NCBI GenBank assembly: GCA_025353105.1
Contig: JANXRG010000079.1
Coordinates: 1 to 62,981, forward strand
Source of the DNA: Verrucomicrobiota bacterium
Lineage (GTDB): Bacteria; Verrucomicrobiota; Verrucomicrobiia; Chthoniobacterales; SZAS-18
Direction: 5' to 3'
DNA: 62,981 bases
Position numbers and translations under genes: made by a program. Position 1 is the first letter of the stretch; each line of letters opens with the position of its first letter. Shown piece after piece: positions 1 to 62,981 of this stretch. A model generated the notes under the pieces. The model made no database searches. It saw nothing but the letters and a program-made list of their open reading frames with translations, and was not told the DNA's origin.

Positions 1-567
1 ACCACGATCACGCCGGGTTTCGAGGCCTTGGTGTTCAAGGCCTCGCGCGGGATCGAGGACATCTACGAGCTGACCTATATCCGCAAGGATGGGAGCCGGT
101 TCCCGGCGGTTGTGTCCGTCACGGCGCTGCGCGACGCGCAGGATGCCATCATCGGCTATTTGCTAATTGGCACCGAGATCAAGGCGGGGGCCTTGCAGAG
201 CGCGATTTTCAACAGCGCCAATTTCTCGAGCATCGCGACCGACGCGAAGGGCGTCATCCAGATCTTCAACGTCGGCGCCGAGCGGATGCTGGGCTACGCG
301 GCCGCCGACGTGATGAACAAGATCACGCCGGCCGACATTTCCGATCCGCAGGAACTCGTCGCGCGCGCCGAAGCATTGAGCCTCGAACTCGCAACCACGA
401 TCACGCCAGGCTTCGAGGCCCTGGTGTTCAAGGCCTCACGCGGGATCGAGGACATCTACGAGCTGACCTACATCCGCAAGGACGGCAGCCGGTTTCCCGC
501 GGTGGTATCCGTCACGGCGCTCCGCGATCCTCACGACGCCATCATCGGCTATCTCTTGATTGGCACG
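1..567 (+). repeat. Near-identical direct repeat encoding tandem PAS segments
   Basis: Bases 1-174 recur at 394-567, an exact offset of 393 bp (131 codons). Over about 58 codons the protein differs at only three or so positions (for example AQD versus PHD), while several third-codon positions differ. The first copy may extend left of the window. Confidence 0.9.
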
Positions 568-1827
568 GACAACACCGCGCGCCAGCAGGTCGAAGAGGAG
601 CGCAAGCGCTTCGAGCGGGCGCTCCAGGAAACGAACGTCGCGCTGGAGCACGCCAAGTCGGCGGCCGAGGAGGCCAACCTCGCCAAGTCAGATTTTCTCT
701 CCAGCATGAGCCATGAGCTGCGCAGCCCCCTCAATGCGATTCTCGGCTTCGCTCAACTCATGGAGTTAGCCTCGCCCTTGCCGTCGGACTCCCAATTGGC
801 CAGCATTGAGCAGATTCTCCATGCGGGATGGCACCTGCTGAAACTGATCGACGAAATTCTCGATCTCGCGGGGATCGAGTCCGGAAAAGTGTCGTTGTCG
901 CCGGAGGCGGTGTCATTGTCCGAGCTCATGTTTGAATGCCACGCGATGATGGAGCCGCAGGCGAGAAAACGTGGCATTCGCATGACCTTTCCCCGGTTCG
1001 ATCTGCCCATGTTTGTCAGCGCCGATTGGACGCGCTTGAAGCAGATTGTGATCAACCTGCTTTCCAACGCGATCAAATACAACAAGGACGGGGGAACGGT
1101 GGTCGTGGAGTGCAGTGTGAGCGCCGCCGATCGCGTTCGCATCAGCGTCAAGGATACCGGTGCGGGATTGTCTCCGGAGAGGATGGCGCAACTGTTCCAG
1201 CCGTTCAATCGGCTCGGCCAGGAAACCGGCGGCGTCATCGGAACCGGCATCGGCCTCGTGGTGACCAAACGATTGGTCGAACTGATGGACGGCGTCATCG
1301 GCGTGGACAGCACGGTGGGCGTGGGCAGCGTGTTCTGGTGCGAATTGACCCCGGCGGCGGCACCCCAATTTGCGGCCCACGGCGGCGAGGCCGAGGCCCC
1401 CGTCCAACTGCGAGCAGCGTCCGACGCGCGAATGCGCACCCTGCTTTATATCGAGGACAACCCCGCGAATATGGAGCTGGTCGCGCAGCTCATTGCGCGT
1501 TGCCCGGACATCCGGCTTTCGATGGCGGTGAACGGAACTCTCGGCATCGAGATCGCCCGCGCCACCCAGCCGACGGTCATCCTGATGGACATCAACCTGC
1601 CCGGGATCAGCGGAATCGACGCCTTGAAAATCCTGCGTGCCGATCCGGCAACGGCACACATCCCCGTCGTTGCGCTGAGCGCCAATGCCATGCCACGCGA
1701 CATCGCCAGAGGCTTGGAGGCGGGATTCCTCCGTTACCTAACGAAGCCCATCAAGGTCAAGGAGTTCATGGAAACACTGAATGTCGCGCTGAAATTTGCC
1801 GAAGGAACGGCTGTTCGCATCACCTGA
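1..1827 (+). CDS. PAS-PAS hybrid sensor histidine kinase with receiver domain (5' end cut by window)
   Basis: Cytoplasmic-type hybrid sensor kinase that would autophosphorylate on His and pass phosphate to its own receiver. The frame is already open at base 1, so the N-terminus lies outside the window. Numbering codons from base 1: a partial PAS repeat, then a second PAS unit (about 68-190), a coiled linker, HisKA with the phospho-acceptor in SHELRSPLNA (H238), HATPase_c with N box NLLSNAIKYN and G boxes DTGAGLS and GTGIGLV, and a C-terminal REC domain with phospho-acceptor in LMDINLPG (D530) and the conserved Lys in TKPIK. No membrane segment is seen in this part. The two PAS units are almost identical. 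No cognate regulator follows, only a fossil of one. The input signal cannot be told from sequence. Confidence 0.93.
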   Translation, partial: TTITPGFEALVFKASRGIEDIYELTYIRKDGSRFPAVVSVTALRDAQDAIIGYLLIGTEIKAGALQSAIFNSANFSSIATDAKGVIQIFNVGAERMLGYAAADVMNKITPADISDPQELVARAEALSLELATTITPGFEALVFKASRGIEDIYELTYIRKDGSRFPAVVSVTALRDPHDAIIGYLLIGTDNTARQQVEEERKRFERALQETNVALEHAKSAAEEANLAKSDFLSSMSHELRSPLNAILGFAQLMELASPLPSDSQLASIEQILHAGWHLLKLIDEILDLAGIESGKVSLSPEAVSLSELMFECHAMMEPQARKRGIRMTFPRFDLPMFVSADWTRLKQIVINLLSNAIKYNKDGGTVVVECSVSAADRVRISVKDTGAGLSPERMAQLFQPFNRLGQETGGVIGTGIGLVVTKRLVELMDGVIGVDSTVGVGSVFWCELTPAAAPQFAAHGGEAEAPVQLRAASDARMRTLLYIEDNPANMELVAQLIARCPDIRLSMAVNGTLGIEIARATQPTVILMDINLPGISGIDALKILRADPATAHIPVVALSANAMPRDIARGLEAGFLRYLTKPIKVKEFMETLNVALKFAEGTAVRIT

Positions 1828-1869
1828 CGCGGACCACGTAAGCTGATCCGTTGATTCAGCATTCATTTT

Positions 1870-1962
1870 GCCAGCATCCTTATCGTTGACGATTGGGAAG
1901 CCAAGGTCCCTTTACAGGTCCAATCCCACGCGGTGGCGGCGAGACTTTCATCGTGTCCATGA
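1870..1962 (+). pseudogene. Fossil of a response-regulator receiver N-terminus
   Basis: Forward frame 1 reads ASILIVDDWEAK at 1870-1905. This is the canonical start of a CheY-like receiver (hydrophobic beta1 strand followed by the Asp pair), but the frame stops at 1962 with no further receiver similarity. There is no convincing start codon. It lies directly downstream of a hybrid kinase, where a partner regulator would be normal. The rest of 1828-2103 shows no gene. Confidence 0.45.
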
Positions 1963-2103
1963 GGGATACCTTTCATTTTTGCATGTGCGAGATCGCCATA
2001 CACGACGGCCTTCTCACCCGGAGAGTAAGATCATCTGTCCTGCGTGATAACCCTGTGGAATGCCAATATACATGCACGCAAGAGCGAACCCACGACCGTT
2101 TCC

Positions 2104-2292
2104 ATGGTGATGAAACTTCAACTAGTTCGAATCTCCCTCGGCCTCTTCACTCTTACTCTGCTTCTCACTCTGCTTCCGGCGTGTACGGCTGTCGTCGAAA
2201 GACCGGTTCCCGTTCAGACCACGCAGACTACTGAAACGACTACCTTACAGCGGCCGCGGGTGACGGAGACGACCACGACGAGGAACTATTAA
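2104..2292 (+). CDS. Small Thr-rich lipoprotein
   Basis: A 62-residue protein if started at 2104; an equally good ATG lies two codons on at 2110. A basic, then strongly hydrophobic leader ends in the lipobox LLPAC, so the mature protein would be a lipid-anchored tail of about 40 residues. That tail is mostly Thr, Val, Pro and Arg with TTQTTETTT and TETTTTRNY. No known domain. A perfect hairpin follows the stop codon. The Thr-rich composition is shared with the proteins at 2466 and 5997, suggesting related envelope proteins. Function unknown. Confidence 0.6.
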   Translation: MVMKLQLVRISLGLFTLTLLLTLLPACTAVVERPVPVQTTQTTETTTLQRPRVTETTTTRNY

Positions 2293-2314
2293 GGGATTCG
2301 CAGGTCAGCTTCCA

Positions 2315-2345
2315 TCGCCCGCGTGGAGTCGCGGGCGATTTGGTG
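2315..2345 (+). terminator. Rho-independent-type hairpin after the Thr-rich lipoprotein
   Basis: A perfect 9-bp stem, TCGCCCGCG (2315-2323) pairing with CGCGGGCGA (2330-2338), closes a 6-base loop and is followed by TTTGGTG. The T tract is short, so termination may be partial. Confidence 0.6.
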
Positions 2346-2465
2346 TTGTTCGTGGCCCCAGCACGTGGCGACGCCAGGGAGGGCAGAAGAAGATTCATGC
2401 CCGCGCGCCGCGGACCAGGTCCGATTCCCTTGAGGCTGGTATATCCAATTGCCGGAGACTTTATT

Positions 2466-3143
2466 ATGAAAATGCACCCACGAACTGCCGCAACCACGCT
2501 GTGCCTCGGACTAATCCTTGGGGCCGTAGCCTACGCCGGCGGTCAGACGGTCGTCGAGACCACCACAAACGCCACTGGCACCATCAGCGAGTTCAATCCG
2601 AATACGATTGTCATCAAGACGGAGTCCTCGTCTGCACCGATTCGTTACACCTCCACGCGGACGACCACCTATGTGGACGAAAACGGTGTTCCTGTTTCGA
2701 TCCAGACGGTCAAATCGGGCGCTCCCGCCACCGTCTATTACGTGATGGAAGGCGACCGCATGGTCGCGTCAAAGGTGGTGGTAAGAAAAGCAAGTTCCCC
2801 GCAAGTTGCGGCCACGCAGACGCGGACGGCTGCCGAGGCATTGACGTTCACCGGTGTTATCAGCGACATCCGACCCGACACGCTCATGGTTCGGTCTGAT
2901 TCCTCGGTCGAGCCGCTCCGTTACCGCTACACCCGAGCGACGACCTACGTCGATGAATCCGGCGTACCAGTTGCACGCGAGTCCGTTCGCTCCGGTCTCC
3001 CGGTAACCGTGTATTTCCGCAAAGACGGCGATCGCCTGGTGGCGTACAAGGTGATGGTACGTCGGGGCCCCGTAGTGGAACCCGTCCTCGAGGAAAAGAA
3101 GACCACAACGACGACGACAACGACCGGACCCACGGAGAAATAG
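2466..3143 (+). CDS. Secreted two-repeat protein of the TTTYV-motif family
   Basis: A 225-residue exported protein. The start at 2466 is chosen because GGAG lies 8 bases upstream and the next residues form a signal peptide (MKMHPRTAATTLCLGLILGA, cleavage near AYAGG). The mature part is two copies of a domain of about 70 residues (roughly 36-108 and 128-200). Each has a GTIS/GVIS opening, xRYTxTRxTTYVDExGVPV in the middle and a closing GDRxVAxKVxVR. The tail is KK followed by eight Thr and GPTEK. A single-copy paralogue lies at 5997. The pattern predicts beta structure; no characterised family is recognised. Function unknown, probably an envelope or periplasmic protein. Confidence 0.75.
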   Translation: MKMHPRTAATTLCLGLILGAVAYAGGQTVVETTTNATGTISEFNPNTIVIKTESSSAPIRYTSTRTTTYVDENGVPVSIQTVKSGAPATVYYVMEGDRMVASKVVVRKASSPQVAATQTRTAAEALTFTGVISDIRPDTLMVRSDSSVEPLRYRYTRATTYVDESGVPVARESVRSGLPVTVYFRKDGDRLVAYKVMVRRGPVVEPVLEEKKTTTTTTTTGPTEK

Positions 3144-3461
3144 GCGGCGAAAACTTCAAGAGCGAAAGTCGAAGGGAACTCGAATTTCTACGCGTGAACC
3201 CGAAACCGTCGTGGGGTTGAAGCCATCTCCGGTCAAGCGGCCAAGATTTGCGTCGACAGGGGCGGGAACCGAAGGCGCCAGATCGCTGGACTGATGGAAT
3301 CGCAGATTTACGCAGATCCTTGCAAGCGCCTTCTTCCGGAACACCACGTCACCGGGATGCAACCACGAACGGTCGGGATGCCGACAGCTGGCCAGTTTCG
3401 GCAGTTGCGCTCCGGCACACGACCCTCGACACCTCGATTTTCCCTTCCTGTTCCTTGTCCT
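3144..3461. other. Intergenic, no gene seen
   Basis: No credible coding frame. Around 3292-3325 the text gaatcgcagatttacgcagat resembles the sequence near 7950-7975 and may be a copy of a dispersed low-complexity element. Confidence 0.5.
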
Positions 3462-3866
3462 TTACGTCCGGGCAGGCGACTCCGTCTTCTTCGCGCGATA
3501 TGTTTGCAATAATTGCATCAGCCAGACGGCACAGGGTTCCTGCGTTCCGTCCGGGTGGCGAACCTGGTAAAGCGTGCCCGTGAGAGCACTCTTGGTTGCG
3601 GCCAGACGAATGAAGTCTTCGGCCGTCTTGATGTCGGCTCGGTAATAGTCCCCCTTGGCTTTCATGTGGTCGGCGGCCGCCGGCCCAGGATGCGTCGAAC
3701 CGTTGCGGATGAAAGTAAATGAGGAACTGCGAACCGACGCGATGAGCCAGGCGACTTCGCGGCTGGTTTCGGACTCCGCCGGCAGGGCGGCGCTAAGCGA
3801 AGCATGGGCAAGCAGGAGCAAGGTCGCTAACGTGGCGGCCGCAACCGTCTTGAGAATGGATGGCAT
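3462..3866 (-). CDS. YfeK-like (DUF5329) periplasmic protein
   Basis: A 134-residue exported protein started at the ATG at 3866, which gives a clean signal peptide (MPSILKTVAAATL through ASLSAALPA) and places the gene 5 bp downstream of the PLD-like lipoprotein. Mature sequence keeps the pattern of E. coli YfeK/DUF5329: FIRNG, an AADHMKAK helix, TAEDFI, SALTGTLYQV and a C-terminal helix. DUF5329 has no assigned biochemical function. Co-transcription with a PLD-like lipoprotein suggests an envelope role; that is inference. Confidence 0.75.
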   Translation of the reverse strand: MPSILKTVAAATLATLLLLAHASLSAALPAESETSREVAWLIASVRSSSFTFIRNGSTHPGPAAADHMKAKGDYYRADIKTAEDFIRLAATKSALTGTLYQVRHPDGTQEPCAVWLMQLLQTYRAKKTESPART

Positions 3867-3871
3867 GATCT

Positions 3872-5134
3872 TCACAGTTGGAGGCGGAATGTTTCCCAAA
3901 GAGGGGCGGAGATTTTTTCCGTCAGCGGACGTTTGAGCCAGGTGCTTAGCTCGACGAGGTTTGCCCGGGCTTTATCGCGTTCGAACATCGCCGTCTGATT
4001 TGCCGCGAAGGCTCGATCCAGGACGTTGAGATTCGCCTCATCATTCAGACGCATTGAGCGATAGTCGAAATTTGAGGAACCGACGGACACCCATTGGTCG
4101 TCCACGATAAGCAGTTTCGCATGGATCATGGTCGGCTGATATTCGTAAATTTTCACGCCGGCGCGGAGCAGGGGTTCCCAGCCGGAACGCGACGCCGTTC
4201 GCGAAATCTTAGAATCGATATTTCCGCCCGGAACGATGACCTCCACCCCCACGCCGCGTTCGCAGGCAGCAACCAATTCCTTCACCAGGAGAGAGTCGGG
4301 AATGAAGTAGGGGTTCTCGACCTTGATTGACGTTTGAGCGCCCGCGATTGCCAGCATGAACATCAAACGCATGGTCTGGTTTCCCAGCCCGGGCGAGCTC
4401 TTGATGGCCTGAGCGAGCGCGGATCCAGCTGGATTTAGACGGGGAAAGAACAAGTCACCATGTAGCACCTCGCCTCGGGCCTTGATCCAATTGTCCATGA
4501 AGGCGGCCTGGAGTTGTGCGACCGCCGGACCATCGATGCGATAATGCGTGTCACGCCACTCGGCCGGCGTTCTCGCGTTGCCCTGCCACTGATCCGCAAT
4601 CCCCACGCCACCCGTAAAACCAATTGTTCCATCCACGATCAGCAACTTCCGATGCGTGCGATTGTTGATGCGGCTCACGTCCCACCATTGGAGGGGATGA
4701 TAGCTGACAATCTGGACGCCGGCGTCCTGAAGCTTGCTCTTGTCCGCAGCCGACATCCGCGCCGTCCCCTGCCAATCGAGAATCGCGCGGACCTGCACTC
4801 CGGCGCCCGCCCGCTCCGAGAGGGCCTGGGCGAGCTGGTGGCCGATGTCACCGGACCAATAGACGTACGTTTCAAAATTGATCGTGCGACGGGCACCGCG
4901 AATTGCCGACAGCATCGCGGGGAAGATCTCGTTTCCGTTTAAGAGGGGGGTGATTCGATTTCCAGGCAGGAGCGAGCCTCCCAGGAGTGCCTCGACCGAG
5001 CGCCGGAACTCCGGCGTCCGCACCGAATACTGCGACGTGATCGGCAGGCGCACCTCACTCTTCTCGTTTTGGAGCGCACAACCGGAAGACCCAACCGCCA
5101 ACAAACAGCAGGACAGGGAGAGAAACGTACGCAT
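3872..5134 (-). CDS. Phospholipase D-like / cardiolipin-synthase-type lipoprotein
   Basis: A 420-residue member of the PLD superfamily, whose enzymes transfer phosphatidyl groups or hydrolyse phosphodiesters through a covalent phospho-His. Two HKD motifs are complete: HRKLLIVDG (H161) and HAKLLIVDD (H338), each followed by the Gly/Ser/Asn element (FTGG, GSSNFD). Bacterial cardiolipin synthases normally have N-terminal membrane helices. Here there is instead a signal peptide with lipobox GSSGC (Cys19), so the enzyme is probably anchored by lipid on the periplasmic side. It heads a two-gene unit with the YfeK-like gene. Cardiolipin synthesis is likely but not proven; nuclease activity is the alternative. 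Confidence 0.88.
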   Translation of the reverse strand: MRTFLSLSCCLLAVGSSGCALQNEKSEVRLPITSQYSVRTPEFRRSVEALLGGSLLPGNRITPLLNGNEIFPAMLSAIRGARRTINFETYVYWSGDIGHQLAQALSERAGAGVQVRAILDWQGTARMSAADKSKLQDAGVQIVSYHPLQWWDVSRINNRTHRKLLIVDGTIGFTGGVGIADQWQGNARTPAEWRDTHYRIDGPAVAQLQAAFMDNWIKARGEVLHGDLFFPRLNPAGSALAQAIKSSPGLGNQTMRLMFMLAIAGAQTSIKVENPYFIPDSLLVKELVAACERGVGVEVIVPGGNIDSKISRTASRSGWEPLLRAGVKIYEYQPTMIHAKLLIVDDQWVSVGSSNFDYRSMRLNDEANLNVLDRAFAANQTAMFERDKARANLVELSTWLKRPLTEKISAPLWETFRLQL

Positions 5135-5404
5135 TCAGCCTATTCGTGCCGCGGCGGCATTTTGGTTGCACTTGTTCACCGCAAAAACCTGCCTTTGGGA
5201 TATTTGGCCCCAGCAAAACGTCGTTTCTCACGTGCCAACCTCGACCTCGGCAACGAGCGCCGAATGATCGTGACCGACCAATAAATCGATCGAGCGCCGC
5301 GTGCTTTATCCATCGTTTTTTAACCATCCGGCGACGGCGCAGCCCCACTTTACGCCGTCAAAGTCTCTGGAGCACCGGGCAGCAATCAGGACCACCGTGC
5401 CGCT

Positions 5405-5650
5405 TTACATGCTGGGCGTAGGCGCCGGGGCTGGGGTCGGAGTCGGGGGCGGAATGGGAGACGGTGTTGGCGTTGGGGTTTGAAGCGGCGGTGATCCTGG
5501 TAGGCCGGACGGACTGGGGTCGGGGTCGGGCCCTGGAAGCGGAGTCGCCGGCGAAACGGGTAACACCGCGGGGGCCTTTTCAGGCGCTTCCGCGCTCGCC
5601 AAACTAAGGGCTGCGATGGACGCCACCAGGAAACAGCGAAGTAACTTCAT
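5405..5650 (-). CDS. Small secreted proline-rich protein
   Basis: 81 residues from the ATG at 5650, which begins a signal peptide (MKLLRCFLVASIAALSLASA). The mature part is almost wholly Pro, Thr, Ala and Ser, with repeated PTPTPSP-type units, and has no domain. It could be a cell-wall spacer or a linker remnant. The reverse strand is G-rich with several GGGG runs. The region 5135-5404 upstream of its stop contains no other gene. Coding status rests mainly on the signal peptide, so confidence is moderate. Confidence 0.5.
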   Translation of the reverse strand: MKLLRCFLVASIAALSLASAEAPEKAPAVLPVSPATPLPGPDPDPSPSGLPGSPPLQTPTPTPSPIPPPTPTPAPAPTPSM

Positions 5651-5996
5651 ATCGATCATTCGTGCCCCGAGGTGGTTCCGCGCTTGAGAAGACTTTGGAT
5701 CGCGACGAATACTTCCCATGCACTGGCCACGCGGATTTTACCTCACACGAACATCGGGGACCAATCGGGCGTGGCGAACCAGTTGGCCTCCCCGCAAAGG
5801 GTGCGGCGACTGCCGGTGCGCAAGGGGGTGGGCTCACAGCCGCCCTCTTCCTCAAAGGAGACGGATTGACCCTAGCGGAGCTGATTTGGCGAATAATTTA
5901 GACGCGGAAGAGCCACCAACGGCGATTGCCTTGTACAACTACGCATCACGGAATCATGACAACGATTCCTCCTCCATCCACTCAGAAAGAAATGAC
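5651..5996. other. Intergenic between divergent small secreted genes
   Basis: 346 bp holding the promoters of the proline-rich gene (leftward) and the gene at 5997 (rightward). Open frames here lack family similarity. No distinct structure was seen. Confidence 0.4.
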
Positions 5997-6323
5997 ATTA
6001 AGAAACTAATTCTTAGCATCGCCTGCGCCGCCGTGGCTCCGTTCGCCCTGGCCCAAACGAGTTCAACGACCACCACCACCACCACCACCGAAGGCATGGG
6101 TACGATTACGCAGTACACCCCGGGTCAGACGGTCGTGGTTAAGGAGACGAGCGGGGACCGCCCGTACAAGTTCACGAAGACAACCACCTACGTCACGAAG
6201 AGCGGCAAGTCGCTGTCGGAAGACGAGGTTCGCACGCGGATCAAGATCGGACTTCCCATTCACGTCAAGTTCGTCAAGCAAGACAATGACATGGTCGTGG
6301 AGCGGGTAATGATTGATGATTGA
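5997..6323 (+). CDS. Secreted single-repeat TTTYV-motif protein with probable ATT start
   Basis: A 108-residue exported protein paralogous to the one at 2466: one copy of the repeat with GTITQ, PYKFTKTTTYVTKSG and DMVVERVMI. A textbook signal peptide reads KKLILSIACAAVAPFALAQ, then SS and eight Thr. No ATG, GTG or TTG sits at the head of this leader. The codon before KKL is ATT (5997), preceded by AGAAAG about 7 bases upstream, so ATT initiation is the best reading. The nearest in-frame alternatives are a TTG near 5929 and the ATG at 5718, which add an unconvincing extension. A strong terminator follows. Function unknown. Confidence 0.7.
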   Translation: MKKLILSIACAAVAPFALAQTSSTTTTTTTTEGMGTITQYTPGQTVVVKETSGDRPYKFTKTTTYVTKSGKSLSEDEVRTRIKIGLPIHVKFVKQDNDMVVERVMIDD

Positions 6324-6353
6324 GTGGGTTAATCTTCAAGAAAAACGCTGAAC

Positions 6354-6391
6354 AAAGGCGGCTTGTCGGTTATCCGGCAGGCCGCCTTTTT
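6354..6391 (+). terminator. Strong intrinsic terminator
   Basis: AAAGGCGGC (6354-6362) pairs with GCCGCCTTT (6381-6389), an inner stem TGTCGG/CCGGCA extends it around a TTAT loop, and a run of five T (6387-6391) follows. It ends the transcript of the TTTYV-family gene at 5997. It could also help stop leftward pepP transcription. Confidence 0.88.
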
Positions 6392-6491
6392 CGTCTCTAG
6401 CGCGGCGGCCTGCCTTTCCGCCGCCCGATCGTTGATTCGGGGCGCTTGTTTTCCCAGCTGGCCGGACGGTCCTGCGTTTATTGAAGGGGCG

Positions 6492-7820
6492 TTAACGGCG
6501 GGAAACAGAACGGCGAAATGCTGGTCTCAACGCGCGACGTCGCATCGCCGCTTCGACCGCATCGGGCTCGATGGGAATGTCCTGCGTCAGATTCAGGTGG
6601 CCATCCAGCGTAAGCACAATGTTGTCCTCAAGGCGGACGGCGAATCCTTCGTCCGGAAGGTAGATGCCGGGTTCGACCGTCATCACCCAGCCGACGGTCA
6701 TCGGGGTGGACGAGGCGGTCCAGTCGTGGACGTCCAATCCAAGCGGATGACCCATGCCGTGCATGAAATATTTCTTCAACGCGGGCTGGTTTGGATCCTG
6801 GTTTCGAACATCGCGTGGCCTGAGCAAGCCCAGCTTGAGGAGTTCCGCCTCGATGAAAAGTTCACCTTCCTTTTGCCAAACCTTCGCGAGCTTGCCGGGT
6901 TTGAGACCGGCGACGGAATGGCGCAGACCGCGCAACACCGCGTTGTAAACCTGCCGCTGGCGGCGCGTAAATTTTCCATTTACTGGCAGGGTTCGTGTGA
7001 CGTCGGCGTTGTAGTTCGCGTAGCTGGCGCCGACATCGAGCAGCAGGAGGTCGCCGCCGGCGCAGACCTGATCATTACTCAGGTAGTGCAGTACGCAGGC
7101 GTTTGAGCCGGACGCGATGATCGGCTGATAACCGAATCGACCTCGCCGTCGCGTGAACTCATGCAAGAACTCCGCCTCGACTTCGTACTCGTGCACGCCC
7201 GGGCGGACGTAACGCATCACGCGATCGTAGCCTTCTTTCGTGATGGTGGCGGCGCGACGGAGAAGAGAAATCTCCGGCGCAGATTTCACGAGTCGGATTT
7301 CGCGCATCGGGCGGTTCAACTGCCGATACGTGTGCAGTGGATACCGGCGCTGGGTTTCGCGGATGGAGCGGGCGTCGCGCGTCTCGACTTCCACGACCGC
7401 GCGGGGATGGGTGTTGCTGTTGAGCCAGACCGTTTCCATTTCACACATGAGATGATGAAAATGAGCCCGGAAATCTTCCAGCCATTCGATTCGGTCAAGG
7501 CCGCTGATTGCGCGAGCCTGTTCCTTGGTCAGCTTGGGTCCCTCCCAGACCGCGACGTGCGCATTGGGCTGGCGGAGAAAAAGGATTTCGCGCTGGCGCT
7601 CATCGTGCGCATCCGGCGCAAGCAAGAGGATGCTCTGTTCCTGCTCGATGCCGGTGAGATGAAAGAGATCGGTGTTCGGGATGTAGGTCGTCGTGCCGTC
7701 AAGATTCGAGGGCAGAAGGTCGTTGGCATTGACCACCGCGAGCGAGTTGGGACCGAGCCGGGCGGCGAGGCGCTGACGGTTGTCGACGAAGAGCCGGGAG
7801 GAGATGGGGCGGTGGCGCAT
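6492..7820 (-). CDS. pepP: Xaa-Pro aminopeptidase (aminopeptidase P, M24B)
   Basis: A cytosolic di-metal peptidase that removes the first residue when the second is proline. 442 residues from the ATG at 7820; a longer in-frame start would add a tail encoded by low-complexity repeat, so it was rejected. An N-terminal creatinase-like domain (about 1-165) precedes the pita-bread catalytic domain. Metal-ligand motifs are all present: LLDVGASYANYNADVTR (two Asp), HGMGHPLGLDVHD (His), VEPGIYL (Glu) and RLEDNIVL (Glu). Length matches the E. coli PepP class. It is monocistronic, facing a terminator at its 3' end and repeat-rich spacer at its 5' end. Confidence 0.93.
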   Translation of the reverse strand: MRHRPISSRLFVDNRQRLAARLGPNSLAVVNANDLLPSNLDGTTTYIPNTDLFHLTGIEQEQSILLLAPDAHDERQREILFLRQPNAHVAVWEGPKLTKEQARAISGLDRIEWLEDFRAHFHHLMCEMETVWLNSNTHPRAVVEVETRDARSIRETQRRYPLHTYRQLNRPMREIRLVKSAPEISLLRRAATITKEGYDRVMRYVRPGVHEYEVEAEFLHEFTRRRGRFGYQPIIASGSNACVLHYLSNDQVCAGGDLLLLDVGASYANYNADVTRTLPVNGKFTRRQRQVYNAVLRGLRHSVAGLKPGKLAKVWQKEGELFIEAELLKLGLLRPRDVRNQDPNQPALKKYFMHGMGHPLGLDVHDWTASSTPMTVGWVMTVEPGIYLPDEGFAVRLEDNIVLTLDGHLNLTQDIPIEPDAVEAAMRRRALRPAFRRSVSRR

Positions 7821-8452
7821 GGGCGGGGGCAAACTCGAAGAGCGAAACTCGAAACTCGAAGAAAACTCTAAATTCAAAAGTCAAAAAAGAGAAACGGAGA
7901 ATGTCCGGGTAACCACGAATTTACGCAAAGGAACACGAATGAAAGGCTGAGTCGAATCACAGATGGATGCAGATTTAGCGGGATGGGGCGTGCAGATTGG
8001 GTTTGTCCCATCTCCCTCCATTTGGACCTGGAGCTTTCTTCGCGTTTCGAGTTTGAGGGTTCGCGTTTCGAAGCGGAGCGGCGCGCTTCCTTTGTTACGC
8101 ATTCCTCTCCCCAAGGAACCCGAGATCCTGTGAGCATAGGACAACGGGTTCCCGGTACGGCACCCGGTGCAGATGGGATGAGAAGAGGCCCGCAACAGCT
8201 CTACTTCATCAGTGCTCAGCCCGGGAAATCGTGCCAGTGTCTTGAAACCAAGTGGCAAACCCTCGACGGACCGGATCTTTTTGTTCTGGTTGCATCAAAC
8301 CCTTTTCGGGGAGCGAAAGACGAAATATGTGGGACGACGTAATGAAAACTATTCTGGCATAAACGGGCAATGTCATTGCCATCGTGAATCGCGGGCCTCA
8401 ATTTTGAGTCGGCAAACTACGAGTTCGAGATTTCTAACCGATCTGCATTGCC
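7821..8452. repeat. Repeat-rich intergenic spacer
   Basis: No gene. A tract of CTCGAA units (7829-7870, with GAAACTCGAAACTCGAAG) is followed about 170 bp later by an inverted counterpart (8040-8076, TTTCGAGTTT and GCGTTTCGAAG). Between them lies ACCACGAATTTACGCAAAGG and AATCACAGATGGATGCAGA, a second dispersed motif. From 8080 to 8452 nothing recognisable is seen except the likely DUF2252 promoter region. Confidence 0.7.
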
Positions 8453-9661
8453 ATGCCCAAATACCCGATTGCTCCCTCCGACCGGAAGGTCTTTCTCGAA
8501 CAGCGGAGAAAAATAAAAATGGCCGAATCCGCGCACGCTTTTGTGCGTGGCAGCACCGCCCAATTCTATAAATGGCTGGGCGAGGACGTTGCATCCAAGG
8601 CGATTCCGGTGGGTCCGCCGATCTGGATTTGCGGTGACTGCCATATCGGGAATCTTGGCCCGGTCGCCGATTCGGAAGGGAACGTCGAAATCCAAATTCG
8701 CGATTTGGATCAAACGGTCATCGGCAATCCAGCCCACGATTTGCTTCGGCTGGCCCTATCGCTGGCCATGGCGGCCCGAAGTTCAGATCTGCCAGGTACG
8801 ACCACCGCTTTGATGGTGGAGGTACTGATTGAAAACTACCTCTTGGGTTTGAACAGGCGAAAACCCAGGGTGAAACCGACGTCCGTTGCGCCGGTGCAGA
8901 AAGTCATGCGAAGCGCGCTGAGCCGAAAATGGCGGCACCTTGCCGAGGAGCGAATTGAGGACATCAAACCCAAAATACCGCTCGGTCCGAAATTTTGGGC
9001 GTTAACCGTTGATGAGCTCGACGAATTGAAGAAGATATTTTCGGCTTCGAGCGAGCCCCAGCTCAAGCGGAGCTTGGGATTGGATAAAAATGACAGGAAA
9101 GTTAAACTTCTCGACGCCGCATATTGGATGAAGGGATGCAGTTCCTTGGGACGTGTTCGCTATGCAGTCCTGATGGGCATCGGAAAAAAGCGGGCTCGCA
9201 AGCATCGATTAATTGATGTGAAGGAGGCCACTGACCCGCTGGCGCCGAGGGCTGTTGGGTCGGACATGCCAAAGGGCAACGCCGAGCGAGTTGTCACGGG
9301 TGCGCGGAAACTGTCGCCATTTCTCGGGGACCGGATGGATTTTGCAATGTTGGGACCGCGGCAGGTCGTCGTGAGAGAGCTCAGGCCCCAGGACCTCAAA
9401 TTTGAATTTGACGGCTTGTCCCGGGAGGAGGCAATTCTCACGGCTGGACTGTTGGCGGGCGTCGTGGGAAGGGCCCATGGGCGACAGCTTAAGGAGCCTG
9501 ACCGCAAATCGTGGTCAAAAGAACTCACGCGCAGTCAAACGAAGGGACTTGAGGCACCGACCTGGCTTTGGCGTGGGGTTACGTCGCTGGTTGCGGCGCA
9601 CGAAGGCTTGTACCTCACCCACTGCCGCGACTTCGCTTTGGCGGGCGAAAAGCAGGATTGA
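8453..9661 (+). CDS. DUF2252 family protein
   Basis: 402 residues, a typical size for DUF2252. The family signature CGDCHIGNLGP is present near residues 61-71 and IQIRDLDQTVIGNPAHDLLRL follows; such GDxHxxN and D motifs resemble aminoglycoside-phosphotransferase-like catalytic loops, but no substrate is known for the family. A C-terminal GLLAGVVGRAHGRQ helix fits too. No signal peptide, so cytosolic. It is transcribed alone, beside stress-type membrane proteins on the other strand. The start at 8453 agrees with family alignments around the first helix. Confidence 0.85.
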   Translation: MPKYPIAPSDRKVFLEQRRKIKMAESAHAFVRGSTAQFYKWLGEDVASKAIPVGPPIWICGDCHIGNLGPVADSEGNVEIQIRDLDQTVIGNPAHDLLRLALSLAMAARSSDLPGTTTALMVEVLIENYLLGLNRRKPRVKPTSVAPVQKVMRSALSRKWRHLAEERIEDIKPKIPLGPKFWALTVDELDELKKIFSASSEPQLKRSLGLDKNDRKVKLLDAAYWMKGCSSLGRVRYAVLMGIGKKRARKHRLIDVKEATDPLAPRAVGSDMPKGNAERVVTGARKLSPFLGDRMDFAMLGPRQVVVRELRPQDLKFEFDGLSREEAILTAGLLAGVVGRAHGRQLKEPDRKSWSKELTRSQTKGLEAPTWLWRGVTSLVAAHEGLYLTHCRDFALAGEKQD

Positions 9662-9914
9662 ACGTTGTCGGTGAAATTCATCAGCAAAGGCCCAAGCCCA
9701 CCGTAATTTCAATTACGAAAGCCAGAGGGCTACTGGCTGCGCAACGTGGGCAAGGACTAAATGCTCTTCGAGAGAGTCGAAACTGAAAACGAAGCGCGGT
9801 CGGACGGGGACCGTTCGACTCCACTCAGGACGCTACCGTTTCTGCAGGCAATCCAACCAAGCTTCCGACCGATGGAAATGCAGAAGCAAGCTGAGAAATG
9901 AACAACATCTCAAC

Positions 9915-10178
9915 CTAGACTCCCGTCTTAGGTCGAATCAAATGCCAACCTGCAAGGAGTATGATAGCCCCAACGGTCGCCCCGATAAATCCGGCACCAT
10001 CACCGACATGATACCAGCCAACAGCTTGGCCAAGCAGCGTCGCGACCCAGGCGCCTGCAATCCCGAGGAGGATCGTAACGATGAACCCGGCCGGCTCCCG
10101 ACCAGGGGTGAGGAGCTTCGCAATGAGACCGGCAAGGAAACCAATGATGATGGTGCCGATTATTCCTTTGTTTGGCAT
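9915..10178 (-). CDS. GlsB/YeaQ/YmgE (transglycosylase-associated) membrane protein
   Basis: 87 residues with three hydrophobic segments (about 5-25, 32-50 and 60-82). Family signature is clear: GIIGTIIIGFLAGLIAKLL at the N-terminus, then GxxPAGFIVTILLGIAGAWV and a final GAIILLAGWHL. Members are inner-membrane proteins often induced by general or envelope stress; no enzymatic activity is established. It lies 85 bp downstream of nothing convincing on its own strand except the glycine-zipper gene further upstream, with which it could share a transcript. Confidence 0.9.
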   Translation of the reverse strand: MPNKGIIGTIIIGFLAGLIAKLLTPGREPAGFIVTILLGIAGAWVATLLGQAVGWYHVGDGAGFIGATVGAIILLAGWHLIRPKTGV

Positions 10179-10262
10179 GTTGCAGGGGGATGTGAGGTGA
10201 AACTTACGCGGGAAGTTTTCTGAGAATTGCTGAGGTGAGAGATAAGGAATTGCTGAATCCAG

Positions 10263-10772
10263 TTAGTTGCCTTGGGCTTTTTCCTGCCGACGAGACCAGG
10301 CGGCCTTTGCGGCCGGCTTGGCGCGTTCCCATTCGATTGGCGACTTGGAGTCGCGATAGTCCGACATCAGCGTGGTTTCTGCGGAATCGAATGATTTATC
10401 CGAGGTTCCATACTTGGAATGCCCCTCGTAACCAACGCGATACGCGTCCGCGTAGTTGTCATAGGAATCCGTCGGCGTGGCATAGGGCTGACGAGCGTGG
10501 GCTTCGCGCCAATATTTTGCCTCTTCTGTTGGATTCATCGCTTCACCGACACCCTTTCCGGCTAAGCCTCCGACGACAGCGCCAACCACGGCACCTGCAA
10601 GCGAGCCGATCGGGCCGGCCACCGCGCCAATTGCCGCCCCGGCGAGGCCAGCGCCAGCGGCACCCACGCCGGTCCCGAGGGGATGCGCGCCTGGCTCGCC
10701 AGTCATTGGGTCGGGATTGGATTTGGGATCGTTTGTCCTTCTCTGGTCCGCATCGCTCAGGTTTGTGTTCAT
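10263..10772 (-). CDS. Glycine-zipper domain protein
   Basis: 169 residues from the ATG at 10772 (another ATG two codons upstream). A polar N-terminus is followed by a long Gly/Ala small-residue helix region (about 33-78: GTGVGAAGAGLAGAAIGAVA, then GAVVGAVVGGLAGKGVGEA), the pattern of glycine-zipper membrane or oligomer-forming segments. The C-terminal half is soluble, with YWREAHARQPY, NYADAYRVGYEG and an EWERAKPAAKAAW end, a layout seen in hypothetical stress proteins. No signal peptide. Probably co-expressed with the GlsB-like gene downstream. Exact role unknown. Confidence 0.8.
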   Translation of the reverse strand: MNTNLSDADQRRTNDPKSNPDPMTGEPGAHPLGTGVGAAGAGLAGAAIGAVAGPIGSLAGAVVGAVVGGLAGKGVGEAMNPTEEAKYWREAHARQPYATPTDSYDNYADAYRVGYEGHSKYGTSDKSFDSAETTLMSDYRDSKSPIEWERAKPAAKAAWSRRQEKAQGN

Positions 10773-10988
10773 AACCATAAAACGCCCTCAGCCGGATTCC
10801 GGATGTACTAATTTGCGCGGTGAGTTTTCATTGCAGAGGCGCGTCGAATCCAACTTCGTTTCGTCTGGCAGCGAGCCAATGAGTCGTTGGCTTCTGTCGC
10901 GTCACGTCATGCCCATGTGATTCCAGTCAGGCGGAGGCGTCGGTGGATTCCCGGCGCGTTGGCGAATGGGTTCGGGACCAGCGCGACA

Positions 10989-12611
10989 TCAAATCCGTCC
11001 CGCCGTAACCGCCACCGCGGCGATGAGCTCAGCTGGATCGACGGGCTTCGAAAGGTGGGTACGATAGCCCGCGAGAAGGGCGCGAGTCCGATCCTCCGTT
11101 CGGGCAAATGCCGTTAGCGCGATCGCAGGTATGGTTGCGGACTTGTAAATCGGTAGAGCACGAACCTGACGAAGAAATTCATATCCGTCCACCGCGGGCA
11201 TCCCAATATCGCTGATGATAACGTCCGCTCGAAACTCCAACAATATTTCCAACCCCTCACCGGCACTTGCTGCACACCGGACGTCCGCCCCGTGATCCCG
11301 CAAAAGTCGCTTCAGTAGCGTGCGGGTATCAAACTCGTCGTCAACAGCGAGAACCTTGAGCCCATCAATTGTCGGCGTCGCTTTGGTGGAAATATTAAAG
11401 ATCCCGCCCGGGATGAGTCGCTCCCCATCATCCGTTGAGATCCGATTTGCGGGACAGGGGAGCACAACTTCAAAACTGGAGCCGCGATTCACGCCGGGAC
11501 TTTTGGCTGAGACTGACCCGCCATGCATCTCGACCAGGTTCTTCACAATGGCCAGACCAAGCCCGAGTCCGGCATGGGAGCGTGTAATCGACGAATCCCC
11601 CTGGCGGAACCGGTCAAAAATGTGGGGCAATATCTCGGACGAGATTCCCTGGCCATTGTCCGTGACACAAATCGTCACACACGTCTCACTCTGTGTGAGT
11701 GCGACGTCCACCGTCCCTTCTGCGGGTGTGAACTTGATCGCGTTGCTGAGAAGATTCCAAACAATCTGTTGCAGGCGTCCGGAATCACCCAAAAGCATGG
11801 TTTGGTTAACTCCGAAGTGACGCGTTAATTTGATTTGCTTACCATTCGCGGCGGGACGGGCAGCCGTAAACGCCATCTCCAGCAGCGGGATCAGGCTCAC
11901 CGGTCTGATATCCAATTTCAGCTTTCCGGAGATAATTCTGCTCAGATCGAGAAGGTCATCGATCAGCTGTGCCTGCACCCGGGCATTGCGTTCAATGACC
12001 TCCAATCCCTCAGCCACTGAGGCGGGATCGGTACTGTCTGCGTTAAGAATATTCGCCCACCCAATAATCGCATTCAGCGGAGTCCTGAGTTCGTGCGAAA
12101 GCGTCGCAAGGAAATCGTCTTTCATCCGGTTCGCGCGCTCAGCATCGCTCCTCGCCGCGCGCTCGCTCGCCAGGAGTTGGTCCCGTTCTTCGGCCAGCAA
12201 CATTTGGTCGTTGATGTCCGTGTTCGTCCCGAACCATTTGACAATTTCGCCGCTCCGATCTCGAAAGGGAAGCGCGCGCGCCAAGTACCACGTGTAGGCG
12301 CCTTCCCCGCGGCCCGCGCGTCTAAGCCGAAACTGATTCTCATAGGGCTGGCCCGTCTTAAGCGACCGCTGCCAGGTCTTGATCGTGGCGTCCAGGTCGT
12401 CAGGGTGGACCATTTCCTTCCAGCCCCACTCAAGGTATTCATCGCGTGAGCCTCCGAAGTATTCGAGCACCCGATCGTTCACATGGTCAAGAGCGCCACC
12501 AGGCCGCGCGGTCCAAACTTGTTGCGGGATCGCCTCACCCATGAGCCGGAAGTTCTGGTCGTCCATGATCCCCCGATCGGAAATCACATTATGGACCGGT
12601 TTTTCTTTCAT
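10989..12611 (-). CDS. PAS hybrid sensor histidine kinase with receiver domain
   Basis: 540 residues. A single PAS/PAC domain (about 15-140: FRLMGEAIPQQVWT, then WYLARALPFRDRSGEIV) leads to HisKA with DDFLATLSHELRTPLNAIIG, HATPase_c with NLLSNAIKF, TDNGQGIS and GLGLGLAIVKNLVE, and a REC domain whose phospho-acceptor is in IISDIGMPAVDG, with Lys in LSKPVDPAEL. No transmembrane helix, so a cytosolic sensor. No separate regulator is adjacent, so output probably goes through a phosphotransfer partner elsewhere. Monocistronic. Confidence 0.93.
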   Translation of the reverse strand: MKEKPVHNVISDRGIMDDQNFRLMGEAIPQQVWTARPGGALDHVNDRVLEYFGGSRDEYLEWGWKEMVHPDDLDATIKTWQRSLKTGQPYENQFRLRRAGRGEGAYTWYLARALPFRDRSGEIVKWFGTNTDINDQMLLAEERDQLLASERAARSDAERANRMKDDFLATLSHELRTPLNAIIGWANILNADSTDPASVAEGLEVIERNARVQAQLIDDLLDLSRIISGKLKLDIRPVSLIPLLEMAFTAARPAANGKQIKLTRHFGVNQTMLLGDSGRLQQIVWNLLSNAIKFTPAEGTVDVALTQSETCVTICVTDNGQGISSEILPHIFDRFRQGDSSITRSHAGLGLGLAIVKNLVEMHGGSVSAKSPGVNRGSSFEVVLPCPANRISTDDGERLIPGGIFNISTKATPTIDGLKVLAVDDEFDTRTLLKRLLRDHGADVRCAASAGEGLEILLEFRADVIISDIGMPAVDGYEFLRQVRALPIYKSATIPAIALTAFARTEDRTRALLAGYRTHLSKPVDPAELIAAVAVTAGRI

Positions 12612-13205
12612 GTGCGAAAGTGAGCTGAATCGATCTTACGAGAACATGCGCGATAACGGCACCACCGAACAACGGAACAAGTCTTACCACGTCGAACTTT
12701 AGTGGAGAAACGAGAAACGCAACCCGGCACGCGCGATTTACTGAGCGTCAACCATCGGGCGGAGTGCCCCCGCAGGGGGGTCTGGCTCTTGGACTCCGTC
12801 GATTTCCTTTGGAGGAGCGTCTGTATTCTCGGCCCTCATCGCGGACGATTGCGGTTTCGGCGAAGCACTCTGACAGCTGCACGGGGTCTCCTTTGGATTT
12901 GGACGCGACCAAAGCTTTCGACGGGCTTCGGGAGTTTGGGCCACGAGCGTTCCATTTCCCCAAAATCGTTTGTCACTCTTCTCCTGGGCTGGGAAAACGT
13001 TTTCCTTACGATCCGGACGCGCAAATGTTCGGCCGGGAGAATCCGTTTTGCCAATGAGATGCAATGCCCGGTCGGACCGGTACAGTCCCCCCGCTCGAAG
13101 GCGGATTAATTGTTTTTTGGTTCGTGATTACCCGCACGGATCGCATCGGCCGGTTTACTTCGATTTTCTATTTCACCCGGAAAACCGCTCGGTTAGAATA
13201 GGGCC
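12612..13205. other. 594-bp intergenic region, no gene seen
   Basis: Frames open on both strands but none shows family similarity, a signal peptide or consistent codon bias. A short hairpin CCCCC-GCA-GGGGG sits near 12767-12779. It carries the promoter of the kinase leftward and of the 54-residue membrane protein rightward. Confidence 0.4.
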
Positions 13206-13370
13206 ATGCAACGGCAGCGTACGAACCGCATTAAGGACCTGCACCGTCTCGAGGCGAGGTACACCCAAGCGAAGCGGTCGCAGATGGACCGCCGCGCCGC
13301 GCGTTGGGCGATCCTGTCGCTCCTGATTGGCGCGTTCGTAGTATGGCTTATCCGGTGGTGGGTGGGTTAG
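13206..13370 (+). CDS. 54-residue single-span membrane protein
   Basis: ATG at 13206 and TAG at 13368-13370. A very basic amphipathic N-terminus (MQRQRTNRIKDLHRLEARYT, then QAKRSQMDRRAARWA) is followed by one hydrophobic segment, ILSLLIGAFVVWLI, and ends RWWVG. By the positive-inside rule the N-terminus would be cytosolic and the C-terminus would end at the far face. Codon use is GC-rich like neighbours. No homologue is recognised; a membrane-anchored regulator or toxin-like peptide is possible but unproven. Confidence 0.55.
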   Translation: MQRQRTNRIKDLHRLEARYTQAKRSQMDRRAARWAILSLLIGAFVVWLIRWWVG

Positions 13371-13561
13371 TTAATGCAGTCGCACTTCACTTTCCGCCCC
13401 GCCTGTAGCCGAAGTCTTTGAGACATATTCGCACTCCCATTCATCCGGAGTCCCGAATTGTCCTGGAATCTCGCCAGCGAGGGAATGCGTTCGGCCGGCG
13501 CGCATGCAATGGTTCACATCGGCCGCGCCGCGTTTGACGTGTAAGCGCCTAATACCCAATG

Positions 13562-13645
13562 TGCCGGCGGAGGGACTCGAACCCACACGCCTTTAGAGGG
13601 CAACGGATTTTGAGTCCGCCGCGTCTGCCATTCCGCCACGCCGGC
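13562..13645 (-). tRNA. tRNA-Leu (anticodon CAA)
   Basis: 84 nt. Acceptor stem GCCGGCG pairs with CGCCGGC with discriminator A. The anticodon loop reads CTCAAAA, giving anticodon CAA (decodes UUG). A long variable arm (class II) and the GGTTCGAGTCC T-loop are present. CCA is not encoded. Confidence 0.95.
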
Positions 13646-13741
13646 TTGCTGAGATGGCGCCAATGTTTCCTCGACGCGATGCCACGCGCAAGGGGGAATC
13701 GTCTTTCACCTGCGCTGGTCCGGCGGAAGTCCGGGTCGGAC

Positions 13742-14353
13742 TCACCGCAGCGCGAGCGGTTTGCTGAACAACTCGTTGAGCACGATCGCGCGTTGCGCGG
13801 AACCCGGGGAGGTGATCAACTCAAGCGCGATCGCGGCCGCCGGAGAACGATCGCGTCGGCTCTCGGGACGAAGCGAAGGCGCGGAGATCGCCATGGAGGC
13901 ATACATTTCCGCCGGTGACGCGGGTGAAGCCGGGGCGAGCGGACCGGCGCCGACTGAAATCGATTCCGCCGCGGCGGGCATGAAGTCGGGTCGCGCATAC
14001 GGTGGCGGCTCTGACCCACGCCTGGGTTTCGCCTTCGCCTGCATCGGCGGGGGCGTTGCGGTAGGTCGATGCGTCGGTGCTGGCGGCGGAGTCTTGGGCG
14101 CAAAGGGCGCGGGTGGAAGAGAGTCGGTTGGAAGTCCGAGGGCTTCGAAAAACTTGCGCATCTTTTCCTCCTGCTCGGTCCGCGCGGGCGCTTGGGCAGA
14201 TCGTCGCACCGGGGCGGAGGTGGTTCGGCGAATGATCGGCGGCGGCGTGGGCTCCGCCGTCGGCTCGGCGGCGGCGCCGCCGAATCGCTTCGCCAGGATA
14301 TTCTTCACGACGAAGAAAGCCGCGACGAGCGCGAGGACGATAATCTGTTCCAT
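13742..14353 (-). CDS. Proline-rich single-span membrane protein downstream of floA
   Basis: 203 residues. Residues 2-20 (EQIIVLALVAAFFVVKNIL) form one N-terminal transmembrane segment. The rest is a Pro/Ala-rich, probably disordered cytosolic tail carrying two short conserved-looking elements: EEKMRKFFEALGLP near 62-75 and a C-terminal helix AIVLNELFSKPLALR. No known domain. It lies about 118 bp downstream of floA on the same strand, separated by a GGTTAAT repeat tract, and may be co-transcribed. A scaffold partner of the flotillin is a reasonable guess only. Confidence 0.65.
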   Translation of the reverse strand: MEQIIVLALVAAFFVVKNILAKRFGGAAAEPTAEPTPPPIIRRTTSAPVRRSAQAPARTEQEEKMRKFFEALGLPTDSLPPAPFAPKTPPPAPTHRPTATPPPMQAKAKPRRGSEPPPYARPDFMPAAAESISVGAGPLAPASPASPAEMYASMAISAPSLRPESRRDRSPAAAIALELITSPGSAQRAIVLNELFSKPLALR

Positions 14354-14373
14354 GGGAAGGCCGCGGGGCGGCC

Positions 14374-14460
14374 GGTTAATGGTTAATGGTTAATGGTTAA
14401 TGGTTAATGGGAGGAAGTTTGCGAGTTACGAATAACCAAATAACTAATAACGACTAACTA
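14374..14460. repeat. GGTTAAT tandem repeat and AT-rich tail
   Basis: Five tandem GGTTAAT units at 14374-14408, then a simple-sequence tail (GCGAGTTACGAATAACC, then AACTAATAACGACTAAC). Similar strings recur near 27690 and 32702. Confidence 0.8.
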
Positions 14461-14471
14461 TTGCCTTCATC

Positions 14472-15518
14472 CTACCTTCCCGGCGCGCTGGGTGAGCCGG
14501 GGCCGGTGGTGGGATTACCGGTGCCGGCGATCGCGGTGCGCATCTGCGTGTCGGATTCCATGTTCTTCATCTTCATGTAATCCATGATGCCGAGGTTGCC
14601 GTTCATGAAGGCATGCGCCATCGCAAGCGGGACCTGCGCCTCCGCCTCGACCACGCGCGCTCGCATCTCCGCGACCCGGGCGTTCATTTCCTGTTCGAGC
14701 GCGACGGCGGCAGCGCGGCGCACCTCGGCCTTGGCCTGGGCCACGCGCTTGTCGGCCTCGGCCTGCTCGGCTTGCAGCTTCGCACCGATGTTCTCGCCGA
14801 CATCCACCTCGGCGATGTCGATCGAGAGGATTTCAAAGGCGGTACCGCTGTCGAGCCCGCTGCTCAAGACATGCTTGGAAATGCCGGCGGGATTTTCGAG
14901 CACATCCTTGTAGGAGTTCGAGAGGCCGATGCTCGTGACGATGCCCTCGCCAACGCGCGCGATAATTGTTTCCTCCGTCGCGCCGCCGACAAAGCGATCC
15001 AGATTCGAGCGCACGGTCACGCGCGCACGGGCCTTCACCGCGATGCCGTCCTTGGCCACGGCGTCGATCACGGTCTTGCCCGTGCTCGGATTCGGACAGT
15101 CGATGACTTTTGGATTGATGCTCGTGCGCACGGCCTCAAGCACGGTCTTGCCGGTGCCCTTGGTCGCCAGGTCGATGGCGCAGGCGCGATTGAAATCGAG
15201 ATGAATCTCCGCCTTGGACGCGGCGATCAGGGCGAGCACGGTCTGCTCGACATTGCCGCCGGCGAGGTAATGCGCCTCGAGCGGATCGGGCGGGAGCGCA
15301 ATGCCGGCTTTCATGGCGGTGATGCGGTTGTCGACGATGAGGCTGACCGGCACGCCGCGCAGCCGCATGGCCAGCATGTTAAGCACGCCGACGGGGGCGT
15401 TGGCGAGGCGCGCGCGGACCCATAGACCGATGAAATTGAAGAAGACGCCGATCAGGATAAGCAGGAAGATGGAGGCGACGATGATACCGGCGACGATGAC
15501 AAAACTTGGAAGATTCAT
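14472..15518 (-). CDS. floA: Flotillin-like protein FloA
   Basis: 348 residues from the ATG at 15518; the open frame upstream has no leader-like sequence. An N-terminal membrane hairpin (about 5-28, [19 protein letters not shown]) precedes a PHB/SPFH domain and a C-terminal Glu/Ala-rich coiled coil ([18 protein letters not shown], then [19 protein letters not shown]). Hallmarks of bacterial FloA are clear: [29 protein letters not shown] and [17 protein letters not shown]-like text. FloA organises membrane microdomains and helps assembly of membrane protein complexes. The usual NfeD partner is absent; a proline-rich membrane protein follows instead. Confidence 0.93.
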
Positions 15519-15644
15519 AAGCAGGGGCGATTCTGCCAAGCGGGAGACGGGTGAGCGAGGCAATTGTTCATTTGGCACGAGCACAGGTGGGGCCCGACTC
15601 ACTCAACACTCGTCAGGTGGCGCGAGGCGCGCTACATTTTAGCA

Positions 15645-17480
15645 ATGTCTTCTGGGGCCGCCGTCGAAGTTCCCTCCGTGCCGGCGGCCGATTGTCCCCA
15701 TGCGCTGCGTCGCTCGCTGGATTTATACAAGGGCCTTGTTGAGGTCGCGACCCTGATCAACGGCATCACCGACTACAACGGGTTGCTCACCGCGATCATG
15801 GACGTGGCGCGGCGGGTCATCGGGGCGGAGGCGAGCTCGCTGATCCTGCTCAACACGTCGACGAATCAATTGGAAATGGTGGTCGCGCGCGATGCGAAGG
15901 GCGACGTGGTGACGACGAAGCCGACCGTTCCGCGCCATGGCAGCATCGCCGGCTGGGTGTTCGAGAACGCGCAGAGTCTCGTCGTGCCGGATGCGTACCA
16001 AGATCCGCGGTTTTTCAGCGGGATGGATTTAAAGACTGGCTTCCGCACGAAATCCATCCTCTGCGTTCCGCTGCGTCACGAGGGCGCGTTGATTGGCGTG
16101 CTGCAGGTGGTCAACGCGCTCGGCAAGGACTCCTTTGACGAGCGCGACCGGGAGGCGTTCGAGGCCTACGCGCAACTGGCGACGACGGCGATCGAGAAGC
16201 TGCGCCTGCTCGAGGAGGAGAAGCGCCAGGTGCGCTTCGAGCGCGAGTTGGGCATCGCCACGGAGATTCAAAACAGTTTTTTACCGCGCACGCTACCGCA
16301 TCGATCCGATCTGGCATTCGCGGCGGCGTACCATCCGGCGCGCGAAGTGGGAGGCGACTTCTATGACGTTTTCGAGCTGGGTCCGGATGAAGTGTATTTC
16401 GTGATTGGCGACGTGGCGGGCAAGGGTGTGCCGGCGGCACTGATGATGGCGCAGTCGCTGAGTTTGCTGCGCTTGATCGTCACGTTTGGCCTGGATCCGG
16501 GTGAGGCGATCGCCCGCTGGAACACCGCGCTGTGCGAGCGCACCGTGCGCGGACTCTTCGTGACGGCGGCGCTTGGGCGAATCACGCCGTCGTTACGCTG
16601 CGTGGAGATTGCGTGCGCGGGGCATTGCCTGCCGATCCTCGTGCGGGCCGACGGGCAGGCGTTCGAGCCGGCCGTCAGCGCGTGTGCGCCGCTGGGCATT
16701 GTGTCCGGCCTGAAATTCGCGACCACCACGCTCGACCTTGAGGCGGGGGACTGGCTGGCATTTTACACCGACGGCCTGAGCGAGAGCCATCGGCCCGGCG
16801 GCGAAATGCTGGGCTCGGAGGCCCTGATCGCCACCTTGCGGCGGAAGATCTGGCATCCGTATGAAATCGTGACCGCGCTCGAGATGACCGAGGCCATGCA
16901 TCGCGGCGACGGACCGCCGCACGATGACCTGACGTTGCTGGCGTTTGGCTTCCCCACGCCTTTGCCGAGTCTGCCGGGCGAGACGTCACCCGACGGTCTG
17001 CCGATCGCCGAACCGGGTGGCAATGATGCGCGCTTCATGCGGCTGCATCTTTCCTTCACCAGCGATCCGCGGGAGCTTGGGGAAGTCCGGCGATTTGTTC
17101 GCTCGTTCCTCGAGGAATGTGGTGAGGAGATTGCGGCCGACCACGACCTGCTTGTGCTGGGCGTGGACGAGGCCTGCACGAATGTCATCCGTCATGCTTA
17201 CCAGGGCGCGGTCGGGAAACCGATTCACCTGCATCTCGAGGCGGACGAATTGGAGTTGCGCTTTCGCCTGCGCGATTTTGCCGGACCGTTGCAAATGGAT
17301 AAACTCCAGAGCCGCGAACTCGACGAGGTGCGGCCCGGTGGATTGGGCCTGCATCTGATGAAACGCGTCTTCGACAACGTTGAATTCAAGTGCCTTGGCG
17401 ACGGTACCGAGTTGACGCTTTCGCGGCGGCGGTCCTCTCCGGTTCAGCAATCGACCGCCGAGCCAAGCGCGGTCGAATAG
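15645..17480 (+). CDS. GAF - PP2C phosphatase (RsbU/SpoIIE) - RsbW-type kinase fusion
   Basis: 611 residues from the ATG at 15645. Domains in order: GAF (about 40-185), a coiled-coil linker (KLRLLEEEKRQVRFERELGI), a PP2C/SpoIIE phosphatase (about 205-410) with metal-binding EVGGDFYDVF, GDVAGKGVPAAL and PHDDLTLL, and a GHKL anti-sigma-type ATPase (about 460-600) with DEACTNVIRHAY, RDFAGP and PGGLGLHLMK. The chain joins the phosphatase and kinase arms of a partner-switching system, presumably acting on a STAS anti-sigma antagonist encoded elsewhere. The signal would enter through the GAF domain. Its 3' end overlaps addA by 37 bp, tail to tail. Confidence 0.9.
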   Translation: MSSGAAVEVPSVPAADCPHALRRSLDLYKGLVEVATLINGITDYNGLLTAIMDVARRVIGAEASSLILLNTSTNQLEMVVARDAKGDVVTTKPTVPRHGSIAGWVFENAQSLVVPDAYQDPRFFSGMDLKTGFRTKSILCVPLRHEGALIGVLQVVNALGKDSFDERDREAFEAYAQLATTAIEKLRLLEEEKRQVRFERELGIATEIQNSFLPRTLPHRSDLAFAAAYHPAREVGGDFYDVFELGPDEVYFVIGDVAGKGVPAALMMAQSLSLLRLIVTFGLDPGEAIARWNTALCERTVRGLFVTAALGRITPSLRCVEIACAGHCLPILVRADGQAFEPAVSACAPLGIVSGLKFATTTLDLEAGDWLAFYTDGLSESHRPGGEMLGSEALIATLRRKIWHPYEIVTALEMTEAMHRGDGPPHDDLTLLAFGFPTPLPSLPGETSPDGLPIAEPGGNDARFMRLHLSFTSDPRELGEVRRFVRSFLEECGEEIAADHDLLVLGVDEACTNVIRHAYQGAVGKPIHLHLEADELELRFRLRDFAGPLQMDKLQSRELDEVRPGGLGLHLMKRVFDNVEFKCLGDGTELTLSRRRSSPVQQSTAEPSAVE

Positions 17481-20400
17481 AGGGTGCAACGCGTCACCTT
17501 GCGCCCCACGCTGCGGATGGCATCGGCATAGGCGTGAAGCTGCGGAGAGTAGGTTGCGCAGAGGCGAGCGAGCAATTCTTCGGCCGATTCACCTTCGCGT
17601 AGCCGATCCGTCTTCCAGTCGACGATCCACGCGGTTCCGTCCGCGCGGAGGACGAGCAAATCGAGAATGCCTTCGATCCAGGTGGGAGGATCGCCGGCGA
17701 TGGCATGCGCGAATGGGATCTCCGATTGGAAAAGCGAACCGGCGGCGACGATTTCTCCGCAGCTTCCTGACGTGGCGAATGTTCTGAGCTCCGTCTGCGC
17801 GCGATCCCGCCAAGGCTCATTCCCGGGAATCGCCCGGCCTGCCAGATCCACAAAATTGCGGCGTTCCTTCGAGTCGCCGCGCCAGGGAAATTGCTGCAGC
17901 GTGTCGTGCCACCATGTGCCGTATTTCTTTCCACCAACGCCGAGAAGTGGAATGAAATCGGCATTGAGCGGGTCGGGGAGAGGCGGGGTGGCGTCTTCGT
18001 TGGTTGGTCCGGTCTCATCGACTACGTGCGCCAGATGGGATGGCGATTGGGCCTGCGGAATAAGCTTGGAGACCAATGCCGCGGTCGCGACGGCGGCGAA
18101 ATCGGTCTCAACGAGGGGTGATTCGATTTCCGGCTTGGTCGAAGCGCGCGGGGCAACGGCGCCACCGGGCGGCGGGGCTGCGAAAAAACCGCGGTGCGGG
18201 GCCGCGTCATCCCATTTGACCAACCCGGCGAAGTCGGAACGAGCCGATTTCGATTTGGCGCTCACGTACATCGCCGATGAATCCGGCACGATCAGGTAAT
18301 CGCGAGCCCGTGTCATCGTCACGTAAAGGAAACGCTGCCACTCGGCGGCGTTGGCGGCGCGCTCCTCGTCTTTTTCCGCCGCATCCTTTTCGGAATGCAA
18401 TTGGACTACGGGATGACCCCCGCGGTCCGGCGTCAGCCGCGGAAAAGATTCGGCTTTCCCACCCTTCCTGAGGGGCCGGCCAAAACCCAGCAGCAGGACC
18501 ACGGGCCATTCGAGTCCCTTGGCTTTCTGGCACGTGAGAAACGTCACGGCGTTCACGCTGTCGGTCACTTCGGCCGGCGGCTGCGATAGCGACGCCACCA
18601 GCGTGCGCACCCACGCACGCGTCGACATCCCCGCGCATTCGGCGGCGATCGCTTGGGCGCGGAGCAAGTGGATCGTGGTGCTCGCGCAGCCAAGCGCGCC
18701 CAGCCTCCCCTCCAGGCGAGTGGCCGCGAGGGCGGCGTCGAAAAGTCTTGCCGCCGAGAAGCCATCCTGCGCCATCAAGCGGCGCACATCGTGCAGGCAT
18801 TGAAGCGCGTTGACCAAACGGGGTGAAACGCCGGCGGCGAATTTGGGGACTTCGGGCCAGAACGAAAGTCCGCCGCATAAATGTTGAGCGGCAAGTTCGG
18901 GATCGGAAACGGCGAAAATTTCACGCAAGACACCGAGCACCTCGAAGCGATCCCAGGGTTCGACGAGAACATGGAGGAGTGCGATGGGCCAGCTCATCGC
19001 GGGCGACTCCAACTGCGATTGGTTGGAAGAAAGTTCCCGCGCGGGAATCTGGAAGTCCCGAGTCCACAATTGCGCAGCGGCGGTGAGCCACTTCCGACGT
19101 GGGGCGATCACCGCGAGATCCGACCATCGCTGTGCGCCAAAGCCGGCGGGTCCGCGCTGTTGCAGCCACCGACCCACCTGCCCGGCTTCGTGGAGGAACT
19201 TCGCCGCAACGTCCGAGGCTTCCGGGGGAGGCTCCGGAAGCGGAAGGAGCCAAACGGCGCCCGTCAGCGCCTGCGGACGCGGTTTCAGCTCCCGAAATTC
19301 CACATTCTCCTGCCGCTTGATCCCGTCCGCGAATACTTGATTCACGGCGTTCACGACCGTGACCGCGCAACGCATCGTCACATCAAACGTGAGCAACTCA
19401 CCGCTGCGACGGTCCTTGAACGCATTGACGTAACGGCGATAGTCGGCGGGATCGGCGCGGTCGCCGTAGATCGACTGCTGTTCGTCACCGACAAACGAAA
19501 AACGGCCTGCCTCCGGACCCACGCCATCATCCGGCCAGGCGCCGCGCGGGGCATCGAGCGGCCGGGTGATCTCCGTCAGAATCTCAAACATGGCTCGGTC
19601 GGTGTCCTGGGCCTCGTCGAGAATGACGCGCCAGCCGCGCGTCCGCATCTGGCGCAGAATTTCCGGATCATCGAGAAGCCGCCGCGCGCATTGGATCTGA
19701 TCCGCATAACTCAATCGACCGCGGGCGAACCGATGTTCCCGGAATCGCGCGGCCATGCTGGTCGCGACCTGTAGCGACGATCGGGAAATCCATTGCCGCA
19801 GCTCCGCGAGGCAGGCATGGAACGCGGGGACAAACTCCTTGCTGCCACACGTGAGGACGGGCAGGGGGACAAACGCTCCGGGCACCTTGAGATCTTCCAG
19901 CCACACTTGGAACGCCTCGAGATCACGCTCCGCGGCCGCCCGGCTTACGGCATGGGATATCACGCCCGGATCGAGCGCGGCAGGATCGGGCGCTGGGGGA
20001 TAGGCACCAGCGGCGGGGCTCTTGCGGATTGCGTCGAGATCGATCGCGGCAAGCCCGCGGGCGAGGCGCAGCAAGTCAGAAAACGTGAGGTGTCGCAGCA
20101 GATCGGCGGGCACGGTGAGATCGTCGAGCGCACCGCTCTGGGTAAAGCGCTCCCATTCCACATCGAGGTCGTGATCTTCGACGAGTTCCGGTTTTCCAGG
20201 TAATCCGAGCCGGCCGCCAAATTCTCGAATCAGTTTCAGGCAGAAGCCGTGAATGGTGCCGAAGAATGCACCACGCAAATCCCGTAGCAATTCCTGCCGG
20301 CCGTGGGCCGAGGCACCCTCGTGCGCGAGGGGAGTGCCCGGGCCCGACACGCGCTGCAAAAGTTCCTGGCGCGTGCGCGTGCGCAATTCCTCGGCGGCGA

Positions 20401-20605
20401 GAACGGTGTAGGTGACGACGACGAGCTTCGAAAGCAAACGAGGATCCGAGCCGCGTTTTGCCGCGAGGCTCGCGATCCGCCGGGTGATCGCCGTGGTCTT
20501 GCCCGCGCCCGCCCCGGCGCAGACGCAAAAATTGGTGCCGGTCTCGTCGATGAAGCGCTCCCGCGCCGACTGATCCGCGGGAAGAAGCGTGGACGACTCA
20601 CTCAT
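17444..20605 (-). CDS. addA: AddA-type UvrD-like helicase-nuclease
   Basis: 1053 residues from the ATG at 20605, which overlaps the end of the upstream nuclease gene by 8 bp. It is a superfamily-1A 3'-5' helicase with Walker A CAGAGAGKTT (K36), Walker B ILDEAQDTD, motif III GDEQQSIYG, motif V QKAKGLEW and motif VI VTMTRARD. The C-terminus is a RecB/AddA-type nuclease: a GILDLLV element followed by WIVDWKTD and a QLHAYADAI helix. With its partner it would resect double-strand breaks and feed RecA. The nuclease residues are intact, so both strands can in principle be cut. Confidence 0.88.
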   Translation of the reverse strand: MSESSTLLPADQSARERFIDETGTNFCVCAGAGAGKTTAITRRIASLAAKRGSDPRLLSKLVVVTYTVLAAEELRTRTRQELLQRVSGPGTPLAHEGASAHGRQELLRDLRGAFFGTIHGFCLKLIREFGGRLGLPGKPELVEDHDLDVEWERFTQSGALDDLTVPADLLRHLTFSDLLRLARGLAAIDLDAIRKSPAAGAYPPAPDPAALDPGVISHAVSRAAAERDLEAFQVWLEDLKVPGAFVPLPVLTCGSKEFVPAFHACLAELRQWISRSSLQVATSMAARFREHRFARGRLSYADQIQCARRLLDDPEILRQMRTRGWRVILDEAQDTDRAMFEILTEITRPLDAPRGAWPDDGVGPEAGRFSFVGDEQQSIYGDRADPADYRRYVNAFKDRRSGELLTFDVTMRCAVTVVNAVNQVFADGIKRQENVEFRELKPRPQALTGAVWLLPLPEPPPEASDVAAKFLHEAGQVGRWLQQRGPAGFGAQRWSDLAVIAPRRKWLTAAAQLWTRDFQIPARELSSNQSQLESPAMSWPIALLHVLVEPWDRFEVLGVLREIFAVSDPELAAQHLCGGLSFWPEVPKFAAGVSPRLVNALQCLHDVRRLMAQDGFSAARLFDAALAATRLEGRLGALGCASTTIHLLRAQAIAAECAGMSTRAWVRTLVASLSQPPAEVTDSVNAVTFLTCQKAKGLEWPVVLLLGFGRPLRKGGKAESFPRLTPDRGGHPVVQLHSEKDAAEKDEERAANAAEWQRFLYVTMTRARDYLIVPDSSAMYVSAKSKSARSDFAGLVKWDDAAPHRGFFAAPPPGGAVAPRASTKPEIESPLVETDFAAVATAALVSKLIPQAQSPSHLAHVVDETGPTNEDATPPLPDPLNADFIPLLGVGGKKYGTWWHDTLQQFPWRGDSKERRNFVDLAGRAIPGNEPWRDRAQTELRTFATSGSCGEIVAAGSLFQSEIPFAHAIAGDPPTWIEGILDLLVLRADGTAWIVDWKTDRLREGESAEELLARLCATYSPQLHAYADAIRSVGRKVTRCTLYSTALGSAVDC

Positions 20606-23519
20606 CGCTTTCGTCCTCGCTTTTGCCGGTCGTTGCACCAAGACCGGAGGCGAGCGCCTTGAGCGCGAGCACCGTGACCGATACGGGAATGGTCGCAATG
20701 GGGAGCGTTTCGCAGTGTCCATCGAGGCCGGCCACGAGCGGGCCGACCTGGCCGAAGAGCAACTCGCGTTGTTGCCTGGCAAATTGAGAGGCGAGATCTT
20801 CAAACCGCGAAAAATCCCGCTCGCCGACGAGCGCGGCCTGGATCGGACCGCCCGCGGTGGCCAGGCCGACGCGCGGATGGGGAAGTCCATTCGCGAGGGC
20901 CAGCCAGAGGTACGCCACCAATGGCAGGTGCTTTCCGTCGACGCCGACCGATTCCGGTTTCACCGGCCTGGGCTGGTCTCCGCTCTTGTAATCGAGCACG
21001 ACCGTTTCGGTTTCGCCGAGCAGGCAGAGATCGAGCCGACCATGAATCGAAAGAGGCCGCGAATTGGTCACGGGCAGCGCCGCTTCGAAGGCGCGTTCCG
21101 TGGCGATGCGAAAACTGCCGTCTGGAAGCGGCGACGCGAGCAGCGCATTGGTCCATCGACGGGCGACGCGCTCGGCCTGGCCAAAGACACTCTTCCACCA
21201 TGCGGTCGGCGCCACATTGCTCGCCTGATGAAGTTGAAGCGAGAGCTCGTGCTCCGAGTTTTCGCGCTGCGCGGCGATGCCATGAAGGAGCGCATCGTGG
21301 AGAAGCGACTTGTTCAGCCGTCGATCGGAATCTCCTTTCGGCGCCAGCAGTCGATGCATCCAGCGATGGGCGATCGTGCCGACGATCTTGCGCTCCTCGC
21401 GCGTGAAGAGGGATTCGGCATCGCGTTGTGAGGTCGCGTCAAAGACCAGCTTGTAGGCAAGCTCGGCTGGTTCGCTGATGAGCCTTTCCAGCGTCCGAGC
21501 CGCGAAGGAGCGAAGCGATTGTGGCGCGTTGGAAATCGGGCCGAACCGCAGGAAATATTCGTCGAATGGAACACGCGGATCGTGTCGGCTGTTTCGCACC
21601 GCCACCAGATGACGCGTCTCGTCGGTCTCGAGAGATGCGAGCTGCGGCGACGTCCGGCGCGTGGCGTTATTCCACGCGTCCATTGCGTTCGGCGTCGACG
21701 CAATCAAACATCGCAGGGCCCATTCGTTGGGATGGGCGGTGCGATGCGGCGACTCAGCGAGTACGCCGGACGCCGCAAACCAAAACGGTCCGTCGCAGTT
21801 CTCCAGCAGCGTGAGGAAACGCGCTTCGTCGATGGCGGCGCGGTCGGACGCCGTGAGCAACAGCGGTTGGCCCTCTTTGCGCCGCGCGTTCAGCGTCGAT
21901 CGAACTTGATCGGGGAGGAGTGAGTTCTCGCTCAAGGGAAACGGCCAAATCTCGTCGTTAGCATCGGCCAGGATCACGCCCTGCCAGGTCTGCGTCGCGG
22001 CGTCCGCCAAGGTGGCGAGAACCACGCGCGAGTTTCTTGCGTTCGCTTCGCCGCTGGCTTGCGCGGTTGGAATTGAGTTCAACGCTTCGTTGAGGAAATC
22101 CAACCAGTGCGCACCGGCAATGAGCTGGTCCGGTCGAAACCACTGCTCGAGTGACGGCCAGATGGGATCGAGCAACCGGTGGATTTGTTCGACGACCGGT
22201 GTCGGAAGCCGGAGCGCGCGAATGGAACGAACAAACGCCTCCCGTCGAACGGACACGCTTGCATCCCTTTGCCAGTCGGCGAGCTCGGCCACGACGTCCG
22301 CAAAGGGTGGATTCACCGCGACGTGCTTTGCCAGTCCGCTTTGAACGCGATCGAAGGCACGCGGCAGGCGGTCCGCGGCTTCTTCGCGCCAGGAATCATC
22401 CACGCCCTCGGCGCGCACTGCAAGCAACCGGAGAAACGCGGCGGCGGAGCAACCCTCGCGATAATACTCGACCAGCGCCCGCAGCGCCCGCGCCTCCCAG
22501 GCCGGTTCGGGACGTTCGCCGATGGTATTCTCGTGCGTGATGCTCAATTCCGCCAGACGCCGACCCAAGGCCACGGACGTGGCGTTGCGCGTGGGCAAGA
22601 CCACGACAAGTCGATGCGCCTGATCCGCGCGGTGTTCCACCAGCCAGTGAGCGACCTCCCTGGTGATGAGTTCAATTTGATCACTCCAGGTTTTCCCGAC
22701 CAGCAAGCCGGGAACTTCCACGGGCGTGGTCGCGAGGTCCACCCCCTCGAGCCGATCCGTGAGCGAGCCGTATCGCGTCTCGGTCAGCCCTGCGCAAGGA
22801 TCGTCGGTCGTCGAAAAGGTTTCCGAGACCCAATCGAGCCACCCCTGCTGCACTTCTTCGTTCGCAAAGCGAGGGAGGGGGGCGAAACACGCGGCGGATG
22901 CCGACGTCGCAATGGCCGCGGCCAACAAGTCGGTGTGGCCAAAACATGACGCCTCCCAATCAAGGACGGCAACGCTCAGGTCCGCGCGCTTCGGTGCCGC
23001 GCTCGCGCGCTCGCGCAGACGTCGATCGACGCCGCCGAGCCATTCACTGGCCTCGAGTCGGAGCCGCTTGGCAAAGGAACGGAGCGGCTTGGGCACGAAG
23101 CGCGCGAACTCCGACGCGTCCTCGAGCCAGCCCGCGGCATCGAGGTCCTCCAGTGCGCGCAGCCATTCCGCCGGCTGTTGCACGATGGCGACGCACTGTC
23201 GATCTTTAGGGGCCGAGCCCGCGAGCGAGCGAACGACCAGTATCAGCGCTTCGTGTTCGCTGCCGGGCAGCGGCTCCCCCAGTCTTAGGCAGAGCTCGCG
23301 ACGAAACGAGGAGGTTTGTAAGAAATGAAGGCCGATGAGCGGCACCCCGGCGCGCAGCAGGCGCGCCTTCACCCACGCAGACTGACCGCGCGTGGCGCAG
23401 ACCAACCACGATCGTGTGCCCTTTGTCAGCGCCGCTTCGGTTGCCTCGCGGCACCAGGTTTCCAGGCCGTCCGCCCAAGCATCCTCGAGATGGGCGTAGG
23501 ATCGGAGGGCAGGGGGCAT
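20598..23519 (-). CDS. addB: AddB/PD-(D/E)XK nuclease partner of AddA
   Basis: 973 residues. No Walker A is visible in the first 60 residues (CATRGQSAWVK sits where it would be), so the helicase-like core is probably inactive or structural. The C-terminal quarter carries a PD-(D/E)XK nuclease signature: IHGRLDLCLLGE, then VVLDYKSGD and a YLWLALANG helix. The gene directly precedes addA with an 8-bp overlap, implying translational coupling and a stoichiometric complex. The four-Cys iron-sulfur staple of classical Firmicutes AddB was not seen clearly, so this may be the divergent verrucomicrobial form. Function in break repair follows from the pairing. Confidence 0.78.
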   Translation of the reverse strand: MPPALRSYAHLEDAWADGLETWCREATEAALTKGTRSWLVCATRGQSAWVKARLLRAGVPLIGLHFLQTSSFRRELCLRLGEPLPGSEHEALILVVRSLAGSAPKDRQCVAIVQQPAEWLRALEDLDAAGWLEDASEFARFVPKPLRSFAKRLRLEASEWLGGVDRRLRERASAAPKRADLSVAVLDWEASCFGHTDLLAAAIATSASAACFAPLPRFANEEVQQGWLDWVSETFSTTDDPCAGLTETRYGSLTDRLEGVDLATTPVEVPGLLVGKTWSDQIELITREVAHWLVEHRADQAHRLVVVLPTRNATSVALGRRLAELSITHENTIGERPEPAWEARALRALVEYYREGCSAAAFLRLLAVRAEGVDDSWREEAADRLPRAFDRVQSGLAKHVAVNPPFADVVAELADWQRDASVSVRREAFVRSIRALRLPTPVVEQIHRLLDPIWPSLEQWFRPDQLIAGAHWLDFLNEALNSIPTAQASGEANARNSRVVLATLADAATQTWQGVILADANDEIWPFPLSENSLLPDQVRSTLNARRKEGQPLLLTASDRAAIDEARFLTLLENCDGPFWFAASGVLAESPHRTAHPNEWALRCLIASTPNAMDAWNNATRRTSPQLASLETDETRHLVAVRNSRHDPRVPFDEYFLRFGPISNAPQSLRSFAARTLERLISEPAELAYKLVFDATSQRDAESLFTREERKIVGTIAHRWMHRLLAPKGDSDRRLNKSLLHDALLHGIAAQRENSEHELSLQLHQASNVAPTAWWKSVFGQAERVARRWTNALLASPLPDGSFRIATERAFEAALPVTNSRPLSIHGRLDLCLLGETETVVLDYKSGDQPRPVKPESVGVDGKHLPLVAYLWLALANGLPHPRVGLATAGGPIQAALVGERDFSRFEDLASQFARQQRELLFGQVGPLVAGLDGHCETLPIATIPVSVTVLALKALASGLGATTGKSEDESDE

Positions 23520-23633
23520 GGGCGCGGGTTGTCACCGGCGCCCGCGAGGACTTCCATCAACGATCAACGACGCGCCGGTGCGCGGAGAATAGCCGCAGCC
23601 CTGCGAATTCCAAGCAATCGAAGGCCCAGCTGT

Positions 23634-24047
23634 TTAGCGGCCGTTCCACCACTCGCGCAGATGCGTGCCGAGCGACTTGAAGCTCGGCAGGTCATCCACC
23701 ACGCCGCGGATCGCGTCGCCGGAGCGCGCGATGCCGCTTGTAAGACCGCTGCGCGCATTCGTCGCAAATGGCTCGACGTAATCCCGGAGCTGGTCCGAAG
23801 CGTCGCGGAACTGGTCGGACGCGCGTCGGAAGAATTCCGCGGCGCGGCCGGACGGGCTTTCGTCGCGAGTCAGCAGGCGGATGATGACGCCCGCCGCAAC
23901 GCCGACCGCGACGGCGGTGACGATGACCGGCACAGGGTTGGCGCGAACGCTCGCCTCAACGCGTTGGGTTAAGGTGGCGCCTTCGGGATAGAGCATCTCA
24001 CTGGCGGAGGCGTTGTCAGGAACAGACGAAGTGTCAATTTGGTTCAT
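23634..24047 (-). CDS. DUF883/ElaB-like membrane-anchored protein
   Basis: 137 residues from the ATG at 24047. The polar N-terminus has TQRVEASVRANPVPVI, followed by a single transmembrane helix (VTAVAVGVAAGVIIRLL) and then amphipathic helical heptads (FFRRASDQFRDASDQLRDYV). The arrangement resembles the ElaB/YqjD/DUF883 group of inner-membrane, sometimes ribosome-associated stress proteins, except that the helix is central. It follows the 92-residue gene by 16 bp, so the two are likely one operon. Exact role unknown. Confidence 0.65.
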   Translation of the reverse strand: MNQIDTSSVPDNASASEMLYPEGATLTQRVEASVRANPVPVIVTAVAVGVAAGVIIRLLTRDESPSGRAAEFFRRASDQFRDASDQLRDYVEPFATNARSGLTSGIARSGDAIRGVVDDLPSFKSLGTHLREWWNGR

Positions 24048-24063
24048 AAAGGGTGAGCAGGAA

Positions 24064-24342
24064 TTAAAGGATTTCGCGGTGCTTGATTTTCTCCCAGATT
24101 TTGATGCCGCCGAGGACGACAAGCGCGGGTCGCAGGAGCGCAAAACTGACTCGGGCCAGGCCGCCGACGAGGCGACCAACCGGGGCCGAGTGGAGAACAA
24201 AGCCAGCGCCCGCGGCAATGGCCAGCGCGCGCGACGGATGGCGGCGGATATAAACCCGCGCGTCGTCGATCGCCCCGCGCGCCGCAGGCGGCAGGATATC
24301 ACCGGTCTTTGAGGCGGCGTCAGCAGTACTCTCGTTCATCAT
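24064..24342 (-). CDS. Small membrane protein paired with the DUF883-like gene
   Basis: 92 residues (two adjacent ATG codons at 24342 and 24339). An acidic start is followed by AARGAIDDARVYIRRHPSRA, then hydrophobic segments at about 39-58 (LAIAAGAGFVLHSAPVGRLV) and 66-82 (FALLRPALVVLGGIKIW) and a basic end. The RRHPS-ALAIAAGAGF element recalls the C-terminal anchor of ElaB/YqjD proteins. It is the first gene of a two-gene unit. Function unknown. Confidence 0.65.
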   Translation of the reverse strand: MMNESTADAASKTGDILPPAARGAIDDARVYIRRHPSRALAIAAGAGFVLHSAPVGRLVGGLARVSFALLRPALVVLGGIKIWEKIKHREIL

Positions 24343-24496
24343 GTACTATCGCATTGGCGGGGCGATCTGCGTCTAAAATCCTCGCGATTTTTCCGAGCGG
24401 CAGGCGGCTTCCGGAGGACCGCGAGATTCACCCCTGAATTTTGGCACCAGTCGTTGGCACTTTCCATCTGACGAGCCCGGGGCTTATGCTGGGCAG

Positions 24497-26689
24497 ATGT
24501 CCCGGCGATCCATGAACGCGCGCGTCGGCGTTCTCTGCCTCGCATTCGGTGCGCGGGCGTTGGCGGCGCAGACGGTGGTGGTGACCGTCGATGTGACGCA
24601 GGACCGCGCCCCGATTTCCCCGCTGATTTACGGAATCAACTATGTCACGCTGAATCCGTTTGGTACGGTCTCAAGCGGCACCATCAGCGATCTGAATGCG
24701 AGCTTCGTGCGCAATGGCGGGAATCTCGCGACGCGCTACAACTGGCAGCTCAATGTCGAAAACCACGCGCTGGATTACTATTTCGAAAGTCTGGCCTCCG
24801 ACGGCTCCGCCAACCCCGACCAGCGCGAGAGCGATCTCTTCATCTCGACGGCGCGCAACGGTGGTGCGGAGCCAACGGCGACGATTCCGACGATTGACTG
24901 GCTCTCGAAACTCGGTGCTGGCGGGGCCAAGCTGGCAAGTTTCTCGATCGCGAAATACGGGGCGCAGACGAATGCGGATCCATTTTTTCCTGACGCCGGA
25001 AACGGATTTGTGGCCGCGACGGGCCGCAAGATCATCGTAAATGCAAAGTTGGACGCGAGCACGCCGAACTCGCTCACGCTGCAGATGGGCTTCCTGGACT
25101 ATCTGCAGGCGCACCCCGCGGGGTTTGTGCCGGTGCGGTACTACACAATGGACAACGAGCCGGACCTTTGGGCCGACACGCATCGTGATGTGGTCCGACC
25201 GGACGGCGGTGGGCCCGCCGGTGCGCTTGATCCCGTGAACGAGGGCGACAAGTCAGCCGCGTCGGTGACTCGCCTCGTGACCTACGCGCGGCTGGTCAAG
25301 CAGCGTGCGCCCGGCGCCCTTGTGCTGGCGCCCGAAACCTCGTCCTGGTTCGGCTACCTCGTCAGCGCGTTTGACCGGCAATACGCTAACAACCGCGCGG
25401 CCAACGGCGATCCCGGCGCCTACAGCACGTTTCCCCTCGATGGTGATCTCGGCGGCAGTTATCGCACGGTCACGGCCGCCAACCCGGATGGTTACTATCT
25501 CCCGTGGCTGCTGGGCCAGCTGGCGGCCGTAGCCCCCGCCGAGGGCCGGCTCGTCGATTACTTTACACTGCACTATTACCCGCAGACGGTTGCCTTGAAC
25601 GCCGACGTCTCCGGAAGTTTGCCGACGCTGCGCAGCCGTTCCACGCGATCGCTGTGGGATCCAACCTATGTTGACGAGGATGGGGTCGGCCATCCGTCGT
25701 ACATCGGCACCCAAGTCCGACTCATCCCGCGAATGAAGGAATGGGTGTCGCGCAACTATCCCGGGACCAAGATCGGCATCACCGAATACAACTGGGGCGC
25801 GGACGATGACATCAATGGCGGCACGACCTTGGCGGATGTGCTCGGAGTTTTCGGACGGGAGGGACTGGATCTGGCGACGGTGTTCCCGACGCCGAACGCG
25901 TTTGCCGCCTCGGGATTCAAAATGTATCGCAACTACGACGGCGGGCATTCCACCTTCGGCGACACCCGGGTGCGGCTGACGCCGATTCCGGATCCCAACA
26001 CGTTCGGCTTCTACGCGGCGCAGCGCGCGAGCGACGGCCGGCTGACGCTGATGCTGATCAACAAAGGGACCAGCGCACGCAGCGCGCAGGTGAATCTGTC
26101 GGTGTTTGTCGCGACGGGAACGGCCGGGCTGTGGCAATTGAGCGGGGCGAGCACCAGCATTCAATCGCTGCCGCCATCGAATGCGACGCTGACGGCGTCG
26201 CAACTCACGATCGCGCTTCCGGCGCAGAGCGTGACGCTCGCGGTGCTGACGCCGACCCCGGCAAGTCTCTTCGCGCAGTGGCAGGCCGCGCATTTCACGT
26301 CGGCGCAGATCGCCGATCCCGATGTCGGTGGCTGGTTAGCGGATCCCGATCACGATGGGATTCCGAATTGGTTGGCCTTTGTTTGCAACCTGGCGCCGCT
26401 CGGGGGCGGGACCGCAGGAGATTTAGGAGCGCTGCCCACGGCGGGCCGTGAGCAAATCGGAAACGTTAACTATGTGACGCTGACTTTCCGACGCAACGGC
26501 CTGGCCGCGCAGACCAACATTGCGTATGAAACCTCGACCAACCTCGCGGCCGGCCCGTGGCAGCCCACGGTACCGGACATCGTCGAGGCGCTCGCGCCGG
26601 ATAGTGCGACCGGCGACCCGCGGCTGCGCGCGAAATTCGCGCTCGGCACGGCGCGCGGATTCGTACGGCTGCGCGTGACGGGTCCTTGA
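24497..26689 (+). CDS. Secreted glycoside hydrolase family 44 enzyme with C-terminal extension
   Basis: 730 residues with a signal peptide ending near ALAAQ. Residues about 25-590 match GH44, a retaining family of endoglucanases and xyloglucanases: SPLIYGINY, the acid/base in MDNEPDLWADTHRDV (E221) and the nucleophile in GITEYNWGADDD (E430). After the beta-sandwich comes a C-terminal region (about 600-730) with WLADPDHDGIPNWL, a Ca-binding-like Asp cluster, and a YVTLTFRRN beta domain. Such tails recur in secreted verrucomicrobial enzymes and may serve in sorting. Monocistronic. It implies use of beta-glucan polymers; the precise substrate is undetermined. Confidence 0.88.
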   Translation: MSRRSMNARVGVLCLAFGARALAAQTVVVTVDVTQDRAPISPLIYGINYVTLNPFGTVSSGTISDLNASFVRNGGNLATRYNWQLNVENHALDYYFESLASDGSANPDQRESDLFISTARNGGAEPTATIPTIDWLSKLGAGGAKLASFSIAKYGAQTNADPFFPDAGNGFVAATGRKIIVNAKLDASTPNSLTLQMGFLDYLQAHPAGFVPVRYYTMDNEPDLWADTHRDVVRPDGGGPAGALDPVNEGDKSAASVTRLVTYARLVKQRAPGALVLAPETSSWFGYLVSAFDRQYANNRAANGDPGAYSTFPLDGDLGGSYRTVTAANPDGYYLPWLLGQLAAVAPAEGRLVDYFTLHYYPQTVALNADVSGSLPTLRSRSTRSLWDPTYVDEDGVGHPSYIGTQVRLIPRMKEWVSRNYPGTKIGITEYNWGADDDINGGTTLADVLGVFGREGLDLATVFPTPNAFAASGFKMYRNYDGGHSTFGDTRVRLTPIPDPNTFGFYAAQRASDGRLTLMLINKGTSARSAQVNLSVFVATGTAGLWQLSGASTSIQSLPPSNATLTASQLTIALPAQSVTLAVLTPTPASLFAQWQAAHFTSAQIADPDVGGWLADPDHDGIPNWLAFVCNLAPLGGGTAGDLGALPTAGREQIGNVNYVTLTFRRNGLAAQTNIAYETSTNLAAGPWQPTVPDIVEALAPDSATGDPRLRAKFALGTARGFVRLRVTGP

Positions 26690-26702
26690 GCCGGCGTGAT
26701 CG

Positions 26703-27674
26703 TCAATCCTTGATGCCCAGGTCGGCCTTCGCCTTCTGCAGCAGGTCGAGCCGCACGAAGTCGGTCGCCTTCGGCGGGTTCTGCATCCGCGCGACGCCGA
26801 GCTTCACCATCCAGTCGATCGTGATCTGGACGTTCTCCGGTTTCAAATCATAGATGAACTCGGCGTTGGACATGGCGTCGTCATATTCCTGGGGCGTGAG
26901 CTGGCCCTTGAACACCTTCTCACAGACGTATTGCCGGGCCGCGGCCGGGTTATCCATGAAGTACTTGGTGGCTTCGACAAAGCACTTCAGCACGCGTTGG
27001 GCGAGTTCAGGATTCTCCTTGTAGAGCTTCTCGCTCATCGCGAATGAACGCGGCATTTTTCCCATGGTGGTGTCGTAAGGTTTGAGCACCTCAGTCCCGA
27101 GGCCCTTGGAAATCAGTTGCGTGCTCTGCGGCTCGCTCTGGCACGCGCCGTCCACGCCCTTGACCAGGAACGCCTGCGCGATATCCGCGTAGTTCATGTA
27201 GACGATCTGCACGTCTTTGCCGGTCTGGTCGGAATAGGTAAGGCCGTTCTTGTTCAACTCGGCGAGCAGTGCAAGCTCCTGCGCGCCGCCGCGCGCCACG
27301 GCCATTTTGCGGCCTTTGAAATCCTGGATCGTCTTAATCTCTGGCAGATTCTTCCGCGCGAGGATGCGCGAACCGCCCTGCGAAAAACCGGCGACAACGT
27401 AGATCGGCGCGCCGCCCGCGCGGCCGGCGATCGTCCCGTCCATCCCGCTCGCCGAGATGTCGACCTCGCCGGCCATGAACGCAGGGATGATGTCGATGCC
27501 TTTGGCAAAAATCTTCTCGTCGATCTTGAGATTATATTTTGGCGCGATCTCCTTCATATAGTGAACGGCGCCGTAATGCGCGAACTTCATGTTGCCCAGC
27601 CGGACAACGTCCTCAGCGTGGGCGGAGAGGGCGGCCGCGGCGAGCGCGAGGGAGAGGCAGAATGTTTTGAGCAT
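26703..27674 (-). CDS. ABC transporter substrate-binding protein (NMT1/SsuA-type)
   Basis: 323 residues; signal peptide MLKTFCLSLALAAAALSAHA then mature start EDVVRLG. Fold features of the nitrate/sulfonate/taurine/thiamine-precursor binding family are visible: VRLGNMKFAHYGAVHY, FAKGIDIIPAFMAGEVDIS, GGAQELALLAEL and a C-terminal ITIDWMVKLGVA. No permease or ATPase gene is adjacent, so it is an orphan periplasmic receptor. It lies 119 bp downstream of the acetoacetate-CoA ligase on the same strand. The ligand cannot be named from sequence. Confidence 0.85.
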   Translation of the reverse strand: MLKTFCLSLALAAAALSAHAEDVVRLGNMKFAHYGAVHYMKEIAPKYNLKIDEKIFAKGIDIIPAFMAGEVDISASGMDGTIAGRAGGAPIYVVAGFSQGGSRILARKNLPEIKTIQDFKGRKMAVARGGAQELALLAELNKNGLTYSDQTGKDVQIVYMNYADIAQAFLVKGVDGACQSEPQSTQLISKGLGTEVLKPYDTTMGKMPRSFAMSEKLYKENPELAQRVLKCFVEATKYFMDNPAAARQYVCEKVFKGQLTPQEYDDAMSNAEFIYDLKPENVQITIDWMVKLGVARMQNPPKATDFVRLDLLQKAKADLGIKD

Positions 27675-27687
27675 GGGGGATGTGGTG

Positions 27688-27735
27688 AGGGGTTACGAGT
27701 AATGAGGATTATGAGTCATGAGTTATCGAGGGCCG
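27688..27735. repeat. Low-complexity tract of GAGTTAC/ATGAG units
   Basis: GGGGTTACGAGTAATGAGG, then ATTATGAGTCATGAGTTATC. Closely similar to the tracts near 14410 and 32702. Non-coding. Confidence 0.65.
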
Positions 27736-27793
27736 AAATGCCGGACGCCAAGTGTGGAAATACGGCAAGATTGAATGGCGGCTACGCGGTGGT

Positions 27794-29815
27794 TCAGGCG
27801 GTCTTTGCGAATTCGACGAAGAAATCGAGCGATTGCGGATTTGCCATCGCGGCCGTGCTGGCCGCTGTCTCGAGGGGGATGCCAGAAAGAATGCGTTTCA
27901 CTGGCACCTCGAGTTTCTTGCCATTGAGCGTCTTCGGCACGTCTGGAATGGCGTGAATCGCGTCGGGCACATGGCGCGGGGACAGTTGCGCGCGGAGTCG
28001 CGCGTTGATGCGCGTGCGCAATTCTTCATCGAGCACCGAGCCTTCCCGCAGGACGATGAACAACAGCAGTTGGCCGTCGCGTCCCAGCGCGCCGGTGTCG
28101 ATCACGAGCGCGTCGGTGATCTCGGACATCTCCTCGATGGCGCGATAGAACTCGCTCGTGCCCATGCGCACACCGCCGCGGTTGAGCGTTGAGTCTGATC
28201 GGCCGTACACGATGCAGGCCCCGTCCTCGGTGATCTTGAGCCAGTCGCCGTGGCGCCACACTCCCGGAAAGTGATCGAAATAGCTCGCGCGCAGGCGGGC
28301 GCCATCAGGATCATTCCAAAACATCACGGGCATGGAAGGAAATGGTTTTGTCAGCACGAGCTCGCCCACCTCATTCTCCCGGGGCCGGCCGGATTCATCC
28401 CAAGACTCGACCGACGCGCCGAGTCCGCGGCATTGGATTTCACCCTCCCGCACGGGCAGCATCGGGTTGGAAAGGATGAATGCGGTGCACACATCAGTGC
28501 CACCGCTCACGGAGCCGAGTAGCAGATCGCGACCGACCTTGTCGTAGACCCAGTGGAAACCTTCCGGGGTTAGCGGGGCGCCGGTGGAACCCACGGCGCG
28601 AAGTCGCGCCAAGCCAAACTCCCGGGCCGGCTCGAGGCCTTCCTTCATGCAGGCGATCAAGTACGGCGCGCTGGTCCCGAAATAGGTGACATGGTTATCG
28701 GCGGCGAACTTCCACAAGACGCGCAAATCCGGATGTTTTGGGCTGCCGTCGTACAGGACGACCGTCGAACCCACGAGCAGGCCGGAGACGAGGAGGTTCC
28801 ACATCATCCATCCGGCCGTGGTAAACCAAAAAAATCGATCGTCGGGGCCGAGGTCGAGGTGGAACGCGAGCGCCTTGAGATGCTCGAGGAGGATACCGCC
28901 GTGACCCTGGACAATCGCTTTGGGAGCGCCCGTGGTGCCCGATGAATAAAGAATCCAGAGCGGATGCTCGAAAGGCACCGGCTCGAACCGCAGTGCGGCG
29001 TCGCGATGGACCGCCAGCGCCTGATCCCACGTGATGCGAGTGACGCGTGCCCGAAAGCTTGAGGTGCTCGGCAGGACGCCGCCGCACGGTCCGCCCCGAA
29101 TCACAATCAGCGCCTCGACGGAGCGAAGGCCCGCGAGCATTTCCTCTGCGGCCGGGCGGCGATCATGCGTCTTGCCCCCGTACCAATAGCCGTCGACGAC
29201 GATGAGAATCTTCGGCTCGATTTGGAGAAATTTTTCGACCACGCCACGCGCGGCCAGTTCTGCCGGCGCACTTGTCCAGATCGCCCCAAGACTCGCAGTG
29301 GCGAGAAACGCAACAATCGTCTCCGGGATGTTTGGCAAGTAACCGGCCACGCGATCCCCTTTCGTGACGCCGAGCTCCCGCAAATAGGCGGCAAGCTGGG
29401 CCACCTGCGTCCGCAATTCGGCGCGGGTCAGCGTTCGGCGGCGGGACCCGCCATCCGGGGCGGGTTCGCCGTCGAAAAGGATGGCGAGATGATCGTCGTC
29501 GTGGCGCAGCGCGGATTCCGCATAGTTCAGCGTGGCCCCTGGAAACCAATGGAAGCCGGGCATGCGGTCGCCGTTGACCAGCGGTTCTGCGGCGGCGCGG
29601 TGAAATGGCACTTCGAAAAATTCGGCGATGGAAGCCCAGAACCGACCGACGTCTTCCACCGACCAACGCCAGAGCGCCTCGTAGTCCGCAAACTTGAGTC
29701 CGCGCTTTTCCGCCAGCCAGCGTTCGTAGGCCGCCAGCCGGCAATTTTCCGCGTTCGCGGGCTGCGGCTGCCAAAGAATCCGGCCGCGTTCGGGGGAAGG
29801 GGACGTGGAACTCAT
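27794..29815 (-). CDS. Acetoacetate-CoA ligase (acetoacetyl-CoA synthetase)
   Basis: 673 residues from the ATG at 29815; the open frame further upstream lacks similarity. An ANL-family adenylate-forming enzyme that converts acetoacetate, ATP and CoA to acetoacetyl-CoA. The N-terminus (ILWQPQPANAENCRLAAYE) and MPGFHWFPGATLNYAE distinguish it from acetyl-CoA synthetases. Motif A3 is YSSGTTGAPKAIV, followed by GWMMWNLL, and the hinge region WRHGDWLKITEDG; C-terminal LNGKKLEVPVKRIL contains the catalytic Lys. It would salvage acetoacetate released by leucine oxidation or by the divergent beta-keto acid cleavage enzyme next door. Confidence 0.92.
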   Translation of the reverse strand: MSSTSPSPERGRILWQPQPANAENCRLAAYERWLAEKRGLKFADYEALWRWSVEDVGRFWASIAEFFEVPFHRAAAEPLVNGDRMPGFHWFPGATLNYAESALRHDDDHLAILFDGEPAPDGGSRRRTLTRAELRTQVAQLAAYLRELGVTKGDRVAGYLPNIPETIVAFLATASLGAIWTSAPAELAARGVVEKFLQIEPKILIVVDGYWYGGKTHDRRPAAEEMLAGLRSVEALIVIRGGPCGGVLPSTSSFRARVTRITWDQALAVHRDAALRFEPVPFEHPLWILYSSGTTGAPKAIVQGHGGILLEHLKALAFHLDLGPDDRFFWFTTAGWMMWNLLVSGLLVGSTVVLYDGSPKHPDLRVLWKFAADNHVTYFGTSAPYLIACMKEGLEPAREFGLARLRAVGSTGAPLTPEGFHWVYDKVGRDLLLGSVSGGTDVCTAFILSNPMLPVREGEIQCRGLGASVESWDESGRPRENEVGELVLTKPFPSMPVMFWNDPDGARLRASYFDHFPGVWRHGDWLKITEDGACIVYGRSDSTLNRGGVRMGTSEFYRAIEEMSEITDALVIDTGALGRDGQLLLFIVLREGSVLDEELRTRINARLRAQLSPRHVPDAIHAIPDVPKTLNGKKLEVPVKRILSGIPLETAASTAAMANPQSLDFFVEFAKTA

Positions 29816-29916
29816 TTTCAGGGGGTGCCGCAGCGTACCACAAAGTCGCGAAACGCGAGTCCAATCGCGCGTGCGTCGGCGTCCGCCCCGTGGCAAGTTC
29901 GAAGCTTCTCCATCCC

Positions 29917-30756
29917 ATGAGCGCTCTCGAATCACCTGCCGTTGTCTTGATGGTGAGTCCGACCGGAGCCCGGCGCACCAAGGTCGATCACCCCGCATTG
30001 CCGATGACGGCTGCGGAAATTGGCCGGGCGGCGGCCGAGGCGGCGGACGCGGGGGCGAATGCGATCCACGTGCACGTGCGGGATCGGGACGGTCGGCACA
30101 CGCTCGATCGCGACGCGTATGGCGAGGCGACCGCGGCGATCGAGCGGGAGGCGGGCGCGAGGCGTCTCGTCATTCAAGCGACGAGTGAAGCGTTCGGCGT
30201 CTACGAGCCGGCGCAGCAGATCGCGGCGATGCGGGCGTTGCGCCCCGGCGCGGTGTCGGTGGCCATCCGGGAAATTTTTCCGTCCGCGGAACAGGAGGCG
30301 CCGGCGGCCGATTTCTTCGCCTGGCTCGAGCGCGAGCGCATCGGCACGCAGTGCATTGTCTACAACGTCGACGAGCTTGGTTATTTTTATCAACTGCGGC
30401 GTCGCGGGATCATTCCCGGGAATCGCGTAACGCTGATGCTCGTGCTGGGGCGTTACACGACCAGCGCGGTTTCGAAACCGGTGGATCTGGTGCCGTATTT
30501 GCAGCGGTTGGACCCGGCGCAGCCGCACCGGTGGATGACGTGCGCGTTTGGTGAACACGAGGGTGCGTGCGTGCTGGCGGCGGCGGCGCTCGGCGGAGAC
30601 ATGCGCGTCGGGTTCGAGAACAATCTCCAGCTTGCCGACGGGTCGATCGCGTCGAATCCCGCCGCGCTGGTGGCGCAAGCTGCCGAGCTGGTACCCAGGA
30701 TGGCTCGCCGTCTCGGAACGTTCGAGGAAGCGCGCGTCGCGTTGGGGTGTGGGTAA
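29917..30756 (+). CDS. Beta-keto acid cleavage enzyme (BKACE, DUF849)
   Basis: 279 residues from the ATG at 29917. BKACE enzymes condense a beta-keto acid with acetyl-CoA to give acetoacetate and a CoA ester. Zn ligands are in AIHVHVRD (H51, H53) and the later VGFENN Glu; the SPTG and NVDELGYFY segments fit the family. The substrate class is not fixed by the family name: 3-keto-5-aminohexanoate, dehydrocarnitine and others are known. The neighbouring carnitine-dehydrogenase-like gene on the other strand favours dehydrocarnitine, and the divergent acetoacetate-CoA ligase would use the acetoacetate product. Divergent from that ligase across 101 bp. Confidence 0.85.
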   Translation: MSALESPAVVLMVSPTGARRTKVDHPALPMTAAEIGRAAAEAADAGANAIHVHVRDRDGRHTLDRDAYGEATAAIEREAGARRLVIQATSEAFGVYEPAQQIAAMRALRPGAVSVAIREIFPSAEQEAPAADFFAWLERERIGTQCIVYNVDELGYFYQLRRRGIIPGNRVTLMLVLGRYTTSAVSKPVDLVPYLQRLDPAQPHRWMTCAFGEHEGACVLAAAALGGDMRVGFENNLQLADGSIASNPAALVAQAAELVPRMARRLGTFEEARVALGCG

Positions 30757-30771
30757 GGCGCTTCTGCGCGA

Positions 30772-31710
30772 CTATCGCCGCAGCGCTTCGAGCAGCGCAA
30801 TGAGCGCGGCGTCGCGTTCGGCTTCGAGTTCGGGCACGCTGCGCCCCGCCGCCTCATCCGCGACCCCCTCGATCATGGCGCGTTTCAAGGCATCGGTCAG
30901 CGCGGGCGTCTTCAACTCGGACCACCGCTTCAGCTGACTCGGACCGAGATGCTCGAGATAATGCGCAATGCCGCCGGGTCCGCCTCCGAGATGGTAAAGC
31001 AGATGCGGACCCATGACCGCCCAGCGCAGTCCGGGACCCGTCGTCATGGCCGCGTCAATGTCCTCCACCGACGCGATCCCCTGTTCCACGAGGCTGACGG
31101 CCTCGCGATAGATCGCGGAATTCAGCCGGTTTGCGATGTGCCCGATCACCTCTTTGCGCACCACGATTGGACGCTTGCCAAGCTGCCTGTAGAAATCCAT
31201 GGCCCAGCGCACGGCGGGGCTCTCGGGCGAATGGCCCACGAGTTCGACCAGCGGCAGCAGATGCGGCGGATTGAACGGATGCGCAACGATAATCCGCTCG
31301 GGACGGCGCGAACATTCCGCGACGATCTGGCTTCGCAAGAGGGCCGAGGTACTCGATGCAATCACCACGCTTGGATCGAGCAAGAGATCCAACTGCGCGA
31401 GCACCTGACGCTTGAGCGCTTCGTTCTCCGGCACGTTTTCCTGAACGAATTGGGCGGGTGCCAGATCGCCCATCGCAGCGGTGAGTTTCAATTCACCCCG
31501 TTGGGTGGTCGTCGCGTGCAGGCGCTGGAGCGCGGGAGTGGCGCGATCGACAAAGTCGTGGAGCCGCTCCGCGAGAGCGGGGGAGGGATCCTGCGCGATG
31601 ACGTCGAACCCATGGTGCAGATACACGGCCGTCCAGCTTGCGCCGACGGTTCCGGCGGCTCCCAGGACCGCCACCGTCTTCACCTCGTTCCGCGGAATCA
31701 ATTCGCTCAT
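30772..31710 (-). CDS. 3-hydroxyacyl-CoA dehydrogenase family, L-carnitine-dehydrogenase-like
   Basis: 312 residues, the size of stand-alone L-carnitine 3-dehydrogenases. An N-terminal Rossmann fold has VAVLGAAGTVGASWTA; the catalytic region includes ASSTSALL, VAHPFNPPHLLPLVELVG and VRKEVIGHIANRLNSA. The C-terminal domain has GPGLRWAVMGP, a hallmark of the carnitine-dehydrogenase/lambda-crystallin branch rather than of fatty-acid oxidation enzymes. It would oxidise a beta-hydroxy acid with NAD to the keto acid that BKACE cleaves. The two genes are convergent, 15 bp apart. Carnitine as substrate is inference from context and the RWAVMGP region. Confidence 0.78.
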   Translation of the reverse strand: MSELIPRNEVKTVAVLGAAGTVGASWTAVYLHHGFDVIAQDPSPALAERLHDFVDRATPALQRLHATTTQRGELKLTAAMGDLAPAQFVQENVPENEALKRQVLAQLDLLLDPSVVIASSTSALLRSQIVAECSRRPERIIVAHPFNPPHLLPLVELVGHSPESPAVRWAMDFYRQLGKRPIVVRKEVIGHIANRLNSAIYREAVSLVEQGIASVEDIDAAMTTGPGLRWAVMGPHLLYHLGGGPGGIAHYLEHLGPSQLKRWSELKTPALTDALKRAMIEGVADEAAGRSVPELEAERDAALIALLEALRR

Positions 31711-31750
31711 GGGATGAAATGTTACGCCGTCTGGTCGTCGTGCGCCGACG

Positions 31751-32689
31751 TCAGGCCGGTATGATAATTTGCGGCGTGCCGCAGATGCGATCGGCGAGAT
31801 TCACAGGTCGCTCGAGCGATGCATGATGCGGTCGGATTTGATAACCCCAGACCTCGAACCGCCGCCATTGCACGGCGCCGAAGACCGTGGCAAACGCGCC
31901 GTCGACGGCGTCAGTGCCCTGCGCGATGTGCACGCGACCGATTCGCCGCTGATTGAAGCGGGCGTCGAAGACGTGCCACTGTCCGCCGAGCCAGACTTCA
32001 AAGTACGCGTGAAAATCGTTTGGCGCGCCGGGATCGGTCACGCCAATTTCCGGGAGGTAACCGGTGACGTAGCGCGTCGGCAGATTGAAACAGCGGCATA
32101 GCGCCAGCGCGAGATGCGCGAAATCGCGGCACACGCCGAACCCCTGCTGCAGGATGTCGTTTGCGGTGGTCACGGGTGAACCCGAAAACTGGCGGTATTC
32201 AATGTTGCGGTGCACCCAGTCGCAGATCGCCTGCACCTGTTCCACGCCGGACGGAAAGCTGGTGAAATGTTCGTTCGCAAACGCGTAAAGCCGATCGGAA
32301 TCGCAGTACCGGCTCGGCAGGGTGTACCGCAGCAATTCGACGGGCAGTTCCTCGACGCGCAGCGGTGGACCAATCGGTCCCGTGCGCTCGGGTTCGGACG
32401 AGACCCGCACGAGACTGTCGTAGCGGACGTGATTCACGCCGGCGCGGAGCTGATGGCAGTGGATGATGTTGCCGTGCGAATCCTCGTATTCGCGCACGGC
32501 ATGCAGTGGATGAAAGGTGAGTTGCTCCGCAAAAACAAACTGGCCCGGGCGCTGCCGCAACTTGAGCGTCAGAAAAATGGGCGCGTCGCCATGCGATTCG
32601 TAAATGAACTCGCAGCCGCAGCGCAGGATGAGGTCGAGCTGGCGCGGGACTTCTTCCGCAAAAGTGAAACTGGGCGCAAAAGCGGACAT
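31751..32689 (-). CDS. Transglutaminase-like (circularly conserved N-domain) protein
   Basis: 312 residues. The N-terminal beta domain (about 1-135) precedes a transglutaminase-like cysteine-protease core with a complete Cys-His-Asp triad: GVCRDFAHLALALCR, NDFHAYFEVWL and WHVFDARFN. No signal peptide. Such proteins are usually peptidases or amidases, but no substrate is established. It is the gene upstream of the carnitine-dehydrogenase-like gene (40 bp apart), so they may share a transcript. A functional link with the catabolic genes is not evident. Confidence 0.85.
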   Translation of the reverse strand: MSAFAPSFTFAEEVPRQLDLILRCGCEFIYESHGDAPIFLTLKLRQRPGQFVFAEQLTFHPLHAVREYEDSHGNIIHCHQLRAGVNHVRYDSLVRVSSEPERTGPIGPPLRVEELPVELLRYTLPSRYCDSDRLYAFANEHFTSFPSGVEQVQAICDWVHRNIEYRQFSGSPVTTANDILQQGFGVCRDFAHLALALCRCFNLPTRYVTGYLPEIGVTDPGAPNDFHAYFEVWLGGQWHVFDARFNQRRIGRVHIAQGTDAVDGAFATVFGAVQWRRFEVWGYQIRPHHASLERPVNLADRICGTPQIIIPA

Positions 32690-32701
32690 TTGAACGGACC
32701 G

Positions 32702-32760
32702 TTATGGGTTACGAGTTTTAGGTTATGAGCAATGGGTAATGGGTAATGGGTAATGGCCAA
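32702..32760. repeat. GGGTAAT tandem repeat with GAGTTTTAGG leader
   Basis: GGGTTACGAGTTTTAGGTTATG followed by three tandem GGGTAAT units at about 32733-32755. The remainder of the 225-bp gap to 32914 shows no gene. Confidence 0.75.
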
Positions 32761-32914
32761 GGAGCAATTCGTTTCGAGTCGCCCTCCGCCGGCAGATTTC
32801 TGCACGCTGGTTCAAATCGGGATCCGCCAGTCCGGTGCGAGCGTACCTCACCGCGCTGACCAACCCCATCATTAATCACTCATCGCCCAGCCTCGATTCC
32901 GGAAAACCCATGAC

Positions 32915-33742
32915 TCATAACGCCTTCGCGTCGCGATGTCGCCGGAAGCGGCGAACGCCGGCCAGCGATTTCGCCTCGAGGCGTGATGGAAACAGGAATG
33001 ACATCCACCACAGGATGCGGCCATAGCGCGGAAACACGATCACGGCGTCATTGCGCCGCACGCCGTCGAGGGTGAGGCGGGCGGCCTCTTCCGCGCTGAT
33101 CAGCTTGAAGGGGACCATGCGGCGGACCTTGTCCTGCGCGACCCCGATGGCGGTGGCATTCTCGTAGATGCGCGTGTCGATGAAGCCGGGACACAGCGCC
33201 GTGACGCGCACGCCCAGATCCCGCGCTTCGATGCGGAGATCCCGCGAGAGCGAAACGACCGCCGCCTTGGTCATCGCGTAGGGCGTGCCGGTGGGAAATC
33301 CCACGAGCCCGGACAGCGAGGAAGTATTTACAATGTGGCCAAAGCCCTGGCGCGTCATGATCGGATACGCCGCCATCACGCCGTGGATTACGCCCTTGAG
33401 GTTGATGTCGATGATGTGATTCCACTCGTCGAGCGAGACATCGCGCACATCGGCGGCGATTCCGATCCCGGCGTTGTTAAAAAGGTAGTCGATCCGGCCG
33501 TGGCGGGTGACCACGTCCTGCACGAGCGCGCCAAACGCCGCGGCATCGCGCACGTCGAGCCGGAAGGATTCCGCGCGGTCGCCGGCCGCCCGAATGGCTT
33601 CGGCCACGGTGGTCGCGGTCTCGCCGCGCGCGTCGGTGACAACCACGAAAGCCCCCTCGCGCGCCAGCGCCTCGGAGATCGCTTTTCCGATGCCGGACCC
33701 GCCGCCGGTCAGGAAGACGATCTTGTCGCGAAACTCGTCCAT
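32915..33742 (-). CDS. Short-chain dehydrogenase/reductase
   Basis: 275 residues from the ATG at 33742, 14 bp after the carboxyltransferase. A classical SDR: cofactor motif TGGGSGIGKA (residues about 12-21), NNAGIG, catalytic Ser in NTSSLSGLVG, YAMTKAA with the Tyr-x3-Lys pair, and CPGFIDT. The Asp after beta2 (VTDARG) points to NAD preference. The C-terminal extension IVFPRYGRILWWMSFLFPSR is hydrophobic then basic and may sit at the membrane. Last gene of the catabolic operon; the substrate, probably a hydroxyacyl or aldehyde intermediate, is not known. Confidence 0.88.
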   Translation of the reverse strand: MDEFRDKIVFLTGGGSGIGKAISEALAREGAFVVVTDARGETATTVAEAIRAAGDRAESFRLDVRDAAAFGALVQDVVTRHGRIDYLFNNAGIGIAADVRDVSLDEWNHIIDINLKGVIHGVMAAYPIMTRQGFGHIVNTSSLSGLVGFPTGTPYAMTKAAVVSLSRDLRIEARDLGVRVTALCPGFIDTRIYENATAIGVAQDKVRRMVPFKLISAEEAARLTLDGVRRNDAVIVFPRYGRILWWMSFLFPSRLEAKSLAGVRRFRRHRDAKAL

Positions 33743-33756
33743 GGTCGATGCCGCCG

Positions 33757-35352
33757 TCAGACCTGCATGACGCCGGAGTGGAAGCGCGCCTTGGGCGTCG
33801 GGCGACTGACCCATTCGAGGCATTTTCCGAGCACCGTACGCGTCTCGTGCGGCTGGATGATCGCATCGACCCAACCGCGGGCGGCGCCGTAACGGATGTC
33901 GGTCTGTTCCTGATACGTGCGGTGCACGCGTTCGCGCAGTTTTTCGTCCTCCTCGGGCGTGCTGACGCTGTTGCGCTTGAGCAGCGAATAGACCGTGCCG
34001 GCAGCCTGCGCGGCGCCCATCACGGCGTAGCGTGCGTTTGGCCAGGCGAAGATGAAACGCGGATCGTACGCGCGGCCGCACATCGCGTAGTTGCCGGCGC
34101 CAAACGATCCACCGATGACCACGGTGATCTTTGGCACGACGCTGTTGCTGACCGCGTTCACGAGTTTTGCACCGGAGCGAATGATGCCCGTTTGTTCGGC
34201 GTCGCGACCGACCATGAAGCCCTGCACATCCTGAAAGAAAATGATGGGCAGGCCGGTCTGGTTGCAATCCATGACGAAGCGCGCGGCCTTGTCGGCGCTG
34301 TCGGCATAGATCACCCCACCCATCTGGATGCCTTCCTTCTTGGTCCGAATTTGGAGGCGTTGGTTCGCGATGATGCCGACCGGATGTCCGCCGATTTTGG
34401 CATAGGTAGTGACCAGCGACTGGCCGTACTCGGCCTTCGATTCCAGCATCGAGTCGCGATCCACCACGCAACGAAGCATGTCGCGCGCGTCGTATTGTTT
34501 CGAGCCGTCCGGGCTGACAATGTCGTAGAGGAATTGCGGATCGCGTTCCGTGTCGTCGGCGAGCGCGATGATGGGTGGTTTGTTCGGCAACAGGTCCACG
34601 AGCGCGCGGAGCCGATCGAGGCACGAGGGGTCGTCCTTTTCACGAAAGTCCACCGTCCCGCTGATTTCCGCGTGCATCCGCGCGCCACCCAATTCCTCGG
34701 AATCGACCTCCTGGCCGATGGCCGCCTTGACCAGAGAGGGTCCCGCGAGGTAGAGCCCGCTGCCCTCGGTCATCAGAATCTTGTCGCAAAGCACCGGCAG
34801 ATACGCGCCGCCGGCGACGCAGTTGCCCATGATCGCCGCATATTGCGGCACGCCCGCGGCGGAAAGAATCGCGTTGTTGCGGAAGACGCGACCGAAGTCG
34901 TCCTCGTCCGGAAAAATTTCATCCTGCATAGGCAGAAACACGCCGGCGGAATCGACGAGATACAAAATCGGCAGTGCGCATTCAAACGCGATGCGTTGCG
35001 CGCGGATGACCTTCTTCGCGGTCTGGGGAAAGAACGCGCCCGCCTTCACGCTGGCGTCGTTCGCTGCGATCAAGCAAGGCTGACCCGAGACGCGCCCGAT
35101 TCCCGCGATGAAGCCCGCGGCCGGCGTGTCGCCCCAGTCCGGATACATCTTGTGCGCAGCCCAGAGGCCGAGTTCGAAAAAATCGTCGGGGTCGTCGAGG
35201 AGACGGGCGATGCGCTCGCGCGCGGTGAGACGGTTCAGTTTGTGGGCGCGAGCCACCGCGGATTTGCTGACCAGGCGCAGGGCCGTTTCCTCCGCGGCAA
35301 GAGTCGCGCTGACTTCGCGGAGCGTCGGTTTCGGAGCGGGAGATTTAGACAT
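33757..35352 (-). CDS. Acyl-CoA carboxylase carboxyltransferase (beta) subunit
   Basis: 531 residues from the ATG at 35352. Biotin-dependent carboxyltransferase of the propionyl-/methylcrotonyl-CoA type: ARERIARLLDD, GIGRVSGQPCLIAANDASVKAGAF, GVFLPMQ and the C-terminal half GSFGAGNYAMCGRAYDPRF, typical of the methylcrotonyl/geranyl branch. It transfers CO2 from carboxybiotin to an acyl-CoA. No biotin carboxylase/BCCP (alpha) gene is in the window, so its partner must be encoded elsewhere. Position between the 2-oxoacid dehydrogenase and an SDR suggests leucine or isovalerate oxidation, making methylcrotonyl-CoA the likely substrate. Confidence 0.88.
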   Translation of the reverse strand: MSKSPAPKPTLREVSATLAAEETALRLVSKSAVARAHKLNRLTARERIARLLDDPDDFFELGLWAAHKMYPDWGDTPAAGFIAGIGRVSGQPCLIAANDASVKAGAFFPQTAKKVIRAQRIAFECALPILYLVDSAGVFLPMQDEIFPDEDDFGRVFRNNAILSAAGVPQYAAIMGNCVAGGAYLPVLCDKILMTEGSGLYLAGPSLVKAAIGQEVDSEELGGARMHAEISGTVDFREKDDPSCLDRLRALVDLLPNKPPIIALADDTERDPQFLYDIVSPDGSKQYDARDMLRCVVDRDSMLESKAEYGQSLVTTYAKIGGHPVGIIANQRLQIRTKKEGIQMGGVIYADSADKAARFVMDCNQTGLPIIFFQDVQGFMVGRDAEQTGIIRSGAKLVNAVSNSVVPKITVVIGGSFGAGNYAMCGRAYDPRFIFAWPNARYAVMGAAQAAGTVYSLLKRNSVSTPEEDEKLRERVHRTYQEQTDIRYGAARGWVDAIIQPHETRTVLGKCLEWVSRPTPKARFHSGVMQV

Positions 35353-35475
35353 GGGAGACGCGCGTGGAAGAGATGCAAAAATGGCCAAATTCTCCAAGTT
35401 TACGAAATGGAGACGGGTCGGGAGAGGGACGATGCCGCATTTTCGCTCGGATGATTTATTGCCTGGCGTGATCTT

Positions 35476-38400
35476 TCATGACGGGGTCTCGAAGTGTTCG
35501 ACGAAGTGCTTCAAATCCTGGATGAAGGCGGCGGCACCAGCGCCGTTGATGACGCGGTGATCGAACGTGAGGGAGAGGGTGACCACCTCCTGCGGGCTCG
35601 GCCACCCACCTTCCGCGTCGCCCTGCATTTCGTAATGCGCCTCGCCAATGAAGAGCGTGCCGACCGCCGGCGGCACGAGAATCGGCTGGCCGGTGCGCAC
35701 GCCGAACCCACCGAGGCTCGTCAAAATCACGGGTGCATGAATTTCGCCGTGGAGCCGTCCGCCACGCGCTTCCTCGACCGCGAAGTTGTAGCCGCGGACG
35801 AAATCCGGCCACGGCAGCCGGTTCGACTGCGGGATCACCGCGGTGACCAGACGATCGCCATCGAGCGCAACGGCGAGACCCAGATCAAAATCATCCCACT
35901 GCTTGATCGAATCATCCGGGAGCACCTCGCGCCGGAAGGACGGCTGCTTCTCGATCGCGCGAACGATGCACCACGCGGCGATGAGTGATGGAGTGACCGG
36001 CTCGCCGCGCGACTTGGCCTGGCGGCGGGCGGCGCGAATGTTTTCGAAGCGCGCGTTCACCGTCAGATAGACGGGCACGACCTTGCCGAGCCGCTTGGTG
36101 ATCGCCGGGGACAGCGCGGGCGCGATGCCGGGTTCGTGCTCGCCGTTTGCGTGGCCGAAGCCATGCGCCGCCGGCGCGGTTTGCGCGTGTCCGCTACTCC
36201 ACACTTCGGGCGCGTCTGCGTGCACCACCGCGAGCGCCTCGCCAATTTCGACCGTGTCGCCGAGCTTGACCAGCCACTCGTGCAGAATGCCGGCGCCGGC
36301 GGCTTCCACCGGATACACGGCCTTGTCCGTTTCGAGTTCGCATAGCGGTTCGTCGGGCGTGATCGCGTCGCCCGGTTCCTTGACGAGCGCGACGACGCGC
36401 GCCGCGCGAATGCCCTCGCCGAGGATCGGAACGCGGAGCGTGATCTCGTTGGCTTGCAACGTGCGGATGGCGGGCGCGGGCGCCGAAGATGCCGCGGACG
36501 TCGTGAAGATCTGGATGTCCGGCAGACTGCGCGGGGGCGCATCCGGCAGCGCGGTCGGGGGCGGGAACGCGGCGCGAGGTTGGGGCACGTTGGCGGAGTG
36601 GGCCAGCACGGCGCGGATGGCGGCGGCGACGCGACGGGCGTCGGGCAGCGCGGCGAATTCGAGGATCGGGTTGTAACCGATCATGACGTTGCCCTTGCTG
36701 ACGAGCGCGGGTGGGGCCTGGAAGGCGGACCAGACCTCGGCCTCACCCGAAAGCGTCGCGATGATCATCTGCCCAACGCTGCAATTCTCCGTGTCCTCCT
36801 GCACGACGACGAGGCGGCCTGTGCGTTTGACGGACCGCGTCAGCGCCTCGCGATCCCACGGCACAATGCTGCGCAGATCAAAGACGTCGGCGCTCACCTT
36901 GTCGCCGAGCTGCCGCAGGGCCTCGTGACAAACCTCCACGGTATTTCCCCAGCCCACGAGGGTGAGGTCATCACCGGAGCGCAGTTGCTTGGCGATCCCG
37001 AGCGGGATCGGCACCAGCGGTTTCGAATATTCGCGTTCCACCCAAAGCAGATGTTTGGGGAGCAGTACGATCGTGGGATCGTCGGACTGCATCGCCGACC
37101 ACAACAATCCCGCGGCGTCCTCCGCGGTGCTTGGCATCACGATCTGGATGCCGGGGAAATGGGCGATCGACGCTTCGTTGGTTTGCGAATGCCAGAGCGA
37201 ACCGCCGGGCAGATACGCGCCGCACGGGGCGTACAACACGGCCGGACACGTCCACTCGCCGTTGCTGCGCCACCGCAACGTGGACCAATTCGTCACGAGC
37301 TGATTCCAGCCGGGCGCGATGAAATCAATGAACTGCAATTCAAAGACGGGACGCTTGCCGTAGCTCGCCAGTCCGATCGCGACGCCGAGAATCGTGGATT
37401 CCGCGAGCGGAGAATTGTTCACCTGCCCGGGAAAAGCTTCGGTGAGACCCTTGGTAAGCCGGAAGACGCCGCCCTTGGGATCTTCGATGTCCTGGCCGAA
37501 GAGGATTGTCCCGGGAGTTCGCTCGAGCGCCGCGCGCAAAGTGAGATTCACCGTGTCGCCCATGCGATATTTTCCCGGCGGCAGGATCGGCGCGTCGTCG
37601 AGGTGCGGGTTTCTCCCGAGCACGTCACGCTCGAGATCGTCCGGCGTCGGATCGGCCGCGCGTTCCGCCTCGGCGTATTCCGCCCGCACCCGCTCCTTGA
37701 GCTCGAGATCAAGCGCCTGGTAGGCCTCCATGGTCAGCAGTCCGTCGCGAATCATCTCGTCGCGCAAACGTAAAATCGGATCGCCCTGGTCGAGTTGCGC
37801 CATTTCCTCCGTTGAGCGGTAGAGCTTTTGATCGTCGGAGCTGGTGTGACTCGAGAGCCGCTCCATCCGCACCCACAGGAAATACGGGCCGCGCCGCGCG
37901 CGAAGGTTCTCGATCGACTCCGTCACGGCGGCGTGAACCTCGAGCACGCTGCTGCCGTCGACCTCGCGCCATTGTCCGGCATCGAGGGCACCGAGCGCGA
38001 GTGGATTGATGCTGCGCGTCCGGCTGGAGATGCCAAAGCCGTTGTCCTCGACGATGCAGAGCAGGGGAAGCGAACGCTCGATTGCGAAGCATATGGCCTC
38101 GTAGAAATCACCCTGGCGCGTGGCCGCATCGCCGATCGACGTGACGCAAAAGGACTGCTTCGCATCCATCTGCATGCCCCACGCCATGCCGCAGGCCGGC
38201 AGCAATTGCGCGCCGGTCGGGGTCGAGACGCTCCACAGGCCGAACTTCCGGTAGCTGCCGTGCGCGGGCATCTGCCGGCCGCCGGTGGAGGAATCGCGCT
38301 TGGCGAAATAATCCAGCGCGAGCTCGCGCGTCGTGACGCCGCGACCGAGCAGGACGGCGCGATCGCGGTAATACAAGCACGCCATGTCGCCGTCGCGCAT

Positions 38401-38562
38401 GGCCAGGCCGACCGTCGCCATCGCCTCGTGTCCCATGCCGGAGACATGGAAGTGGCCCTTACCCTGACGGTTTAAACTTTCCTGCCGTTGGTCGCCATGC
38501 CGGCTTTCCAGCATGACCTCGAGCAGGCGCCGTTTGTCGTCGGAAGTGGGGGAATGGCTCAT
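35476..38562 (-). CDS. Single-chain 2-oxoacid dehydrogenase: E1alpha-E1beta-lipoyl-E2 fusion
   Basis: 1028 residues from the ATG at 38562. In order: E1alpha-type ThDP domain (about 15-320; GDAATRQGDFYEA and EDNGFGISS form the cofactor loop), E1beta (about 340-660; GQDIEDPKGGVF, NNSPLAESTI, FDLRSIVPWD), a Pro/Ala linker, a lipoyl domain with the modifiable Lys in ETDKAVYP (K747), and an E2 acyltransferase (about 820-1025) with catalytic His in DHRVING (H1002). The usual Asp of HRxxDG is Asn (N1006), and no peripheral-subunit-binding domain lies between lipoyl and E2. It oxidatively decarboxylates branched-chain or pyruvate-type oxoacids to acyl-CoA; E3 must come from elsewhere. It follows the enoyl-CoA hydratase by 14 bp. 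Confidence 0.88.
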   Translation of the reverse strand: MSHSPTSDDKRRLLEVMLESRHGDQRQESLNRQGKGHFHVSGMGHEAMATVGLAMRDGDMACLYYRDRAVLLGRGVTTRELALDYFAKRDSSTGGRQMPAHGSYRKFGLWSVSTPTGAQLLPACGMAWGMQMDAKQSFCVTSIGDAATRQGDFYEAICFAIERSLPLLCIVEDNGFGISSRTRSINPLALGALDAGQWREVDGSSVLEVHAAVTESIENLRARRGPYFLWVRMERLSSHTSSDDQKLYRSTEEMAQLDQGDPILRLRDEMIRDGLLTMEAYQALDLELKERVRAEYAEAERAADPTPDDLERDVLGRNPHLDDAPILPPGKYRMGDTVNLTLRAALERTPGTILFGQDIEDPKGGVFRLTKGLTEAFPGQVNNSPLAESTILGVAIGLASYGKRPVFELQFIDFIAPGWNQLVTNWSTLRWRSNGEWTCPAVLYAPCGAYLPGGSLWHSQTNEASIAHFPGIQIVMPSTAEDAAGLLWSAMQSDDPTIVLLPKHLLWVEREYSKPLVPIPLGIAKQLRSGDDLTLVGWGNTVEVCHEALRQLGDKVSADVFDLRSIVPWDREALTRSVKRTGRLVVVQEDTENCSVGQMIIATLSGEAEVWSAFQAPPALVSKGNVMIGYNPILEFAALPDARRVAAAIRAVLAHSANVPQPRAAFPPPTALPDAPPRSLPDIQIFTTSAASSAPAPAIRTLQANEITLRVPILGEGIRAARVVALVKEPGDAITPDEPLCELETDKAVYPVEAAGAGILHEWLVKLGDTVEIGEALAVVHADAPEVWSSGHAQTAPAAHGFGHANGEHEPGIAPALSPAITKRLGKVVPVYLTVNARFENIRAARRQAKSRGEPVTPSLIAAWCIVRAIEKQPSFRREVLPDDSIKQWDDFDLGLAVALDGDRLVTAVIPQSNRLPWPDFVRGYNFAVEEARGGRLHGEIHAPVILTSLGGFGVRTGQPILVPPAVGTLFIGEAHYEMQGDAEGGWPSPQEVVTLSLTFDHRVINGAGAAAFIQDLKHFVEHFETPS

Positions 38563-38576
38563 GAAAGAAGGGGCGC

Positions 38577-39347
38577 TCAATGGTCCGCGGTCCACGCCGG
38601 TTTGCGCTTCTCGACAAACGCGCGGGATCCCTCGCGCGCTTCGTCGGAGTCACGCGTCCGCGCATGGGTTTCAAGCGCGATGGCGAAATCTTCGGCCAGG
38701 GAACGGGGGGCCAGGCGCCGGAGCAGCGCTTTCGTTTCCGCGATCGCGCCGGGTCCGCCCTCGCAGACGGCGCGCGCGATGTTCTGCGCGGTGGACTCGA
38801 GGGCGGTGGCGACGACCACGCGATGGGCGAGTCCGATTTTCTCGGCCCGCACGGCGGGGATGAGTTCGCCGACGAGCAGCAGCTCGCGCAGTTCATGCTC
38901 GCGCATCTGCCGGCGCAGGAGGGCCGCGACGAGCGCCGGGACGAGGCCGCGTTTGACCTCGGGAAATCCGATTCTGGCGTCATCGGCCATTACGACGAAA
39001 TCACAGGCGGCGGCCAGGCCGCCCCCGCCGGCCACGGCGGCGCCCTGCACGAGAGCGATCGTAATGAGCGGGCAGGTGGCTAGCGCGAGAAATACGTCGC
39101 GCACCATTTCCACCGCCTTGATCGGTTCCGCGGCGGTCTCGGCGAGATCCATGCCGGAACAGAAAACCGGGCCGGCGCCGCGCAGGACGAGCACGCGCAG
39201 CCCGGGGTCGTGGGCGGCCTCTTCCATCGCGGCCTTGAAGGCTTCAAGCAGCGGCAGATTCAGGGCGTTGCGCCGAGCGGGGCGATTGAGCGTCAGCGTC
39301 GTCATGCGACGGGCCGCATCGCGTTCGATCAGGACAGTTTGCTCCAT
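38577..39347 (-). CDS. Enoyl-CoA hydratase, methylglutaconyl-CoA hydratase-like
   Basis: 256 residues from the ATG at 39347. Crotonase fold with the CoA/oxyanion elements FCSGMDL and AAVAGGGGLAAACD and the catalytic Glu in FPEVKRGLVPA. That last string is typical of the LiuC/AUH subgroup of methylglutaconyl-CoA hydratases, though general enoyl-CoA hydratases can share it. First gene of the minus-strand catabolic operon with the E1-E2 fusion, carboxyltransferase and SDR. In leucine oxidation it would hydrate the product of methylcrotonyl-CoA carboxylase to HMG-CoA. No HMG-CoA lyase is seen here. Confidence 0.85.
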   Translation of the reverse strand: MEQTVLIERDAARRMTTLTLNRPARRNALNLPLLEAFKAAMEEAAHDPGLRVLVLRGAGPVFCSGMDLAETAAEPIKAVEMVRDVFLALATCPLITIALVQGAAVAGGGGLAAACDFVVMADDARIGFPEVKRGLVPALVAALLRRQMREHELRELLLVGELIPAVRAEKIGLAHRVVVATALESTAQNIARAVCEGGPGAIAETKALLRRLAPRSLAEDFAIALETHARTRDSDEAREGSRAFVEKRKPAWTADH

Positions 39348-39565
39348 GGTTGCGGGAAATCCGACGCGGGTGGGCAGCCGGCAAGGAACCACGACGCCCA
39401 CTCGAACGGAAAATGAAAGGCCGACGCATCGGGGGGAGACGCCAGTCCCGCGACGCTAGCGGTTGGACCGGGAGCGGCAAATGAAAAGTCGCGCGCGGGC
39501 GCCGGCGGGGGTCGCTGCGTTGACAGAGACGACCCGCACGGTAGCTTCGGCGTCTTGTCGGTTTT

Positions 39566-39637
39566 GGCGGGGTAGCCAAGTGGTAAGGCCGGGGTCTGCA
39601 AAACCCCTATTCGCGGGTTCGATTCCCGCCCCCGCCT
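39566..39637 (+). tRNA. tRNA-Cys (anticodon GCA)
   Basis: 72 nt. Acceptor GGCGGGG pairs with CCCCGCC with discriminator T. Anticodon stem GGGGT/ACCCC with loop CTGCAAA gives GCA. T-arm GCGGG-TTCGATT-CCCGC. U73 is the expected Cys identity base. CCA is not encoded. Confidence 0.95.
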
Positions 39638-39848
39638 CGTTTTCCTTCGTCCCTTTCCTCCGTTTTTTCGTCGCCCTCCCGTCGTGCGCGGATCAAGATC
39701 AATTGGCAACCAAAGAAGCTCAGAGCGGGTCTTGGGTCTCGGATGATTTCACAAGCTCGCGTTGGAAACGCGAAACCACCACCCAGCCTTCCGCCGAAGC
39801 CTGTCGGGATCCGATGAACCCGCTCCTTGTTGAAAAAGCTGTCGATTG

Positions 39849-40022
39849 CAGTACCGCGTCATCGTTGAAGTCGACCCAACTTTTCAAAAGGACGCCCCAT
39901 CCCTAGATAAGATTGACGTCACGAGCAGCAAGGGCTTCCTGGTGCCGCTGAGTCAGATCGCGCACGTCGTGAGGACAAACACGGCGCTGGCTGTTAATCA
40001 CCAGGGTCAGTTTCCGTCCGTC
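39849..40022 (+). pseudogene. Fossil fragment of an RND (AcrB-type) efflux transporter
   Basis: This frame reads QYRVIVEVDPTFQKD, then GFLVPLSQIAHVV and ALAVNHQGQFPSV, the pattern of the porter-domain region of HAE1/AcrB-family pumps (YxVxLEVDP, then VPLSxxA and NHQGQxP). Only about 58 codons remain of a protein normally over 1000 residues; there is no start and the similarity ends sharply at 40022, at the end of the MauE-like gene on the other strand. It lies about 210 bp past tRNA-Cys, a common integration spot, so it may be debris of a lost island. 39638-39848 shows nothing recognisable. Confidence 0.65.
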
Positions 40023-40023
40023 T

Positions 40024-40470
40024 TCAGCCGGACCGAATTGTCCTGCCGACCTGCGGGGCCCGGGTTCGCGTGAGCCAAGCCGCGGCGCCGAGAAGCAAAA
40101 TATTGCGGAAAATTGCGACGACAAAATCGGTCGTTGCCCGGCCCGCGGTGCCAAAGCAACCGCAGTTGATCTGCAGTCCCCGAGCCCACGCGATGAGCAG
40201 CATCATGGTGAAGATGGCCAGCAGCGCGATCACAAGCCAGCCGGCCGCGCGGCGCAGCGATGGCAGAAACAGCGCGAATGCACTAAGGATCTCCAGCCAC
40301 GGCAGGTAGTACGCGATGGGCAGGATCGCCGCCGCCGGCAGAATGCGGTAGGCCTCGAGATCGAGGGCGAAGAGCTCCGGATGGCGAGCCTTCTGCGCAC
40401 CAGCCCAAATGAAGACCCCAGCGAGCACCACGCGGACAAGCCAGGCGGTGGAGCTGGACCAGCGGTTCAT
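40024..40470 (-). CDS. MauE/DoxX-family redox-associated membrane protein
   Basis: 148 residues with four hydrophobic segments (about 8-24, 44-66, 73-95 and 115-136). Features of the MauE/DoxX group: an N-terminal FIWAGAQKARHPE and, between helices 3 and 4, INCGCFG with a vicinal Cys pair typical of MauE-type proteins that handle disulfides. MauE helps form disulfides in methylamine dehydrogenase; relatives occur with many thiol-redox partners. It overlaps the rhodanese stop by 4 bp (ATGA), so the two are translationally coupled. Confidence 0.85.
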   Translation of the reverse strand: MNRWSSSTAWLVRVVLAGVFIWAGAQKARHPELFALDLEAYRILPAAAILPIAYYLPWLEILSAFALFLPSLRRAAGWLVIALLAIFTMMLLIAWARGLQINCGCFGTAGRATTDFVVAIFRNILLLGAAAWLTRTRAPQVGRTIRSG

Positions 40471-40892
40471 GGGCTCAATGCCCGGGCCGCGTCCCAGCCT
40501 CCCTCGAGCACATGGACTTCTTCAACTCCGGCCCGGCGGAGTCGCAAAGCCACGCGCCGACTGGATTCGCAACTCGCCGAGCAGTACACAACGACCCGTT
40601 GTCCCGGCTGCCATTGCGCGAGGAATTGCGGCAGCAACGATTCCCATGTGTCTTCGTTCAGCAGGATGGCGCCGGGCACGTGGCCGACCTCGAATTCCAC
40701 GCGGGTGCGCGCGTCGACCCAGGCAACGCTTCCTTTCCAGCCACGCACGGTATCGACGGAGACCAGTTCGCTGGCGGCTGAATCGAACGGTGTTTGCCCC
40801 GCGCGCGTTCGATAGGCAGTGGGCGGCTGCAGCCGCCATTGTGCCAGCGCGGGCAGGAGGGCGGCGAGGCAGATGACGAGAATTCCCTTCAC
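40467..40892 (-). CDS. Rhodanese-domain protein, exported
   Basis: 141 residues with a GTG start at 40892 that opens a signal-anchor-like leader (KGILVICLAALLPALAQW). One rhodanese domain: VAWVDARTRVEFEVGHVPGA, the catalytic-loop Cys in VVYCSASCESSRRVA and the closing VLEGGWDAA. Rhodaneses carry sulfane sulfur on that Cys; the loop has a second Cys, which is less usual. Middle gene of a set with the DUF1573 protein upstream (13 bp) and MauE-like downstream (overlap). A periplasmic sulfur or thiol-relay role is inferred. Confidence 0.85.
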   Translation of the reverse strand: MKGILVICLAALLPALAQWRLQPPTAYRTRAGQTPFDSAASELVSVDTVRGWKGSVAWVDARTRVEFEVGHVPGAILLNEDTWESLLPQFLAQWQPGQRVVVYCSASCESSRRVALRLRRAGVEEVHVLEGGWDAARALSP

Positions 40893-40905
40893 AGCCGGGC
40901 GCTCC

Positions 40906-41577
40906 CTAGTTCGCCGGCGGGCCCGGCTTAATCGTCGCGTAGGCCTGCATCCTGCGCTCGGGCTTTCCGCCGCCGAGTTGCGCCGTGAGTTGGATCGTGG
41001 CGAGCAGAAATTTTTCCGTGGCGCCCGGCGTGATCGAGATCTCGTATTTTCGGCCCTTCTCGATCACGCGCACCTCGGGCTTGATCGCGTTGTTGTTCGA
41101 CGTCGCCGTCAGCTCCTGGATGGGGGAGTCGTGATCGACCAATTCAAAAACCATCGACTTCGGCGTCGAAGGTTCGCCGTTCGCCCAGTAGACAAATTGC
41201 GGTTGAACGCGCGCGAACACCGGGATGTTCGTCTTGAACGTGAGCACGTGGGGCTCGGTTTGGTCGCTCGCACGCACGCGAACCCTTTTCTCCTGCGGCC
41301 CGACCCGATCGCCGATCGCAAAGTTCACCGTGATCACTCCGCTTTCGCCCGGCTGGAAGACCTGCTTGTCAAGTGTGGCGGTGGTGCAACCGCAGTCACT
41401 TTCGGTCGAAAACAAGGTCACCTTTTGGTCGCCAGTGTTCTTGAAGGGAAACTTCACCGAGAGCTGGGTTGCGCCGGATTCCGGTTTCGCGTCCAGCGAC
41501 GTGACCTCGAAGTATAGCCCCGCTCGGGCCGTCAACGGCGATGCCAGCAAAAGCAGGCAAGCGGTGAGGACGCGCAT
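40906..41577 (-). CDS. DUF1573 secreted protein
   Basis: 223 residues from the ATG at 41577, with signal peptide MRVLTACLLLLASPLTARAG. The first Ig-like domain is DUF1573: VKFPFKNTGDQKVTLFST, then SDCGCTTATLDK (a CxC motif) and PGESGVITVNF. A second beta domain follows (about 110-215). DUF1573 proteins are widespread in Bacteroidota and Verrucomicrobiota with no assigned reaction; the CxC may bind metal or do thiol exchange. First gene of a likely three-gene transcript with rhodanese and MauE-like genes. Confidence 0.88.
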   Translation of the reverse strand: MRVLTACLLLLASPLTARAGLYFEVTSLDAKPESGATQLSVKFPFKNTGDQKVTLFSTESDCGCTTATLDKQVFQPGESGVITVNFAIGDRVGPQEKRVRVRASDQTEPHVLTFKTNIPVFARVQPQFVYWANGEPSTPKSMVFELVDHDSPIQELTATSNNNAIKPEVRVIEKGRKYEISITPGATEKFLLATIQLTAQLGGGKPERRMQAYATIKPGPPAN

Positions 41578-41777
41578 CCCCAATTCTTCGGAGTGGTCGC
41601 CGGCGCGCGCAAGCGCAAAATGTCGGAGGGACTGATCCAATCGGACAAGCAGCCGGGTGCGGTTTCGCCCATCGCTTCGTCGGTGTCTCAGAAATCTGGC
41701 CGAAATCGTAAATCTGATAGTTTGGTCCCATCCGTCCGACGAATGGGCGGAAGGACCGTTCGAGATCACCAACCTGC

Positions 41778-42485
41778 ATGAAGGACTTTTCTTTTTCCGA
41801 CGCGATCATTTCTTACATCGTGTTCCTGTACTCGACCGTCGTGCACGAGGCGGCACACGCGTGGTCGGCGTGGCGCCTAGGGGACGACACGGCGTATCGC
41901 GGCGGGCAGGTGACGCTCGATCCGACACCGCACATTCGGCGCGAGCCGATCGGGATGGTGGCGGTGCCGTTGGTCTCATTGTTTCTTGGGGGCTGGGTCA
42001 TCGGCTGGGCGAGTGCGCCGTACGATCCGCTGTGGGAGCGCCGCTACCCGGCTCGATCCGCCCTGATGGCGCTGGCCGGGCCGGCGTCGAACATCGTGCT
42101 CATGTTACTCGCTGCGTTCGCCATCCGCGCCGGGATTTCGGCCGGCGGATTCACGGCGCCTTCAAGCATCACTTGGTCGCAGATCACCAGCCCGGTCACG
42201 GGGGGCGGAATGTGGGCGTTTGCGGCCACGCTGGCCAGCATCGTGTTTTCCCAGAACCTGCTCCTCGCCGCGTTCAACCTGTTTCCCGTGCCGCCGCTCG
42301 ATGGCCGTTGTCTGCCGCTGTTTTTTCTCCGCGGTCGGGCGGCTGGGGCCTACCTCGACTTCGTCCAGCAGCCGGCGCTGATGTGGCTCGGCCTCTTCCT
42401 CTCGTGGAAGTTGTTCGGGGTGGTGTACCCGCCGTTGCGACTGGCGGCCGTCAACCTGCTGTATCCCGGACTGAACTACGGCTAG
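41778..42485 (+). CDS. Site-2 protease family (M50) membrane peptidase
   Basis: 235 residues, five to six membrane segments. The zinc-binding HExxH is VVHEAAHAWSAW at about 20-31 and the third ligand lies in NLFPVPPLDG, the NPDG-type motif. Short length and lack of a PDZ domain match the stand-alone Rv2869-unrelated group of M50 proteins related to SpoIVFB-like minimal S2Ps. Substrate unknown. Divergent from the DUF1573 gene (200 bp) and 81 bp upstream of astA, but no functional tie to arginine use is apparent. Confidence 0.9.
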   Translation: MKDFSFSDAIISYIVFLYSTVVHEAAHAWSAWRLGDDTAYRGGQVTLDPTPHIRREPIGMVAVPLVSLFLGGWVIGWASAPYDPLWERRYPARSALMALAGPASNIVLMLLAAFAIRAGISAGGFTAPSSITWSQITSPVTGGGMWAFAATLASIVFSQNLLLAAFNLFPVPPLDGRCLPLFFLRGRAAGAYLDFVQQPALMWLGLFLSWKLFGVVYPPLRLAAVNLLYPGLNYG

Positions 42486-42566
42486 CGCGGCCGTCGCTTG
42501 GCCCCCCGACGCGACTCGGCTATGGTGAAGCGGTCCGCGCCCTTGCGGTCCCGACCGAGTTTTCGC

Positions 42567-43640
42567 ATGCCACCGTCCGTATCCCCCACGATCGAGCCAT
42601 ACGTCCTGCGCCCCGGGGAGAACCGCGATCTGCCCGCCCTCAAGCAGCTGCTGGCCACGGTCATTGGTGGTCTGACGACACTGCCAAACGAGGACAGTTT
42701 CCTCGAGACGAAGCTGCAGCAATCGGAGGCGTCCTTCGCGCAGAAGGTGAAGGCGCCCGGGGCCGAGCAGTATTTTTTCGTACTCGAGGACGCGCGTACG
42801 CGCGAGCTGGTCGGAACGTCCGGCATCATGGCGCGGGTTGGCGGTTTTGATCCGTTTTACTCGTACCAGGTCCGCCGCGAGAAAATCAGCCATGCGCCGC
42901 TTCAGATCGAAAAGGAAATGCGCGTGCTGCACCTGAAGATGAGCCACAAGGGTCCATCCGAGATTTGCAGCCTCTTCCTGCATCCGAAGATGCGCGCGTC
43001 CGGTCTCGGCCGATTGCTCTCGCTTGGCCGATTTCTTTTCATGGCGGCGTTTCCCGAGCGTTTCGATTTGGAGGTCATCGCCGAGCTGCGCGGATTTCTC
43101 GATGAGCACAATCGCTCACCCTTTTGGGATTCGGTGGGCCGGCATTTTTTCCAGGATGATTTCCACGCGGCCGACGTGCTCAGCGGGCTCGGGGAAAAAG
43201 ATTTCATCCGCGACCTGATGCCACGGCATCCCATCTACATCCCGTTGTTGCCGACCGAGGTGCAGGCCGTGATCGGGCGCGTGCACGTCGACACCGAACC
43301 GGCGAAGCGCATGCTGCTCGAAGAGGGTTTCGTCGAGACGGACGAGGTGGACATTTTCGACGCTGGGCCGCTCGTGCGCGCGAAACGCGAACGCATCCGC
43401 ACGATTCGGACGCGCAAGCTGACGAAGCTGCGCGCGCTGCATCCGAAACCGCCGCCCGGCTCGCAGCGGGCGCTCATCGCCAGCGCGACGCTGGCGTTTC
43501 GAAGCTGCATCGGTGTGGTGCGTGTCAACGCCGATGGATCGGTCGATCTCGACGCCGCGACCGCCCGGCGGCTCAAACTGGCGGAAGGCGACGACGTGCA
43601 ATTTTTGCCGATGGTTGCGGGCAGGAAGGCGAAATCCTGA
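42567..43640 (+). CDS. astA: Arginine N-succinyltransferase
   Basis: 357 residues from the ATG at 42567 (E. coli AstA is about 344); an earlier ATG at 42522 adds an unlikely basic tail. GNAT-fold enzyme that succinylates arginine with succinyl-CoA, the first AST step. Family strings: LRPGENRDLPALKQL, GTSGIMARVGG, FYSYQ, CSLFLHP then SGLGRLLSLGRFLFMA, AELRGF and HPIYIPLLP. First gene of the astA-astB-M20-astD run, 4 bp before astB. Confidence 0.93.
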   Translation: MPPSVSPTIEPYVLRPGENRDLPALKQLLATVIGGLTTLPNEDSFLETKLQQSEASFAQKVKAPGAEQYFFVLEDARTRELVGTSGIMARVGGFDPFYSYQVRREKISHAPLQIEKEMRVLHLKMSHKGPSEICSLFLHPKMRASGLGRLLSLGRFLFMAAFPERFDLEVIAELRGFLDEHNRSPFWDSVGRHFFQDDFHAADVLSGLGEKDFIRDLMPRHPIYIPLLPTEVQAVIGRVHVDTEPAKRMLLEEGFVETDEVDIFDAGPLVRAKRERIRTIRTRKLTKLRALHPKPPPGSQRALIASATLAFRSCIGVVRVNADGSVDLDAATARRLKLAEGDDVQFLPMVAGRKAKS

Positions 43641-43644
43641 TCCC

Positions 43645-45003
43645 ATGGCGACGACCTTTGAGGTGAATTTCGACGGCCTGGTTGGCCCGACCCACAACTA
43701 TGCGGGGCTCGCGGCCGGCAATGAGGCCTCGCGCCGCAATCAGCGCACGATCTCGCATCCGCGCGAGGCGGCGCTGCAGGGGCTCGCGAAGATGAAGGCG
43801 CTCTCGGATCTCGGCCTCAAGCAGGCCGTCCTGCCGCCGCTCGAGCGTCCCGCGATGCACGTTCTCCGCCGGCTCGGCTTCGACGCGCCCGACGAGGCTA
43901 ACGTGTTGCGCCAGGCGCAACGCGATGCGCCGGAGGTTCTCTCGGCGTGCCTGTCGGCGTCGAACATGTGGGTCGCCAACGCGGCCACCATTTGTCCGAG
44001 CGCGGATGCCGCGGACGGTCGCGTGCATTTCACGCCGGCAAACCTGATCGGGAATTTTCACCGATCGATCGAGGCGCCCGACACCGCGCACGTGCTCCGG
44101 CGGATCTTTGCCGACGAGTCGCGCTTTGCACACCACGAACCCTTGCCGGCGGTGGGTGGATTCGGCGATGAGGGCGCCGCAAATCACACGCGGTTCTGCG
44201 CGGCGCACAGCGGCCGGGGTCTGCATTTTTTCGTCTATGGACAAACCGGACTGCGCGAGGGGCAGGCGCGTCCGTCGCGCCATCCAGCGCGCCAGACGAA
44301 GGAAGCGTGCGAAGCCATCGCGCGTCTCCATCGGATTCCGGCGGCTCAGGTGGTGTTCGCTCAGCAAACCCCCGAGGCCATCGACGCGGGCGTCTTTCAC
44401 AACGACGTGATCGCAACCGGCAACGAGCGACTACACTTTTACCACGAGCAGGCCTTTGTGGATTGCGAGCGCACCATCGCGACGTTGGGAGAGCAGTTTC
44501 GTGAGATGGCGGGCGGAGAGCTGGTTTCCGCGGTCGTGACCCGGGATGAATTGAGTCTCGATGAGGCGGTGGCTTGTTACCTGTTCAACAGCCAGCTCAT
44601 CACGCTGCCAACGGGTGCGATGGCGCTGATCGCACCGTCGGAAGGCGAAGAGCTTCCCGCCTCGCGACGTGTGATCGAACGCATGATCGCCGACCCCGCC
44701 AATCCGCTGGCCGAGGTGCGTTACCTCGATCTGCGCCAGAGCATGCGAAATGGCGGCGGCCCGGCGTGTCTGCGGTTGCGCGTCGTGCTGGCCGAGGCGG
44801 AAATCACCGCGGTGCCGCCGGGCGTCTTCATCAACGAACGCAGTTACGCGCTTCTCACCGCGTGGGTCAGCCGGCATTATCGTGAGTCGCTCGACCCGGA
44901 TGAAATCGCGTCGCCCGGTCTGCTCCTCGAAGTGCGGACCGCCCTGGACGAGTTGACGCAAATCCTCGGACTTGGATCCATCTATCATTTTCAACAGACG
45001 TGA
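43645..45003 (+). CDS. astB: N-succinylarginine dihydrolase
   Basis: 452 residues from the ATG at 43645, matching family length (about 445). Second AST step: succinylarginine plus two waters to succinylornithine, two ammonia and CO2. N-terminal VNFDGLVGPTHNYAGL is the family signature; the amidinotransferase-fold catalytic Cys lies in NGGGPACLRLRV near the C-terminus, with FHNDVIATGNE supplying the His loop. The stop TGA overlaps the next gene's GTG start by 4 bases. Confidence 0.95.
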   Translation: MATTFEVNFDGLVGPTHNYAGLAAGNEASRRNQRTISHPREAALQGLAKMKALSDLGLKQAVLPPLERPAMHVLRRLGFDAPDEANVLRQAQRDAPEVLSACLSASNMWVANAATICPSADAADGRVHFTPANLIGNFHRSIEAPDTAHVLRRIFADESRFAHHEPLPAVGGFGDEGAANHTRFCAAHSGRGLHFFVYGQTGLREGQARPSRHPARQTKEACEAIARLHRIPAAQVVFAQQTPEAIDAGVFHNDVIATGNERLHFYHEQAFVDCERTIATLGEQFREMAGGELVSAVVTRDELSLDEAVACYLFNSQLITLPTGAMALIAPSEGEELPASRRVIERMIADPANPLAEVRYLDLRQSMRNGGGPACLRLRVVLAEAEITAVPPGVFINERSYALLTAWVSRHYRESLDPDEIASPGLLLEVRTALDELTQILGLGSIYHFQQT

Positions 45004-46226
45004 ATCACGAGCCCAAACCGATGCTGAATTGGATCGACGAACAGGGCGCGGCGATGACCAACCGCATCGCCGAATGGGCGTCGCTCTGCTCCGGCAGCGA
45101 ATATCCGGCCGGGCTCGATGCCATGTGTTCAAAGCTCGAGGCGGCTTTCCACCCGCTGAGTCCCAAGCCACCGGAACTGGTGCCGCTCACGCTCGCGAGC
45201 CGGCCCTTGGAAAGTCGCACGGCGCTGCGCGTGGTCTGCCGGCGGGAGGCGCCCATTCTGATCCTGCTCGCCGGGCATTACGACACGGTCTTTGGTCCAC
45301 AGCACCCGTTCCAGGACGTGGTGCGCGATGGGACGAACCTGCTGCGTGGTCCGGGCGTAGCCGACATGAAGGGCGGCCTCGTCGTCATGCTCACCGCGTT
45401 GAGCGCGTTCGAAAGCCTGGCGCCCGCGGCGTTGAAGGAGCGACTCGGCTGGGAGGTCTTTCTGAACCCCGATGAAGAAATCGGCTCGCCGTTTTCCCGG
45501 TCGCATTTGGTCGAGTGCGCAAAGCAAAATCACCTCGGGCTGCTTTTCGAACCCGCGCTGCCCGGGGGCCGGCTGGCAAGCGCGCGCAAGGGGTCCGGAA
45601 ATTTTGCCGTCGTCGTCCGCGGGCGCGCGGCGCACGCGGGGCGGGACCCGGAGCGCGGCCGTAATGCCATTCGGGTCGCGGCGGATTTCGTGCGGGTGAT
45701 CGACGATTTGAACGGGAAGCGCGAGGGCGTGTTTATCAACGTCGGACGGATCGAGGGCGGCGGCCCGTTGAACATCGTGCCGGATGCCGCGGTGGTGCGC
45801 TACAATGTGCGCACGCTGCGGGCGGAGGACGAGGGTTGGCTGACCGCCGAGGTGGCGGCGATCGTGGCGATCTTGAACGGACGCGACGGCATCCGGGCGG
45901 AAGTCTCGGGCGAATTTGCGTCCCCGCCGAAACCGGAGTCTCGGGCGACGAACCTGATGCTCGGCGACATTGCCGACGGCGCGCGCCGCCTGGGTTTTTC
46001 ACTCGAATGGCAGCCGACCGGCGGAGCCTGCGACGGGAACAAGCTCGCCGCGGCCGGGTTGGCGAACGTGGATAATCTCGGCCCGCGCGGCGGCGGGTTG
46101 CATAGCGCCGACGAACACATCGAGCTCGACAGCCTGAGCGAGCGCGCCAAACTCGCCGCGCTTTATTTGTGGCGGCTGGCCGCCGGGGAACTTCGCGTGC
46201 CGGACCGGGAGGTCGCCCGCGCATGA
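45000..46226 (+). CDS. M20-family hydrolase in the AST operon (possible succinylglutamate desuccinylase substitute)
   Basis: 408 residues; GTG start at 45000 overlapping the astB stop (an ATG at 45021 is the alternative). A di-zinc M20 peptidase/deacetylase: metal ligands in LAGHYDTVFG, GPGVADMKGG, NPDEEIG (catalytic Glu) and a late GLHSADEHIEL; a lid domain with AHAGRDPERGRNAI. Related to CPG2 and acetylornithine deacetylase enzymes. A canonical AST operon has astE (a carboxypeptidase-A-type succinylglutamate desuccinylase), absent here. The M20 enzyme sits exactly between astB and astD with overlaps on both sides, so it probably removes succinate from N-succinylglutamate or a related succinylated intermediate. 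Confidence 0.88.
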   Translation: MNHEPKPMLNWIDEQGAAMTNRIAEWASLCSGSEYPAGLDAMCSKLEAAFHPLSPKPPELVPLTLASRPLESRTALRVVCRREAPILILLAGHYDTVFGPQHPFQDVVRDGTNLLRGPGVADMKGGLVVMLTALSAFESLAPAALKERLGWEVFLNPDEEIGSPFSRSHLVECAKQNHLGLLFEPALPGGRLASARKGSGNFAVVVRGRAAHAGRDPERGRNAIRVAADFVRVIDDLNGKREGVFINVGRIEGGGPLNIVPDAAVVRYNVRTLRAEDEGWLTAEVAAIVAILNGRDGIRAEVSGEFASPPKPESRATNLMLGDIADGARRLGFSLEWQPTGGACDGNKLAAAGLANVDNLGPRGGGLHSADEHIELDSLSERAKLAALYLWRLAAGELRVPDREVARA

Positions 46227-47683
46227 GCCTTCGCGATCATTTTCTCAACGGCGCGTGGCATACCGGCTCCGGCGAATCGTTTCACTCGGTGAACGCCGAG
46301 ACTGGAAATCCGGTGTTTGAAACGCGCGCGGGCACCGCCGCGGAGGTGGACGTGGCGTTCGACGTGGCGCGCGCGGCACTTGAGGGCTGGAGCGATCTCG
46401 CCTTTGGCGAGCGGGCCGAACGGGCGCGGCGATTTGCCGACGAGGTAAAGCGACGCACCGGGGAATTTGTGCTCGCCATCTCAAGCGAGACGGGCAAGCC
46501 GTTTTGGGAGGCTCGAACGGAGGTGGCGTCCGTGATCGCCAAGGTCGAAATCAGCATCAAGGCTCATGACCAGCGCACGGGCGAAGCGCACGGCGAGGCC
46601 GGCGAAGCGAAGACCGTGCTGCGGCATCGGCCGCACGGCGTGGTGGTCGTGCTGGGACCGTTTAATTTTCCCGCGCACCTGCCGAATGGCCACATCATGC
46701 CGGCGTTGCTCGCGGGCAATTGCGTGATCTTCAAGCCGAGCGAATGCACTCCGGGCGTCGCGGCGTTGATGGTGGAATGCTGGGCGCGCAGCGGACTTCC
46801 GGCCGGCGTGCTCAATCTCGTCCAGGGCGCCCGCGAGACCGCGTCGGCCCTGGTCGATCATCCGGATCTGGATGGTTTGTATTTCACCGGCAGCGCGGAG
46901 ACGGGACTCCTGCTGCATCGGAAATTTGCCGGCCGGCCCGACGTGATTCTCGCCCTGGAGATGGGCGGAAACAATCCGCTCGTGGTCTGCGATTGCGCCG
47001 GGTCGGAGGCCGCCGCGATGCTGGTGATACTTTCCGCCTACCAATCGGCCGGGCAGCGCTGCACATGCGCGCGGCGGCTCATTGTCGTGGAGGACGAACA
47101 CACGGCGACGTTTCTGCAGCGCCTCGTGGAGCGGATTCACGCGCTGCGCGTGGGTTATCCGATCGATGCCCCCGAGCCCTTCCACGGTCCGCTGATCAAC
47201 AATCGGGCCGCCGACAACGTGCTCGATGCGGAGGCTGAACTGCGGCGGAACGGAGCGAGATCGATCATCCCGTTGACGCGCCCCGACGCGGCTCGTCCCC
47301 TGTTGACGCCGGGGTTGATTGACGTCACGCCGGTGGAGGAGCTGCCGGATGGCGAAATTTTTGGCCCGCTGTTGCAGCTCATTCGCGTGGCGGATTTCGA
47401 GACGGCCTTGCGGGAGGCGAACCGCACGTGTTTCGGTCTCGCCGCGGGATTAATCAGCGACCGGCGGGATCGCTGGGAGTTGTTTCTGCGCCGGATCCGG
47501 GCAGGGGTCGTGAATTGGAACCGTCCGCTCACCGGCGCGAGCAGCGCCGCCCCATTTGGCGGCGTGGGTTTCAGCGGCAATCACCGGCCGAGCGCCTATT
47601 ACGCGGCTGACTATTGCGCGTATCCGGTGGCATCGCTGGAATTGGAGACCGTCCGCGCGCCGGCCCCTGTGCCGGGTCTATAA
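46223..47683 (+). CDS. astD: N-succinylglutamate 5-semialdehyde dehydrogenase
   Basis: 486 residues from the ATG at 46223, overlapping the M20 stop by 4 bp (ATGA). Aldehyde dehydrogenase superfamily, NAD-dependent, oxidising succinylglutamate semialdehyde to succinylglutamate. Cofactor and catalytic motifs: GPFNFPAHLPNGHI, FTGSAETG, LEMGGNNP (Glu) and SAGQRCTCARRL (catalytic Cys). The FNFPAHLPNGHIMPALLAGN region is typical of AstD rather than other aldehyde dehydrogenases. Confidence 0.95.
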   Translation: MSLRDHFLNGAWHTGSGESFHSVNAETGNPVFETRAGTAAEVDVAFDVARAALEGWSDLAFGERAERARRFADEVKRRTGEFVLAISSETGKPFWEARTEVASVIAKVEISIKAHDQRTGEAHGEAGEAKTVLRHRPHGVVVVLGPFNFPAHLPNGHIMPALLAGNCVIFKPSECTPGVAALMVECWARSGLPAGVLNLVQGARETASALVDHPDLDGLYFTGSAETGLLLHRKFAGRPDVILALEMGGNNPLVVCDCAGSEAAAMLVILSAYQSAGQRCTCARRLIVVEDEHTATFLQRLVERIHALRVGYPIDAPEPFHGPLINNRAADNVLDAEAELRRNGARSIIPLTRPDAARPLLTPGLIDVTPVEELPDGEIFGPLLQLIRVADFETALREANRTCFGLAAGLISDRRDRWELFLRRIRAGVVNWNRPLTGASSAAPFGGVGFSGNHRPSAYYAADYCAYPVASLELETVRAPAPVPGL

Positions 47684-47773
47684 AAGGCTGAACAAGATTT
47701 GCGCCTTATGGCCAAACAGAATATTTGAGCAGCAAATCCAGTTCCCATCTTCTTGGTCCAGCACCGACCCGCC

Positions 47774-48970
47774 ATGTCCCACACCACCGACCTCTACACC
47801 AAATACGTCCTTAACACCGCCCGTCGGAGCTTGACGCTCGTGCGCGGGGAGGGGCGTCGCATTTGGGACGATGCCGGAAAGTGCTACCTCGACTTCGGCG
47901 GCGGCATTGCGGTCAACTGCCTTGGCCATGCCTACCCGGCCATGGTGAAGGCGCTCGCCGAACAGGCCGCGCGCATCATCCATACTTCAAATCTCTATTT
48001 CAACGATCCGGCCGGCCGGCTCGCCGAGCGCCTGGTGAAACACCTGGGCGGTTCAGGAAAAATCTTCTTCACCAACAGCGGCGCGGAATCGAATGAGTGC
48101 ATCCTCAAGCTCGCGCGCAGGGCCGGTCACGCGACGGGTCGATTTGAGATCATCACCGCGTTGAATTCGTTTCACGGGCGGACGTTTGGCGGCATCGCGG
48201 CGAGCGGCCAGGATAAGCTCAAGTCCGGCTTCGAGCCGATGCTGCCGGGTTTCACGCACGTCCCATACAACGATCTCGCTGCGGTGGAAGCGGCCATCAC
48301 TCCCCGCACCATCGCCGTGCTGATCGAGGGCATCCAAGGTGAGGGCGGCATCTGTCCGGCGACCCCGGAGTATCTGCTCGGCCTGCGCGCCCTGACAAAA
48401 GCGCGCGGCATCATGCTGCTGATCGACGCCGTCCAATGCGGGCACTTCCGGACCGGCCGGTATCAAAGCTACCAGCGCATTCTCGAGGGCACCGCGGGCG
48501 CTGAAGGCTTCCAGCCCGACGCACTGTCGATGGCGAAATCGCTCGGTGGCGGATTTCCGATCGGCGCCGCGTGGATTTCCGAGGAGTACGAGAACGTGCT
48601 CGGCCCGGGCACGCACAACACCACGTACGGCGGTTCGCCGCTGGCGAGCGCCGCCGCGAATGTGGTTCTCGACGCGATCGAGACGGAGAAACTGGATGCG
48701 AATATCCGTGCGCGGGGAGACGAGCTATTGGCGGGTCTCAAGCCGATGATCGGTAAATCCGGCATGGTCGCTGTGCGCGGCCTCGGAGGTCTCATTGGCA
48801 TGGCCTTCGAGCAGGAGGTCGCCTCGGACATGGTGAAGAAATTTTCCGATGCCGGCCTGCTGACGATTGCGGCGGGCACCAAGGTCGTGCGTTTTCTTCC
48901 GGCGCTAAACGTGACCAGCTCAGAGATCGAGGAAGGCCTCGGGATAGTGCGGGGAGCGTTCAACGCTTAG
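47774..48970 (+). CDS. astC: Class-III aminotransferase (succinylornithine/acetylornithine type)
   Basis: 398 residues from the ATG at 47774. PLP-dependent; Lys in LSMAKSLGGGFPIGA, plus NSGAESNE, EGIQGEGGICP and the C-terminal LPALNVT. In AST it would move the delta-amino group of succinylornithine to 2-oxoglutarate; the same fold serves ArgD in arginine synthesis, and many bacteria use one enzyme for both. It lies 90 bp after astD on the same strand, so it may belong to the operon or have its own promoter. The ArgD/AstC choice cannot be made from motifs alone. Confidence 0.85.
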   Translation: MSHTTDLYTKYVLNTARRSLTLVRGEGRRIWDDAGKCYLDFGGGIAVNCLGHAYPAMVKALAEQAARIIHTSNLYFNDPAGRLAERLVKHLGGSGKIFFTNSGAESNECILKLARRAGHATGRFEIITALNSFHGRTFGGIAASGQDKLKSGFEPMLPGFTHVPYNDLAAVEAAITPRTIAVLIEGIQGEGGICPATPEYLLGLRALTKARGIMLLIDAVQCGHFRTGRYQSYQRILEGTAGAEGFQPDALSMAKSLGGGFPIGAAWISEEYENVLGPGTHNTTYGGSPLASAAANVVLDAIETEKLDANIRARGDELLAGLKPMIGKSGMVAVRGLGGLIGMAFEQEVASDMVKKFSDAGLLTIAAGTKVVRFLPALNVTSSEIEEGLGIVRGAFNA

Positions 48971-49219
48971 GAGCGGCATCTGACCAAGGGGGGCAGACCC
49001 CTCTTCGCTTGGATCAACTCTGTCTTCCCAAACGGACCTTGAAAGCGCGGGATGAGCAAACCCAGCACGGAAACTCGGGGCGAGCTGCGTTGCTTCGGCT
49101 GGAACGGTCCGGCCTTTCAGGAGAAAGGGTCGCATTTGTCGCGCCGTGCCGAGGTTGTTGAGTTTACAATACCATGCGCAAAGTTGCGACATCCAACCCG
49201 ACTCCTGTAAGCGAAATAT

Positions 49220-49300
49220 TGCTCGGGGGGGGACTCGAACCCCCATGCCTTTCGGCATGCGCCCCTCAAACGCACGTGTCTGCCATTTCACCACCCGAGC
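49220..49300 (-). tRNA. tRNA-Leu (anticodon GAG)
   Basis: 81 nt. Acceptor GCTCGGG pairs with CCCGAGC, discriminator A. Anticodon loop TTGAGGG gives GAG (decodes CUC/CUU). A variable-arm hairpin TGCCGAAAGGCA and the T-arm GGGGG-TTCGAGT-CCCCC are present. CCA is not encoded. 48971-49219 holds no other gene. Confidence 0.95.
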
Positions 49301-49519
49301 GGGGATGGGGCGAGTTACATAGCATTAGACGCCGGGCGCGCAAGGAATGTGTTGCCCCCGAGCGATTCGCTTGCCGGCCCGCGTTCCGGGACGACGAAGA
49401 GCGCGCATCGCCGGTCCAAAATCGGGGGTCGCCACCGATTTTCTATCCAAACACATTCGCCCTTTCCCAATCACCGCTTCCCGATCTAAAAATAAGGCGT
49501 GTTATCCATTCGCCTGTCC

Positions 49520-49990
49520 ATGATATCGAAATTCTTCTGCCGTCGGCTGCTCCTGCTTCTTACCTGCGCGCTCGCGTTTTCTCTCACCGCCTGTCCAACG
49601 GCTGAGGAAAAGAAAAAGGCCCTGGCCGCGAAAATCCGCGAGAAGACCAGTATTCCGGACCAGTCCGGCGATGTCAGCTTCCAGTCCTTCATCGGCCGGT
49701 TGCGGCTGGCGGTGCGCGCCAAGGATATGCCGACAATCGCCTCATTGATGACACCCGATTTTGGCTTTCGCCTGGAGCCGCCCGGCGAGGGCGACGGTGT
49801 CTTTGCGTTTTGGGACAAGAACAACGTGTGGCCGGAATTGAACCTTGTGTTGAAGGAGAAATTCATTCCAAACGGCGTTTACATGGTGGCCCCTGGTGAA
49901 TTCGTCATTGGACAGAGTTACCGGGGCTATCGCGCCGGCATGCGGCTCGAGGAGGGTGGTTGGCGCTTCGCCTACTTCGTCAACAATTGA
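49520..49990 (+). CDS. Hypothetical lipoprotein (NTF2-like fold possible)
   Basis: 156 residues from the ATG at 49520. Leader MISKFFCRRLLLLLTCALAF ends at the lipobox SLTAC, followed by PTAEEKKKALAAKIREKT. The mature domain has SFIGRLRLAVRAKDMPTIAS, then MTPDFGFRL, GVYMVAPGEFVIGQSYRG and GWRFAYFVNN, an alpha-then-beta layout like small cystatin/NTF2-type periplasmic domains. No named family. It is 4 bp upstream of the ChaN-like lipoprotein, so they are probably co-expressed. Confidence 0.75.
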   Translation: MISKFFCRRLLLLLTCALAFSLTACPTAEEKKKALAAKIREKTSIPDQSGDVSFQSFIGRLRLAVRAKDMPTIASLMTPDFGFRLEPPGEGDGVFAFWDKNNVWPELNLVLKEKFIPNGVYMVAPGEFVIGQSYRGYRAGMRLEEGGWRFAYFVNN

Positions 49991-49994
49991 TCGA

Positions 49995-50810
49995 ATGAGT
50001 GGCATTCACCATTTTCGACGGCTTACCCTTTTCGGTCTCTGCGTCGGATTGACTGGATGCGCCACGACCGAGCCGCGGACGTCGTCGGCCCGGCTGCCCG
50101 CGACGCCGGAATTCTGGTCCCCTCTCGCCGCCGCCGATGTTTTTTATGTGGGCGAACGCCACACCGAGGAGGGCGACCACGATTATGAGTTCGAAGTGAT
50201 CAAGGGTCTGAAGGCTCGTGGCATTCCGTTTTCCATTGGCTGGGAGATGTTTGAAGTCAGCCAGCAGCCGTTGCTCGATGCCTGGCAAAGTGGCGGGATC
50301 AGCCTCGCGGAATTGTTGCGGCAAACGGAATGGGACAAGCATTGGGGCAAGTACTCGCCGACTTACGAGCGGATGCTGCGCTGGAGCCGGAGCGCCGGGG
50401 TCGAGAATCATGCGCTCAATGCGCCCGCATCGCTTTCGCGCAAGATTTCGCGCGGGCTGCCGCTCACCCCCGAGGAAAAACAGCTCCTGCCTGTCGGGTT
50501 CCGGTCCCTGCCCGGTGGCCTCAAGAATTTCAAATCCCAGATGGGTACCCACCCCGGCTCGGGATCCATCAATTACAATCGTTACTACATGGCGCAAACC
50601 TTGTGGGATCAAACGATGGCCGATCGGGTCGTCCAATTCCGGCGGCGGGATCCGGCGAAGAAGCTCGTCGTGTTTGCGGGCCGAGGCCATGTCGAGGCCG
50701 GCTATGGCATTCCTCCGTATGTGAAACAGAAACTACCGGCCGTGCGGCAGAAAATCCTGCTGCCCGACGTCGCGCCGCCGAACGCCGCGGACCCGGTATC
50801 CAGACGCTAG
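49995..50810 (+). CDS. ChaN-family iron-regulated lipoprotein
   Basis: 271 residues; leader FRRLTLFGLCVGL with lipobox LTGC, so a lipid-anchored protein. The ChaN/DUF399 (haem-binding uptake) core is recognisable: DVFYVGERHTEEGDHDYE, FSIGWEMFEVSQQPLLDAW, then YMAQTLWDQTMAD and KLVVFAGRGHVEAGYGIP. ChaN proteins bind haem or iron at the membrane; no reaction is certain. Neighbours are another lipoprotein (4 bp upstream) and YqgE (downstream), suggesting an envelope operon. Confidence 0.85.
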   Translation: MSGIHHFRRLTLFGLCVGLTGCATTEPRTSSARLPATPEFWSPLAAADVFYVGERHTEEGDHDYEFEVIKGLKARGIPFSIGWEMFEVSQQPLLDAWQSGGISLAELLRQTEWDKHWGKYSPTYERMLRWSRSAGVENHALNAPASLSRKISRGLPLTPEEKQLLPVGFRSLPGGLKNFKSQMGTHPGSGSINYNRYYMAQTLWDQTMADRVVQFRRRDPAKKLVVFAGRGHVEAGYGIPPYVKQKLPAVRQKILLPDVAPPNAADPVSRR

Positions 50811-50822
50811 ATGGGAGCTGCC

Positions 50823-51380
50823 ATGGCCAAGGAATCCGATTCGCTTGTTGGCCGCCTGCTGGTCGCCCACGCGACCCTGCGCGATCCGAATTTTCGCCGG
50901 GTGGTCCTGTTCATTTGCGACCACGATCCGAAGGAGGGTGCCTATGGCCTCGTGCTGAACCGGCCGCTGGATCAAACCGCGGTGGATTTTCTCCCGGATG
51001 ACGAGGAGAGCGAGGTGCTCGCGCAAATTCCTGCGTTTCACGGTGGGCCCGTCGGAGGCGATCGGCTCGTGTTCACGGATTTCACGTGGGATGCAAAACA
51101 CAAATCAGCCCACGTTCGCCACGCCCTGGACATGGGCGAGGTGACGGCCATGGTCGAGGATGGCCAGGCCGCAAACTTACGCGCCTTTGTGGGATACGCA
51201 GGCTGGTCGGGTGGCCAGCTCGAGGACGAGCTGGCCCAAGGTGCGTGGGTGCTTGCGAGCCCCGTGGCGTACACTTTCCAGATCGATCGCGCGGCAAAAT
51301 TGTGGAATGACACTCTTGCTCGCCTCGGCCCGCGTTACAGATTTATGGCGTCGCAGCCCGACAATCCATCGCTGAATTGA
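50823..51380 (+). CDS. yqgE: YqgE/AlgH family protein (UPF0301)
   Basis: 185 residues from the ATG at 50823, chosen over 50811 because GGGAG sits 6 bases upstream. Family signature is strong: GRLLVAHATLRDPNFRRVVLFICDHD-like opening, GAYGLVLNRPL, FHGGPVGGDRLVF and the closing YAGWSGGQLEDEL plus GAWVL. In Pseudomonas AlgH affects alginate and redox phenotypes but the molecular function is unknown. Cytosolic. Third in an apparent run with two lipoproteins. Confidence 0.93.
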   Translation: MAKESDSLVGRLLVAHATLRDPNFRRVVLFICDHDPKEGAYGLVLNRPLDQTAVDFLPDDEESEVLAQIPAFHGGPVGGDRLVFTDFTWDAKHKSAHVRHALDMGEVTAMVEDGQAANLRAFVGYAGWSGGQLEDELAQGAWVLASPVAYTFQIDRAAKLWNDTLARLGPRYRFMASQPDNPSLN

Positions 51381-51520
51381 TCTCGCGGCCGCGCGGGGCC
51401 GAGGGTAACAATTTGCCTGGATGCCGGTAAATACGCTTGTGCATGAGGGGGTCTGACGTTAGTGGGACAAGACGTCAACTGCGCAAGGTTGGTCGGGCGT
51501 CACCATCCTCAAGCTTCCGC

Positions 51521-52180
51521 GTGAAACGATTTCTGCCTGCCATCCTGATGCGCGTGTTGCCCGCGCTGCAGCCGCCGGCCTTCATGTCGGACGCGGGGGA
51601 GAGCGTCCGCAAGGCGTGGGCCGCGATGTCCGCATCCGTGGCCGGATATCTGCCCACCGAGTTGCCGCCACTGCCCCGGCTGCCAGCCTTGACGTTGCCG
51701 AGCTTCCGCCTGCCGCAGCGGCCGACAATTCCGCCGCCCTTGGGTCGATTCTTCTCGTCGCTTTCGGTCTTGATTTTCGCGCCTGGCCAAATCCACGGCA
51801 TGGCGATTTATTACCAGGTCGCCACGGGCGACTTGAAGGGCGCGGCGGCCGACGGCCCCCGCGTGGAATTCCTGGATGTCGCGGCGGTCCCGTGGTCCTC
51901 GGGACCCGTCGTGAGCGTGCAGCCTGATTCCGCCGCCGCCCCGGCTCATGCCGCGGTAACCCGGGCGCGTTGCGTCAGCGACTGGCTGCCGGCGGTGCCA
52001 TTGTCGATGGATCTTTTCCTGACTGCGGTGGGGCCGCCCGCGGTCCCCGAATTTGTGGAAGTTACGACGGCGTTGCCGTGCGTTGATTTGGATCGGAAGC
52101 ATTGGGTGGATTTGGCCGCGCAGGGAATGCGCGTCCGCGGACAACGCCCGCCGCCGGGCGGCGCGGACATCCCAGCCTAG
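51521..52180 (+). CDS. Hypothetical proline-rich protein
   Basis: 219 residues from a GTG at 51521 (frame open from 51437). N-terminus KRFLPAILMRVLPALQPPAF, a Pro/Leu-rich stretch TELPPLPRLPALTLPSFRLP, a hydrophobic SSLSVLIFAPGQIH, then a soluble half with GPRVEFLDVAAVPW and CVDLDRKHWVDLAAQG. No domain is recognised. Third-codon G/C content resembles neighbours, which favours this strand; a minus-strand frame over the same DNA is Arg/Gly-rich and looks like a shadow. Coding status is uncertain. Confidence 0.45.
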   Translation: MKRFLPAILMRVLPALQPPAFMSDAGESVRKAWAAMSASVAGYLPTELPPLPRLPALTLPSFRLPQRPTIPPPLGRFFSSLSVLIFAPGQIHGMAIYYQVATGDLKGAAADGPRVEFLDVAAVPWSSGPVVSVQPDSAAAPAHAAVTRARCVSDWLPAVPLSMDLFLTAVGPPAVPEFVEVTTALPCVDLDRKHWVDLAAQGMRVRGQRPPPGGADIPA

Positions 52181-52287
52181 CCCGCGCCGTGGGTTGGGCC
52201 GGGCTCGCGCGTTTGCGCGGGTCCATTGCGTTGTACCGGGGTCACCGAAGGGGGCCAATCTTTCACTCCATATTTTTCCGCTTATTC

Positions 52288-53286
52288 ATGAATCCATTTA
52301 GCAGACTCAAACACGCGCTGGTCAGCGCGTTCGATTCCGATCATTTCACGGACTCACCTGAAGCCATTCGCGCGCAGCCGGAACGCATCGATCCGGCGCG
52401 TTGCATGTCGTTTGTCATCCTCCACCTCGGCTGCCTGGGCATCATCTGGGTCGGCTGGAGCTGGGCCGCGGTCTGGACCGCGGTCGCGCTCTACTTCATC
52501 CGGATGTTCTTCGTCACGGGCATCTACCACCGGTACTTCAGCCACAAGACTTACTCCACCTCGAGGTTGGTGCAGTTCTTCATGGCGCTCGCCGGCACCA
52601 CCTGCGTGCAACGCGGGCCGCTCTGGTGGGCGTACATCCACCGCCATCATCATCAGCATTCCGACGAGCCGCCAGACGTGCACTCGCCGGTCCAGCACGG
52701 ATTCTGGTGGTCGCACATCGGCTGGATCACCAGCAACAAGAACCATCCGACCGATTACACGAAGGTGCGCGATCTCGCGAAGTTTCCGGAGCTCGTGTTT
52801 CTGAATCGCTTCGACTTGGTCGGCTCTGCGCTGCTGATCGTGATGCTGCTCGGTTTCGGTTTCGCACTGCGCGCCGGGGGTATCGATACCTCACCGCTGC
52901 AGATGCTCGTGTGGGGCTACTTCGTTAGCACCACGTTTCTGTTCCACGGCACAGCTTGCATCAATTCCATGGCGCACGTGTTCGGCCGGCGTCGTTTCGA
53001 GACGGATGACGACAGCCGGAACAGCTTCATCCTGTCGCTCATCACGCTGGGCGAGGGCTGGCACAATAACCACCACCGGTACATGTCGACGGTCCGCCAG
53101 GGATTCTACTGGTGGGAGATCGACATCACGTATTACGCGCTGCGCATGATCTCGTGGACCGGCCTCATCTGGGGTCTCAAGGGAGTGCCGCAGAAGATCT
53201 ACGATTCGGTCGGGAATCGGGCGCCGGCGGAAAAGGAAACCGCTGCAGCCATCGCGGTGGCTATTACCGCGGAGCCCGTGGCGTAG
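52288..53286 (+). CDS. Membrane fatty-acid (acyl-CoA delta-9 type) desaturase
   Basis: 332 residues from the ATG at 52288. Integral membrane di-iron desaturase with all three His boxes: HRYFSH, HRHHHQHSD and HNNHHRY, spaced as in stearoyl-CoA desaturases and bacterial DesC. Four hydrophobic segments (about 42-60, 63-85, 175-195 and 200-220). It introduces a cis double bond into membrane acyl chains, an oxygen-dependent step, so the organism can respond to cold in air. A strong terminator follows; no redox partner gene is adjacent. Confidence 0.93.
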   Translation: MNPFSRLKHALVSAFDSDHFTDSPEAIRAQPERIDPARCMSFVILHLGCLGIIWVGWSWAAVWTAVALYFIRMFFVTGIYHRYFSHKTYSTSRLVQFFMALAGTTCVQRGPLWWAYIHRHHHQHSDEPPDVHSPVQHGFWWSHIGWITSNKNHPTDYTKVRDLAKFPELVFLNRFDLVGSALLIVMLLGFGFALRAGGIDTSPLQMLVWGYFVSTTFLFHGTACINSMAHVFGRRRFETDDDSRNSFILSLITLGEGWHNNHHRYMSTVRQGFYWWEIDITYYALRMISWTGLIWGLKGVPQKIYDSVGNRAPAEKETAAAIAVAITAEPVA

Positions 53287-53313
53287 CCGATTCGAGCGCT
53301 GAATATTCAAGTG

Positions 53314-53348
53314 AGGCCCGTCATCGCAAGGTGGCGGGTCTTTCTTTT
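53314..53348 (+). terminator. Intrinsic terminator after the desaturase
   Basis: AGGCCCGTCA (53314-53323) pairs with TGGCGGGTCT (53332-53341) through 10 bp including wobble pairs, with an 8-base loop, followed by TTTCTTTT. Confidence 0.85.
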
Positions 53349-53413
53349 CGAAGGTGGATCGCGGTCGACCCCGACGCGATCCTCCGTTCGCCCGTCCCGC
53401 GCTGGACGCGGCT

Positions 53414-55669
53414 ATGAGACGCTGCTTCCATCCTCATATGTCCTGCCCCCGACTGATCGCCCCTGCGCTGGCCATTTTCCTGGTTAGCCGCTTTGCCGCG
53501 CCCGCCGCGGAGACCGAGTCACCCGATGTTCGCTTTTTTCGCGACCTCGCCGAGACGCGCAGCTACTCGCTCGGCCTCCCGGTTTCGCCCCAGCTGACAC
53601 CGGACGGGAAACACGTCATTTTTCTTCGCAGCGGTCCGCGCAATCCCGTGCTGCGGCTGTATGAGATCAACGTGGAAAGCGGCGCGGAGCGCGAACTGCT
53701 TACACCTGAACAGATCCTAAAATCCGGAGGGGAGAAACTCAGCGTCGAGGAAAAGGCGCGGCGCGAGCGCCAGCGTCAGTCCCTGCGCGGCTTCACGACC
53801 TTTCAACTCACGCGCGATGGAACCCGCGTCCTCGTCGTGCTGGGCGGCAAGCTTTACGTCGTCACGCGCGCCGACGGAACCTTCACGGAGATGCCGGGGG
53901 CGGGCTGGATCGCCCCGCAGCTTTCTCCGGATGGTAAATTCATCGGCGTGGTGCGCGCAAACGAGCTGTTTGTCATTGACATCGGTTCCCGACAGGAACG
54001 TCAGCTCACGACCGGAGCAAACGAGTTCATCGAGCACGCAACCGCGGAGTTTGTCGCGCAGGAGGAGTTGGATCGCTTCGATGGATTTTGGTGGTCACCG
54101 GATTCCAAATCGATCGTCTATCAAGAAACCGACAACACCGGGGTGGAAGTTCGCTACATCAGCGATCCCTTGCACCCGGAGGCGCCGCCGGCGAAGAATT
54201 TTTACCCGCGCCCCGGGACGCCGAACGCGAAAGTGCGCCTCGGCATCGTTTCACGCGACGGGGGCGACACGCGCTGGATCGCGTGGGACAACGCGAAGTT
54301 TCCCTATCTGGCGCGGGTCGAATGGAAGGAAGCAAAAGCGCCGCTCACGCTTTATGTGCTGGATCGGGTGCAGCAAACCGGGTTGATGCTCACCGTCGAT
54401 GCAGCGACCGGAGCGACCCGGGAAATCCTGCGCGAGGCCGACCGGGCGTGGTTGAACGTCGAGCGGAGGATGCGCCCCCGATGGCTCACGGACGGCAGCG
54501 GGTTCCTGTGGCCGAGCGAGCGTAGTGGCCGCTGGCAGCTCGAACTGCGCCGGGCCGATGGCACCTTCAAGGTGAATGTGACGAATGAGGGCGACGGCTT
54601 TGCCGAACTGGTGGGACCGGCGAACATTTCTCCGACTGACATGGTTCAGTTTGCCGGTGGTGCCGACTCGCGCGAGCTGCAGATTTATTCTTGCTCGATC
54701 GATGGCAAGGGCGAACGCAAGGCGCTCACCTCGGGTCGCGGGATGCACGACGCCGTGATGTCCGACTCCGCCAATGTCTGGCTGCATCAATTTGATTTGG
54801 TCGGCGGACGGGCCGGCTGGGAGGTCTGCGACCCGGATGGCAAGTCCGTGCGCGTGCTGCCGAGCGTCGCCGAAAAACCGCCGGTCGCCCCCAAGAACGA
54901 GTTGGCCCGAGTGAAGGGGGAGCGGGAGTACGACGCGTCGATTGTCCGGCCCAGTAATTTCAAGCCCGGGCAAAGCTATCCCGTCATCCTTGATGTCTAC
55001 GCCGGACCCCAGGCCAAGCAGGTGACCGCAACGTTCCGGCGCTTTTTTGTCCCGCAATGGTATGCGGATCATGGCTACATCGTCGTTTCCTTCGATGGTC
55101 GCGGAACGCCCAGACGCGGTCGTGACTGGGAACGAGCGATCCGTGGAAATTTCATCGATGTCGCGCTCAACGATCAGGTCGACGCTCTGCGCGCGCTCGC
55201 CAAGCAAGTGCCGGAAATGGATCTGTCCAGGGTCGGCGTTGCGGGCTGGTCCTTCGGCGGTTACTTCTCGGCCATGGCGGTACTTCGCCGTCCGGATGTT
55301 TTCAAATGCGGCGTCGCGGGCGCGCCGGTGGTGACATGGGAAAACTACGACACAACGTACACGGAGCGGTATCTGGGATTGCCGCAAGAGAATCCGGAAG
55401 CCTATCGAATCAGCAGCGTTCTGACCTATGCGGCCGACCTGAAGCGTCCGTTGCTCATCGTGCACGGCGCCACGGATGACAACGTCTACTTCCAGCATTC
55501 AGTTCAACTTGCCGATGCGTTATATCGGGCCGGCAAGCCCTTTGAGTTTCTGCCGTTGCTCGGCACCCACATGATCAGCGACCCGATGACCCGCCTGCGC
55601 CGAGAAGTGCGCGTGGCCGAGTTCTTCGACCGCAACCTGACGCCGAACAAGCCAGCCGCGACTCCGTAG
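53414..55669 (+). CDS. Dipeptidyl-peptidase IV-type S9 serine peptidase
   Basis: 751 residues; signal peptide ending around FAAPAAE if started at 53414 (an ATG at 53438 is equally possible). A beta-propeller (about 50-500) contains the DPP-IV marker AQEELDRFDGFWWSPDS, whose Glu pair fixes the substrate N-terminus. The C-terminal alpha/beta-hydrolase carries Ser in GWSFGGYF, Asp in HGATDDNV and His in LLGTHM. Exported enzyme that removes N-terminal X-Pro or X-Ala dipeptides; with PepP it equips the cell for proline-rich peptides. Monocistronic after a terminator. Confidence 0.93.
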   Translation: MRRCFHPHMSCPRLIAPALAIFLVSRFAAPAAETESPDVRFFRDLAETRSYSLGLPVSPQLTPDGKHVIFLRSGPRNPVLRLYEINVESGAERELLTPEQILKSGGEKLSVEEKARRERQRQSLRGFTTFQLTRDGTRVLVVLGGKLYVVTRADGTFTEMPGAGWIAPQLSPDGKFIGVVRANELFVIDIGSRQERQLTTGANEFIEHATAEFVAQEELDRFDGFWWSPDSKSIVYQETDNTGVEVRYISDPLHPEAPPAKNFYPRPGTPNAKVRLGIVSRDGGDTRWIAWDNAKFPYLARVEWKEAKAPLTLYVLDRVQQTGLMLTVDAATGATREILREADRAWLNVERRMRPRWLTDGSGFLWPSERSGRWQLELRRADGTFKVNVTNEGDGFAELVGPANISPTDMVQFAGGADSRELQIYSCSIDGKGERKALTSGRGMHDAVMSDSANVWLHQFDLVGGRAGWEVCDPDGKSVRVLPSVAEKPPVAPKNELARVKGEREYDASIVRPSNFKPGQSYPVILDVYAGPQAKQVTATFRRFFVPQWYADHGYIVVSFDGRGTPRRGRDWERAIRGNFIDVALNDQVDALRALAKQVPEMDLSRVGVAGWSFGGYFSAMAVLRRPDVFKCGVAGAPVVTWENYDTTYTERYLGLPQENPEAYRISSVLTYAADLKRPLLIVHGATDDNVYFQHSVQLADALYRAGKPFEFLPLLGTHMISDPMTRLRREVRVAEFFDRNLTPNKPAATP

Positions 55670-55676
55670 CGGCGTG

Positions 55677-56198
55677 AAACTCGAATTTCGAAATTCGAAA
55701 CTCGAAGTAAGATCTAAAAATTGGAAATGGGCGAAAAAGCGAGCGTGTCGACATCTTCCTTGTTCGGGCTTAATCGCTGTTGATTTCGTTTCCTTCGAGT
55801 TTCGAATTTCGAACTTCGAGTTTCTCTGTCGGACTTACGGCGGCGGCACGGTCCTGGGGATTGGCGCGGCTCGGAGGCTCTCTATTTCCGCGAGAATCCC
55901 CTCCACCAGCGCCTTGGTAATCTGTTCACCTTTCGCCTTCGTGGCAAACGTGGCGTTTCCATCGATGCCCGCCGGCGAATAGCCTCCCTCGCCATTCCGG
56001 AGCCGGGGACCGTGACGGTGGGCGTCGCGGCGGCAGCATTGGTCGGTTTTGTTCTTCGTCGACGAATTTCGTAGGGGCAACTCGAAGAAAGTGTAAGGGG
56101 TCGGAACGACCTGAAAACGGAACGCGTCGCGCCGTTCTATTTTCTCGCTTAGTCACGTTAGATTTAGTTTTCTTCGAGTTTCCAACTTCGAGTTTTCC
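55677..56198. repeat. TTCGAGTTT/AAACTCGAA repeat cluster
   Basis: Three tracts: 55677-55715 (AAACTCGAATTTCGAAATTC and GAAACTCGAAG), 55794-55827 (TTCGAGTTTCGAATTTCG) and 56173-56195 (TTCGAGTTTCCAACTTCGAG). The first is inverted relative to the others. The same motif family occurs at 7829-8076. A creatininase fossil lies between tracts two and three. Confidence 0.8.
55835..55990 (-). pseudogene. Fossil C-terminus of a creatininase-family protein
   Basis: The frame (open back to about 56080) reads GGYSPAGIDGNATFATKAKG, then EQITKALVEGILAEIESL, resembling the C-terminus of creatininase/formamidase-type amidohydrolases, where GDPxLATxEKG is followed by a helix of VEALVELI type. The upstream part lacks any similarity and there is no plausible start, so only the last 45 residues survive. 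It lies between two TTCGAGTTT repeat tracts. Confidence 0.5.
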
Positions 56199-56200
56199 AA

Positions 56201-56680
56201 ATGCATCCAAACGCCGAACTCATCACGTGCTTCTATTCCGCCTTTCAGAGACTCGACCACGCCGCGATGAAGGCCTGCTACCACGCGGACGCGACGTTTT
56301 CCGATCCGGTGTTTCGCGATCTGCGCGGTCCCCAGGTTGGCGCGATGTGGCATATGCTGTGTACCGCGGCGAAGAATTTTTCACTGACGTTTGGCGACGT
56401 CGAGGCCGAGGACGCGCGGGGTTCCGCGAACTGGGAGGCGCGTTACAGCTATTCCAAGACGGGTCGGAACGTCGTCAACCGCATCCACGCAGATTTCGAG
56501 TTTCGCGACGGCCTCATTTTTCGGCACCGCGACAGCTTTGATCTTCATCGTTGGATGGGGATGGCACTGGGCCCGGTCGGAACGCTGCTCGGCTGGCTGC
56601 CCCCGATGCAGGCGAAGGTGCGCACGGCGGCAGCGGCGGGCTTGGCGAAGTTTTGTGCGGCACATCCGGAGTATCGGTGA
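56201..56680 (+). CDS. SnoaL-like/NTF2-family protein
   Basis: 159 residues from the ATG at 56201, immediately after the repeat tract. NTF2-like fold: LITCFYSAFQRLDHAAMKAC, YHADATFSDPVF, ANWEARYSYSKTGRNVVN, ADFEFRDGLIFRHRDSFDL and WMGMALGP. Members range from small enzymes (isomerases, hydratases) to binding modules, so function cannot be given. It precedes the acr3 region by about 140 bp on the same strand; no link is known. Confidence 0.85.
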   Translation: MHPNAELITCFYSAFQRLDHAAMKACYHADATFSDPVFRDLRGPQVGAMWHMLCTAAKNFSLTFGDVEAEDARGSANWEARYSYSKTGRNVVNRIHADFEFRDGLIFRHRDSFDLHRWMGMALGPVGTLLGWLPPMQAKVRTAAAAGLAKFCAAHPEYR

Positions 56681-56821
56681 GACGTGCCGGGGCGGGCGGA
56701 AGCGCTCGACATTCTCAAGTTTTTTCGCGTCCGTTGGTCAGCGGGCTCGTCTCCTGGGCATGAACGCATTTGTCCTCGAATTCTTCGGGTTCATGGCAAA
56801 TGCCAACACCGCGTCCCGGCC

Positions 56822-57875
56822 ATGACTGAATCCGTCGCCAAAAACATGTCGTTCCTCGACCGTTATCTCACGGTCTGGATCTTCGCAGCCATGGGACTGG
56901 GAGTTTTTCTCGGGCATTTCGTGCTCTCCAACCCGGCGGCGTTTTTTGCTCCGCTGACGGTCGGCACGACCAACCTACCCATCGCGATTGGACTCATCCT
57001 CATGATGTATCCGCCGCTCGCGAAGGTGAAATATTCTCAGCTCCCCAAGGTCTTCGCCAACACCCGCATTCTCGCCCTCTCGCTGGTGCAGAACTGGATC
57101 GTCGGTCCCGTACTGATGTTCCTGCTCGCGGTGCTCTTCTTGCGTGACCACCCCGACTACATGGTCGGCATCATCCTCGTCGGCATTGCACGCTGCATCG
57201 CCATGGTGCTGGTCTGGAACCAGCTCGCCAAGCGCAGCAACGAATACGCCGCCGGTCTGGTCGCGCTGAATAGCATCGCGCAGATCCTCTTCTACAGCGT
57301 GTTCGCGTGGGTCTTCATCACCGTGTTGCCGCCTTACTTCGGGCTGGAAGGGCGCGTGGTCGTGATCGTGAAAGGACATTTTCTGGAGCGTGATGATCTA
57401 CCTGGGCATCCCGTTCGCCGCGGGAGTGCTCAGCCGTGTGGTCCTGGTGCCGCTCAAGGGCGAGGAGTGGTATGAGAAAACGTTCATCCCGCGCATTTCG
57501 CCGATCACCCTGACGGCGCTGCTCTTCACCATCGTCGTGATGTTTACGTTCAAGGGCGAGGCGATCGTGGAGTTGCCGCTCGACGTGCTGCGCATTGCCA
57601 TCCCGCTGACGATCTATTTCATCGTGATGTTCTTTGTGAGTTTCTTCATGGCGAAGAAACTCGGGGCGGACTATCCGCGCAGCACGACCCTGGCCTTCAC
57701 CTCGTCGGGCAACAACTTCGAGTTGGCAATTGCTGTGGCCATCGCGGTCTTCGGCCTTAACTCCGCCGTGGCCTTCGCCACCGTGGTCGGCCCCCTCATT
57801 GAGGTTCCAGTCCTGATCGGCCTGGTGCACGTGGCGCTGCGCCTGCGCCGTGGGTTTGCGCCGTCAGCCGTGTGA
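56822..57875 (+). pseudogene. acr3: Acr3-family arsenite efflux permease, broken by a +1 frameshift
   Basis: Acr3 pumps arsenite out of the cell through a ten-helix membrane permease. The first frame (from ATG 56822) gives [20 protein letters not shown], the conserved Cys in [19 protein letters not shown] and [12 protein letters not shown]. It fails near 57371, where GTGAAAGGACATT has one base too many. In the next frame the protein resumes as [20 protein letters not shown] and runs to the normal end ([18 protein letters not shown], then [10 protein letters not shown]). Removing one A or G from the AAAGG run would restore a full protein of about 350 residues. A real lesion, an assembly error, or rarely a programmed shift could explain it. 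Confidence 0.88.
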
Positions 57876-57991
57876 CGTTTCTACCGTCATTTGATGCCCA
57901 GAGCCATCGCGGCCCAGCGGTCCGACCTTCATCCAGCCTTCTGCCCGCGCCCCTGGGAGCATAGCGCGCTCATCGGCGCGAGTAATTGTTT

Positions 57992-58090
57992 TTTGAACTC
58001 GCGGTCGCGGTCACCATCGTTCCCGTCGGAAGGACCAATCGAGTTGCACTCGCGACGGTGGTCAGCGTCCTCGTGGGCGACGTGGCCAGC
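57992..58090 (+). pseudogene. Decayed second acr3 C-terminal fragment
   Basis: The frame reads FELAVAVTIVPVGRTNRVAL, then ATVVSVLV. This aligns with the intact Acr3 C-terminus ([20 protein letters not shown], then ATVVGPLI) with many changes and no flanking similarity. Located 120 bp after the acr3 stop. The rest of 57876-58378 shows no gene. Confidence 0.5.
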
Positions 58091-58352
58091 TGCCCAGCGT
58101 CTCCCGCGTTTGCAATGCCTCCCGCGACTGAAATCAGCACGGAGGTGCGGCTTGAGCCAACGTTGCGCAGACATGGTTTGGTGGCGAGCAGGCGCGTGGC
58201 ATTCTGGATTTCAAACCCGGGCCCTAATGCCGTCTAAGCGACATCGGTCACTCGGAGACCCGAAGGTTGGCCGTTCGAGTCATGCAAGAAGGCTTTCGGT
58301 CGTTAAAAGAGTCGCCGGATACAAAACGGATAGAAATATCCAATTACTTGTG

Positions 58353-58373
58353 GACATGCACATCCTATATGTC
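58353..58373 (+). promoter_or_regulatory. Candidate operator/promoter of the Rrf2 gene
   Basis: GACAT (58353-58357) and ATGTC (58369-58373) form an 11-base-spaced inverted repeat ending 5 bases before the Rrf2 ATG, overlapping an AT-rich CCTATAT that could serve as a -10 box. Rrf2 proteins bind palindromes of about this span, so autoregulation is possible. No confirmed consensus is matched. Confidence 0.4.
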
Positions 58374-58378
58374 ATCAT

Positions 58379-58885
58379 ATGGTCGTGCTCGCGCTTTCCC
58401 AGACCACCGGATACGCCATTCAGGCGCTCGCCTGTCTTACGATCGAAGGCGAGTCGAAATACGTTCGCGACCTCGCCGCGGACGCGAAGGTGCCGGCGGC
58501 CTACCTCTCGAAAATCGTCCAGCGTTTGAACAGGGCGGGCATCCTGATTTCGCGGCGCGGCTATTTGGGCGGCGTGCAACTTGCCCGCCCGGCCAACGCC
58601 ATCACGCTTCTTGAAATCTGCGAGGCGGTGGACGGACCGTTGTACCTTGGCGGGTGCCTGCTCGGTCTGGAGACCTGTACCGACGAGCGGGCTTGCTCGA
58701 CCCATGCCTTTTGGACGGTTACGAGGGCGAAGATTCGCGAGACCCTCGGGAAAATCACTCTCGCCGGTGTCGCCGAATTCGAGGCCAAACGACATACGGT
58801 GTCGCCGTCTTCGGCCGAGTGGAAACCGAGAGCGTCCCGCAAGCGCTCCGCCCGCAAACCCGCCCGCAAAGCCACTAGAAAGTAG
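58379..58885 (+). CDS. Rrf2-family transcriptional regulator with three-Cys cluster region
   Basis: 168 residues. N-terminal winged helix: LSQTTGYAIQALACLTIEG, VPAAYLSKIVQRLNRAGIL and the wing SRRGYLGGVQLARP. Three cysteines in GGCLLGLETCTDERACST match the arrangement that binds an iron-sulfur cluster in IscR, NsrR and related sensors. A Lys/Arg-rich tail follows (SRKRSARKPARKATRK). It lies 20 bp before the Fe-S subunit gene, so it probably senses redox, NO or Fe-S status and controls the oxidoreductase operon. Confidence 0.9.
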   Translation: MVVLALSQTTGYAIQALACLTIEGESKYVRDLAADAKVPAAYLSKIVQRLNRAGILISRRGYLGGVQLARPANAITLLEICEAVDGPLYLGGCLLGLETCTDERACSTHAFWTVTRAKIRETLGKITLAGVAEFEAKRHTVSPSSAEWKPRASRKRSARKPARKATRK

Positions 58886-58905
58886 ACGTAACCGACGATT
58901 CCACC

Positions 58906-59771
58906 ATGAATGCCGCACCTGAATCCGCAACCGCATCCCGGCCGCCGGGCCAGATGGACAGGCGCTCCCTCATCGCCCATCTCCTTTCGGTGGGGCCTCG
59001 TCGCTTGTTGCCGCCATGGGCGGCGCAGCCTTGGCGACCCTGGCGGCGGCGGAGGCATCCGCCGCGCAAGCCACCGGAGCAGGGGCGGTGACCACCACCA
59101 CAAAGCGAAAGTTTCGGTACGGCATGGTCATCGACACGTGGCGCTGCGTCGGCTGCAAGGCATGCGTGGTCGCGTGCAAGGCGGAGAACAAGACTCCGCC
59201 GGGTGTCTCTTACACGGTGGTGCTCGACGGCGTGATGGGGAACAGCCCGAACGACAAGCCGCTCTTCATGACGAAGCCGTGTTTTCACTGCGAGAACCCC
59301 CCGTGTGTGGACGTGTGTCCGGTCGGCGCAACCTTCAAGCGCAGCCAGGACGGGATTGTCGTCGTGGACTATGATCGCTGTATCGGGTGCCGCTACTGCA
59401 TCACCGGCTGCCCATATGGGGCGCGCTATTTCGACTACGGGGACGACTATCGCCAGGTCTCCGAAAAGACCGCGTGGGCGGACGTGCCGTCACCGGAATA
59501 CAGCCAGTTCATCAAGCGGAAGGAAAACAAGTCCCCCGCCGGCAACGTTCGGAAATGCACGTTCTGCGTTCACCTCCAGGACGCCGAGGGCAAATACGAC
59601 GAACACGGTGGCCGCTGGCCTGCCTGCGCCAAGACCTGCACCGGGCACGCGATTCATTTTGGCGACTTCAATGACCCCGAGAGCGCCGTGTCGCTCTTGC
59701 TGCGCGAGCGGCAGGCTATCCGCCTCAAGGAGGAATTGGGGACCAACCCGAACGTTTACTACCTGCTGTAA
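58906..59771 (+). CDS. Four-cluster ferredoxin (B) subunit of a molybdopterin oxidoreductase; Tat leader frameshifted
   Basis: Electron-transfer subunit with 4 x [4Fe-4S]: CVGCKACVVACKAENK, CFHCENPPCVDVCPVGA, CIGCRYCITGCPYGAR and CTFCVHLQD...CAKTC, as in PsrB, TtrB and DmsB. The leader is twin-arginine (MDRRSLIAHLLSVG, from 58954) but frame is lost at the GGGG run 58992-58995. A -1 shift there restores ASSLVAAMGGAALATLAAAE and the rest. The ATG at 59016 could still start a cytosolic protein without the RR motif. Followed 12 bp later by the membrane subunit with a good Shine-Dalgarno (AGGAGA). Confidence 0.85.
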
Positions 59772-59783
59772 GGAGACACCCAT

Positions 59784-61079
59784 ATGAGCACGGCAACCCT
59801 GACGACCGACCTTCCTGCCTCGAAGCCCCCGCTGGCCAGCAATTGGGTGCGAATGTTCCTCATCGCTCTGACGGCGGTGGGAATCCCGGCATTGCTTATC
59901 CGGCTTTACGCCGGCTTGAACATCACCGCGCTTGGCTCGGTCGTGCCATGGGGCGTGTGGGTCGCGTTCTACATTTACTTCATCGGGTTGAGCGCCGGAT
60001 CGTTTTTGCTCTCCTCGCTCATCTTCGTCTTTAAGAACGAAGAACTGGAACCGGTCGGTCGGCTCGCGGTGGTGCAGGCCTTTGCCTGTTTGATCACGGG
60101 GCTGGTCTTTATCTTCCTTGACCTCGGACACTGGGAGCGGTTCTGGCACGTCATGGCGTATCCACCGTGGGGCTCGGTGCTGGCGTGGGAAATCTGGTTC
60201 TACAATGCCTAAATCGTGGTGCTGCTCGTGGAGCTGTGGTTGCTGATGCGCCATGATATTGCCCGCTGGGCTCAGGAAACGCGAGGGATGCTAAAGCCGC
60301 TCTATCGACTGTTGAGTGTCGGCTACAAGTTTCCCGCGAACGCCGAGGCGAAAACTGTCATGGATTCCCGGACGAAGAAGCTGCTCAGCATCTTCGGCAT
60401 CATCGGCATCCCGATTGCGCTCGGCGTGCACGGCGGCACGGGCGCGATCTTCGCGGTGGTGAAGGCCCGACCCGGCTGGTATTCGGCCATCTTCCCGCTG
60501 ATTTTCATCGTCTCCGCGCTCGTCTCTGGCGGCGGATTGCTGCTCTTTCTGCGCGCCTTCATGGCCCCGAACCCACGCGAAGACCGGGTCATCCTTCCTG
60601 CCCTGGCGAAACTTACGGGCGGATTTCTCCTCTTCGACGTGCTGCTGTTGAGCCTTGAATTCTTGGTCGGTCTCTACGGCGCGATTCCAGAGCACCAGCA
60701 CGTCTTTCACCTCATGTTGTTCGGACCGTTCTGGTACATCTTCTGGATCCTGCAGCTCGGCATTGGCACCGTGCTGCCGCTGTTGCTCATCTTCTATCGT
60801 GGAGACAAGGCCGGCACCTTCCGCCTCGGCCTGGCGGGGTTGTGCATCTTCCTGGGAGTCTTCGGCGTGCGACTGAACATCGTCATACCGGCGCTCGCCG
60901 TGCCCGTCCTGCCCGGCTTCGATCACGCGTTCAACTCGGCACGGCTCGCGGCGCTCTACGTCCCGAACTGGATCGAGTGGCTCTCCAGCTTCGGCGTCAT
61001 TGGCGCCGCCGCATTGCTCACCAATTTCGCGATGCATTACCTGCCGATGCGAGAAAACCAGCCTGTCCCCAATCGTTAA
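59784..61079 (+). pseudogene. NrfD/PsrC-type membrane (C) subunit interrupted by a stop codon
   Basis: Quinone-interacting integral membrane subunit of the NrfD/PsrC/TtrC group, with about ten hydrophobic segments over 431 codons. ATG at 59784 follows AGGAGA. Codon 143 (60210-60212) is TAA inside WEIWFYNA-stop-IVVLLVELWL. Reading continues in the same frame to 61079 with normal helices (LSIFGIIGIPIALGVHGGTG, LLLSLEFLVGLYG). One base change from Tyr would create the stop. Without readthrough the protein is truncated after about four helices, disabling the complex. Confidence 0.85.
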
Positions 61080-61115
61080 ACTCAATCCACAACCCCAACC
61101 CAGAAATCCAAAGCC

Positions 61116-62981
61116 ATGTATATCCTCGACGAAAAAATCGGCCGCCGTAAGTTTCTGAAAATGGGAGCGGTCGCCGCCGGGGCGGGCGCGGTCGCCACCG
61201 GCCTTCCCGGCTGCAAGTTCGGCTCGGGTGAGCATGCCATCGCTGGCAACCCCGAAGGCATAGCGGAATGGGGGCGCCAGGCGGGCAAATGGATTCCCTC
61301 CTGCTGCAACATGTGTGGCGGCCAGTCGGGCATCCTCTGCCACGTGGTCAATGGAGTGGTCGAAAAAATTGAGCCGAACCACTGGAATCCGAACAACTAC
61401 TCGAATATTTCCACGGATTTCTTTGACGGATATACGGAGGAGTATGGCTGCGCGGAAGGTGGCGCCCTTTGCCCGAAGGGTAATGCCGGCATCATGCAGC
61501 TTTACGATCCCGACCGCGTGAAAAAGCCGCTCAAGCGCGGCAATCCCGACAAGTCTCCAGGCGCCGATCCGAAATGGCAGGAAATCACGTGGGACCAGGC
61601 ACTGGACGAAATCAGCGGGAAGATGCGCGCACTGCGCGAAGCCAATGATGCGCACAAACTGCTGTGGCTATGCGAAGATCACTCGTTCACCAACATCCAG
61701 GGGGATTTTTGCAAGCTGTACGGTACGCCGAACCTCGGCATGCACTCGAACATCTGCGACGTGGCACGCAAGGCATCCTTCCTCAGCGTCATGGGCGATG
61801 ACCGCCCGCTGGCCGATTTCCTCCAGTCGAAATACATCCTGCTCTTTGGCTGGAATCCCACGTCCGCGATCAAATGGGTTCATCTGCCGCGCATCATCAC
61901 GCGGGCCATCGAGCACGGCGCGAAGCTCGTCGTGGTGGACCCCTATCTCAGCGACACCGCCGCGAAGGCGCACGAATGGGTCGCGATTCGCCCCGGGACG
62001 GATGGCGCCATGGCGCTGGCGATGGGGCACGTCATCATCCGCGACGGACTGTACGACAAGAATTTTGTCGAGAACTGGACCACCGGCTTCAATGAATATG
62101 CCGCCTACGTGAAGGACAAGACGCCCGAGTGGGCAGAGCAGATTACGAGCGTCCCCGCGGTGAAAATCACCCGCATCGCCCGCAAATTCGCGAAGTCCGG
62201 CGCCTCGTGCGTGGACGTTTGGAGCGGACCCGGCCAGCACTCCAACGGCGTGCAGGGTGGTCGCGCGATCGCCGCCCTGGCCGGGCTGGTGGCAGGCTTC
62301 GACCGGCCCGGCACGCTCCATATCCCCGCGCGCGCCGGTGGCAAGCGAACCGATGTGGATCCCGATGCCACCGCCGCTGCGACCCTCAAGCAACCGCGTT
62401 TCGATGAATTGAGCCGATACCCGATGGGCCATTCCTCAGGGGTCTATTGCCAGTTGTTCGAGAATCTCGCCGAGGGCAAGGGCCCGTATCAGCCGAAGAT
62501 GATGATGTGTGTTTTCCAAAATCCAATGATGTCGGTGCCCGGCACTGAAACGGTCGCGAAGGCACTCGCTAGGCTCGAGACTCTCGTCGTGGTCGACACC
62601 ATGATGAGCGAAACCGCAAAGGTGGCGGATTATGTCCTGCCTGGGACCACGTATCTCGAGCGCTACGACCTCACAACTCATTGGGTGACGTGGCCGGCAG
62701 TCGGCTTGCGCCAGCCCGTGGTGAAACCGCTCTTCGGCCAGCTCGCCGAATACGAAACCGTCGCTGCACTCGCCCGCCGTCTTGGATTGAAGAGCAAGGA
62801 GGGCGTCGAGTTTTTCAAGGTCGGCCCGCTCGCCGGCAAGCCGATCGAGAATCTGACGGAGTGGTACGAGGACTACCTTTCCAAGGAACTTAAGGCCGGA
62901 GCACCCGGCATTACCCTCGCGGAGTTGAAGGCACTCCCGGGCGCCGTCTGGGTCGACAAGAAGGGCACGCGCTACAACAAG
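61116..62981 (+). CDS. Tat-exported molybdopterin oxidoreductase catalytic (A) subunit, 3' end outside window
   Basis: Open for 622 codons to the window edge. A twin-arginine leader (GRRKFLKMGAVAAGAGAVAT) precedes the N-terminal Fe-S region. There C64, C67, C112 and C119 are seen, but the third Cys of the usual CxxCxxxC is Ser (S71 in CNMCGGQSGILC), with an extra Cys at 75. Then YDPDRVKKPLKRGNPDKSPG, NICDVARKASF (C214, likely Mo ligand), WNPTSA and VVDPYLSDTAAKAHEWVAIRPGTDGA. This is the CISM class (PsrA/PhsA/TtrA/ArrA). The KRGNPDK-DPKW insertion after PLKR resembles arsenate-respiratory ArrA. With acr3 nearby an arsenic or sulfur oxyanion substrate is plausible; the exact substrate is open. 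Gene order B-C-A resembles ttrBCA. Confidence 0.85.
   Translation, partial: MYILDEKIGRRKFLKMGAVAAGAGAVATGLPGCKFGSGEHAIAGNPEGIAEWGRQAGKWIPSCCNMCGGQSGILCHVVNGVVEKIEPNHWNPNNYSNISTDFFDGYTEEYGCAEGGALCPKGNAGIMQLYDPDRVKKPLKRGNPDKSPGADPKWQEITWDQALDEISGKMRALREANDAHKLLWLCEDHSFTNIQGDFCKLYGTPNLGMHSNICDVARKASFLSVMGDDRPLADFLQSKYILLFGWNPTSAIKWVHLPRIITRAIEHGAKLVVVDPYLSDTAAKAHEWVAIRPGTDGAMALAMGHVIIRDGLYDKNFVENWTTGFNEYAAYVKDKTPEWAEQITSVPAVKITRIARKFAKSGASCVDVWSGPGQHSNGVQGGRAIAALAGLVAGFDRPGTLHIPARAGGKRTDVDPDATAAATLKQPRFDELSRYPMGHSSGVYCQLFENLAEGKGPYQPKMMMCVFQNPMMSVPGTETVAKALARLETLVVVDTMMSETAKVADYVLPGTTYLERYDLTTHWVTWPAVGLRQPVVKPLFGQLAEYETVAALARRLGLKSKEGVEFFKVGPLAGKPIENLTEWYEDYLSKELKAGAPGITLAELKALPGAVWVDKKGTRYNK

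Follow-up and report, generated by a model that had tools for sequence, protein, structure and literature searches.

The window analyzed here, the whole stretch of 62,981 nucleotides from a bacterium of the Verrucomicrobiota, holds a gene at 35476..38562 of the minus strand (ATG at 38562, TGA stop at 35478-35476) whose frame of 1028 codons has no interruption. Its product of 1028 amino acids joins in a single chain the E1alpha, E1beta, lipoyl, and E2 domains of a 2-oxoacid dehydrogenase complex. All neighbors considered here lie on the same strand. Upstream, a gene of the enoyl-CoA hydratase/crotonase family (38577..39401) stops 14 bases ahead of the ATG of the fusion. Downstream there is a carboxyltransferase of the methylcrotonyl-CoA carboxylase (MCC) beta type (33757..35397, start codon uncertain), followed by an SDR-family oxidoreductase (32915..33742) and by a 3-hydroxyacyl-CoA (carnitine-like) dehydrogenase (30772..31710).

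A Pfam profile search identified five domains in the protein, all well above cut-off. E1alpha occupies residues 17-307 (37642..38514; E1_dh, E 5e-45, 154 bits for a cut-off of 22) and includes the loop SHTSSDDQKLYR at residues 238-249. E1beta occupies residues 334-645 (36628..37563), which match Transket_pyr at 334-506 (E 4e-28, 99 bits, cut-off 27) and Transketolase_C at 524-645 (E 2e-23, 83 bits, cut-off 26) and contain the invariant E388. A first linker, with disorder predicted along most of it (residues 656-703, 36454..36597), leads to the lipoyl domain (residues 708-779, 36226..36441; Biotin_lipoyl, E 7e-15, 55 bits) with its motif ETDKA around K747. A second linker (residues 785-812, 36127..36210) lies where an ordinary E2 has its peripheral-subunit-binding domain (PSBD), of which none was detected here, and precedes the E2 acyltransferase core (residues 821-1025, 35488..36102; 2-oxoacid_dh, E 2e-27, 96 bits) with the motif FDHRVING (H1002, N1006). 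The protein thus has what is expected of an E2: a lipoyl domain with a putatively lipoylatable lysine, and a CAT-like core with its catalytic histidine. In an AlphaFold2 model built from a 57-sequence alignment (mean pLDDT 83), the E1alpha, E1beta, lipoyl, and E2 parts are folded; the linkers (658-698 and 793-811) fall below 50, and no additional folded domain is seen. A preliminary description of this DNA had proposed the single frame, without naming the strand, and the same order of domains; both are borne out.

Distribution of the fusion and comparison with known systems

Scanning the GTDB species genomes yielded 80 loci, 78 of which are from Verrucomicrobia. The other two are in a Blastopirellula MAG and in an unclassified bacterium that groups with this MAG in the tree. 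Among the 69 distinct full-length proteins that could be read, E744, K747, H1002, N1006, and G1007 are invariant (69 of 69), and the alpha/beta-type E1 domains were matched by Pfam in all 44 relatives scanned. The fusion is present in 21 of 289 Verrucomicrobiota genomes, distributed over six families. Rather than the singular oddity presented initially, it is therefore a conserved family, mostly of Verrucomicrobiota with a few members in Planctomycetota. Although the source is a draft genome in 121 contigs, the idea that an assembly or sequencing error joined neighboring E1 and E2 genes is untenable for practical purposes, as the frame stays open in species with 45-70% identity and in single-contig genomes (G073, G175, G323), which excludes a sequencing frameshift or misjoin, and the 69 homologs likewise contradict a stop or frameshift splitting E1 from E2. 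Two apparently larger fusions, in frames of 1408 and 1580 codons (G232 and G221), were rejected: the extra part is upstream sequence that is open but adds no homology, and it overlaps a FadB-like gene.

All the domains of the fusion have counterparts in the branched-chain E1 (alpha2beta2; Thermus thermophilus 1um9, Pseudomonas putida 1qs0, human 1dtw) and its E2, and these E1 proteins are the best PDB sequence matches of the E1 half. The differences are that the known systems use three chains instead of one, that the fusion lacks the PSBD, and that it is short of some 30 N-terminal residues, as the match with the Thermus E1alpha begins at residue 37 of the latter. The actinobacterial OdhA/KGD proteins (PDB 8p5t, 2xt6) also join E1 and E2 in one polypeptide. 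Yet in these E2 precedes E1, the E1 is of the SucA type, the substrate is 2-oxoglutarate, and the lipoyl group is provided in trans, whereas the fusion has the order E1alpha-E1beta-lipoyl-E2, a split-type E1, and a built-in lipoyl domain. Hence, it differs from OdhA/KGD in order, in E1 type, and in the lipoyl domain. There are also E1alpha-E1beta fusions, one in the same genome (C107) and several in Planctomycetota (L144, L146, L148-L150), but unlike the protein studied here their frame does not extend to a lipoyl or E2 domain. Frames of about 810 residues with E1alpha-E1beta-lipoyl, the E2 not being in the same frame, occur at L100:1387-3834 (+) and L101:1342-3765 (+), the latter overlapped at its end by a short E2-like frame. 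The addition of lipoyl and E2 domains to a split-type E1 had been called unusual, and this agrees with our search of the literature (open-access papers), which found no described or characterized enzyme with this architecture. We conclude that the fusion is a genuine and widespread architecture of a known enzyme class, apparently undescribed in the open-access literature.

Substrate of the fusion enzyme

The E1 half is nearest to the branched-chain type. The best PDB match of its E1beta is the branched-chain E1beta of Thermus (195 bits, for 121 with human pyruvate dehydrogenase [PDH]), and its E1alpha scores 132 bits with the Thermus branched-chain E1, 97 with the Geobacillus PDH, and 83 with the human PDH. 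The E1alpha loop typically contains HSTSDD in branched-chain enzymes and HSMSDP in PDH. In the fusion it reads SHTSSDD, and in another E1alpha of the same genome (C58) it reads GHSMSDP. These resemblances of sequence and loop are supportive, though not a proof of substrate. They are joined by the gene neighbors and by the co-occurrence with the carboxylase (see below), which support the branched-chain assignment implied by the assay proposed in the preliminary description. The best explanation is thus that the fusion is probably the single-chain E1-E2 of a branched-chain 2-oxoacid dehydrogenase that uses a separate E3.

The C58 cluster matches the mitochondrial PDH, its E1beta scoring 327 bits with human PDH and 182 with the human branched-chain E1, and its E1alpha 284 and 134 bits, respectively. 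Judged by these scores, it is a separate and clear PDH of the same genome. For C111, the assignment by sequence to PDH or to the branched-chain type is ambiguous. It is very unlikely that the fusion is itself a second PDH. Its E1beta does match, with 181 bits, a Pyrobaculum enzyme labeled pyruvate dehydrogenase, and its best NCBIfam models are PDH models, all far below cut-off. However, C58 already fills that place in the genome, the E1alpha loop and the gene context indicate branched-chain substrates, and at least one other E1 is present in all eight fusion carriers without MCC that were examined.

E2 core, binding domain, and the particle

The best Foldseek match of the predicted E2 core (pLDDT 91) is the E2p of Azotobacter vinelandii. 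With VIA-align the branched-chain E2 of Mycobacterium tuberculosis (3l60/6zzn) comes top (Z 27), the first dozen rows being nearly tied. The A. vinelandii core (1eaa, 1dpb) shares the E2 fold and naturally has an Asn at the Asp position of HRxxDG, although it belongs to a separate E2 protein of a pyruvate dehydrogenase whose complex has the ordinary three components. According to the titles of PDB entries 1dpb-1dpd and to reference 71 of PMC8421416, its catalytic residues are Ser558, His610, and Asn614, and the wild-type enzyme is active. A transferase with Asn at this site can therefore be active, and inactivation of the E2 by this residue was rejected. The replacement of Asp by Asn noted initially is real, N1006 being found in all 69 homologs, but it is not the oddity it seemed. 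On the alignment, it is a trait of the subfamily and no defect. A possible loss of the E2 cage was also considered, since the usual hydrophobic end is missing from the C-terminus.

In textbook 2-oxoacid dehydrogenase complexes, a small binding domain attaches E1 and E3 to the E2 core; among E1-E2 fusions, OdhA is the one exception known to us. In the fusion protein, E3_binding has no Pfam match even at E ≤ 10. Applied to the whole genome, PF02817 picks up three further E2 genes (C58, C46, and C111) above its cut-off, so that the model works in this organism, and it does not pick up the fusion gene. No match was found at E ≤ 1 in 44 full-length relatives, and a home-made PSBD HMM found no PSBD in the fusion. 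The stretch between the lipoyl domain and the E2 core is variable among homologs (12-59 residues), and in the shortest (L086, 12 residues) a PSBD of about 35 residues would not fit. With the lack of any further fold in the AlphaFold2 model, these searches uphold the absence of the PSBD asserted in the preliminary description, which had itself named the detection of such a domain as the way to overturn it. Amid its variable sequence, the second linker carries short clade-specific motifs (e.g., in L057 and L067): HPSLQQLQ in 12 of 57 sequences, of the Opitutaceae type, a DQFEAA-like motif in 11 of 57, and FADQFETAAEVSP in sequences of the Chthoniobacterales type. As sequence motifs, these could be candidate docking contacts, which is a lead only.

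For catalysis, substrate, E3 use, and physiological role, we infer the following scheme. With thiamine diphosphate as cofactor, the E1alpha-E1beta half would decarboxylate the oxoacid and acylate the lipoyl group carried by K747. The two disordered linkers would let the lipoyl domain swing over to the E2 core within that particle, and there H1002 would assist in acyl transfer to CoA. The dihydrolipoyl group would be reoxidized by an E3 that is not part of the chain; E3 genes over the profile cut-off are indeed found away from the locus, in C99 and C58. That a covalent link replaces the docking of E1, as initially suggested, follows from the architecture, and it can reasonably be inferred that the recruitment of E3 has changed as well: since the covalent tether already holds E1, the PSBD would have been lost, and E3 would either diffuse freely or make some other contact.

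OdhA is reported to be a homohexamer in which E1 dimers are combined with E2 trimers, and it depends on lipoyl groups of E2p that E3 regenerates (PMC10415282). By analogy, a natural guess is that the E1 dimers and E2 trimers of the fusion would also close into a hexamer. Somewhat more broadly, our tentative picture, held with less than even confidence, is a self-contained E1-lipoyl-E2 chain without PSBD, whose E1 dimers and E2 trimers would fix a small dihedral or cage-like particle, E3 being reached through the clade-specific linker motifs or not recruited at all. Alternatively, the fusion might sit inside a hybrid particle together with a canonical complex, whose PSBD-bearing E2 would lend it E3 and perhaps also lipoyl domains. 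Three such E2 proteins are encoded in the genome, and the reliance of OdhA on E2p provides a precedent (PMC10415282). Unlike OdhA, however, the fusion includes a lipoyl domain, in which the Lys is invariant, and hence needs no borrowed lipoyl carrier, and we regard the hybrid particle as unlikely.

Metabolic role and relatives in Planctomycetota

The carboxyltransferase next to the fusion has its best PDB matches in AccD1 of M. tuberculosis (449 bits) and in beta chains of methylcrotonyl-CoA carboxylase (416). Most beta chains of propionyl-CoA carboxylase score about 267 bits or below, with the exception of one so named (9tps) that reaches 417, level with the MCC beta chains. A similar carboxyltransferase accompanies the fusion at 14 distinct loci, the hydratase at 20, and an HMG-CoA lyase at nine. 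Among 57 related genomes, the fusion and the carboxylase are both present in exactly the same 10 (Fisher p 2e-11, ancestry ignored), which is partly the effect of shared ancestry, as this set of close relatives comprises two families. In the sample of 289 genomes, 11 of the 12 with the carboxylase carry the fusion, and 10 of the 21 with the fusion, more distant from the source genome, have no carboxylase (E ≤ 1e-150). Hence, leucine breakdown is not the role of the fusion everywhere. Near the source genome this role is well supported, even if the linked genes do not occur in all carriers, and in carboxylase-bearing genomes the product, isovaleryl-CoA, would enter leucine breakdown. In the carriers without MCC a wider branched-chain role, such as the supply of fatty-acid primers, would be needed.

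Although the source genome (97.6% complete) has an MCC-type beta subunit, it yielded just a single biotin carboxylase (C61:34732-35052); a dedicated MCC alpha subunit is not evident there. The assembly may miss this subunit, another protein may replace it, or acetyl-CoA carboxylase may use the same one.

It is also plausible, if less likely, that the same enzyme mainly supplies branched acyl-CoA primers for the synthesis of iso and anteiso fatty acids, leucine degradation not being its main task. Verrucomicrobia commonly contain branched fatty acids, and the ten fusion genomes without an MCC-type carboxylase include genomes of 1.3 and 1.7 Mb. Against this, the gene adjoins degradation genes in the source genome and in its relatives, and its co-occurrence with the carboxylase across the 57 relatives is perfect.

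Among 244 genomes of Planctomycetota, there is a second type of fusion (L139-L141), 37-38% identical to the first, with frames of 1121-1158 residues, the lipoyl motif E-A-N-K-G instead of E-T-D-K-A, HRPFNG in the E2, and no PSBD match. In a further homologue of this type (L142:2650-6133), the E1 part and the E2 part occupy separate frames that overlap on one draft contig, by sequencing error or by a true split. Two genomes (L137, L138) have a close E1alpha-E1beta fusion and its lipoyl-E2 partner, with HRxxNG, in a separate overlapping frame. In the E1 tree, the fusions of Verrucomicrobia and Pirellulaceae all fall in one group, which also takes in the unfused L137 (support 85/84) and has L138 as its sister, and the second type groups with E1-lipoyl-KASIII proteins. 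This topology may reflect a single origin followed by fission, or else repeated fusion. A stretch such as MPPRTRKLLRDRGL..LMPADVERYL in L137 and L138 aligns with PSBDs both by eye and in a MAFFT alignment; since Pfam gives no match there and the home-made HMM reaches no more than E 0.056 with L137 and sees only noise in L138, a preserved PSBD in these proteins is a suggestion.

The most surprising by-product of the analysis is the set of single chains in Planctomycetota that join E1alpha, E1beta, and lipoyl domains with a FabH-like KASIII. These frames (L143:3627-6959 [+], L145:3677-7222 [+], and L147:3132-6773 [-]) were confirmed by Pfam in three genomes, and matches that cover most of such a protein occur in five of the 244. 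They could pass the acyl-lipoyl group directly to the initiation of fatty-acid synthesis.

Separate annotation models for E1 and E2 may miss or mislabel the fusion, whose best NCBIfam matches fall below threshold. As split-type E1, lipoyl domain, and E2 form one chain here and the binding domain is gone, the family raises the questions of whether E3 needs docking at all, which particle arises from joined E1 dimers and E2 trimers, and whether covalent tethering alters channeling. It could show an alternative assembly of oxoacid dehydrogenase complexes, and it is a candidate for the branched-chain oxoacid step of Verrucomicrobia.
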